NCBI GenBank assembly: GCA_020444165.1 | Contig: JAHLLK010000063.1 | Span: 1-36,127, forward strand | Origin: Deltaproteobacteria bacterium | Lineage (GTDB): Bacteria > Desulfobacterota > Desulfarculia > Desulfarculales > Desulfarculaceae | DNA length: 36,127 nucleotides | Direction: 5' to 3' | Shown: positions 1-36,127 of the stretch, piece by piece | How the letters are laid out: every line of letters begins with the position of its first letter | Numbering within the stretch: position 1 is the stretch's first letter | The notes under the pieces: generated by a model | The model's input: only the letters and a program-made list of their open reading frames with translations | What the model was told of the DNA's origin: nothing | The model's database searches: none | Program-made: the position numbers and the translations under genes

Positions 1-57
1 AGCTTGTTTGGGGTGGTCCCTGGCGCGCCCCGCAGGCTGTTTTTCAACAGCCTGCGA
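1..57 (+). repeat. 3' fragment of a type I multi-hairpin repeat
   Basis: The window opens inside a copy of the dispersed repeat also seen at 4521-4716 and, inverted, at 22261-22421. Visible are the right half of the S module (GCTTGTTTGGGGTGG, 2-16), the right arm GGCGCGCC (22-29), and a complete terminal hairpin of 10 bp: CGCAGGCTGT (31-40) with ACAGCCTGCG (47-56). The left part lies outside the window. Confidence 0.8.
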
Positions 58-567
58 AAATCATATATCATTTCACAAGAGTACGCGAGTAATCCAGCTC
101 GCTTTTTCGGTTCAATTTTTGGTGCAGGCCATCGGTAAACGTCAGTTATTAGTTACATTTTCCAGCCAAGGTCATTTTCAACCGCCCCGCCGGGCGGGTC
201 CCCTTGCCAGGTGGCCGCAGAGACCCAGGGGAGCCTGGCTAGCAGCTAGGAAGCAAGCAACTTGGCGTCCTTGGCAACCATCGCGGCCCAGCGCTTTTTT
301 GCTTGGCAGTCCGCGAGCCAGGCTTCAACCTTGGCCGTTGGTTCTTTGTCGGTTTCCTATGTTTGAAAGTTAAAAGGAATTTTTTCGCACGCGATAGACC
401 CCGAGATCAGACTTCCGGCGGGAGTCGAATCCGGCAACGCCTGGGGCTCGGCCGCTTCCTCGCCTGGCCTCAAGAGTCCGCAGCCCTTGCGGCCCGGCCC
501 CGGGTTGTCTCGGCCGCCCGGCCGGGCAGGGACCTGGGCTGCCACGGTGCCCGGGCAGCCCTCCGCC
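58..567. other. Intergenic stretch without a recognisable gene
   Basis: About 510 bases downstream of the minus-strand transporter gene. The first part (58-180) is AT-richer than its surroundings. I find no ORF with a convincing ribosome site, no tRNA fold and no clear terminator. Short open frames here have biased, low-information translations. Confidence 0.5.
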
Positions 568-1776
568 CTACCCTCCCACCAATCCCAGCCACCCCCAAGC
601 CAAGAAGAGCGTCACCAGCGTCACCGGCGCCCCGGCCCGGGCGTGGTCGCGCCAGCCCAGGCTCACCCCCAGGCGGGAGGCCTGGTCGGCCACGATCAGG
701 TTGGCGATGGAGCCCACCAGGAGGAGGTTGCCGGCCAGGGTGGAGGCCAGGGCCAGGGCCGGGCCGGCCAGGGGGCCCTGGGCCCAGGGCAGGAGCAGCA
801 TCACCGCCGGCACGTTGGAGACCAGGTTGGACAAGAGCGTGGTCACCACGAACAGCCCACCCGTACCGGGAGCGCCGCCGGCCGGCAGGAGCCTCCCCAC
901 CAGGCCCAGGCCCCCGGCTGTCTGGAAGGCGTGGTTCACCACGAACAGGCCGATGAACAGCACCAGGAGCTGCCAGTCCACCAGGGCCAGCATCTCCCGG
1001 GAGCGCATCCGCCGGGAGCACAGGAGGAGCCCCGCCGCGGCCAGGGCCGCCACCTCCCGGGGCCAGGGGCCCCAGAGAAAGGCGGCCACCAGCCCGCCCA
1101 GCACCACCAGGCCCTTGGTGGACTGCCAGCGGTTGAATTCCGGGGCCGGGGCCACGGGCGCCGGACCGGCCGCGGTCCAGGCTCCCCGCCACTGGGCGGC
1201 CACCACGGCCCACACCACCAGGAGCCCCAGGGCCACCGGCAGGGCGGCCAAGCCGAGGTAGGCCCCGAAGTCCAGGTGCAGGACCTGGCCGATGAGCATG
1301 TTCTGGGGATTGCCGATGAGGGTGGCCGCCGAGCCCACGTTGGCCGCCAGGGCCAGGGACAACAGGAAGGGTCGGGGGTCCAGGCCCCGGCGGGCCGCGG
1401 CTTCCACCAGCATGGGGGCCATGGCCAGGCACACGATGTCATTGGCCAAGAGCGCGGAGAGCACCCCGGCCGCCAGGGTCAACAGGCCCAACAGGGCCGG
1501 GGGCGAGACCCGGGCCCCGGCCAGGCGGCGCACCACCTCGGTGTAGAAGCCGCCCAAGCGGAGCTGGGCCGAGACCACCATCAGCCCGAACAAGAGCGCC
1601 AGGGTGGGCAAGTCCACCGCCCGGCCCAGCCCGGCCAGGAACTCCCGCTCGCCGGCCAGGAGGATCAGGGCGCCCAAGAGCGCCACCCCGGTGCGGTCCA
1701 GCCCCAGCCCGGGCAGCCGGCCCAGGATCATGCCCAAATAGACCAGGCCGAACACCGCCAGCACCAAGGGGTCCAA
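568..1776 (-). CDS. ArsB/NhaD-type (SLC13-like) anion transporter
   Basis: A 402-residue, very hydrophobic protein with about ten predicted membrane spans. It looks like the ion-transporter superfamily that holds ArsB, NhaD and citrate or sulfate carriers. The hallmark re-entrant segments are visible: NDIVCLAMAPMLVEAA in the middle and a related SNLVSNVPAVMLLLPWA near the C terminus. SAATLIGNPQNMLIG matches the family's substrate/Na+-binding loop. The start is TTG, chosen because GGAG lies 7 nt upstream and no better start is in frame. It has its own promoter (1836-1864), so it need not be co-transcribed with the riboswitch-controlled genes upstream. The substrate cannot be told from sequence. 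Confidence 0.85.
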   Translation of the reverse strand: MDPLVLAVFGLVYLGMILGRLPGLGLDRTGVALLGALILLAGEREFLAGLGRAVDLPTLALLFGLMVVSAQLRLGGFYTEVVRRLAGARVSPPALLGLLTLAAGVLSALLANDIVCLAMAPMLVEAAARRGLDPRPFLLSLALAANVGSAATLIGNPQNMLIGQVLHLDFGAYLGLAALPVALGLLVVWAVVAAQWRGAWTAAGPAPVAPAPEFNRWQSTKGLVVLGGLVAAFLWGPWPREVAALAAAGLLLCSRRMRSREMLALVDWQLLVLFIGLFVVNHAFQTAGGLGLVGRLLPAGGAPGTGGLFVVTTLLSNLVSNVPAVMLLLPWAQGPLAGPALALASTLAGNLLLVGSIANLIVADQASRLGVSLGWRDHARAGAPVTLVTLFLAWGWLGLVGG

Positions 1777-1835
1777 CGCACCGCTCCGGCAGGGGTTTCA
1801 CGCGCCGTTTTTCGGGCCGCGGCCCGTTTCGGCGG

Positions 1836-1864
1836 GATATACGCCGCGCAGAGCGGGGTGTCAA
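1836..1864 (-). promoter_or_regulatory. Sigma-70-type promoter of the transporter gene
   Basis: On the minus strand TTGACA (1864-1859), a 17-nt spacer and TATATC (1841-1836) form a near-consensus promoter about 60 nt upstream of the TTG start. A GC-rich palindrome, GGGCCGCGGCCC, lies in the short leader. Confidence 0.7.
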
Positions 1865-1879
1865 GCCAGCCCGCCCCCC

Positions 1880-1939
1880 GCCGCTGCCCCCGCCGTTGCC
1901 CCCGCCGTTGCCCCCGCCGTTGCCCCCGCCGTTGCCCCC
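1880..1939. repeat. Five tandem 12-bp repeats
   Basis: Unit GCCGTTGCCCCC, five copies, with the first carrying one T-to-C change (GCCGCTGCCCCC). The array lies between the stop of the TrpD-like gene and the promoter of the transporter gene. Near-identity of the units points to recent slippage expansion. Confidence 0.95.
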
Positions 1940-1955
1940 TGCCCGAGTTTACAAC

Positions 1956-3071
1956 TTAACTCACCTGGCTCAAAAGGCTTTCCAAGGAGCTGAGCCCCGC
2001 GCCGGGGTCCTGGTGCTGGGTCTGCACCAGGGTTTTGAGCCGCTCCAGGGCCGCGCCGTCGGCCAGGGCCTGGCGGGCCTGGTCCAGGCCCTGGGGCAGG
2101 CTGGCGGCCTTGCCGGTGAGCTTCAGCACCACCGCGGTGTTGGCGGCCAGAAAGTCGGCCAGGGGCCCCTCGTCCCGCCCGGCCAGCACCCGGAGCGCGG
2201 CCAGGGCGTTCCCCCGGGCGTCGCCCTTGGTGGCCACGTCGGCGTAGCGCGAGGGCTTGAGGCCGAAGTCCTCGGGCTCCAGGGTGTATTCCGTGAGCTT
2301 GCCCTCGACCAATTCCACGCAGTGGGTGGCGCCGCACACGCTGACCTCGTCGATGCCCTGCTCGGCCGGGTGCTCCCGGGAGGTGCCGTAGAGGCACAGG
2401 GCCCGGGTCACCCCGATCTGGGCCGCGATCTCGGCCATGAGCCGGGCCAGCTCGCGCTTGTACACCCCCAGGACCAGGGTGGTGGCCGCGGGACAGGGCA
2501 TGGTCAGGGGGCCCACGATATTGAAGATGGAGGTGAAGCGCATGTGCTGGATCAGCCGCGCCCAGCCGGCCTTCAAAAAACTCTCGCCGGGCAGATAGGC
2601 CAGGCCGCAGGTCTCCAGGGACTTTTCGGCCAGGGCCAGGGGGCTGGCCAAGTCCACCCCGAAGGCGCCGAAGATCTCGCTGGCCCCGGACACCCCGGTG
2701 ACCCGCTGGGCCCCCTTCTTGGCCACGTAAACCCCGCAGGCCGCGGCGATCACCGCGGTGGGCGAGGACACGTTCACCGTCTTCAGGTAGTCCGAGCCGG
2801 TGCCCACGATGTCGCAGGCCGGCTCGGGCAGGTTGGGGGCGATGGTCTGGGTGTCGAAGCGGTGCACCGCTTCCCAGCACCCGGCGATCTCCGGAGTGGT
2901 GGGGCCCTTGGCGATGTGGGCGGCCAGGAAGGCGCCCTGTTGCAGGTCCGGCTGCTCGCCCAAGAGAATCTGGCGGTAGCACTCCAGGGACTCCTCCCGG
3001 CTCAGGTCCCCACCCGCGGTCAACCGGCCGATCACCCGGCCGAACTCTTTCAGCTTTTCCTCTGAGTACAT
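1956..3071 (-). CDS. TrpD-like phosphoribosyltransferase under cobalamin-riboswitch control
   Basis: 371 residues, homologous along its length to anthranilate phosphoribosyltransferase (TrpD), which joins an aromatic substrate to PRPP. The PRPP loop reads DIVGTGSDYLKTVNVSS (usual GTGGD) and the second loop KKGAQRVTGVSGASE (usual KHGNRxVSSxSGSAD). The C-terminal IFNIVGPLTMPCPAA motif is kept. The stretch that binds anthranilate in TrpD (HPAxxxxAPVR) is replaced by KAGWARLIQHMRF, so a different acceptor is likely. ATG at 3071 is preferred over TTG at 3077 because AAAGGGG is then correctly spaced. It sits 12 nt after the dehydrogenase gene in the same riboswitch-controlled unit. No other trp gene is nearby. 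I infer a role in cobamide (lower-ligand) metabolism; plain tryptophan synthesis is the alternative. Confidence 0.8.
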   Translation of the reverse strand: MYSEEKLKEFGRVIGRLTAGGDLSREESLECYRQILLGEQPDLQQGAFLAAHIAKGPTTPEIAGCWEAVHRFDTQTIAPNLPEPACDIVGTGSDYLKTVNVSSPTAVIAAACGVYVAKKGAQRVTGVSGASEIFGAFGVDLASPLALAEKSLETCGLAYLPGESFLKAGWARLIQHMRFTSIFNIVGPLTMPCPAATTLVLGVYKRELARLMAEIAAQIGVTRALCLYGTSREHPAEQGIDEVSVCGATHCVELVEGKLTEYTLEPEDFGLKPSRYADVATKGDARGNALAALRVLAGRDEGPLADFLAANTAVVLKLTGKAASLPQGLDQARQALADGAALERLKTLVQTQHQDPGAGLSSLESLLSQVS

Positions 3072-3083
3072 GGTCAAACCCCT

Positions 3084-4088
3084 TTAAGGTTCCAGCACAA
3101 TCTTCAAGTAATCGCCGGAAGCGGCCAGGCGGAAAGCTTCCGGAGCCGCGGCCAGGGGCAGAACCCGGCTCACCAGGTCGGCGGCCGGCGCCTGCCCCGT
3201 GGCCAAAAGCCCCAAGGCTTCGCGGCATTGGGCCAATGTGCAGCCATAGGCGCCGGTGAGGGTCTGCTCGCCGTAGTGCAGGCGGTTCAGATCTAGTGAC
3301 AGTGATTGCTTCAATCCTGAGAAGAGCACCAGCCGACCGCCCAGGGCCAGGAGGTCCAGGCCCCAGGCCAAGGCCTCCGGCGCGGGGTTGGCCGGGATGA
3401 CCACCGCGGCCCCGCCGCCCAGCAACTCCCGGGCCCGGGCCACCGGGTCCCCGGCCGAGGCGTCCAGGCTGGGGCCGGCCCAGGCCGTGAGCCGGGCCGG
3501 GTTCAGGTCGGCCAACAGCACCGTGCCCGCGCCCCGGGCCCGGGCCGCGGCGGCGGCCAGGCGGCCCACCACTCCGGCCCCCAGCACCACCACGGCTTCC
3601 CCCGGGGCCAGGCCGGCCCGGCTGAGCGCGTTGAGCCCGCAGGCCAGCGGCTCGGCCAGGGTGGCGGTCACGGGCGACAGCCCCGGCGGCAAGGGGATGA
3701 GGGCCCGGTCCGCCTCCTCCACGGCCAGGTAGCCGGCCATGCCCCCGTCGGCCGAAAAGCCCAGCACCCGGATGGCGGCGCAGAGGTTGTCCCGGCCGGC
3801 CCGGCAGGCCGGGCACTCGCCGCAGACCAGGCCCGGAAACACCAGCACCGGGTCCCCGGGCCGCCAGCCCCGGACCTCGGGGCCCACGGCCGCCACTTCG
3901 CCGGCGGTTTCGTGGCCCAGGACCCGGGGCAGGGTCAGCTCCTTGTGCCCGGCCCGGAACATCTTCAGGTCCGAGGCGCAAATGCCCGCGGCCCTCACCC
4001 GCACCACCGCCCCCCGGGGCGGACAGGCCGGACAAGGCAGCGTCTCCAGGCGGAGGTCACCCGGCCCGTGCAGCCGGGCCGCCGGCAT
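3084..4088 (-). CDS. Zinc-dependent medium-chain dehydrogenase
   Basis: 334 residues of the medium-chain alcohol/threonine/sorbitol dehydrogenase family. Catalytic zinc region: GICASDLK and GHETAGEV. Structural zinc: four Cys in CGECPACRAGRDNLC. The Rossmann nucleotide motif is GAGVVGRLAAAAARARG. The frame stays open upstream to 4307, but that extension runs through the terminator and riboswitch. The start is therefore ATG at 4088, whose translation begins MPAARLHGPGDLRL and matches the family's N terminus. No strong ribosome site is visible. First gene of the riboswitch operon. Substrate unknown; its regulation suggests a link to cobamide metabolism or a B12-replaceable step. Confidence 0.85.
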   Translation of the reverse strand: MPAARLHGPGDLRLETLPCPACPPRGAVVRVRAAGICASDLKMFRAGHKELTLPRVLGHETAGEVAAVGPEVRGWRPGDPVLVFPGLVCGECPACRAGRDNLCAAIRVLGFSADGGMAGYLAVEEADRALIPLPPGLSPVTATLAEPLACGLNALSRAGLAPGEAVVVLGAGVVGRLAAAAARARGAGTVLLADLNPARLTAWAGPSLDASAGDPVARARELLGGGAAVVIPANPAPEALAWGLDLLALGGRLVLFSGLKQSLSLDLNRLHYGEQTLTGAYGCTLAQCREALGLLATGQAPAADLVSRVLPLAAAPEAFRLAASGDYLKIVLEP

Positions 4089-4150
4089 GAAAGCCGGCAG
4101 GTTGGCCGGCTCGCTTTGTCTCACCGTTCCCAATTCGCTATGCCCCAAAT

Positions 4151-4181
4151 AAAAAACCCCCGCCCCAAATGGGCGAGGGTT
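4151..4181 (-). terminator. Rho-independent terminator of the cobalamin riboswitch
   Basis: On the minus strand a 10-bp GC-rich stem (ACCCTCGCCC with GGGCGGGGGT, one G-U pair) with an ATTT-centred loop is followed by TTTTTT. It lies between the aptamer and the first gene, as expected for control by premature termination. Confidence 0.85.
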
Positions 4182-4223
4182 GCCTTTGCCATTGGCCGCC
4201 GGACCAGCCGGCTCCCCCAGCGC

Positions 4224-4385
4224 ACGCCCGTCCGTCTTCTGGCTCCCGGGTCTTCCTCCGCTCCGCCTTCCCACCCCGCTGGGGCGGGGCAGTGGCCTCT
4301 GGAGCATTGTCTCCGGTCACAGCGGCGGGACCGCCACGGAATTTCACCGTGTTCCGAGGGCCGGCCGCAGCCGGCCAACGGGCGT
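4224..4385 (-). promoter_or_regulatory. Cobalamin riboswitch
   Basis: Read on the minus strand, the conserved cobalamin aptamer blocks appear in order. They are ACGGTGAAATTCCGTGGCGG, then GTCCCGCCGCTGTGACCGG, then GCCACTG, then GGTGGGAAGG, then GAGCCAGAAGACG. The P1 stem closes between ACGCCCGT (4385-4378) and ACGGGCGT (4231-4224). A promoter lies just upstream (4434-4406) and a terminator downstream (4181-4151), so cobalamin binding should switch off the dehydrogenase and TrpD-like genes. Assigned by eye from consensus blocks. Confidence 0.9.
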
Positions 4386-4405
4386 CGCTTGCAGGTTTTG
4401 TTACT

Positions 4406-4434
4406 GGTTAGCACGGGCGAAGCCGCGGCGTCAA
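4406..4434 (-). promoter_or_regulatory. Candidate promoter of the riboswitch operon
   Basis: Minus strand TTGACG (4434-4429), a 17-nt spacer and CTAACC (4411-4406). The -35 is good and the -10 weak. The predicted start is about 12 nt before the aptamer P1 stem, which fits the riboswitch boundary. Confidence 0.5.
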
Positions 4435-4520
4435 GCCCTAGAATATTACCAGGAATTGCACGCCGGGCCTTGCAATCCCCCCAAGCCGACGGGTATCAAT
4501 GAGAGAGTAGTCGGCTTGCG

Positions 4521-4716
4521 AGATGTTGAAAAAGTCCACCCCTGGACGTTTTCAACCAAACCAGGCCAAAACGTGGTTTGGCCTGGTTTGGCAAATTGCT
4601 TGCTTTTTTCCAAGCCGCACAATTTGGCGCGCCATCGTCGGAGCCCCCGGCAAGCCGCTTGCTTGTTTGGAGTGAATCCGCGGCGCGCCTGGCAGGCTGT
4701 TTTTCCACCGCCTGCC
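4521..4716 (+). repeat. Type I multi-hairpin repeat, full copy
   Basis: Consecutive hairpins: GTTGAAAAAGTCCA (4525-4538) with 4543-4556, one mismatch. Module B: 13-bp stem 4558-4570/4577-4589 around loop ACGTGG. Module C: CAAATTG (4592) with CAATTTG (4620). Module D: GGCGCGCC arms (4626 and 4682) enclosing an S hairpin. Module E: GGCAGGC (4691) with GCCTGCC (4710). It ends 18 nt before the DUF1638 start codon. Similar to the inverted copy at 22261-22421. Confidence 0.85.
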
Positions 4717-4734
4717 AAACCAAGGGAGACCGCC

Positions 4735-5523
4735 ATGCCTGTTCTGGGGGTGCTCATCTGTGAAGTGTTGGAGACGGAGTTTGCCTGGCTCTTGGCCGGC
4801 GACCCGGAACTGGCGCGGGTCAGCCACCTGTCCGACCAGTACTCCCAGGGTTTCGCCCGGGAATACCAGGCCTTTTCCGGCCGGGATTCCCGACATTTGG
4901 CCGGTTTGGGCTACTTCCATCCCCTGGAAGACGATGGCTGGGAGGCCCTGGTGCGGGTCTTGAAGCTGGGCCTGCACGACCACCGGCCGAGCCTCAAGGA
5001 AGGCGTGGTGGCCGCGGCCCAGGAATTGGCCCTGGAGGTGGACGCCCTCTTGTTGGGCTATGGCCTGTGCGGCAACGCCTTGGAAAAACCCGAGGAGCTT
5101 TTGGCCGGCCTGGGGATTCCCGTGATCCTGCCCTGGGACCAGGACCACGCGGTGGATGACTGCGTGGGGCTGATAATCGGGGGGCGGGAGGCCTACTACG
5201 CCGAGCAATGCCAGGAAGCGGGCACCTTTTTCATGACCCCGGGCTGGAGCCGCCACTGGACCCACATCGTGGAAAAGCACTTTGGCGGCGAAAAATTCGC
5301 CCGGCGCATGTTGGCCAACTACACCCGCTCCCTGCTTCTCACCACCCCGGCCATGCCCCAGGCGGAGATGTCCCGCAATCTTCAGGGATTTGACGAGCTT
5401 TTCGGGCTGCGGACCGAGGCCCGCCCCGGAGACATGAGCATGCTGACCGAGGCCTGGCAGAGGGCCAAGAACGCGGCCCAGGCCGCCCGTCCGCCGGCGC
5501 GGGCCGGAGTTGCCGGGAGGTAG
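4735..5523 (+). CDS. DUF1638 family protein
   Basis: 262 residues of the DUF1638 family, a group repeatedly found beside corrinoid methyltransferase genes in methanogens and anaerobic bacteria. Its biochemical role is unknown to me. Conserved features visible are LLLGYGLCGNAL, DCVGLIIGG and FFMTPGWSRHW, the GLCG Cys being a likely functional residue. No signal peptide or membrane segment, so cytosolic. ATG at 4735 follows GGGAG; longer in-frame starts run back through the repeat and the antisense riboswitch. It is 3 nt from the next gene, so the two are translationally linked. Confidence 0.8.
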   Translation: MPVLGVLICEVLETEFAWLLAGDPELARVSHLSDQYSQGFAREYQAFSGRDSRHLAGLGYFHPLEDDGWEALVRVLKLGLHDHRPSLKEGVVAAAQELALEVDALLLGYGLCGNALEKPEELLAGLGIPVILPWDQDHAVDDCVGLIIGGREAYYAEQCQEAGTFFMTPGWSRHWTHIVEKHFGGEKFARRMLANYTRSLLLTTPAMPQAEMSRNLQGFDELFGLRTEARPGDMSMLTEAWQRAKNAAQAARPPARAGVAGR

Positions 5524-5526
5524 GCC

Positions 5527-7944
5527 GTGAATCGTCAGGCGCTGTTGGTGGGCCACTTCACCGCCGGGTTTCCCGGCAGCGATCCGGCCACATCCCTGGA
5601 GGCCGGCATCCCCGGCCTGGCCGTGACCCAGGTGGGCGGCGGGTTGGAGATCCTCACCCACCTGGCCCAGGAGCCCGAGCGTTACGCGGTGGTCATTCTG
5701 GACCTGGCCGCGGCGGGTCTGCCGGCCGACGCCCTGTTGCAGGGCATCCGGGAGGTGAACCCCAAGCTGGAGATCATTCTCCTGACCGAAGGCGAGGACC
5801 AGCTTCTCACCGGGGCTCTGGCGCCCGGCCCCCGCCCCTTGCTGCTCCGCTCCCCGGTGTCGCCGGAGGTGTTGGTCTCGGCCGTGTCCAAGCTCCTGGA
5901 GCTGGTGGCCAGCCGCGAGGAGCACGCCCGGGTGCAGGACGGCTTCCGCCGCCACCTCTCCCTGGCCCGCAAAAACGTGGAGGCCATCCTGGCCCTGATG
6001 AACCGGCCGGTGGGGGTCGGCATCATCAGCACCCGGCGCGACGGCTTCATCACCTTCTACAACCCGGTGGCCCGCCAACTCACGGGCTACAGCCAGGACG
6101 AGCTGCCCCACATCCGCAAATGGGCCGAGACGCTCTTGCGTGATCCCGGCAGCATGATGACCGTGTTGACCTCGTTGACCCGCTTCTGGTCCCAGGGCGC
6201 GGCCCGCGAGGAAATGCCGCTCCGCATCCGGCACAAGGACGGCCGCATCCTCACCCTGTCGGCCACCACCCTGGTGTTGCAGGACGACCGGGGCGAGCCC
6301 CGGCAGTTGGTGATCCTCATCTTCGACCCCAAGGACCGGGCCGAGGCCAAGGCTTGCAAGACCCTGTTGGAGCAGAGCGACCTGGGGTTCTACGTCTATC
6401 ACCGCCAGTCGGGCTTCCAGTCCATCACCCCCAACGCCCTGGCCCTGATGAACAAGGCCTTTGACCTGGATCTGCACACCGAGGACATCCGGGGCCGGCA
6501 GATCCACGAGCTGCCCCTGCCCGACGGCACGGCCAGCCGCTGGCAGGGCTGGGTGGAGCGCCAGGGCGACAGTCCCGGCAACCGCCCCAGCCTGCCGCCC
6601 CTGGGCCTGCCGGGTCGGCGCATCGTGGAGCACAGCCTGGTGGCCCCTTACCAGCTCCAGGAGGACGGTCCCGGCGGAGTGGTGGCCCTGGTGCGGGCCC
6701 GGGAGGATCTCCTGGCCGAAACCCACGCCGGCCTGGGGCACTCCGAACTGTGCGAGTTGACCTTGCAGGAGATCCCCTATGCCTTTTTGCTGCTCCGGGC
6801 CGAGCGGGCCGGGGGCGGCGAGGTGACCGATTTCCGTTGTCTGGCCCTGAACCGCGCCGCCCGCCGCCTCCTGGGCCGGGGAGAGACCGAGCCGGCCGAG
6901 GCGCTCCTCTTGTCCCAGCTGGTGGCCAACCCCGGATCCCGGGAGCGCCTTTTCGGGCGGCTGGTGGCCATCACCGAGACCGGCGGCCAGGAGTCGTTTG
7001 AGTTCACCCTGCCGCTCCGGGTCGAGGAGGCCCATCTGCACCTGGTGTACTTCTGGCTGGGCAAGGTGGGCGACGGCGCGGCCGTTTTTTTCCGCGATGT
7101 CACCGAAAAACGCGAAGAGGAAAAGGCCCTCAAGCAGTACCAGCACATTTTCGCCCACATGGAGGAGTCCATTGTGGTCACCGACCTGGAGGGCAACATC
7201 ATCGACTGGAACCCGGCCAGCGAGCGCATGTACGGCTACCGCAAGGAAGAGATCCTGGGCAGCCCGGCATTTCTGCTGACCAGCGACCGCGCCGGCGAGC
7301 CCCTGCACCAGGAAGCGCGGGAGATTCTCCGGGACGGCGACGTGTGGAAAGGCGAGTACCGCTTCACCCGCCGCGACGGCCAGCCCGGGGTGGCCAGCAC
7401 GGTGTTCGCGGTGCTCCGGGACGACCGCGGCCGGCCCTACGGCACGGTGGGCCTCAGCCACGACGTGACCGAGAGCAAGAAGATGGAGGAGCGGCTGAAG
7501 ATCCGCACCCGGGAGTTGCAGGAGAAAAACCTGGCGCTAAACACCCTGTTACGCCACGCGGAAGAGGAGCGGCTCCGGGCCTGCCAGCAGGTGGCGGCCG
7601 AGGTGACCAGCAAGTTCACCGAGGGCCTGCAGCAGATCGTGGGCTCCAAGCACAGCCCCGAGACGGTGGATCACCTGAGCCGGGCCATGTTGCAGGACCT
7701 GGGCCAAGAAAACACCAAACCCGAGTTCCGCGGTCCGGGCGATCCCCTGGCGGCCCTCTCCAGCAAAGAGATGGAAGTGGCCCGCCTGATCCGCCTGGGC
7801 AAGACCACGGACGAAATTGCATTTTTGTTGGAAAAAAGCACCGACACGGTGCGTTTGCAGCGGATTTCCATCCGCAAGAAATTGGGTCTCAGCCGGCGGG
7901 ACCACAACCTACAGGAAGCCCTGAAGCAACTAGATATTTTCTGA
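5527..7944 (+). CDS. PAS-domain transcriptional regulator with receiver-like N terminus and LuxR-type HTH
   Basis: 805 residues. The N terminus (about 1-125) resembles a response-regulator receiver (VVILDLAAAGLPADAL, EIILLTEGED). Several PAS-type sensory modules follow. Clear ones are near 145-270 (GIISTRRDGFITFYNPVARQ) and 520-655 (SIVVTDLEGNIIDWNPASER); weaker ones lie between. The C terminus (about 735-800) is a LuxR-type HTH (LSSKEMEVARLIRLGKTTDE, TVRLQRISIRKKLGLS). GTG at 5527 has GGGAGG upstream. It lies directly before the methyltransferase unit, whose upstream DNA carries repeated boxes and a palindrome (7959-8094). I infer it controls that unit. Input ligand unknown. Confidence 0.85.
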   Translation: MNRQALLVGHFTAGFPGSDPATSLEAGIPGLAVTQVGGGLEILTHLAQEPERYAVVILDLAAAGLPADALLQGIREVNPKLEIILLTEGEDQLLTGALAPGPRPLLLRSPVSPEVLVSAVSKLLELVASREEHARVQDGFRRHLSLARKNVEAILALMNRPVGVGIISTRRDGFITFYNPVARQLTGYSQDELPHIRKWAETLLRDPGSMMTVLTSLTRFWSQGAAREEMPLRIRHKDGRILTLSATTLVLQDDRGEPRQLVILIFDPKDRAEAKACKTLLEQSDLGFYVYHRQSGFQSITPNALALMNKAFDLDLHTEDIRGRQIHELPLPDGTASRWQGWVERQGDSPGNRPSLPPLGLPGRRIVEHSLVAPYQLQEDGPGGVVALVRAREDLLAETHAGLGHSELCELTLQEIPYAFLLLRAERAGGGEVTDFRCLALNRAARRLLGRGETEPAEALLLSQLVANPGSRERLFGRLVAITETGGQESFEFTLPLRVEEAHLHLVYFWLGKVGDGAAVFFRDVTEKREEEKALKQYQHIFAHMEESIVVTDLEGNIIDWNPASERMYGYRKEEILGSPAFLLTSDRAGEPLHQEAREILRDGDVWKGEYRFTRRDGQPGVASTVFAVLRDDRGRPYGTVGLSHDVTESKKMEERLKIRTRELQEKNLALNTLLRHAEEERLRACQQVAAEVTSKFTEGLQQIVGSKHSPETVDHLSRAMLQDLGQENTKPEFRGPGDPLAALSSKEMEVARLIRLGKTTDEIAFLLEKSTDTVRLQRISIRKKLGLSRRDHNLQEALKQLDIF

Positions 7945-7958
7945 GTTTTTCCGCTTTT

Positions 7959-8019
7959 TAGACCTTACCCCCCTCCTCATCTAGACTTTACTAGACTTTT
8001 AATGCCCAAACATAGACTT
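7959..8019 (+). promoter_or_regulatory. Four helically phased TAGAC-boxes
   Basis: TAGACCT (7959), TAGACTT (7982), TAGACTT (7992) and TAGACTT (8013) are spaced 23, 10 and 21 bp, close to whole turns of the helix. They sit immediately upstream of and overlapping the -35 at 8018. This is the arrangement of an activator array. The PAS/LuxR regulator encoded next door is the obvious candidate (inference). Confidence 0.55.
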
Positions 8020-8046
8020 GACACCGCGCTCAACAAAACTGTATCA
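8018..8046 (+). promoter_or_regulatory. Promoter of the methyltransferase operon
   Basis: Consensus TTGACA (8018-8023), a 17-nt spacer and GTATCA (8041-8046). The -35 is perfect and the -10 weak, consistent with an activated promoter. Confidence 0.55.
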
Positions 8047-8053
8047 CAGTTTT
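8035..8053 (+). promoter_or_regulatory. Operator palindrome over the -10
   Basis: AAAACTGT (8035-8042), ATC, ACAGTTTT (8046-8053): a perfect 8-bp inverted repeat with a 3-bp centre covering the -10 region. A diverged second copy, AAACTGAATCACTC at 8081-8094, lies 45 bp downstream. Confidence 0.6.
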
Positions 8054-8670
8054 AACGATCCTGAAAAAACGTCAGCGATCAAACTGAATCACTCGGGGCG
8101 GCACGGACGGCCCCGATTTGACTGTCACCGGTTTGGCCGCCGGTTTACCAAAGCGGAGGCTGTGTGAGGCGCCGCAAAGCTCAAAAAATAAAATTGGCGG
8201 GTTCGCATCCCACGCTGTTGTCCCGACTCCCCCGCGCGTTCTCCCCCTGCACCCTCTCTCTCCACCTCGCCAACACCTTCGCCCCCCTTCCGGGCCCGGC
8301 GGGCCTGGGCGGGGCGGGCGGCCCGGACCCTGCCGCCCGGCCGCAAGCCAGCCCCCAAAATGTTTTTGGCCATTTTTCTCCCGCCGCGGCCGGTTGGCTT
8401 CGGTGGGTTTTTTTTGGCGTCCGCACCAGGCCTGAGGCCCCGGTCCCCGTCCCCGGAAAGGGGCGGCGGGAGCCCTCCCGCGCCGGTAAGGCGGCCCTGG
8501 GCCGGGGCTGCTCCGGCGAACTCCCGGCGGTCCGGAGAAGTTGGAAACCTTTTTTGCCGCCCTGGCCCCCGGCCGATTGTTGACCGGGGTCCGGGCCAGG
8601 CGGTCGGCCATGATTTGCCAGGCGGCCCCAAGCCGTCAGGCTCATTTTCCAATCACTTAAGGAGGTCCTT

Positions 8671-9645
8671 ATGTTCCATTTCGACACGCCCCAGAAGGTT
8701 TGCCATATCGGCGGGGTCAAGTTTGGTGGCCAGCCCGGCCAGTACCCCATGGCCATGTGCAGCTCGATTTTCCAAAAGGGAGACCGCGTTTTCGAGGGCG
8801 CCAAGCGCAAGGAAGGCTTTAACGAGAAAAAGGCCGAAGAGCTCCTGAAGACCCAGGACCGCATGACCGCCGAGACCGGCGTGCCCGGCATGGCCGACAT
8901 CGTGGCCAACACCGGCGCCGAGTTCAAGACCTTCATCGACTTCGTCACCAGCGTGTCCGATATGCCCTTCTGCGTGGACGCCTGGGTCATGAAACCCAAG
9001 CTGGAAGGCGCCGCCTACTGCGCGGAAAAGGGCCTCCTGGACCGCATGTTCTACAATAGCCTCACCGTGTGGGAGCAGGACCTGGAAACCGAGATCCGCG
9101 AGATCTACCAGATGGGCGTCAAGCACGTGCTCCTGGTGGCCTTTGATCAAGATGACCAGAGTTCCCGCGGCCGCATCCCCGGCACCCAGAAGCTTCTGGA
9201 CGCCATCGAGAAGGTGGGCGCCAAGTTCGAGAGCATCTTCGTGGACACCAGCGTCATGGGCACCGCCGCCGTGTCCTTCTGCTCCGCGGCCAACAAGCTG
9301 GTCAAGGAGAAGTGGGGCTTCCCGACCTGCAGCGCCCCCTCCAACGGCATCTACATGTGGAAGGCCGCCAAGGAAAAGTGGGGTTTCAAGGCCTGGGCCG
9401 GCGCCGACGCCGCCCTGGAAGCCCTGGCCGCGGTCAACTACCACGACCTCTCCTTCAGCGGCCCCATGGCCGGCGCCGAGCGCCTGTTCCCCGCCGTGGG
9501 CATGGCCGAGGCCTACCTGGCCCTGTGGATCTATGACCAAACCGGCAAGCTGCCCGAGCTGGAGACCCACCCCCTGTACAAGCTGTTCCCCGACTTCGTG
9601 GAGCAGTTGAAGGGCCAGGGCGCCACGGTGCCGCACGCCGGCTGA
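8671..9645 (+). CDS. MtrH-family methyltransferase (corrinoid/tetrahydrofolate type)
   Basis: 324 residues of the MtrH family, TIM-barrel enzymes that move methyl groups between a corrinoid protein and a tetrahydropterin. In bacteria, relatives such as MtgA use tetrahydrofolate. The N terminus has the family's KFGGQPGQYPMAMCSSIF pattern; FVDTSVMGTAAVSFCSAANK and PTCSAPSNG are further conserved blocks. No membrane segment, unlike the methanogen Mtr complex, so soluble. ATG at 8671 has a strong AAGGAGG. First gene of the unit with the UroD-family methyltransferase and corrinoid protein. The likely job is to pass methyl from the corrinoid to tetrahydrofolate (inference). Confidence 0.88.
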   Translation: MFHFDTPQKVCHIGGVKFGGQPGQYPMAMCSSIFQKGDRVFEGAKRKEGFNEKKAEELLKTQDRMTAETGVPGMADIVANTGAEFKTFIDFVTSVSDMPFCVDAWVMKPKLEGAAYCAEKGLLDRMFYNSLTVWEQDLETEIREIYQMGVKHVLLVAFDQDDQSSRGRIPGTQKLLDAIEKVGAKFESIFVDTSVMGTAAVSFCSAANKLVKEKWGFPTCSAPSNGIYMWKAAKEKWGFKAWAGADAALEALAAVNYHDLSFSGPMAGAERLFPAVGMAEAYLALWIYDQTGKLPELETHPLYKLFPDFVEQLKGQGATVPHAG

Positions 9646-9706
9646 GATAAATAAATAAGGCTGTCGCCGTTAAGCAATCAAATGGTCTGAAAGGAGCTTT
9701 AAGCTA

Positions 9707-10747
9707 ATGACCCCCAAAGAGAGAGCCCTCAACACCATACTGGGTAAACCCATTGACCACATGGGCTTGTTCACCGGCATGGGCTGCGTGACCATGCCCG
9801 GCCTGAAGAAGCTGGGTTACAAGTTCGCCACCGTGCACACCGACGCCGAGCGTCTGGCCCGGGCCGCCTTCTCCACCTGCGAAATGTTCGGCATGGAGTC
9901 CTGCGTGGTGCCTTTTGACATGGCCATCGAGTCCGAGGCCATCGGCAACACCATCAGCCTCTACGAGGACAGCGAGGACATCCTCTACCCCACCATCCCG
10001 CACAAGATCTGGAAGACCATGGATGACCTGGCTATTCCCGACGACGTGCACGAGCGGGGCCGTTTCCCCATGCTGTTCGAATCGGTGAAGATCCTGAAGG
10101 GCCTCACCGGCGACCAGTTCGCGGCCGGCGGTTGGAGCCTGGGCCCGTTCACCCAAGCCGGCCAGATGCTGGAACTGGACCTGATCCTGAAGGGCGTGTT
10201 CCGCGAGAAGGCCAAGGTGGAGAAGGTCCTGGACGCCATCACCGACATGGCCATCGAGACCGGCCGCCGGTTGAAGGCTTCCGGCGTGGACTTCCTGACC
10301 CTCCGCGAGCCCGGCGTGGCCGCGGACCTGTTGTCCCCCCGCACCTTCAAGCAGCTGATCCAACCCCGCCTGACCAAGATCCTGGAAGGCTGGGGCGACA
10401 TTCCCAAGGTGCTCCACATCTGCGGCACCGCCACCCCGCTGGTGGAAATGATGATGGACTGCGGGGCCCACGCCCTGTCCTTCGACGTCAAGACCGACCT
10501 GGCCGTGGCCCGCGAGAAGATGGGCAAGATACCGATCCTGGGCAACTACGAGGTGTTCTACATTCCTTGCCAGAACCCGGTCGAGGATGCTGAGAAGGCC
10601 ATGCAGGCCTGCATCGACGCCGGCGTGGACGGCGTGTGGCCGGGTTGCGACCTGTGGCCGGACGTGAAGGAAGAGAACCTGCAGATGATGCGCAAGACGG
10701 TCACCGAGTACGGGGCCAAGGCCAGCCCTGCGGTGGGCCGCATTTAA
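9707..10747 (+). CDS. UroD-family (MtaA/MtbA-like) corrinoid methyltransferase
   Basis: 346 residues of the uroporphyrinogen-decarboxylase-fold methyltransferase family. It includes the zinc enzymes MtaA/MtbA and bacterial O-demethylase methyltransferases. The zinc-binding set is complete: His237 and Cys239 in LHICGTA, and Cys314 in WPGCDLWPDVKEEN. GGWSLGPFTQAG is a conserved barrel loop. AAGGAGC precedes ATG. The MtrH-like gene is upstream and the corrinoid protein gene 48 nt downstream, so it probably methylates or demethylates that corrinoid. The donor cannot be named. Compare the paralogue at 17850-18884, where Cys314 is replaced by selenocysteine. Confidence 0.87.
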   Translation: MTPKERALNTILGKPIDHMGLFTGMGCVTMPGLKKLGYKFATVHTDAERLARAAFSTCEMFGMESCVVPFDMAIESEAIGNTISLYEDSEDILYPTIPHKIWKTMDDLAIPDDVHERGRFPMLFESVKILKGLTGDQFAAGGWSLGPFTQAGQMLELDLILKGVFREKAKVEKVLDAITDMAIETGRRLKASGVDFLTLREPGVAADLLSPRTFKQLIQPRLTKILEGWGDIPKVLHICGTATPLVEMMMDCGAHALSFDVKTDLAVAREKMGKIPILGNYEVFYIPCQNPVEDAEKAMQACIDAGVDGVWPGCDLWPDVKEENLQMMRKTVTEYGAKASPAVGRI

Positions 10748-10795
10748 GTCCTAGATTCTCTGGGATTCTCATACACAACGAAAGGGGATGGAGTA

Positions 10796-11467
10796 ATGGC
10801 GACTTGCGACGAGATGAAAAAAGAGCTGCATGAGGGCGTCGTCGAATACGACACCGATCGCGTGGTGGCCGCTGCCAACAAGGGCCTGGAGATCGGCTGT
10901 GACGCTCTCGACCTGATCATGAACGGCCTGGCCGCCGGCATGGAAGAAGTCGGCGAGCTGTACGACAACCAAGAGTACTTCGTGCCTGAGGTTCTGATGT
11001 GCGCCGACGCCCTGTACGGCGGCCTGGACATCCTGCGCCCGGCCGTGGTCGAGACCGACGGCGGCGTCAAGGGCCAGGTGGTCATCGGCTCCATCCAGGG
11101 CGACGTGCACGACATCGGCAAGAACCTGGTCAAGATGATGTTCGACGTGGGCGGCTTCACCGTGCACGATCTGGGCCGCGACGTTCCGCTGGAGAACTTC
11201 GTGCAGGAGCAGCTGCGGACCGACTCCGAGATCGTGGCCATGAGCGCCATGATGACCACCACCATGATGGGCATGAAGAAGGTCATCGAGATGATCAAGG
11301 AGAAGAACCCCAACGTGGCCATCATGCTGGGCGGCGCGCCGGTCACCAAGGACGTGGCGAACCTGTTCGGCGCCGACGGCTACGCCGAGAGCGCGGGCAA
11401 CGCGGTGCAGGAAGGCATCAAGATGATCGGCCGCCTGCGCGAGCTGCACGCCAAAAAGAACGCCTAG
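10796..11467 (+). CDS. Corrinoid protein of the methyltransferase system (MtbC/MtaC-like)
   Basis: 223 residues. The N-terminal helical cap domain (about 1-90) is followed by a B12-binding Rossmann domain (about 92-215). The cobalt-ligating motif is visible as GDVHDIGKN, with His105 as the expected lower axial ligand. It carries the methyl group between the UroD-family and MtrH-like methyltransferases. ATG at 10796 follows GGAG. It is the last gene before a strong terminator (11571-11607), so MtrH-like, UroD-like and corrinoid genes form one tight unit. Oxidised Co(II) would be rescued by the ASKHA protein at 13183-15234. Confidence 0.92.
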   Translation: MATCDEMKKELHEGVVEYDTDRVVAAANKGLEIGCDALDLIMNGLAAGMEEVGELYDNQEYFVPEVLMCADALYGGLDILRPAVVETDGGVKGQVVIGSIQGDVHDIGKNLVKMMFDVGGFTVHDLGRDVPLENFVQEQLRTDSEIVAMSAMMTTTMMGMKKVIEMIKEKNPNVAIMLGGAPVTKDVANLFGADGYAESAGNAVQEGIKMIGRLRELHAKKNA

Positions 11468-11570
11468 TTGAGATAAGGACGCCGGCGGTGACGCAGTACC
11501 AGCACATAGCTTCCAGAGCACAGCATCCCGATACGGTGAACCCGCCGTCCGGCTCCCTTGGGTAAGTAAA

Positions 11571-11607
11571 GGGGAGGCCGTCCCGGCCGGACGGCCTCCC
11601 CTTTTTT
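11571..11607 (+). terminator. Strong intrinsic terminator after the corrinoid protein gene
   Basis: A perfect 12-bp stem, GGGGAGGCCGTC (11571-11582) with GACGGCCTCCCC (11590-11601), a 7-nt loop and a run of T. Confidence 0.95.
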
Positions 11608-11668
11608 CTCCTGACCTCACCCCCCCGGCCACCTGGGGCCTGGCGGGCGACAGATTGGACGAGACGTT

Positions 11669-12100
11669 TTGCAGACTTCCGCCACCAACCCCGCGAGCCC
11701 TTCGGAGCGTGGCCGGCATTTTGGCCCCGGCTCCCCGGAGGCGGCCCCGGGCCCCGGCGGCGGCGCCCAAACCGGCGGCGCCGGCGCGGGCGGCGGCTCC
11801 CGCCTGATGTTGGTGGAGGTTCTTTCCGAAGGGCCCCATTGCATCCCTTGTGAATACGCCATCGCCACGGTGGAATACGTGGCGGAGTACTACCAGGGCC
11901 GTATTGAATTCCGGGTGGTGGAAACCAAGAAGAGGGCCGACGCCCAGCGCTACCTGGCCCTCAGCCGGGCGGCCGGCAAGCCCCTGCCGGTGCCCGGCAT
12001 CTTGATCGAGGGCCAGCTAGTCTTTGATTACAACCCTGGGCCGGAGGAACTCCGTTCCGTGCTGGACCGAGCCTTGGCCGATTGGGAGGGGAAGCAGTGA
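11669..12100 (+). CDS. Thioredoxin-like protein (CIPC)
   Basis: 143 residues if TTG at 11669 is the start; the first 45 are a Gly/Pro/Ala-rich linker. ATG at 11807 would give a 97-residue protein containing the whole thioredoxin fold but has no ribosome site. The active site is HCIPCEYA, the cis-Pro region LPVPGILIEGQLVF. It shares this layout with the genes at 18921, 19413 and 21784 (CxxC or UxxC, then P, then I-E/D-G-x-LVF). Its end overlaps the reductase-like gene by 4 nt (GTGA), so the two probably work as a pair. Confidence 0.75.
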   Translation: MQTSATNPASPSERGRHFGPGSPEAAPGPGGGAQTGGAGAGGGSRLMLVEVLSEGPHCIPCEYAIATVEYVAEYYQGRIEFRVVETKKRADAQRYLALSRAAGKPLPVPGILIEGQLVFDYNPGPEELRSVLDRALADWEGKQ

Positions 12101-13038
12101 GCGAGCAAATTTTCGACGTTGCCGTATTGGGTTCCGGCCCCGCCGGCCTCACCGCGGCCATCTATGCCCATCGCGCCGGCCTTTCCACCCTGGTGGTCGG
12201 CGGCGACCATCCCGGCGGCAAGGTCATGATGCACCCCCACATCGAGAACTACCCTCCCTTCCCCGAGGGGGTCACCGGGGCCGAGCTGATGATCCGCTGG
12301 GTCAAGCAGGTGGCTGACGAAGTGGGCGAGGGTCCCCGGCCGGAGATGGTGACCAAGGTGGACCTGGCCGGTGCGGTGAAGACCATCGAGGCCGAGGGCG
12401 GCACCTACCAGGCCCGCACGGTCATCGTGGCCACCGGGGCCTCGGGAAGAAAACTGGGGGTCAAGGGCGAGGAAGAGCTGGCTGGCCGGGGGGTTTTCTC
12501 CTGCGCCATGTGCGACGCACCCCTCCTGCGCACCCTGAAGCGGCAGCGGGCCGTGGTGGTGGGCGGCGGCGACACGGCGGTGCACACAGGCCAGGGGCTG
12601 TTGCCCCATGCCGAGGCGGTCACCCTCATCACCCGGGGCCCGGCCCTGCGGGCCCAGCCGGTGTTGGTGGACCGCTTCCTGGCCGACCCCAAGGCCGGCT
12701 GCCGTTTCCAAAGGCAGGTGGTGGCCATCCACGGCGGCTCGTGGGTGGCGGGCGTGAGCCTCAAGGACCCGGCCACCGGCGCCATCGAAGAGATGGAGAT
12801 CGACGCGGTATTCGTGGGCATCGGCCAGGTACCCAGCACGGGATTTTTGCAGGGCGCCCTGGCCACCGACGAGGAAGGCTTCCTGGTGGTGGACGGCGAT
12901 CTGGCCTGCAGCCTGCCCGGCGTGTTCGCGGCCGGCGACGTGCGGGTCAGCCCGCTCCGGCAGATCATCACCGCCGCCTCGGACGGTGCTTTGGCGGCCA
13001 AGAGCGCGACGGACTACCTGGCCGCCGCGGAAATTTGA
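12097..13038 (+). CDS. Thioredoxin-reductase-like flavoprotein
   Basis: 313 residues, the usual TrxB size. FAD motif GSGPAGLTAA (12-21); redox-active CAMC (Cys136, Cys139; typical TrxB is CATC); second nucleotide site VVVGGGDTAVHTG; C-terminal GVFAAGDVR. The NADPH 2'-phosphate signature HRRxxxR is altered to TRGPALRA, and the GGGDS.EEA helix is altered too. NADPH may therefore not be the donor (inference). GTG at 12097 is chosen over the in-frame TTG at 12082 because GGGAGGGG then lies at ribosome-site distance. It overlaps the CIPC thioredoxin-like gene, its likely substrate. Confidence 0.87.
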   Translation: MSEQIFDVAVLGSGPAGLTAAIYAHRAGLSTLVVGGDHPGGKVMMHPHIENYPPFPEGVTGAELMIRWVKQVADEVGEGPRPEMVTKVDLAGAVKTIEAEGGTYQARTVIVATGASGRKLGVKGEEELAGRGVFSCAMCDAPLLRTLKRQRAVVVGGGDTAVHTGQGLLPHAEAVTLITRGPALRAQPVLVDRFLADPKAGCRFQRQVVAIHGGSWVAGVSLKDPATGAIEEMEIDAVFVGIGQVPSTGFLQGALATDEEGFLVVDGDLACSLPGVFAAGDVRVSPLRQIITAASDGALAAKSATDYLAAAEI

Positions 13039-13182
13039 TCCCTGGGAAATTTTTTTCAGGAATTTTCAGCCCGCCGCCGGGGGGCGGGCGACAGGAAGGT
13101 CTAACCACCCCTCGGGCGGTGAAAAAGGCATAGATACCTAACCCTGAACGGTTATGAATCACACTAGGAGGACTTAACGGTC

Positions 13183-15234
13183 ATGGACAAAAAAGAACAC
13201 ACTGTAATCTTTCAGCCTTCCGGCCGCCGGGGCCCGGTTCCCGCCGGCATCACCCTGATCGAGGCCTCCCGCCGCCTGGGCGTGGACATCGAGGCCCTCT
13301 GCGGTGAGAAGAAGGTCTGCGGTAAGTGCAAGGTCCGCATCGAAGAGGGCATGTTCGAAAAGTACGGCATCGAGTCCGGGCAAAAGCATTCTTCCCCCTG
13401 GCAGGTGGAAGAGGAGAAGTTCGTCTCCGCCGAGGAGAAGGCCAAGGGCATGCGGCTGGGCTGCGTGGCCAAGGTCGAGGGTGACTTGTTGGTGTTCGTG
13501 CCGGAGGAGTCCCGCGCCGGCAAGCAGGTGGTGAGCAAGGCCGCCCGCGACATCCACATCGACTGGGACCCCGCCGTGAAACTGTACTACGTGGAAGTCG
13601 AGCCGCCGACCTTCGAGGAGCCCACCGGCGATTTCGAGCGCGTATTGAACGAGCTGGACCGCCAGTACGGCATCAAGCCAGATTCCATCCGGGTGGACTA
13701 CTTCGCCCTGCGGACCCTGCCCCGCGTCATCCGCAACGAGGACAGCAAGTGGAAGGTCACCGTGGCCTTGTGGATGGACCGGGAGATCGTGCGCTTCTAC
13801 CCCGGTAAGGTCGCGGACTGCTACGGCATCGCTATCGACATGGGCACCACCACCTGCGCGGCCTACTTCTGCAACCTCGTCACCATGAAGGTTATCGACA
13901 CGGCTTCCATGATGAACCCGCAGTGCAAGTACGGCGAGGACGTCATGGCCCGCATCACCTACCATATGATGAACGAAGACGGCCTGGAGCGCATGAGCGC
14001 GGATATCATCGAGGGCCTGAACACGCTCATCAAACGCTGCGTGGACGGCACCCATCCCCCCAAGAAGAAGGACAAAGCCACCGGCGAGATGGTGGAAGCG
14101 CCCGAGGAAGGCGTGGAGTACCTGCGCCTGAGTCTGGAAGACGTGCTGGACATGACGCTCGTGGGCAACACCGCCATGCACCACATCTGCCTGGCCCTGG
14201 ATCCCGAGTTCGTGGGTCTAGCCCCCTTCCCGCCGGTCATCCACCGCAGCCTGGACATCAAGGCGCGTGACCTGGGCATCACCCTCAACAAGGGCTGCTA
14301 CGTGCACGTGCTGCCCAACGAGGCCGGCTTCGTGGGCGCGGATAACGTGGGCGTGTTGGTCTCCGAAGAGCCCTACAAGAGCGAAGAGCTGCAGCTCATC
14401 ATCGACATCGGCACCAACGGTGAGCTGGTTCTGGGCAACAAGCACAAGCTCATCAGCTCCTCCTGCGCCACCGGCCCGGCCCTGGAAGGCGCTCAGCTCT
14501 CCTGGGGCATGCGCGCCGCCCCGGGCGCCATCGAGCGCATCAAGATCGATCCCGAGACCCACGAGGTGGATTACAAGGTCATCGGCCGCGACGCCTGGCG
14601 GGCCTTCTCCAAGCCCGAGGAAATGCAGTGCAAGGGCATCTGCGGTTCGGGTATCCTGGACGTGTTGGCCGAGCTTTACCGGGCCGGCGTCATCGTGAAG
14701 AGCGGCCGCTTCAACCCCACCCAGAAATCCAATCGCTTCCGTAAGGTGGGCCGCACCTCCGAATTCGTCATCGCTTGGGCCAACGAGACTCCCAAGGAGA
14801 TCAACAAGGACGTGGTCATCACCCAGAAGGACGTGCGGCAGATCCAGCTGGGCAAGGGCGCTCTGTACACCGGCTGCAAGCTGATGATGCGCCGCATGGG
14901 TATGGAAAAGGTGGACACGGTCAAGATCGCCGGCGCCTTCGGCACCCACGTGGACCGCGAAAAGGCCCTGATCATGGGTCTGTTCCCGGACTGCGAGATC
15001 GAAAAGATCAAGAGCGTGGGCAACGCGGCGGGCGACGGCGCCCGGGCCGCCCTCTTGAATCGCAAGAAGCGGGAAGAGGCCAACTGGTGCGCCCGCAACG
15101 TGGAATACATCGAACTCACCGTGGAAGAGGACTTCCAGGACGAGTTCTCGGCCTCCATGCAGATTCCTCATATGCGCGACGAGTTCCCCCACCTGCGCGG
15201 CTTGGTGGCGGACGACATCCTGGATCAGGAATAG
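13183..15234 (+). CDS. ASKHA-domain corrinoid activation protein with [2Fe-2S] domain
   Basis: 683 residues of the RACE (reductive activator of corrinoid enzymes) type. The N-terminal ferredoxin-like domain has Cys40, Cys46 and Cys49 (CGEKKVCGKC) and Cys94 (MRLGCVAKV). The ASKHA ATPase domain starts with IAIDMGTTTCAAYF, with a second phosphate motif LIIDIGTNGELVLG and SSCATGPALEGA. KIAGAFGTHVD and SVGNAAGDGA are typical of the C-terminal part. Such proteins use ATP and low-potential electrons to reduce inactive Co(II) to Co(I). ATG at 13183 has AGGAGG. The gene stands 144 nt after the reductase-like gene, so it may have its own promoter. Confidence 0.92.
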   Translation: MDKKEHTVIFQPSGRRGPVPAGITLIEASRRLGVDIEALCGEKKVCGKCKVRIEEGMFEKYGIESGQKHSSPWQVEEEKFVSAEEKAKGMRLGCVAKVEGDLLVFVPEESRAGKQVVSKAARDIHIDWDPAVKLYYVEVEPPTFEEPTGDFERVLNELDRQYGIKPDSIRVDYFALRTLPRVIRNEDSKWKVTVALWMDREIVRFYPGKVADCYGIAIDMGTTTCAAYFCNLVTMKVIDTASMMNPQCKYGEDVMARITYHMMNEDGLERMSADIIEGLNTLIKRCVDGTHPPKKKDKATGEMVEAPEEGVEYLRLSLEDVLDMTLVGNTAMHHICLALDPEFVGLAPFPPVIHRSLDIKARDLGITLNKGCYVHVLPNEAGFVGADNVGVLVSEEPYKSEELQLIIDIGTNGELVLGNKHKLISSSCATGPALEGAQLSWGMRAAPGAIERIKIDPETHEVDYKVIGRDAWRAFSKPEEMQCKGICGSGILDVLAELYRAGVIVKSGRFNPTQKSNRFRKVGRTSEFVIAWANETPKEINKDVVITQKDVRQIQLGKGALYTGCKLMMRRMGMEKVDTVKIAGAFGTHVDREKALIMGLFPDCEIEKIKSVGNAAGDGARAALLNRKKREEANWCARNVEYIELTVEEDFQDEFSASMQIPHMRDEFPHLRGLVADDILDQE

Positions 15235-15250
15235 TGGTAAATTAGACCTT

Positions 15251-15274
15251 GGCGGGGGGCCTCGGCCCCCCGCC
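15251..15274. other. Perfect 10-bp GC hairpin between the activator and small Cys protein genes
   Basis: GGCGGGGGGC (15251-15260), CTCG loop, GCCCCCCGCC (15265-15274). No T-run directly follows, so it may stabilise mRNA or attenuate rather than end transcription. Confidence 0.6.
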
Positions 15275-15299
15275 ATTCACCCTTTTGGGGACGGCGAGT

Positions 15300-15623
15300 G
15301 TGACCAAGGTCAAAGTTTTTCCCGGCCCTTGCGGCTTTGAAGCAGAGATCACGGCGGAAAAGGACGGCAAGCACCAAGTGCGCATGACCGTTGAATCCAA
15401 ATGCCCGGCGGTGAAGGCCCTGGGCGAGAAACTGCCGTTGTTGACCATGCGGGACATCGTGGGCAAGGGGGGCTTCGGGGCGGTACGGCCCTTCGAGGTC
15501 GCCACCGGCACTCTGTTCCACGCCACCTGCCCCGTACTATGCGGATATTTGAAGGCCGCCGAGGCGGAAATGGGCCTGGCGGTGCATCGCGATGTGGTTT
15601 TGGAGATAAAGAAGGAGAGTTGA
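15300..15623 (+). CDS. Small conserved Cys protein of methyltransferase clusters (DUF6951-like)
   Basis: 107 residues from GTG at 15300, preceded by GGGGACGG. Cysteines occur in PGPCGF, ESKCPAV and HATCPVLCG, suggesting metal or cofactor binding. It resembles a small uncharacterised family (I believe DUF6951) seen next to corrinoid methyltransferases; this assignment is from memory. It ends 2 nt before the CobW-like gene, so the two are co-translated. An earlier in-frame start would lie inside the hairpin at 15251-15274 and is rejected. Confidence 0.65.
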   Translation: MTKVKVFPGPCGFEAEITAEKDGKHQVRMTVESKCPAVKALGEKLPLLTMRDIVGKGGFGAVRPFEVATGTLFHATCPVLCGYLKAAEAEMGLAVHRDVVLEIKKES

Positions 15624-15625
15624 GC

Positions 15626-16603
15626 ATGTCTCGCCCGATTCCGGTCCACCTCATATGTGGTTTTTTGGGCTCGGGCAAAACCACCTTGCTGCGCCGAATT
15701 CTGGCCGAGCAGCCCCCCGCGGAAAAATTGGTGGTGCTGGTCAACGAATTCGGTGAGCTGGGCATAGACGGTTCGCTCTTGGAAGGCTTCGATTCCGAGG
15801 TGCTGGAACTCTCCAGCGGGTGCATCTGCTGCACCCTCAAAGCTGATTTCATTTCTACTCTCAACAAGATGCTCGCCGATTTCCATCCCGACCGGGTGGT
15901 GGTGGAAGCCACCGGCATCGCCGAGACCGGCGATCTGGTCCAGGCGGTGGAGATGCTGCAGGCCCGGGCGGACGTGGAGCTGGCCAGCGTGGTCACGGTG
16001 GTGGACGCGGAGAACTTCAAGTACCGCGACATGCTGGGGCCGTTGTTCTACCGCCAAATGGAGACGGCCGACCTGATTTTGCTCAACAAAATAGACCTGG
16101 TGGAGCACGGGGAGGTGGAGGAGCTCTCGGAGGCCCTCCACGAGATCAATCCCGGGGCCCGCATCATGCCTGTGGTTTATGGGGCGGTGGATCGGGCCAT
16201 CATCCTGAATCCCCAACCCGGCCAGCCCCGGGAGCGCAGCCAGGTGACGATGCCGGTGTTGGACATGATGTCCCTGCTGACCCAAGCTCCGGGCCATGAA
16301 GGGCACGAGCATGAACACGACACCACCAGGGATTTCATGTCTTTTTCCTTTGAAACCGACCGCTTGGCCCAAAAGGAATGTTTGGAGGGCTTTTTGGCCG
16401 GCCTTCCTTGGGGGGTGTTTCGGGTCAAGGGGTTCGTGCGCTTTGCCGAGGGAACCGAGGTTTTGAACCACACGTACCGTCGCTCCGAGTTCGCGCCCAG
16501 CCGGGAGCCCTCGGGGACCAGGCTGGCTTTCGTGGCTTGGAAGATGGATCAACAGGAGATTTTGGCTCAATTGGCCGGCTGTTTTTACCATAAGGAAGCA
16601 TGA
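15626..16603 (+). CDS. CobW/G3E-family GTPase
   Basis: 325 residues. Walker A GFLGSGKTT (12-20), metal motif CxCC in SSGCICCTLKADF, switch region VVVEATGIAETG, NKIDLVEHG for guanine specificity, and a C-terminal CobW domain (WGVFRVKGFVRF). A His-rich stretch, HEGHEHEHD, near residue 215 is a probable metal-holding loop. G3E GTPases deliver metals or help cofactor loading. Here the neighbours suggest cobalt/corrinoid or zinc supply to the methyltransferases (inference). AAGGAG precedes ATG; the stop overlaps the next start (ATGA). Confidence 0.9.
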   Translation: MSRPIPVHLICGFLGSGKTTLLRRILAEQPPAEKLVVLVNEFGELGIDGSLLEGFDSEVLELSSGCICCTLKADFISTLNKMLADFHPDRVVVEATGIAETGDLVQAVEMLQARADVELASVVTVVDAENFKYRDMLGPLFYRQMETADLILLNKIDLVEHGEVEELSEALHEINPGARIMPVVYGAVDRAIILNPQPGQPRERSQVTMPVLDMMSLLTQAPGHEGHEHEHDTTRDFMSFSFETDRLAQKECLEGFLAGLPWGVFRVKGFVRFAEGTEVLNHTYRRSEFAPSREPSGTRLAFVAWKMDQQEILAQLAGCFYHKEA

Positions 16604-17220
16604 CCATGGCTCATTTGCGTATCGCGGAAATTACCACCGAACGGGTTGAATCCCCCCGGGCCGTTCTGGCCGCCGACGAAATGGCGGAAATCACGGAAAT
16701 GGTCCGTCAGATGGGCTTTGACGATGTTTGTTTGCTGGAGACTTCCAGCATCGTCACCGCTCACTGGGTAGGTTTGAAATGCCGTTATGGTTGCGCCAAT
16801 TACAACACCAGTTGGTGCTGCCCGCCGGCCACACCCAGTCTGGAGAAAACCCGGGAGCTTCTCTCGGAATACGACCTGGCCCTATTATTGATCGGCAGCA
16901 AGAAAAACGAGCATTTCTATCGGCGAAACCGAGCCAAAAGGCGCATCCAGATGAAGGAGTGGAAGGCCACGGTGGCCATGGAACGCAAATTGTTCCTTAA
17001 GGGTTACTACAAAGCCTTCGGCCTGCCGGGCGAGGCCTGCGCCCTCTGCGAGAAATGCGCCTACCCTGACAATTGTCTTTTCCCCAATGAAAAGCGGCCT
17101 TCCATTGAGTCCTGCTCCATTGACATTTTTAAGACAATTGAGCGGATGGGCAAACGTATTCAGCTGGCCCAGAAGGCCAGCGACACCTATCAGACTTATA
17201 GTTTGATCCTATTGAAATAA
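16600..17220 (+). CDS. DUF2284 putative metal-binding protein
   Basis: 206 residues, Cys-rich. Blocks GLKCRYGCANYNTSWCCPPA, then CALCEKCAYPDNCLFP, then SIESCSIDIF match the DUF2284 family, predicted to bind metal or an Fe-S cluster and common beside corrinoid methyltransferases. No signal peptide. The start overlaps the CobW stop by 4 nt; a second ATG two codons later is possible. Exact function unknown. Confidence 0.8.
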   Translation: MTMAHLRIAEITTERVESPRAVLAADEMAEITEMVRQMGFDDVCLLETSSIVTAHWVGLKCRYGCANYNTSWCCPPATPSLEKTRELLSEYDLALLLIGSKKNEHFYRRNRAKRRIQMKEWKATVAMERKLFLKGYYKAFGLPGEACALCEKCAYPDNCLFPNEKRPSIESCSIDIFKTIERMGKRIQLAQKASDTYQTYSLILLK

Positions 17221-17254
17221 GCAGTTTTTTTCGGGAAAACCCACACTATTTTTT

Positions 17255-17286
17255 GGTATACTTAGACATGAATTAATACTCATCTA
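17255..17286 (+). promoter_or_regulatory. Extended -10 promoter with overlapping inverted repeat
   Basis: In an AT-rich gap, TGGTATACT forms an extended -10 (TATACT 17257-17262). Right behind it TTAG-AC-ATGA and TCATCTAA make an imperfect inverted repeat that would cover the transcription start. The left half contains TAGAC, as in the boxes upstream of 8671. A roughly 190-nt leader with hairpins (CGCATT/AATGCG near 17312; GCGGCCCGT/ACGGGCGCCGC near 17341) leads to the gene at 17469. Confidence 0.4.
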
Positions 17287-17468
17287 AATACCGGGGCAAT
17301 GAAACTAAACGTCGCATTAATACACAGCTGAAATGCGGTCGCGGCCCGTGGTCCGTACGGGCGCCGCTTTTCGAACAGCTGTTCCGCTCCTCTTCTCATC
17401 GTCACCCGTATATCTCGGCGGGAGTTGTTCCCGTTATCACAAAATCCTCCCCGGATTGGCGGTTGCCT

Positions 17469-17723
17469 ATGAAGGTTCAGGTACTCGGCCCTGGTTGCCA
17501 GAGGTGTGACCAGTTGCACAAGAACGCCCAGGCGGCCGCGGCGACCCTGCCGGAAGGCGGCCAGGCGGTAGAAGTCGAAAAGGTCAAGGAACTTGATGCG
17601 TTGTATAAGCTTGGGGTGTTCGTAACCCCAGCTTTGGTAATAGACGGGGAAGTGGTTTCCGCTGGCAAGCTTTTGAGTCCCGAACAGATTAAGGCCGAGA
17701 TCGTGAAACGTCGGGGCGCTTGA
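17469..17723 (+). CDS. Small glutaredoxin/thioredoxin-like redox protein (CQRC)
   Basis: 84 residues. GPGCQRCDQL carries the CxxC site; FVTPALVIDGEVVSAGKLL has the cis-Pro and following strand. Size and motif match the archaeal/bacterial 'redox-active disulfide protein' type (MTH895-like), different from the other thioredoxin-like proteins here. ATG at 17469; ribosome site weak. First gene of the unit leading to the selenocysteine methyltransferase. Confidence 0.8.
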   Translation: MKVQVLGPGCQRCDQLHKNAQAAAATLPEGGQAVEVEKVKELDALYKLGVFVTPALVIDGEVVSAGKLLSPEQIKAEIVKRRGA

Positions 17724-17849
17724 GCGGTCATTTGCGGCGGAAAACCGCGGAAAGCCAGGAAAGGAGGTGCAAGTCTCCGGCAACCCATTTATTTCGCTGA
17801 TAAGGACCCAGAACCAAGAAAACACCTGCCAGGTGAAAGGAGCCCTTTT

Positions 17850-18884
17850 ATGGCTAAGCAGAAATTGATTGATGCTTACCGTGGAAAGAGGACAGAGGAC
17901 GCCCCCTGGGTGCCCTATGCCGGCGTGCACTGCGCGTTTATGATCAACGAGCCGGCTGACAAGATGCTGCAGGATCCCGCCCTGTTGGCCAAGGGCGTAA
18001 CCTACACCGCCGAGCGCTATCACGCCGACGGTATTCCGCTGGTCTTCGACCTTTCCGTCGAGGCCAACAGCGTAGGTTGCGATCTGAAATGGTGGCCGGA
18101 CAACGTCCCCAGCGTCAAGTCCCACCCCTGCTCCGAGAAGTCCCCCAAAGAGCTGGGCATGAAGATCCCCACCGCGGACGAAGGCCGTTGGCCCGTGCTG
18201 TTCGAGGCGGCCAAGCTGGCCAAGCCGAAGCTGGACGAGTTGGACTGCTGCCTGATGGGTCTGTACTGCGGTCCCCTCACCCTGGCCTCCCACTTGGCCG
18301 GCGTGCGGATCTTCACCGACGTGTACAAGAAGAAGGAATTTGCCCATGAGGTTCTGAGCTACGCGGGCAAGGTCGGCGCGGCCGCGGCCAAGTTCTATGC
18401 GGACATGGGCTGCGACATCATCGCCATCGTGGACCCGGTGGCCAGCCAGATCAAGTCCGAGACCTTCAAGGAGTTCGTGACCCCCAACTGCCAGGAAGCC
18501 ATCCAGGTGATCCACGACGCCGGCAAGACCTCGTCGTTCTTCATCTGCGGCGACTGCACCAAGGTCATGACCGACGTTTGCGAGCTGGGCACCCATGGTT
18601 TCGCCATCGACGAGCAGCTCAACATGAACTTCGTGCGCGACATCGCCATCAAGCACGGCCGGGGCTTCGGCGGCAACTTGAAGCTCACCCTGGCTCTCAG
18701 CCTGGGCCTGTTGTCTCCCCGGGAGGACGCCATTGTCAGTTTGGCGGCCGGCGGACAACAAGGCTACACATTCGCACCTGGTTGAGACATGCCCTACGAT
18801 GTTCCGGTGGAACATATGGATCAGGCGTACGAGGCCAAGGCTTGGTACAACGACTACTACGCCAAGTACCCCACTAAGTGGTAG
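17850..18884 (+). CDS. Selenocysteine-containing UroD-family corrinoid methyltransferase
   Basis: Reads as 344 residues when UGA at 18783-18785 is decoded as selenocysteine (Sec312). Without recoding it would stop at 311. The frame continues past UGA as DMPYDVPVEHMDQAYEAKAW to a TAG at 18882. That tail is what UroD-family methyltransferases carry at this place, and the total matches the 346-residue paralogue at 9707. Sec312 aligns with the zinc-ligand Cys314 (PGC-D versus PG-U-D). The middle motif is FICGDC, so the His of HxC is Phe231 here while Cys233 is kept. A SECIS-like hairpin follows. GAAAGGAG precedes ATG. Expected to act on a corrinoid protein; donor unknown. Confidence 0.88.
18783..18815 (+). 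promoter_or_regulatory. Recoded UGA and bacterial SECIS hairpin (methyltransferase)
   Basis: UGA (18783-18785), then 13 nt, then ATGTTCC (18799-18805), loop GGT, GGAACAT (18809-18815): a perfect 7-bp stem. The apical GGU begins 20 nt after UGA. The well-known fdhF SECIS has GGU 18 nt after UGA. Position and loop G/U fit SelB recognition. Confidence 0.85.
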
Positions 18885-18905
18885 AAATTCTCTGGGAGAG
18901 AATTT
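18885..18905 (+). other. Perfect AT-rich hairpin after the Sec methyltransferase stop
   Basis: AAATTCTC (18885-18892), TGGGA loop, GAGAATTT (18898-18905), directly between the TAG stop and the ribosome site of the next gene. It may be an mRNA-stability or translation-control hairpin. Confidence 0.5.
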
Positions 18906-18920
18906 AAGGGAGGACAGTTC

Positions 18921-19325
18921 ATGGCTGGTGAAACCATGACCATCGAGGTCCTTACACTGGACAGCGTCCAGTGCGCGGCGTGCGGTTACATGATGGAATC
19001 CATCGCCGCCATGCCCAAAGAGATCCAGGACATCATCGAGTACAAAGAGTGGTCCATCAAAAACAAAGATGGCATCGGCAAATTCCTGGAGCGCAAGGGC
19101 CGGGTGCTGCCCACCATTTGTATTGAAGGCGATCTGGTTTTCGAGAGCATCATTCCCCAATATGAGGAACTGATCGACGAGATGGCCAAACGCGCTCCCT
19201 CGCAGGAGATGGCCACCAAGATCAAGGGCCTGCGTGACAAGGGGTTCGAGTTCGACAAGATCCAGGAGAACCTGGCCAGGGCCGGCGCCGGCGCCGCCAC
19301 CCGGGTCGACTCCAAGATCAAGTAG
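18921..19325 (+). CDS. Thioredoxin-like protein (CAAC)
   Basis: 134 residues. The active site is SVQCAACGYMMES near the N terminus, cis-Pro region RVLPTICIEGDLVFES, then a C-terminal helical extension (about 90-134) not needed for the fold. It is the closest local relative of the selenoprotein at 21784 (FNQ-U-LACVYMAES), and sits where a redox partner of the Sec methyltransferase would be expected. GGGAGGA precedes ATG. Cytosolic: no signal peptide. Confidence 0.8.
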   Translation: MAGETMTIEVLTLDSVQCAACGYMMESIAAMPKEIQDIIEYKEWSIKNKDGIGKFLERKGRVLPTICIEGDLVFESIIPQYEELIDEMAKRAPSQEMATKIKGLRDKGFEFDKIQENLARAGAGAATRVDSKIK

Positions 19326-19412
19326 CACGGCGTTACCACCGGCCCGCCGGACCCCGGTCCGGCGGGCCGGAAACCCCCAAACCAAGCCGCAGGAGCCGGC
19401 ACGAGGCGTTCT

Positions 19413-19784
19413 TTGGACAAACTGCTTTTGGAAATCACCTACAAAGCCAGCTACTGCCTGCTTTGTGTGTACATGGAAGAGGCGGTGTACGATGTGTTGC
19501 CGGAGTATGCCGAGCACATTGACTACCGCCGCATCGACTTCCTGCGGGGCGAAGGGCGCCAGCGGTTCCTGGACCTCTCGGTCTCCCTTTTCGGGTACGA
19601 CGGAGTGTACAAGCACCGGCGCATCGCCCCCATTCCTTCCCTCTGGTTGGACGGGGAGATGGTCTTCGACGGCATCCCCCCCCGCCACGAACTATTGGAG
19701 GCGTTGGAGGAAGCGTTGGCGCAAAAAAAGGCGGGCCAGAAAGCTGGGCATAGGGTCGACCAGGGGGCTGATCTCGTGGCTTGA
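19413..19784 (+). CDS. Thioredoxin-like protein (CLLC)
   Basis: 123 residues from a TTG start at 19413 with GAGG 6 nt upstream. Active site SYCLLCVYMEEAV; cis-Pro region IAPIPSLWLDGEMVFDG; C-terminal basic tail. Member of the same subfamily as 11669, 18921 and 21784. Separated from the previous gene by 87 nt of GC-rich DNA. A terminator-like hairpin follows. Exact partner unknown. Confidence 0.72.
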   Translation: MDKLLLEITYKASYCLLCVYMEEAVYDVLPEYAEHIDYRRIDFLRGEGRQRFLDLSVSLFGYDGVYKHRRIAPIPSLWLDGEMVFDGIPPRHELLEALEEALAQKKAGQKAGHRVDQGADLVA

Positions 19785-19852
19785 GCCACGGGCCCTGCGT
19801 GGTCAGGCTCGGGTGCCCCAGCCGGCGCCCCAGGTGAAAAACGCGGTTTAAC

Positions 19853-19902
19853 CAGAGGCCACGGGAGGGTGGCTAGCCTGGCAAGCCTCTGTTTTGTTTT
19901 GG
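19853..19902 (+). terminator. Probable terminator after the thioredoxin-like gene
   Basis: CAGAGGC (19853-19859) pairs with GCCTCTG (19885-19891) over a GC-rich 25-nt loop that can fold further; TTTTGTTTTGG follows. Confidence 0.5.
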
Positions 19903-20046
19903 TTATTGGTTTGGGTTTCCATATGTGGGGTCGCCGTTTCCCCCCGCCCTGCCAAAGGGCCCGTCGCTGCCAAGTTGCATTTTTCGCGGCGGAAGGGAGG
20001 GGTTTGGGCGCTTCTTATTGTCCCTTTTTTTTCCGGGTTTTCAACC

Positions 20047-20252
20047 GAGGCCATTGCATGGTGAAACACATAAAACGTGTTGATATTATGTCAAAAATGG
20101 CTATGAAACATGATTACGGCAGGCAATGGCCGATGCGGGCCAAGGATGGCCCGCCAAATTGCAAGCTTCAAAAAGCTTGCAATTTGTGAGGGTTGGCAAA
20201 ATCGCGTTTTTGCCAACCCGACATTGCACGGGGCAGGACGCCCCGTGCAATG
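20047..20252 (-). repeat. Type II multi-hairpin repeat, copy R1
   Basis: In element (minus) order. Module A: ATTGCACGGGG/CCCCGTGCAAT (20223-20251). Module B: GGTTGGCAAAA-type stem with a CGCGA loop. Module C: 14-bp perfect stem CAAATTGCAAGCTT/AAGCTTGCAATTTG (near 20157-20188). Module D: GCGGGCCA/TGGCCCGC with a 4-nt loop and no S insert. Module F: long AT-rich loop closed by GGCCATTGC/GCAATGGCC, with GAGGCC at 20047. Confidence 0.85.
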
Positions 20253-20379
20253 CTCTCCAACCGGGGCTCCGGTTCTCCCACCGGCCCCCGCTGGACCGGG
20301 CCCCCTGCGGTCCCGCCCCGGCAAGCGGGAGCTTTGTTTCCCACATGACGCGGCGTTAAATCGTTTTGCCGTCTGGATT

Positions 20380-20623
20380 GAGGCCATTGCACGGTATTTT
20401 CCAGCAAACAATAGCTATAACAGCCGATTATCTCGGTTTTTGGTAGTTTTTCTGTGGCAATGATCTCATGCAGGCCAGGGATGGCCCGCCGAATAACAAA
20501 CCTAAAAGGTTTGTTATTCTTGAGGCTTGGCTAAACCCGGGCCCCCGACAAGCTCTGCTTGCTGGGGTGGAGTCACGCTTTTGCCAAGCCGCTCGTTGCC
20601 CAAAGCATGGAGCCTTGTGCAAC
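20380..20623 (-). repeat. Type II multi-hairpin repeat, copy R2
   Basis: Same module order as R1. Module C is a 13-bp perfect stem of different sequence (GAATAACAAACCT/AGGTTTGTTATTC, about 20493-20521). Module D has a 4-nt loop. Module B (GGCTTGGC/GCCAAGCC) carries the S hairpin inside its loop, whereas other copies have S in module D. The F terminus GAGGCCATTGCACGG lies at 20380. Confidence 0.82.
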
Positions 20624-20829
20624 AGTCTCGGATTGGTTCTTCAGCATAAGAACCAGGCGGCCAGTCGCCCCGCGGGAGCTGGCCAAGCCCATATGCCGCG
20701 GGGCCGGCGGTCCGCGATTTCGCCGCCCTGGGCGCGTCGCGCCCAGCGGGGGCCAGGCCTCGGCGGCCCGCGGGGCCCGCGAGGCCCCCAACCCGCCGCC
20801 TCGGCCCCAGGGGCGGCCCGGAGCAAGGC

Positions 20830-21783
20830 TTGCAAACGCAATCTCCCCAACATAACTATATTTTCAAGACCCAAGGCGTCTGCCCGCCGGAGATCCATTT
20901 CCGCTTGGAAGAGGGGCGCCTCACGGATATCCGTTTCGTGGGCGGCGGCTGCCCGGGCAACGCCCGGCTGGTGAGCCGCCTGCTCCTGGGGCGCGAGGTG
21001 GCGGAGATTCTGCCCCTGTTGGACGGCATCGACTGCCGCAACGACACCTCCTGCCCGGACCAGTTGGGCCGGGCCCTGAGCCAGGCCCTGTCCGGCGACC
21101 TGGCCCCGGCGGCCTCCTTCCGCCGGTTGGCAGACCCCGCGCCCCACCAGCGGGTGGCGCTCCTGGGGCATCTGGCCGGGCGGCTGGACCTTTTGGAAGA
21201 GATCTGGCCCGCCGTGGAGGCGGCCGGAGTGGAGGCGGTCTACACCCTGGGCGACCTCTCCGGTCCGGGCGGAGCGGCCGGGCCGCTCCGCAAGTTCCTG
21301 GCCGGACGGGGGGTGGTGTGCCTCTGCGGCGAGCAGGATTGGGCCCTGGCCCAGGGCCGCGGCGCGGGCCAGCCCCTGCCGGCGCGGGAAGCCGACGCCC
21401 TGCTGCAGCTGCCCCAGGCGGTGTCCTTCCTGCTGGGCGAACGCATTGCCCTGGGTTTCCCCGGAGGTTATCTGGCGGAGATGCCGGACTTTTCCGATTT
21501 CGAGCCCTTTGCCCTGGAGATAAACATGGTCTCCGGCCTGGCCGATTACCTGCAAGACCCCAGCGTTTTTCCGGCGCTCGAGGCCATGCTGCCCCAGTTC
21601 ACGGCCGGGGTGGTGGCCTTTGCCCAGACCGGAGCCTGGGGCCGTTGGGACCTGGGCGGGGCAACCTTTTTGGCCGTGGGCGCCCTGGACTCCCCCGGCG
21701 GTCCGGCTTGGGGTCTTCTGGAGAGCCGGGACCACGAAACCATTTGGCAAATCATGGGCCCCCGCGGGCCCCTGGAGGGATAA
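20830..21783 (+). CDS. TSCPD domain fused to a degenerate calcineurin-like phosphoesterase
   Basis: 317 residues. Residues about 8-90 form a TSCPD domain (GVCPPEIHFRLEEG, GGGCPGNARL, DCRNDTSCPDQL), a Cys-rich module also found at the end of B12-dependent ribonucleotide reductases. Residues about 105-310 follow the MJ0936/YfcE-type metallophosphoesterase layout, but its metal ligands are mostly lost. DxH is LGHLAG, GNHD is CGEQDW and GHTH is TGAWGR; only GDLSG survives. Probably a binding, not hydrolytic, domain. TTG at 20830 is supported by GGAG 7 nt upstream. The stop codon directly abuts the GTG of the selenoprotein gene, so the two are translationally coupled. Function unknown. Confidence 0.8.
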   Translation: MQTQSPQHNYIFKTQGVCPPEIHFRLEEGRLTDIRFVGGGCPGNARLVSRLLLGREVAEILPLLDGIDCRNDTSCPDQLGRALSQALSGDLAPAASFRRLADPAPHQRVALLGHLAGRLDLLEEIWPAVEAAGVEAVYTLGDLSGPGGAAGPLRKFLAGRGVVCLCGEQDWALAQGRGAGQPLPAREADALLQLPQAVSFLLGERIALGFPGGYLAEMPDFSDFEPFALEINMVSGLADYLQDPSVFPALEAMLPQFTAGVVAFAQTGAWGRWDLGGATFLAVGALDSPGGPAWGLLESRDHETIWQIMGPRGPLEG

Positions 21784-22074
21784 GTGGCCGACAAAGTGGT
21801 CATCGACGTGCTGCTGACCGATTTCAACCAGTGACTGGCCTGCGTCTATATGGCGGAATCGGTAAGGGCCTTACCGACAGAACTGGCTGAGAAGATGGAA
21901 GTTCGGGAGTGGGACCTGCGCACCCGGGAGGGGATCGCCCGCTTCCGGGAGTTGAAGGCCAAGATGCTGCCGTCCATCGCCATGGACGGAGCCCTGGTCT
22001 ATGAGTCCCTCATCCCGGGCCAGGAAGAGCTTATCGCCGAGATCGAACGGCGCTATCAGGAAAAACTTAACTGA
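21784..22074 (+). CDS. Thioredoxin-like selenoprotein (UxxC)
   Basis: 96 residues when UGA at 21832-21834 is decoded as selenocysteine. The frame runs VADKVVIDVLLTDFNQ-U-LACVYMAESV, giving Sec17-x-x-Cys20 exactly where the paralogue at 18921 has CAAC. After it, KMLPSIAMDGALVYES has the cis-Pro strand. GTG at 21784 follows GGAGGGA, and the previous gene's TAA immediately precedes it, so translation is expected to start upstream of UGA. A start at ATG 21850 would delete the active site and the first strand. A SECIS-like hairpin lies 25 nt after UGA. Likely a selenol-based reductase or carrier for the methyl-transfer proteins (inference). Confidence 0.88.
21832..21877 (+). promoter_or_regulatory. 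Recoded UGA and bacterial SECIS hairpin (thioredoxin-like)
   Basis: UGA at 21832-21834. TCGGTAA (21859-21865) pairs with TTACCGA (21871-21877) over loop GGGCC. The loop begins 31 nt after UGA with G at its first positions, within the range accepted for bacterial SECIS elements. Confidence 0.75.
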
Positions 22075-22114
22075 ACCCCGGCGGGGCCCGGGAGGTTTTA
22101 GGAGAAGTTAGGAA

Positions 22115-22193
22115 TGTGGGGGAAAACCCCTTTTTGTGAACAAAAAGAGGTTTTCCCCCACACCCCCTTTCCCCAAAAAAACTTTGTAGTTTT
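22115..22193. repeat. G/C-tract hairpin repeat, copy 1
   Basis: A 22-bp-class stem: TGTGGGGGAAAACC at 22115 pairs with GGTTTTCCCCCACA ending at 22162, with an inner CTTTTTGT/CAAAAAG part. CCCCCTTTCCCCAAAAAAAC and TTTGTAGTTTT follow. The second half recurs at 26703-26745. It could end transcription from either side. Confidence 0.75.
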
Positions 22194-22260
22194 AAATGGA
22201 TTGTGCCATAGCCAACCGCCATCAGGAATTCCCGCCCCCCGCGGGGATTTGGTGAGAAGC

Positions 22261-22421
22261 CTAGCAGGCTGTTGAAAAACAGCCTGCTAGGCGCGCCAGG
22301 GATGGCGCGCCAAATTGCGCGGCTTTGAAAAAGCAAGCAATTTGGAAAACTTGACAAAACCACGCTTTTGTCAAGTTTGGTTGAAAAAGGCCATGGAGGG
22401 ACTTTTTCAACATCCTGCTAG
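22261..22421 (-). mobile_element. Type I repeat with terminal inverted repeats (MITE-like)
   Basis: 161 bp bounded by CTAGCAGGCTGTTGAAAAA (22261) and TTTTTCAACATCCTGCTAG (ending 22421), an 18/19 terminal inverted repeat. Inside, in minus orientation, are module B (AACTTGACAAAA stem, GCGTGG loop), module C (CAAATTGC family) and module D (GGCGCGCC arms, no S). It has no coding capacity. CTAG at both ends could be target duplication or element sequence. The ends resemble those of IS families ending in GTTGAAAAA (from memory). Confidence 0.75.
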
Positions 22422-22628
22422 GGCACGGTTTCTCCGATGAGCCTCTGCTTCCCGCCTGAAACGCCGGCCGGTCAACGCCCGGCCGCCATACACCAGAGGG
22501 CCGTCCGGCCACGGCCCGCCGCCACGCCACCGCCGCCTTGCCCGGAGCCGCCCGGGGGGCCGGGGAGTTTTTCGGTGTGGGAGGCGGAGTCCGGACCGCG
22601 GCAAACCAGGGGGCACAAGGAGTGATCC

Positions 22629-23606
22629 ATGCATCTTGAAGACGTCACGGTGGAAGGTTTCAAATCTTTTTCCGAAAAGAGCGAGATGACCTTCCAGCCG
22701 GGCATCGGGGTGATTATCGGCAACAACGGGGTGGGCAAGTCCAACATCCTGGACGCCCTCTTGTGGGGCCTGGGCGAGGACGACCTCACCCGGCTGCGCT
22801 GCCTGGAGGACGACGAACTCTTCTTCGTGGGCAGCAAGGACAAGCCCCCGGCCGAGGTGGCCCGGGTGGCCCTGACTTTCCGGCAAGGCCCAGGCAAGGA
22901 CGCCGCGGCCTTTCCCCTGATCCGGGAGCGCCACAAGGCCGGCGGCGAGCATTTCTTCCTCGCCGGCCGGGAAGCGCCCCGGGAGGAGTACCTGGCCCAT
23001 CTGGACTATCTGGAACTCCGCGAGGTGCCCAAGACGGTGATCAAGCAGGAGGAGATCAACGACCTCATCCTCCTGGACCCCTGGCAACGCCTGGCGGCGG
23101 CGGCCCGCCTTTTGGGCCGGGAGCGGGAAGAGACCGTGGAGCTGGTGCGCCAGCGGGTGGCGCCGCTCTTTGAGGAATACCTGCACTACCTCTTCCCCCT
23201 GGGCGAGGGGCGGTTGGTGGCCCCGGAAAAGGACGGCCAGCCCGGCCTGGACCTGGAAATCACCCTGGCCGGCAACCGCCGCCGCCGGGCCCATCAGCTC
23301 TCGGGCGGCGAGAAATCCGTGTCCAGCCTGGCCCTGAAGCTGGCCCTGTTCGAATTGCTGGCCAGCCCCCTGTACCTCCTGGACGAGGTGGAGCCCGCCC
23401 TGGATTACACCAATCACAAGTCCATGCAGAAGCTGTTGAAGACCCTGGCCGCCAAGAAGCAGCTCATCATGATCACCCATCTCCGGAGCACCATCGAGCT
23501 GGCCAACACCCTGCACGGGGTGCGCACCCGCTTTGACGGCAGCTCGTTCATGAAGTTCTATTTCGTCATGGATAGCCGACTGTTGCGGCTTTACAAGTGC
23601 TGTTGA
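22629..23606 (+). CDS. SMC-like ATPase head without a coiled-coil arm
   Basis: 325 residues. Walker A GVIIGNNGVGKSNILDALLW (N-terminal), ABC signature HQLSGGEKSVSSLALKLALF, Walker B LYLLDEVEPALDYTNH, and an H-loop in MITH all match SMC/RecF-type ATPases. The segment joining the two halves is only about 100-120 residues, too short for the long SMC coiled coil and hinge. AAGGAG precedes ATG. Downstream it is 10 nt from a zinc-ribbon gene. Role unknown: DNA-associated, or an ATPase reused for cofactor work. It ends in YKCC. Confidence 0.8.
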   Translation: MHLEDVTVEGFKSFSEKSEMTFQPGIGVIIGNNGVGKSNILDALLWGLGEDDLTRLRCLEDDELFFVGSKDKPPAEVARVALTFRQGPGKDAAAFPLIRERHKAGGEHFFLAGREAPREEYLAHLDYLELREVPKTVIKQEEINDLILLDPWQRLAAAARLLGREREETVELVRQRVAPLFEEYLHYLFPLGEGRLVAPEKDGQPGLDLEITLAGNRRRRAHQLSGGEKSVSSLALKLALFELLASPLYLLDEVEPALDYTNHKSMQKLLKTLAAKKQLIMITHLRSTIELANTLHGVRTRFDGSSFMKFYFVMDSRLLRLYKCC

Positions 23607-23616
23607 GGAGGCCGGC

Positions 23617-23898
23617 GTGAGCGAGTGGCAACACATCGAGGAGCTGCGGGCCCTGGTCCTGGACCTGGACCTGCCCCGGAGCGATTTCGCCATCTGCGGG
23701 GTCATGTGCCCCTATTGCGGCAAGACCGACCGCATCTACAAGCTGGAGGAGCCGGGCCAGCTGGACGCGCCGCCGCCGGCCTATCAGGCGGCTTGGGACC
23801 GGCTCAGCGGCCAGGGCGAGCTGGTCCTCTGCAAATTCTGCCGTCAGATCCTGGCCTATGATCCCCAGGGCCATACCATGTCCCCCTTGGAGGCTTAG
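23617..23898 (+). CDS. Small zinc-ribbon protein
   Basis: 93 residues with two Cys pairs, VMCPYCGKTD and VLCKFCRQIL, forming a likely zinc ribbon; the N-terminal 25 residues look helical. GTG at 23617 is preceded by GAGGAGG at ideal distance. Tightly linked to the SMC-like gene. No named family recognised. Confidence 0.75.
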   Translation: MSEWQHIEELRALVLDLDLPRSDFAICGVMCPYCGKTDRIYKLEEPGQLDAPPPAYQAAWDRLSGQGELVLCKFCRQILAYDPQGHTMSPLEA

Positions 23899-23939
23899 GT
23901 CGGTCCGGCGGCAAACCAAATCTTGGCGAGGAGTCGAAA

Positions 23940-24962
23940 ATGGGCGCTAAAACCCACGTGTATCTGATCACCGGTTTTTTGGGAGCGGGCAAAACCACCT
24001 TCCTGAACCGCATCATCAAATCCTTCCCGCCGGACAAGAAGCTGATGATCCTCATGAACGAGTTCGGCGAGGTGGGGGTGGACGGCACCCTGGTGGAGGG
24101 CGAGGACCTGACCATGATGGAGATCAGCAAGGGCTCCATCTTCTGCGTCTGCGTGAAAACCGACTTCATCAAGGGCCTGAACGAGATCGCCGCCACGGTG
24201 CAGCCCGACATCCTCTTGATCGAATCCACCGGCGTGGCCAACCCCACGGACCTGAAACGCGACCTGAAGCTGCCCTTCTTCAAGGACCGCTTCGATCTGG
24301 ACGAGCAATTCTGCATCGTGGATGCGCACAACTTCGCCGAGGAGTACGAGATCTTCGCCAGTGTGGAAAAGCAGATCGCTTCCTCCACCATGTTCATCAT
24401 CAACAAGGTGGACCAGGCCACGCCCGAGGAAATCGCCGCGGTGAAGGAACTGGTGGCGGAGAACCACCCCAATCCCCGCTTCTACGAGACATCCTACGGC
24501 GAGGTGCCCCTGAACGAGCTGTTCCCGGCCGTGTTCGCCACCGCCGCCGACGACGGCCCCCTGCCGGAGTACCTGAGCCCCGAGGAGCTGGAGACGGCCA
24601 TCGAGGACCTTCTGGACGACCCCAACCGGGAAATCACCCCGCCGGACCGGCTGCTCTCGGCCGTGTACCAGTGGAGCGGGGAGAGCCTGCCCCATTTCCA
24701 GGAGTTCCTGGAGCGGCTGCCCCGGGGGGTCATCCGGGCCAAGGGCTTTTTCGCGGCCGACGGCGCCACCCACCTCTACAGCCAGGTGATGGCCACCAAG
24801 GAGGTCAAACCGGCCACCCTGCCCGCGGGCCGGCAGGCGTTGTTGAACATGCTGGTGGTGATCGCACCGCCCGAGGTGATGAACCAGTTGGAGGAGGCCG
24901 TGGCCGATTTCCCCTACGCCACCCAGCACTCGGTGTTGGACCCCATGGCGGGGCAGGAGTAG
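23940..24962 (+). CDS. CobW/G3E-family GTPase with altered Cys motif
   Basis: 340 residues. Walker A GFLGAGKTT (12-20); LLIESTGVANP; NKVD guanine motif; C-terminal CobW domain (RGVIRAKGFF). The usual metal motif GCICC is replaced by GSIFCVCVKTDF, leaving C-x-C. No His-rich loop, unlike the paralogue at 15626. It probably serves a different metal or cofactor than the first CobW (inference). Confidence 0.88.
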   Translation: MGAKTHVYLITGFLGAGKTTFLNRIIKSFPPDKKLMILMNEFGEVGVDGTLVEGEDLTMMEISKGSIFCVCVKTDFIKGLNEIAATVQPDILLIESTGVANPTDLKRDLKLPFFKDRFDLDEQFCIVDAHNFAEEYEIFASVEKQIASSTMFIINKVDQATPEEIAAVKELVAENHPNPRFYETSYGEVPLNELFPAVFATAADDGPLPEYLSPEELETAIEDLLDDPNREITPPDRLLSAVYQWSGESLPHFQEFLERLPRGVIRAKGFFAADGATHLYSQVMATKEVKPATLPAGRQALLNMLVVIAPPEVMNQLEEAVADFPYATQHSVLDPMAGQE

Positions 24963-24969
24963 GCGGGCC

Positions 24970-25542
24970 TTGCCCCGGGACCAGGCCGCGCCGTGGGCCG
25001 GGCCGGAGGCCTGGGCCCGGGTGTGGCGGAACCTGCAAGCGGAGCTGGGGGCTTGCGGCCCGGGTCGGGCCCGCTTGGCCGCCCTGGCGGACGAGGCGGC
25101 CCGGGCGCTGGCGGCCACCTTCCCGCTCCTGGACCGCCTCACCCCCGCCACCTGCCCGGTTTGCCGGGAGGTGTGTTGCCAAAAGGCCCGGGTGGTGGCC
25201 ACCAGCCGCGACCTGTTGTTCTTTGCCGCGGCCGGCCTCCCCCCGCCGCCGGCCCAGCTCCGGGACCGGCTGAGCCAGCCCTGCCGCCATTTGGGCCCCA
25301 CGGGCTGCCGGCTGCCCCGCTTGAGCCGGCCCTTCCTCTGCAACTGGTGGCTCTGCCCGGCCCTGGGCCAGCTGCTCAGGGGGGAGCCGGAACACCAGCG
25401 CCGGGGCTTCCGCCAGGGCTTGGTGACGGCCAACCGGGCGCTGTTGACCCTGGAGCAGGTGTTCACCGCCCGGCCGGGGGCCGGGGACCGGCCGCCCTGG
25501 GACGCCCCGGACCCGCCGCCGGCCGGGGCCGGGGGCCGCTAA
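24970..25542 (+). CDS. Cys-rich protein of YkgJ-like (zinc/iron-chelating) type
   Basis: 190 residues from TTG at 24970, 7 nt after the CobW stop, with AGGAG 10 nt upstream. Cysteines are clustered as ATCPVCREVCCQK, QPCRHLGPTGCRLPRLSRPFLCNWWLCP; the spacing recalls the YkgJ family of Fe-S or zinc-binding proteins. The N- and C-terminal tails are Ala/Pro-rich. The start is uncertain. Function unknown. Confidence 0.65.
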   Translation: MPRDQAAPWAGPEAWARVWRNLQAELGACGPGRARLAALADEAARALAATFPLLDRLTPATCPVCREVCCQKARVVATSRDLLFFAAAGLPPPPAQLRDRLSQPCRHLGPTGCRLPRLSRPFLCNWWLCPALGQLLRGEPEHQRRGFRQGLVTANRALLTLEQVFTARPGAGDRPPWDAPDPPPAGAGGR

Positions 25543-25735
25543 GGCGAGCGGACAGGGCTGGCGTGGACCAGGCTTGCCGACCACCCAGCCGCTCAGGGCC
25601 GCCCCGGCCTGGGCCAGCCACCTTTCGGCCGCCTCGCGGCGGGGCCCAACGATCCGTCGCACGGGGAATTTGACGATTCTCCGCAAAACGGCGGGCCGGG
25701 TTTGCTCCCTCGGCCGGTATGTTATATTTGAGCGT

Positions 25736-25985
25736 GACGCAGGGTGCGTCCTGCACCGTGCATCTTGGAAAGTTGGCAAAAGCGTGGTTTTGCCAACTTC
25801 CACAAATCACTTGCCTTTCAGGCTCGTGATTTGGCGGGCCATCCCCGGGGTCCCCAAGCAAGTGGAACTTGCTTGGGGTGGATGCGTGGCCCGCAGGAGG
25901 CCGATTGCGCAAAACAAACCGATAAAATATTGCATAACTTACTGTAAGAACGTCAATAACTTCGTAAATACCGTGCATCGGCCTC
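25736..25985 (+). repeat. Type II multi-hairpin repeat, copy P1
   Basis: About 250 bp within a gene-free gap (25543-26141). A: hairpin 25738-25762. B: 12-bp stem AAGTTGGCAAAA/TTTTGCCAACTT with GCGTGG loop (25770-25799). C: CAAATCAC/GTGATTTG plus inner GCC/GGC (25803-25833). D: GCGGGCCA (25834)/TGGCCCGC (25887) enclosing S, an 11-bp perfect stem CCCCAAGCAAG/CTTGCTTGGGG. F: GAGGCCGAT (25897) to GCATCGGCCTC (25975-25985) around an AT-rich loop. The rest of the gap shows nothing recognisable. Confidence 0.88.
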
Positions 25986-26141
25986 TATTTAGGCACCGGT
26001 TACCAGCCTTTGGCCGGAGCCCCTGATTCCCTTTCCCGCGGGCGGCGCCGCCCCACCCTTGGCGGGAAATGCCTGTGCAGCAGTGAATCCGGGCGGTCAT
26101 GACATCTCGAAAGCAGCGCGAGCAGAGCTGAGGGGGAATAC

Positions 26142-26678
26142 ATGGAGCAGGGGAACCACAACGGCCGGGTGGTGGTGCTGACCGGCAACGGCAAGGGCAA
26201 GACCACCACCTCCCTGGGCCTGGCCCTGGCCGCGGCCGGCCGGGGCAAGCGGGTGTTCATGGTGCAGTTCATCAAGGGCCCGGAAAGCTCCGGGGAGCAC
26301 CGCTCCCTGCCCCTGTTGGAGCCCAACCTGAGCATTGAGCCCATGGGCGAGAAGAACTCCTGTCTGAAGCCCAGCTACGAGGACATGGACCACAAGCTGG
26401 CCCGGGGGGCCCTGTTCGAGGCGCGCCTGGCCATGGACAGCGGCGAGTACGACATGCTGGTCCTGGACGAGGCCAACGTGGCCGTGGCCATGGGCCTGGT
26501 GGACTTGGACCAATTGCTGGAATTCATCGAAGCCAAGCCCTCGGCCATGGAGCTGGTGATCACCGGCCGCTGGGCCAGCCCCCTGGTGGCCGACCGGGCC
26601 GACCGGGTCATCGAGATGCGCAAGGTTAAGCACACTTTTGACCACGGCGGACCCGCCACCCGGGGGATCGAGTTCTAA
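26142..26678 (+). CDS. cobO: Cob(I)alamin adenosyltransferase (CobA/CobO/BtuR type)
   Basis: 178 residues. P-loop VVLTGNGKGKTTTSLG, VFMVQFIKG, LVLDEANVAV, ELVITGR, and the C-terminal ATRGIEF (family R-x-GIE-Y/F). It transfers adenosyl from ATP to Co(I) corrinoid, making or recycling adenosylcobamide. GAGGGGGA precedes ATG. It stands 208 nt upstream of hgcA on the same strand. A second, diverged copy lies at 28661-29224. Confidence 0.93.
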   Translation: MEQGNHNGRVVVLTGNGKGKTTTSLGLALAAAGRGKRVFMVQFIKGPESSGEHRSLPLLEPNLSIEPMGEKNSCLKPSYEDMDHKLARGALFEARLAMDSGEYDMLVLDEANVAVAMGLVDLDQLLEFIEAKPSAMELVITGRWASPLVADRADRVIEMRKVKHTFDHGGPATRGIEF

Positions 26679-26702
26679 AAATCTGTTCGGAGAAATGGCA
26701 AG

Positions 26703-26745
26703 ATGTGGGGGGAAACCCCCCTTCCCCAAAAAAACTTCATGGTTT
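26703..26745. repeat. G/C-tract hairpin repeat, copy 2
   Basis: GGGGGG-AAA-CCCCCC hairpin preceded by ATGT and followed by TTCCCCAAAAAAACTTCATG, matching the tail of the copy at 22115-22193. On the minus strand it reads as a T7 run followed by G tracts. Located between cobO and hgcA. Confidence 0.65.
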
Positions 26746-26886
26746 CTCTTCTGACCCGGGGTCGCGCGATTCCGTAGGATTCCGTCTGTCCCGTGGACCA
26801 CCGACCGTCGGGTGGACCATCCCCGGCCGGGGGTGTAACATTGCCCCACCCTCCGATCCCCGCGGACCGCTGCCCAGGAGTCAGGC

Positions 26887-28065
26887 ATGAACGCCACCCC
26901 CCAGTCTTTCGATGATTTGCTCAAACCTGCGCCCGCGGCTCCTGCGCCGGACCAGGCCGCGGCCCCCTGCTGCGGCCCGGCCGGCCACCCGGTGCAGCCG
27001 GTCGCCGGCCTGCCCAGCGCCACCCAGCCCTTTGTGGCGGGTGTGCAGGAGACGCCGCTGGGCCCGGTCCCCCGGGTGACCAGCCGGCTCACCTGGGCCG
27101 ACCGCTGGGGAGCCATCAAGGCCCGCTGGGGCGTGGGGCGCATGGATTACCGGGTGCAGCCCGGCGTGTACGCCCTCCATGAGCCCCGGCCCGACTCGCC
27201 GGTCCTGGTCACCGCCAACTACAAGCTCACCTTTGACAAACTGCGCAAGGAGCTCAGGGGCATCCGGGCCTGGCTCTTCTGCCTGGACACCGACGGGGTC
27301 AACGTCTGGTGCGCGGCCGGCAAGGGCAACCTGGGCACCGACAACCTCACCGCCTCGGTGGAGGGCGCGGAACTGGCCAAATTGGTCAGCCACCGGGAGC
27401 TGTTGTTGCCCCAGTTGGCCGCCCCGGGCATCTCGGCCCACCAGGTGCGGCGGGCCTGCGGGTTTGCGGCTTCCTTCGGCCCCATCCGGGCCCGGGACAT
27501 CCCCGCCTTCCTGGCCAACGGCCGGGAGGCCCTGCCGGAGATGCGCCGGGTCAGCTTCACCACGCTCGAGCGAGTGGTGCTGATTCCGGTGGAGCTGGTC
27601 ACCGCCTTGAAGCATGTACTTTATATCGCTCCGCTGCTGGCCCTCCTGGGCATGGGGCTGGGCTGGTGGCGGGGCCTGGGCCTCGTGCCCGCCTTGGCCG
27701 CGGACGGCCTCTACGCCGGCCTGGGAGCGGTTTGGGGGCTCTTGGGCGGCGCGGTGCTGAGTCCGCTCCTTTTGCCCTGGCTGCCGGGCCGGGCCTTCGC
27801 CCTGAAGGGCCTGTGGCCGGGCCTGGTTTTGGCCCTGGCCTGGTGGGCCCTGGCCCCGGCCGGGCTGCCCCTGTGGGAGCGGAGCGCCTGGCTCCTGGTG
27901 ACCCCGGGGTTCAGCTCCTTTTTGGCCATGAACTTCACCGGCGCCTCCACCTACACCTCGCTTTCCGGGGTGAAGAAGGAGATGCGCTGGGCCGTGCCGC
28001 TCCAGATCCTCATCGGGCTGGCGGGCCTGGTCTTGTGGTTGGCCGGGGGGCTGGGTTATCTGTAG
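26887..28065 (+). CDS. hgcA: HgcA, corrinoid protein for mercury methylation
   Basis: 392 residues. The diagnostic cap-helix motif NVWCAAGKG is present with Cys142 as the expected cobalt ligand. The C-terminal 150 residues hold about five membrane spans and the MNFTGASTYTSLSGVKKEM block typical of HgcA. The N terminus is long (about 80 residues before the core), Pro/Ala-rich, with a vicinal Cys pair APCCGPAGH. AGGAG precedes ATG. HgcA carries methyl on a corrinoid and passes it to Hg(II); hgcB follows 52 nt later. Inner membrane, soluble corrinoid domain facing the cytosol. Confidence 0.96.
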   Translation: MNATPQSFDDLLKPAPAAPAPDQAAAPCCGPAGHPVQPVAGLPSATQPFVAGVQETPLGPVPRVTSRLTWADRWGAIKARWGVGRMDYRVQPGVYALHEPRPDSPVLVTANYKLTFDKLRKELRGIRAWLFCLDTDGVNVWCAAGKGNLGTDNLTASVEGAELAKLVSHRELLLPQLAAPGISAHQVRRACGFAASFGPIRARDIPAFLANGREALPEMRRVSFTTLERVVLIPVELVTALKHVLYIAPLLALLGMGLGWWRGLGLVPALAADGLYAGLGAVWGLLGGAVLSPLLLPWLPGRAFALKGLWPGLVLALAWWALAPAGLPLWERSAWLLVTPGFSSFLAMNFTGASTYTSLSGVKKEMRWAVPLQILIGLAGLVLWLAGGLGYL

Positions 28066-28117
28066 AGAAGGGCGGCTGGCCGCCCCGGGGGGCCCGGAAA
28101 CTCAAGGAGAACGTGCG

Positions 28118-28585
28118 ATGGGACGATTGGTTTATCTGAAGAACGTGGTCACCCTGGAGCTGAGCCCGGAGCGTTGCGTGGGCTGCGGCCTTTGCCTGGC
28201 CGTGTGCCCCCAGGGAGTCCTGGCCCTGGTGGACAAGAAGATCACCGCCACGGACCGCGACGCCTGCATGGAGTGCGGGGCCTGCATGGAAAACTGCCCC
28301 AGCGGAGCCATCAGCGTGGAAGCGGGGGTGGGCTGCGCCAACGCGGTGATCAACGCGGCCCTGGGCCGGCAGAGCTCGTCGTGCTGCTGCTCGGTGGAGA
28401 CCCGTCCTAAGCCCACGGCGGTCACCGGTGAACCAGCCCCGGCCGCGGCCTGCTCCTGCGGCAGCACCCCGGCCCTGGGCCCCTTGGAGGCGGCTCCGGC
28501 GGCCGCGTCCGGGTCGTGCTCTGGCGGCGCCGCCCCGGAGCGGAATGACTCCCCGGCCCCTTCCTCCTCCGGCTGCTGCGGCTGA
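28118..28585 (+). CDS. hgcB: HgcB, 2[4Fe-4S] ferredoxin of mercury methylation, with long Cys-rich tail
   Basis: 155 residues. Two ferredoxin motifs, CVGCGLCLAVCP and CMECGACMENCP, the latter holding the HgcB-typical CMECGAC. Known HgcB proteins are about 95-105 residues ending in a Cys pair. Here the tail is about 55 residues longer and contains CCC, CSC, SCSGG and a terminal GCCG, separated by Ala/Pro/Ser linkers. HgcB reduces HgcA and is thought to hand over Hg through its C-terminal Cys. AAGGAG precedes ATG. Confidence 0.94.
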   Translation: MGRLVYLKNVVTLELSPERCVGCGLCLAVCPQGVLALVDKKITATDRDACMECGACMENCPSGAISVEAGVGCANAVINAALGRQSSSCCCSVETRPKPTAVTGEPAPAAACSCGSTPALGPLEAAPAAASGSCSGGAAPERNDSPAPSSSGCCG

Positions 28586-28610
28586 GACCAGGGGGACGGC
28601 TGATCCCAGA

Positions 28611-28638
28611 GGGCGGCGGGGAGACGCTTCCGCCGCCC
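28611..28638. terminator. GC hairpin between convergent hgcB and adenosyltransferase genes
   Basis: GGGCGGCGG (28611-28619) pairs with CCGCCGCCC (28630-28638). No long T-run on either side, so its strength as a two-way terminator is uncertain. Confidence 0.45.
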
Positions 28639-28660
28639 CCGCCGGGCCCAGTTCCCCCCC

Positions 28661-29224
28661 TCAGTACTCGATGCCCCGCCGGGCCTGCTGCCCCGCGTAG
28701 TAGGGGTGCTTCCGCTGCACGAACTCGGTGACGTAGTCGGCGGACTCCTTGATCTCCAGGGGGGCGTCCACCCCGGTCATGATCAATTCCACCTCGCCCC
28801 GGCAGCGGTGCACCAGGGCCAGCACCTGCTTCACCGAGAGGATGCCGAAAACCAGGGTGTTCAGGATCTCGTCGCAGATCAGCACGTCGGCCTGGGCCTC
28901 CACCGCCTCGTAGGCCGCGGCCAGGGCTTCCTGGGCGTGGTGAAAATGCTGGTCCCGGGGTCCGCTGGACATGACAAAGGGATGCTTTCCCGGGCAGCGG
29001 TAGGTGATGCCCGGCAGGTTTTGCAGAAAACGGGCCTCGCTGGAATTGCCGGATTTCATGAACTGCACGAACCAGACCTTGAGCCCCGCCCCCGCCGCCC
29101 GCACCGCCAGGCCCAACACCCGGCTGGTCTTGCCCGCTCCCTGCCCGTAATAGGCATGCACCAGACCCATGCCGTTGGTGTGCATCAGGCCGGAGCGTTC
29201 CTTGTTGTAATACACGTCTTTCAT
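28661..29224 (-). CDS. cobO: Second cob(I)alamin adenosyltransferase (CobA/CobO type)
   Basis: 187 residues. P-loop VHAYYGQGAGKTSRVLG, VWFVQFMKSG, VLICDEILNTL, ELIMTGVDAP, C-terminal ARRGIEY. The start ATG at 29224 (translation MKDVYYNKERSG) is preferred; the longer frame runs back into a repeat. Convergent with hgcAB. It differs strongly from the copy at 26142, so not a recent duplication. Confidence 0.9.
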   Translation of the reverse strand: MKDVYYNKERSGLMHTNGMGLVHAYYGQGAGKTSRVLGLAVRAAGAGLKVWFVQFMKSGNSSEARFLQNLPGITYRCPGKHPFVMSSGPRDQHFHHAQEALAAAYEAVEAQADVLICDEILNTLVFGILSVKQVLALVHRCRGEVELIMTGVDAPLEIKESADYVTEFVQRKHPYYAGQQARRGIEY

Positions 29225-29291
29225 GCTGCCTCTTGGAGAGAAAGGGCGGCTGTAGCGCCCGGGGGCGCTTCCCCGCCTCCCATCCCGAGGG

Positions 29292-29542
29292 TGGTGCACG
29301 GTGCGTCCTGCACCGTGCATCTTAAGCTGGTTGGCAAAAGCGTGGTTTTGCCAACCAGTTCAAATCACTCGCCTTTAGGCTCGAGATTTGGCGAGCCGTC
29401 CCCGGGGTCCCCAAGCAGGTGGAACTTGCTCGGGGTGGATGCGTGGCCCGCTTGAGGCCGACGGCGCACAACTAACCGCGGAAATATGACATATCCCACC
29501 GTTTTAACGGCAATATATTTGTATTTGCCGTGCATCGGCCTC
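29292..29542 (+). repeat. Type II multi-hairpin repeat, copy P2
   Basis: Same orientation and length as P1. A: 10-bp stem TGCACGGTGC/GCACCGTGCA (29295-29319). B: 13-bp stem CTGGTTGGCAAAA/TTTTGCCAACCAG (29327-29358) with the GCGTGG loop. C: CAAATC/GATTTG with inner GCC/GGC. D: partly decayed arms around S (CCCCAAGCAGG/CTTGCTCGGGG). F ends at GCATCGGCCTC (29542). Confidence 0.88.
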
Positions 29543-30116
29543 ATCCCGTCAATCTGAGCATCAGCCGGGCCGTGGCCAGGATTTGGCCGGCTCCCCGGAG
29601 GGCGGCGGTCCGCCGGCCCATGCCGGCGTCGTCCGCCACCGGAACAGGGGGAGGGCCAGCCCCGCCGGACCAGGGCGGGGTGGAAGCCGGGCGGCCCCCG
29701 GAAAGAGCCGCGGCCAGACCGTAGAGGAAGCCGGCCGGGCCTCGCAAAGGGGCTCAGCCTGGCGGAATTACTTACAACCAGATTCATCTTGGCCCTGGGA
29801 GACCCCCGGGCCCGGTTTCCGGCCCCAGTATACGCCCACAGCCCTTGCCTCTGTCGAGAGGCTTTGCCGCCCCGGGGAAGGCCCAAAAGAAATGCCGCCA
29901 CTCGTGAGCGATTTGCTAAGATACGGCCAGCCCCGGCCCGCACCGGGGCAGCACCCTGAGCCTATAGTTGCCAAGACCGGGACCGCCGCCGGAGCCCCGG
30001 CTCCGGCCCACGCGGCGCGGCCGGGCCTTGCGGCCGCGCGGCGGGCGGCCGTCACCTTTCGTCCCCGCCCAGGGCGGAGTGGCGCGGCGGGTCATGCCGC
30101 CGGGAAAAGGATCGTC
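29543..30116. other. Gene-poor GC-rich gap before the flavodoxin gene
   Basis: 574 bases. A 68-codon minus-strand frame (29747-29541, TTG start) is the only candidate; it has no family resemblance and ends on the repeat border, so I do not call it a gene. The AT-richer patch near 29765-29795 might hold a promoter, but none is convincing. Confidence 0.45.
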
Positions 30117-30608
30117 ATGAAAATTTTGGTGGTTTACTCCAGCCAGACCGGTAACACGGAAGCCCTGGCCCGGGCCGTTTTCGAGGCCCTGCCGGAAGCC
30201 AAAACCATCGCCACCCTGGAGGAAGCCCCCGATCCCGCGGGCTACGACCTGGTGGCCATGGGCTTCTGGCTGCGGGGCGGCAAGCCCGAGCCGCAGTCCG
30301 CGGAGTATCTCGCCCGTTTGGGTGCGGTGAATCTCTTTTTGTTCTGCACCCACGGCGCGCCCCTGGGCTCGGATCACGTGGCCGGGGCCCTGGCCGCCGC
30401 CGGCGAGATGGCCTCCCAGGCCAAAGTGGTGGGCAGCGTCACCAGCCAGGGCACGGTGGACCCCAAGATTCTGGAGATGGTCCGCGCCCGACCCAAGGAC
30501 CAGCAGCCGCCCTGGATCGACGCGGCGGATTCGGCCGCGGGTCACCCGGGTCCCGAGGACCTGACCCGGGCCCGGGAGGCGGTGGCCCAGGCCCTGAAAG
30601 CGCTGTAG
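30117..30608 (+). CDS. Flavodoxin-family protein
   Basis: 163 residues. FMN phosphate loop VVYSSQTGNTEALARAV at the N terminus; YDLVAMGFWLRGGKPEPQ and FCTHGAP match the other flavin loops of small flavodoxins. No signal peptide. Longer upstream frames are GC-rich artefacts; ATG at 30117 has AAGG 6 nt upstream. Could deliver low-potential electrons to the ASKHA activator or HgcB (inference from neighbourhood only). Confidence 0.88.
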   Translation: MKILVVYSSQTGNTEALARAVFEALPEAKTIATLEEAPDPAGYDLVAMGFWLRGGKPEPQSAEYLARLGAVNLFLFCTHGAPLGSDHVAGALAAAGEMASQAKVVGSVTSQGTVDPKILEMVRARPKDQQPPWIDAADSAAGHPGPEDLTRAREAVAQALKAL

Positions 30609-30638
30609 GCGGGTCTCCCGCCCCGGGCCCCGCCCGGA

Positions 30639-30670
30639 GAGCCTGCCGGAGCCGTTTCTCCGGCAGGCTC
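30639..30670 (+). terminator. Hairpin after the flavodoxin gene
   Basis: Perfect 13-bp stem GAGCCTGCCGGAG/CTCCGGCAGGCTC with a CCGTTT loop, 30 nt after the stop. No T-run follows, so termination may be weak or factor-dependent. Confidence 0.55.
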
Positions 30671-30882
30671 CCGGGGCAGGGCCTTGCCGGCCCCCCTCCG
30701 CCTTGCCCCGGGCCGGCCAAACATGCTAAGCTGCCCTCGGCTGGGGATTACGTTTCATCGCTGTCCTGAACCAGGGTCACAGAACTCGTAGATTTGGTGT
30801 TCCAGGGGGGAGATACCTCAGCCTGCCCGTTACTCGTCGGTATCTCGACAATACATCTGTGGTTTATTTTTAGAGGCCGCCC

Positions 30883-31767
30883 ATGGCTGCTGAGCCCAGC
30901 TCCGCCTTGCTGGCCCGGGTGTTTCAAATCGAGCGCCTGGCCTCGCTGCCGCACGTGGTGGTGCGTCTGGTGGAAAGTCTCTCCGACCACCGCACCTCGG
31001 CCTCGGACCTGGCCTCCCTGGTGGAGAGCGACCCGGCCCTGGCCTCCAAGGTCCTGAGCCTGGCCAACTCCGCCTTCTACGGTTTTTCCCAAGAGATCAG
31101 CACCATCCGGCGGGCCATCGTGCTCATCGGCTTCCAGGAGCTGCAACTCCTGGCCCTGGGCGCCGGCCTGGCCGACGTGTTCCTGGGCGGGAAGCGGGAC
31201 CACCAGGACGTGGCCGCGTTGTGGAGCCATTCCCTGGCGGTTTCCTGGCTCTCCCGGCGGCTGGCCCTGGCCGCGGGCCAGGGGGGCGGCGGCGAGGCCA
31301 TGGTGGCCGGCTTGCTGCACGACCTGGGCAAGCTGGCCCTGATCAGCCACCTGACCGCGGAGTACCAAGCCTTGCAGGAGCTTTTGGCCGAGGGCCTGGA
31401 TTTCTCCACCGCGGAGAGCCGGCTGGGGGTGGAGCACCCCAAGCTGGGTTACTGGCTGGCCACCCGTTGGGGCTTGCCGCCGGGGCAGCTGGAGGTACTC
31501 CGCCAACATCACACCCCTCCGCCCACGGGGGAGCACACGGCGCTCTTGGCCGTGGTGATGCTGGCCGATCAAATGGCCAACTGCCTGGGACTCGGCTGCC
31601 ACCCCGGTCCGTCGCTGTCCCAGGCCCAGATCCTCGCCGCGGCCGCGCTCGCGGGCCTGGAACCCGCCCGGCTCCGGCAGACGGGCCAGGAAGCCAAAGC
31701 CCAGTTGCCGGCGCTCCTGGCCGGTTGGAGCAAATTCGAGGGGGGAAGAGACCTTGCCACAGCCTGA
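30883..31767 (+). CDS. HDOD-domain signalling protein
   Basis: 294 residues. The HDOD core spans roughly 10-205: VVRLVESLSDHRTSASDLAS, VLSLANSAFYGF, IRRAIVLIGFQELQ. The HD-type pair is retained in AGLLHDLGKLAL. HDOD proteins sit in bacterial signal pathways; the biochemical activity is unclear. ATG at 30883. The 3' end overlaps the histidine kinase gene (TTG at 31754), indicating a two-gene signalling unit. A short hairpin AGATACC/GGTATCT (about 30829-30856) precedes it. Confidence 0.85.
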   Translation: MAAEPSSALLARVFQIERLASLPHVVVRLVESLSDHRTSASDLASLVESDPALASKVLSLANSAFYGFSQEISTIRRAIVLIGFQELQLLALGAGLADVFLGGKRDHQDVAALWSHSLAVSWLSRRLALAAGQGGGGEAMVAGLLHDLGKLALISHLTAEYQALQELLAEGLDFSTAESRLGVEHPKLGYWLATRWGLPPGQLEVLRQHHTPPPTGEHTALLAVVMLADQMANCLGLGCHPGPSLSQAQILAAAALAGLEPARLRQTGQEAKAQLPALLAGWSKFEGGRDLATA

Positions 31768-34372
31768 GAACAACTCCCCGGCGGCTGGGGGTCCCAGTCA
31801 GGCGGCCCTTTTGGAGACCATCGGGGTGCAGGGCGCCCGCCTGGAAACCTCGCTCAAGCTCTTGGCGGCCATTCACGGGCTGACCTCGGCGCCGCTGAAG
31901 TTCCAGGATCTCGGGCGGGCGGCGGCCTTCATGTTGCAGACCCTGGTGCGCGAATTGGAGGACGTGACCAACACCTCGGTGCTCCTGTACGAACCCGCGT
32001 CAGACAGCCTGAAGCTCCTGGCCGCCCAGGGTCAGGCCGATCTTTTCGAGGTGGCCCAAGCCAGCTACAACAAGGAGTTGGCCTTCCGGCCGGGCCAGGG
32101 GGTGGCCGGCACGGTGTTCGCCGAGAGCCAGCCCCGTTTCTGGAACCCGGACTCGCCCCAGGCTCATCTCCTCACCCGGGAAGACGGCCAGACCGCGCCC
32201 AGCTCCCTGGCCTGCCTGCCGCTTTTGACCTCGGAAAGCACCACCATCGGGGTGATGAACATCTCCTTCGGCCGGGCCAAACCCTTTGACCTGCCGCGTC
32301 AGCGGAACCTTTTCATCCTGTCCGGAGTGGTGGCCAACGTGATCCAGAGTTTCATCCTGCAGGCCGAGCTGGGCCGCAAGGCGGCCAGCCTGGAGGAGCA
32401 GGTGCGCCAGCGGGAGGAGGAGATTGTCCGGCGGCAGGAGGCCCAGCGGGCCTTGGCCGAGAGCCAGGCCCAGATGCAGCTCATCCTGGACCACTCGCCG
32501 TCCGGGGTGGCCATGTTCGACCAGGGGCTGGGCCAGTTGTTCTGCAACCGGCAGTGGTGGGAAGTGCTGGCCGAAACCCCGCCGCCGCCCGGCCACCAGC
32601 GCCGCGCCCGCCCGCCGGAGCGCTGGCTGGCGAACCACCAAGCGGCCCTGGCCGGAGGCCAGCCCCGCTCGGAGGCCGAGCCTTTTCCCCGGCCGGACGG
32701 CCGGCTGGACTGGGTGAAATGGGCCATCGTGCCCTGGCGGGACGCCGGGGGGGTCATCGGCGGCACCATCCAGTTTTTGGAAACCGTCACCGCCCGGGTG
32801 GAGGCGGAGCTGGCCTTGGAGCGCAGCCGGGCCGACCTGGCCGAGGCGCAGCGCATCGCCCGCCTGGGAAGCTGGACCGCCGATCTGGCCAGCGGCGCCG
32901 TGGAGCTTTCCGACGAGGCCCGGCGCATCTTCGGCCAAACCCCGGCTGACCCGGGGCTGGTTCCCGGGACCACCATGGAAGATTTCTGCCGCTGTTTGGC
33001 CCCGGGCGACCGGGGGCGGCTGCAGGAGGACCTGGCCCGGGCCGTGGCCGACCGGCGGGGCTTCGAGGGCGAGACCGTGATCCAGCGGCCGGACGGCGCC
33101 GAGGTGTGGGTGCACCTCCGGGCCGAGCCGCTGTACCACGACTTCGGCCCGCCCTCCCGGCTGATGGGTACGGTGCAGGACATCACGGCCCGCAGGGAGG
33201 CCGGGGCGGAAAAGGAGCGCCTGGAAAAGGCGTTGCGCCAAGCCCAGAAGATGGAGGCAGTGGGCACCCTGGCCGGCGGCATCGCCCACGACTTCAACAA
33301 CATCCTCCAAACCATCATGGGCTACGTGCAGCTCGCCCGCTCCCGGGAGAAAATTTCCCCCCGCCTGGCCGGTTATCTGCAAGAGACCGAGCAGGCCGCG
33401 GAACGGGCCTCGGAGCTGGTCAAGGGACTGTTGACCTTCAGCCGCAAGGTCTCCCCGCACTTGGGGATCTTGGACCTGAACCAGGTGGTGGAACACACCC
33501 TGGGCCTCCTGCGGCGCACCATCCCCAAGATGATCCACATCACCGCCGAACTGCCTCCCGCGCCGGTGCGGGTGCAGGGCGACGCCAACCAGTTGGAGCA
33601 GGTGCTCTTGAACCTGGCGGCCAACAGCCGGGACGCCATGCCCGAGGGCGGCGTCATCACGGTGGCCACCGGCCTCGTCACGGTGATGCCCGGCGAGGCC
33701 CCCCCGGCCGAGGGCCTCCCCCCGGGAACTCACGCCTTCATCGCCTTTGCCGACACCGGCCTGGGCATCGACCCCGAGACCCAGAAGCAGATTTTCGACC
33801 CGTTTTTCACCACCAAAGGCGTGGGCCAAGGCACCGGCCTGGGGCTGGCCATGGTCTACGGCATCATCAAGAGCTTCGGCGGGGCCATCGTGTGCGAGAG
33901 CGCCCCGGGCCAGGGCGCCACCTTCCGGATGTACTTCCGGGTGTTGGCCGAGCCGGAACAGGCCCCGGTGGTGGAGGCCGCCGCCCACGCCTTGCCGGCC
34001 CGGGGCAGCGAAGGCGTGCTCCTGGTGGACGACGAGCCGCAAATCCTGGTGGTGGGCCGGGAGGTGCTGGAGGAGTTCGGCTACCGGGTCTTCACGGCCG
34101 AAAGCGGCGAGGCCGCCCTGGAGGTGTATGAGCGCCGGGCGCCCGAGATCGACCTGGTGGTGCTGGACCTGGGCATGCCCGGTATGGGCGGGGGCAAATG
34201 CCTGGCCCGGCTCAAGGAGCAGGACCCCGGGCTCAAGGTGCTGGTGGCCAGCGGCTACAGCGGCCCCATGCTGACCCGGCAGGAGACCCTGGCCGCGGCC
34301 CAGGGCTTTTTGCCCAAGCCCTACAAGATCAACGACATGGTCAGCAAGATCCGGGAGATCCTGGAGAGCTGA
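31754..34372 (+). CDS. Hybrid sensor histidine kinase (GAF-PAS-PAS-HisKA-HATPase-REC)
   Basis: 872 residues. GAF-like sensor about 30-205; helical linker about 210-240; PAS about 240-350; PAS about 365-480; HisKA with His512 in GGIAHDFNN; HATPase about 610-735 (NLAANSRDAMPEG, FADTGLGIDP, GTGLGLAMVYGIIK); C-terminal receiver about 755-872 with VDDEP and phospho-acceptor Asp805 in LDLGMPG. No membrane spans, so a cytosolic sensor. TTG start with GAGGGGGAAGAG upstream, overlapping the HDOD gene. No DNA-binding output, so the phosphoryl group must go on to another protein. Signal unknown. Confidence 0.92.
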   Translation: MPQPENNSPAAGGPSQAALLETIGVQGARLETSLKLLAAIHGLTSAPLKFQDLGRAAAFMLQTLVRELEDVTNTSVLLYEPASDSLKLLAAQGQADLFEVAQASYNKELAFRPGQGVAGTVFAESQPRFWNPDSPQAHLLTREDGQTAPSSLACLPLLTSESTTIGVMNISFGRAKPFDLPRQRNLFILSGVVANVIQSFILQAELGRKAASLEEQVRQREEEIVRRQEAQRALAESQAQMQLILDHSPSGVAMFDQGLGQLFCNRQWWEVLAETPPPPGHQRRARPPERWLANHQAALAGGQPRSEAEPFPRPDGRLDWVKWAIVPWRDAGGVIGGTIQFLETVTARVEAELALERSRADLAEAQRIARLGSWTADLASGAVELSDEARRIFGQTPADPGLVPGTTMEDFCRCLAPGDRGRLQEDLARAVADRRGFEGETVIQRPDGAEVWVHLRAEPLYHDFGPPSRLMGTVQDITARREAGAEKERLEKALRQAQKMEAVGTLAGGIAHDFNNILQTIMGYVQLARSREKISPRLAGYLQETEQAAERASELVKGLLTFSRKVSPHLGILDLNQVVEHTLGLLRRTIPKMIHITAELPPAPVRVQGDANQLEQVLLNLAANSRDAMPEGGVITVATGLVTVMPGEAPPAEGLPPGTHAFIAFADTGLGIDPETQKQIFDPFFTTKGVGQGTGLGLAMVYGIIKSFGGAIVCESAPGQGATFRMYFRVLAEPEQAPVVEAAAHALPARGSEGVLLVDDEPQILVVGREVLEEFGYRVFTAESGEAALEVYERRAPEIDLVVLDLGMPGMGGGKCLARLKEQDPGLKVLVASGYSGPMLTRQETLAAAQGFLPKPYKINDMVSKIREILES

Positions 34373-34415
34373 GTTGCGTCCCCCGCCGGAACCACTCCCC
34401 CCCAAGCCCCTCCCC

Positions 34416-34440
34416 CCTGGGCCGCCGACCCGGGTTTTTT
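34416..34440 (+). terminator. Terminator after the histidine kinase gene
   Basis: CCTGGG (34416-34421) pairs with CCCGGG (34429-34434, one G-U), followed by TTTTTT. Confidence 0.75.
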
Positions 34441-34448
34441 CCCTGGCC

Positions 34449-34478
34449 TTGACTTTTCCGAACCGGAAAACCTAGGAT
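34449..34478 (+). promoter_or_regulatory. Promoter with operator palindrome before the aldehyde oxidoreductase gene
   Basis: TTGACT (34449-34454), 18-nt spacer, TAGGAT (34473-34478). The spacer is filled by a perfect inverted repeat TTTTCCG-AAC-CGGAAAA (34454-34470), a likely repressor site. The leader to the start codon is about 340 nt and holds hairpins GCCCGC/GCGGGC (near 34562) and CAGTG/CACTG (near 34690). I looked for a molybdenum-cofactor riboswitch there and did not find its consensus. Confidence 0.6.
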
Positions 34479-34824
34479 ATTTTATAAGTACGGGCCTTGA
34501 CGATATATTTGTGAAAATACTTTGCTCCTGTGCATTATGGCAGCCCTTTTAACGTTTGAGCGCCCGCAAAATCACGCGGGCTGGCTAATTTGGCAATTAA
34601 TTTTCCGGTGTTAAGCAAACACGTCTCCACCAAGCCCCAGGGGGACGCACCGGGCATCGTTCGCGGCTAAGCAGCCGGATTGTCCGGCACAGTGGCCAGA
34701 GGCCGGTTCACTGCCCCCCAGCCCCTCAGCCGTGGTTGATCTGCGCATGCGGCCGGCGGATGGGGAGCCAAGAACAAACCAAGCCAGCCAGACGCTGTTC
34801 GTCAGCGGAGGCCAGGGGGAAAGC

Positions 34825-36127
34825 ATGCTAAAAAAAGAGATAGTTATCAATGGCAGCAAAAAAACCGTCATAGCCGAGGCGGAAGAGTCCCTGGCCAACG
34901 TGATCCGGGGGCAGTTGGGGCTCACCGGCACCAAGCTGGGCTGTGGTGAGGGACAGTGCGCCGCCTGCAACGTGATCATGGACAACAAGCTGGTGCGCTC
35001 CTGCGTCACCAAGCTGAACAAGGTGCCGGACGGCGCGGCCATCACCACCATCGAGGGCCTGGGCACCCCCGAGTGCCTGCACGCCCTGCAAAAGGCCTGG
35101 ATCCATCACGGTGGCGCGCAATGCGGCTTCTGCACCCCGGGCTTCATCGTCTCTTCCAAGGCCCTGTTGGACCAGAACCCCAACCCCAGCCGGGAGGAGG
35201 TGCGCGACTGGTTCCAGGCCCACCGCAACGCCTGCCGCTGCACCGGCTACAAGCAGCTGGTGGACGCGGTGCTGGACGCGGCCAAGGTGATGCGTGGCGA
35301 GGCGCCGCCCGAGAGCCTGGAATACCAGATGCCGGCCAACGGCGAGATCTGGGGCGGGACCTATCCCCGGCCTTCGGCCGTGGCCAAGGTCACCGGCACC
35401 CTGGATTACGGCCACGACCTCTACTACCGCATGCCGGCCGACACCCTGTACCTGGAGCTGGTGCAGGCCGAGGTGTCCCACGCCAACCTCAAGGGCATCG
35501 ACACGGCCGAGGCCGAGAAGATGCCCGGGGTGGCCAAGGTGGTCACCGCCAAGGACATCAAGGGCAAGAACCGCATCACCGGGCTCATCACCTTCCCCAG
35601 CAACCTGGGCGACGGCTGGGACCGCCCCATCCTCTGCGATGAGAAGGTGTTCCAATACGGCGACGCCCTCGCCATCGTCTGCGCCGACACCCCGGCCCAC
35701 GCCAAGGCCGCGGCGGCCAAGGTGAAAGTGGACCTGGAGACCCTGCCGGCCTACATGAGCGCCCCGGCGGCCATGGCCGAGGACGCCATGGAGATCCACC
35801 CCGGGACCCCCAACGTCTACTACATCCAGAAGATCGCCAAGGGCGAGGACACCGGGCCCATCTTCGGCAAGGCCGCGGCCGTGGTGGAGGACGACTTCTA
35901 CGTGGGCCGCCAGCCCCACATGCCCATGGAGCCCGACGTGGGCTGCGCCTACCTGAACGACGAGGGCAAGCTGGTGATCCACTCCAAGTCCATCGGCCTG
36001 AACCTGCACGCGGCCATGATCGCCGCCGGCCTGGGCACCGACCCGGCCAATATGGTGATGGTGCAGAACCCCACCGGCGGCACCTTTGGCTACAAGTTCA
36101 GCCCCACCATGGAGGCCCTGGTGGGCG
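34825..36127 (+). CDS. mop: Mop-type molybdenum aldehyde oxidoreductase, N-terminal part
   Basis: Open to the window end; 434 residues seen of about 905 expected. First [2Fe-2S]: Cys40, Cys45, Cys48, Cys60 (LGCGEGQCAACNV, LVRSC). Second [2Fe-2S]: Cys100, Cys103 (CGFCTPG) and Cys127, Cys129 (ACRCTGY). The molybdopterin part begins near 175 (AVAKVTGTLDYGHDL). Both parts are in one chain, as in the Desulfovibrio gigas enzyme, rather than split subunits. It oxidises aldehydes to acids using a molybdopterin cytosine dinucleotide cofactor. AGGGGGA lies 4 nt before ATG. Confidence 0.93.
   Translation, partial: MLKKEIVINGSKKTVIAEAEESLANVIRGQLGLTGTKLGCGEGQCAACNVIMDNKLVRSCVTKLNKVPDGAAITTIEGLGTPECLHALQKAWIHHGGAQCGFCTPGFIVSSKALLDQNPNPSREEVRDWFQAHRNACRCTGYKQLVDAVLDAAKVMRGEAPPESLEYQMPANGEIWGGTYPRPSAVAKVTGTLDYGHDLYYRMPADTLYLELVQAEVSHANLKGIDTAEAEKMPGVAKVVTAKDIKGKNRITGLITFPSNLGDGWDRPILCDEKVFQYGDALAIVCADTPAHAKAAAAKVKVDLETLPAYMSAPAAMAEDAMEIHPGTPNVYYIQKIAKGEDTGPIFGKAAAVVEDDFYVGRQPHMPMEPDVGCAYLNDEGKLVIHSKSIGLNLHAAMIAAGLGTDPANMVMVQNPTGGTFGYKFSPTMEALVG

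What the first reader, a model, noticed from the sequence alone, without database searches (positions are those of the whole stretch)
17850..18884. UroD-family corrinoid methyltransferase with selenocysteine at a zinc-ligand position
Seen: the frame is closed only by TGA at 18783-18785 and continues as DMPYDVPVEHM... to TAG at 18882. The paralogue at 9707 reads PGCD where this one reads PG-TGA-D, and total lengths then agree (344 versus 346). Known: MtaA/MtbA-type enzymes bind catalytic zinc through H-x-C...C, and bacteria decode UGA as Sec when a SECIS follows. Inference: Sec replaces the last Cys ligand and would change metal affinity or thiol/selenol chemistry. I am not aware of a characterised Sec-containing member of this family. 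Standard annotation would clip off the last 33 residues.
Basis: partly seen in the sequence, partly recalled or inferred. Interest (0 to 1): 0.93.

Follow-up and report, generated by a model that had tools for sequence, protein, structure and literature searches.

The report
Selenium-containing B12-linked methyltransferase with thioredoxin partners
Bacteria of sulfate-reducing groups, and some Bacillota, share a gene that database annotation cuts short at a UGA codon; that codon is very likely read as the rare amino acid selenocysteine, which would place selenium in the active site of a probably vitamin-B12-linked methyl-transfer enzyme of a superfamily in which we found no reported selenoprotein.

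Summary
Confirmed and extended. The frame 17850-18884 runs through TGA 18783-18785 (codon 312) into a conserved 32-residue tail. Of 68 distinct homologous genes (60% identity or more, window included), 67 cover codon 312: 66 have TGA, one TGC; none has another in-frame stop. A SECIS-type hairpin (18799-18815) forms its five inner pairs in 64 of 66 TGA genes, against 8% expected from synonymous redraws; the TGC gene has lost it. selB is above cut-off in 42 of 46 host genomes, tRNA-Sec in 40 of 46; the window's own genome is not held. A second such gene, a UxxC thioredoxin-like protein (21784-22074), lies in the same cluster. The zinc reading needs correction: Sec aligns with the last Cys ligand of MtaA, but the His ligand is Phe in 68 of 68. 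Eight of eight distant Cys homologues are fused to a CAAC thioredoxin-like domain; a thioredoxin-like gene follows the Sec gene in 45 of 45 loci, CAAC in 43. Most likely a corrinoid-linked methyltransferase with a Cys/Sec pocket served by dedicated thioredoxins. A 119-entry review table has no UroD-superfamily selenoprotein.

The parts
17850..18884 (+). Sec-UroD: UroD-superfamily protein, probable methyltransferase, 344 residues with predicted Sec at 312
   Evidence: (PF01208 156 bits, cut-off 23.9)
18783..18785 (+). TGA codon 312, predicted Sec
   Evidence: 66 TGA, 1 TGC of 67 covered
18799..18815 (+). SECIS-type hairpin, 7-bp stem AUGUUCC/GGAACAU, GGU loop, loop 20 nt after the UGA
18921..19325 (+). 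thioredoxin-like protein, CAAC, directly downstream; such a domain is fused to the UroD domain in distant homologues
19413..19784 (+). thioredoxin-like protein, CLLC
21784..22074 (+). second predicted selenoprotein: thioredoxin-like, UxxC, TGA at 21832-21834
   Evidence: 22 of 22 distinct sequences with the ACVYM motif have TGA
21859..21877 (+). SECIS-type hairpin of the second gene, 8-bp stem, GGC loop, loop 32 nt after the UGA
   Evidence: no null test was run on it
16600..17220 (+). DUF2284 predicted metal-binding protein
   Evidence: found in 22 of 46 loci
15626..16603 (+). CobW-family GTPase 1
15249..15623 (+). DUF6951 protein
13183..15234 (+). RACo-type corrinoid reductive activator
   Evidence: found in 28 of 46 loci
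12082..13038 (+). pyridine-nucleotide-disulphide oxidoreductase, thioredoxin-reductase-like
11807..12100 (+). thioredoxin-like protein, CIPC
10796..11467 (+). corrinoid (B12-binding) protein
   Evidence: found in 28 of 46 loci
9707..10747 (+). UroD2: MtaA-like paralogue with His-x-Cys and PGC (TIGR01463 185.4 bits, below cut-off 235.4)
8671..9645 (+). MtrH-type methyltransferase
23940..24962 (+). CobW-family GTPase 2
   Evidence: found in 39 of 46 loci

Best explanation
The UGA at 18783 is very likely read as selenocysteine, giving a 344-residue UroD-fold protein that probably moves methyl groups to or from a corrinoid protein, with Sec312 and Cys233 in its predicted active-site pocket and a dedicated thioredoxin-like protein as its likely partner. 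Shown by sequence: the fixed TGA, the conserved tail, the selected hairpin, Cys homologues, Sec machinery in relatives, the Phe-x-Cys...Sec pattern, the adjacent or fused thioredoxin-like domain, and corrinoid-protein and CobW neighbours. Inferred: recoding by SelB; methyl transfer; that Sec312 is a ligand of a rebuilt metal site (Cys233, Sec312, perhaps His148) loaded by the CobW GTPase, where it activates a thiol for methyl exchange with the corrinoid; and that the CAAC and UxxC proteins supply the thiol or keep the Cys/Sec pair reduced. Committed mechanism: selenolate-ligated, thiol-dependent methyl transfer.
Against: No protein or selenium data. The window's own genome is not held. selB is common in the class anyway (252 of 291), and the tRNA-Sec model passes its cut-off in 5 of 14 control genomes against 2 of 14 for selB, so it is less specific. 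The His ligand is lost, so metal binding is unproven; five UroD rows have both His. The score is below the MtaA/CmuA cut-off (122.8 of 235.4). The tail is less constrained than the body (corrected ratio 0.22 against 0.06). The minimal 17-nt hairpin folds at -6.1 kcal/mol; only the 48-nt region reaches -13.3. The synonymous-shuffle z of the 48-nt fold averages only -1.5. MtrH and UroD2 were found near 18 of 46 loci each (15 and 17 of the 26 with more than 6.5 kb upstream). In one locus (L046) the next thioredoxin-like gene is CLAC, and in L035 the hit lacks the motif region.
Confidence: 0.55

Rival explanations
1. Sec312 and Cys233 form a redox pair (selenenylsulfide) reduced by the CAAC/UxxC thioredoxin-like proteins and the TrxB-like flavoprotein, so the protein is a Sec-dependent reductase or a redox-switched methyltransferase without a metal at that site.
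For: His ligand replaced by Phe in 68 of 68; thioredoxin-like proteins adjacent or fused; a second, UxxC predicted selenoprotein and a TrxB-like flavoprotein in the cluster.
Against: CobW-family GTPase near 39 of 46 loci and directly after the fused form in L093 (none seen in L092); MtaA-like fold and corrinoid neighbours point to methyl transfer.
Confidence: 0.25
2. Sec312 is itself the methyl acceptor or donor (a Se-methylselenocysteine intermediate), passing methyl between corrinoid and thiol without a metal.
For: Sec at the MtaA zinc-thiol position and loss of the His ligand.
Against: Cys forms persist (4 rows that need 4 changes on the tree), so Sec is not obligatory; no chemical evidence.
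Confidence: 0.12
3. TGA is a true stop and the 311-residue protein is the functional product.
For: 116 of the 120 listed homologues are annotated so.
Against: The tail is conserved under purifying selection, aligns with the MtaA fold and is present in Cys forms.
Confidence: 0.02
4. The organism reads TGA as a standard amino acid (such as Trp) throughout.
For: One database protein, P0063, has Trp at 312.
Against: TGA ends 10 of 20 window genes checked, one of them the second predicted selenogene; the TGA form is found across many record titles.
Confidence: 0.01

Closest known systems
MtaA, methylcobalamin:coenzyme M methyltransferase, Methanosarcina mazei (PDB 4ay7/4ay8)
   Different: 23% identity in the structural alignment; His ligand is Phe, last Cys is predicted Sec, thioredoxin-like partner, score below the MtaA cut-offs
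Mlp proteins of type 1 mlp gene clusters (Kountz and Balskus, PMC10418091; abstract, outline and found passages read)
   Same: UroD-superfamily methyltransferases near corrinoid proteins and reductive activators in anaerobes; most host species also encode Sec synthesis according to the passage
   Different: Mlps are reported with a His-Cys-Cys zinc sphere, except several Mlp1; the passages read report no Sec in an Mlp and no thioredoxin fusion
HgcA and HgcB, listed as Sec-containing in some organisms in PMC13188914 Table 1
   Same: A precedent for predicted selenium in a corrinoid-linked protein
   Different: HgcA is the corrinoid protein itself, not a UroD-superfamily enzyme; the hgcA in this window has no in-frame TGA
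HUIPC motif thioredoxin-like (seleno)protein, NCBIfam NF047660
   Same: Nearest named family of the CAAC, CLLC and UxxC proteins
   Different: All three score below its cut-off of 105 bits (33.5, 56.8, 46.4)
mec cassette for dichloromethane (PMC9768040; found passages read)
   Same: Several URO-D superfamily proteins with a corrinoid protein and a putative MTII
   Different: No selenoprotein reported in that cassette in the passages read; substrate here unknown

Membership tests
Bacterial selenoprotein gene | in-frame UGA inside a conserved reading frame | tested here: met
   66 of 67 covered distinct genes, none with other stops
[quoted passage not shown]
   GGU loop, 7 bp, 20 nt; 48-nt MFE -13.3, minimal hairpin alone -6.1; 45 of 46 sequences at -7.5 or lower over 48 nt, L013 at -7.3
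Bacterial selenoprotein gene | Cys homologues at the same position | tested here: met
   L075, P0007, P0008, P0014; eight fused distant homologues
Bacterial selenoprotein gene | Sec machinery in the host genome | tested here: inconclusive
   own genome not held; relatives: selB 42 of 46, tRNA-Sec 40 of 46 over cut-off
Bacterial selenoprotein gene | selenium in the protein | not testable with these tools
   needs 75Se labelling or mass spectrometry
UroD superfamily (PF01208) | profile score above gathering cut-off and fold | tested here: met
MtaA/CmuA family (TIGR01463) | curated cut-off 235.4 bits | tested here: not met
   122.8 bits
UroD-type S-methyltransferases such as MtaA and Mlp | His-Cys-Cys zinc sphere (PMC10418091) | tested here: not met
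   Phe231 68 of 68, Cys233 68 of 68, codon 312 TGA 66 of 67
HUIPC thioredoxin-like selenoprotein (NF047660), for the second gene | curated cut-off 105 bits | tested here: not met
   46.4 bits
Type 1 mlp gene cluster | Mlp2 and Mlp3 with corrinoid protein and Ram/RACE | not tested
   Mlp subgroup models were not at hand; only UroD2, corrinoid protein and RACo were identified

The most novel reading that the evidence does not exclude
A new selenium-dependent methyl-transfer chemistry: an anaerobic corrinoid pathway whose UroD-type enzyme has given up the His-Cys-Cys zinc site for a Cys-Sec site with a relocated His148, and exchanges methyl groups with the dithiol or selenothiol of dedicated thioredoxin-like proteins, encoded in a cluster with at least two selenoproteins and used with different substrate methyltransferases (UroD2/MtrH, MtmB-like, MttB-like).
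Probability: 0.3. Interest if true: 0.88.

Novelty: new variant of a known kind. Interest (0 to 1): 0.78.

Why it matters
A family in the UroD superfamily, annotated in 116 of 120 listed homologues as ending at residue 311, appears to be a selenoprotein family whose missing tail completes the fold and carries a likely active-site residue. It would bring selenium into a UroD-type step of corrinoid pathways (a Sec-containing corrinoid protein, HgcA, is already listed in the review), adds a second predicted selenoprotein in the same cluster, and makes concrete predictions (residue 312, Cys233, His148, CAAC partner) that could be tested in named strains that carry the gene, Desulfospira joergensenii DSM 10085 (L014) and Desulfotomaculum copahuensis LMa1 (L032).

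Tried and rejected
Global reassignment of TGA: rejected, since TGA ends 10 of 20 window genes checked, one of them the second predicted selenogene. Sequencing error or pseudogene: rejected by 66 of 67 covered distinct genes. Co-occurrence with selB as proof: set aside, as 252 of 291 genomes of the class have it; of the 31 genomes with a full-length gene, 29. Link to hgcAB: not supported, HgcA in 0 of 46 loci, which reach at most 10 kb to each side. Geometry of His148, Phe231 and Sec312 in the model: not possible, no coordinates are given. The origin of P0063 (Trp at 312) could not be checked; that its source read TGA as Trp is a guess. The mlp, mec and methyl-selenide (SdmABC; passages of PMC11097638) systems were considered as homes for the cluster; not shown. 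Literature: no UroD-superfamily selenoprotein appeared in the listings (0 papers), nor in Table 1 of PMC13188914 (parts 1 and 2 of its section read); deep-Sep (PMC12013277) has no occurrence of uroporphyrinogen, corrinoid, methyltransferase or MtaA in its main text and PMC8318568 none of uroporphyrinogen or MtaA. Of the six papers listed, passages of four were read (PMC11097638, PMC2933860, PMC10418091, PMC9768040); two (PMC10117117, PMC5424206) were not opened. Haft and Gwadz 2023, Haft and Tolstoy 2025 and Zhang and Gladyshev 2007 were not held, and a groundwater selenoproteome study cited in the review was not found, so a mention there is not excluded.

Full report
Observation. The window reads ATG 17850 to TAG 18882-18884 with one in-frame stop, TGA 18783-18785, as codon 312; read through it gives 344 residues. 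The product matches Pfam URO-D at 156 bits. The paralogue at 9707 has PGCD where this gene has PG-TGA-D.

The codon is fixed in relatives. A protein search gave 1073 homologues, of which the best 120 are listed: 116 are exactly 311 aa, three are full length with Cys at 312 and one has Trp. A scan of the genome collection gave 46 loci, mostly titled Deltaproteobacteria or Desulfobacterota groups, with a few Bacillota; five of the six search patterns lie before codon 312 and the query carried C there. All 45 loci that cover codon 312 have TGA with exactly one in-frame stop and a tail of the type D-[MLI]-P-[YF]-D. In 291 genomes of the class of G014, 31 carry a full-length match of 64% identity or more: 30 with one TGA, one (G282) without. 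In 113 genomes of the class of G032 there are 10 full-length matches, all with one TGA. These sets overlap. Pooled at 60% identity or more and made unique, there are 68 genes including the window: 66 TGA, 1 TGC (L075), 1 not covered (L042), no other stop.

The hairpin is under selection. AUGUUCC-GGU-GGAACAU at 18799-18815 has its loop 20 nt after the UGA. Third bases of Val318 (GTT 64/64) and Pro319 (CCG 65/67) are the two most conserved of 81 conserved fourfold codons, whose mean is 0.50; pS over codons 317-322 is 0.17 against 0.74 in the body. The five inner pairs form in 64 of 66 TGA genes, while synonymous redraws give a mean of 8% and at most 32%; the outermost pair forms in 51 of 66. Two-sided changes occur: T-A to C-G at one pair in two genes and at another in one gene; the gene of G040 (L040, L086) keeps a shifted stem although its protein tail changed. 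The whole-region energy test is weaker (mean z -1.5). The TGC gene L075 has no such stem. Geometry fits the bSECIS model quoted in PMC13188914 (legend read), with the note that the 17-nt hairpin alone has -6.1 kcal/mol and the 48-nt region -13.3.

Sec machinery. selB is above cut-off in 42 of the 46 host genomes and tRNA-Sec in 40 of 46; only G025 has neither. In 14 control genomes selB passed its cut-off in 2 and tRNA-Sec in 5, so the RNA model is less specific; its best hits here score 61.5 to 80.7 bits in those 40 genomes, gathering score 47. The class background for selB is high, 252 of 291, so this is a consistency check.

Evolution. On a tree of 71 rows the four Cys rows need four changes, of which well-supported branches force three: the codon appears to have switched more than once. 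The bootstrap had not settled, so details are rough.

Active site. Aligned to MtaA, Sec312 falls on the Cys of APGC and Cys233 on the Cys of H-I-C-G, but the His is Phe231, in 68 of 68 genes. That these MtaA residues are its zinc ligands is recalled; PMC10418091 (passage) gives His-Cys-Cys as the zinc sphere of UroD-type S-methyltransferases. So the usual set is incomplete here. In an alignment of 55 UroD rows 13 of 13 with Phe231 have His148 (12 distinct genes; one gene of G298 is in twice), against 5 of 42 with His231. His148 as replacement ligand is a hypothesis.

Partners. A thioredoxin-like homologue begins within 420 bp downstream in 45 of 45 loci with enough sequence: 43 with a CAAC motif, one CLAC (L046) and one whose hit lacks the motif region (L035). 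All eight distant homologues listed at 34-37% identity (seven, one, from five genomes) are single proteins of UroD (FFVCG, PGC) plus a C-terminal CAAC domain. CobW2 is near 39 of 46, a corrinoid protein 28 of 46, RACo 28 of 46, MtrH 18 of 46 and UroD2 18 of 46 loci; many contigs are short, and of the 26 loci with more than 6.5 kb upstream the corrinoid protein is in 21, RACo and UroD2 in 17 each and MtrH in 15. Substrate methyltransferases vary. An MtmB-like gene lies about 1.5 kb upstream in L124, L038 and L046, and 5.6 and 10 kb upstream in L035 and L036 (PF05369 290 bits for the L124 protein). A protein of the MTTB family, a BCCT transporter and a corrinoid protein stand beside the fused form in L092. 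This suggests, without proof, a component that serves several methyl donors rather than one substrate.

A second predicted selenoprotein. 21784-22074 reads through TGA 21832-21834 as a UxxC thioredoxin-like protein, paralogous to the CAAC gene. All 22 distinct sequences with the ACVYM motif, window included, have TGA there, with their own hairpin, mostly of the form CGGUAA-N-GGNN-UUACCG; no null test was run on it. It scores 46.4 bits against NF047660 (cut-off 105), so it is not filed there.

Mechanism. Shown: the sequence facts above. Inferred: SelB recoding; methyl exchange with the corrinoid; Sec312 as ligand in a rebuilt metal site; thioredoxin-like proteins as thiol supply or reductant. 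The main rival is a metal-free Cys233-Sec312 redox pair.

Known or new. Table 1 of PMC13188914 (119 families, 2026) has no UroD-superfamily entry, though it lists HgcA, a corrinoid protein; the paper searches listed none. Three important papers were not held. I rate it a new variant of a known kind.

Noticed in passing
window 26887-28065 and 28118-28585 (+): hgcA and hgcB, the mercury-methylation pair (NF040863 419 bits, cut-off 275; NF040864 117.5 bits, cut-off 99), about 8 kb from the Sec gene; HgcA was in 0 of 46 related loci, which reach at most 10 kb to each side.
   Followed up: partly
window 21784-22074 (+): Second predicted selenoprotein (UxxC thioredoxin-like) in the same cluster, with its own hairpin.
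   Followed up: yes
L028, L032, L044: A further thioredoxin-like paralogue with TGA in the motif Q-TGA-ASG-[TP]-YM next to the UxxC gene.
   Followed up: no
L012:8580-8819 (+): A TGA in the motif EH-TGA-IPC, resembling the named HUIPC family.
   Followed up: no
L124 (G005, Olavius-associated symbiont genome): A second copy of the Sec gene beside an MtmB-like gene.
   Followed up: partly
window 4212-4398 (-): Cobalamin riboswitch, 86 bits.
   Followed up: no
window 20133-20172, 20468-20507, 22289-22328: Three copies of a 40-nt repeat, 80% and 73% identical to the first.
   Followed up: no
window 18885-18905: Inverted repeat between the Sec gene and the CAAC gene, read by eye.
   Followed up: no
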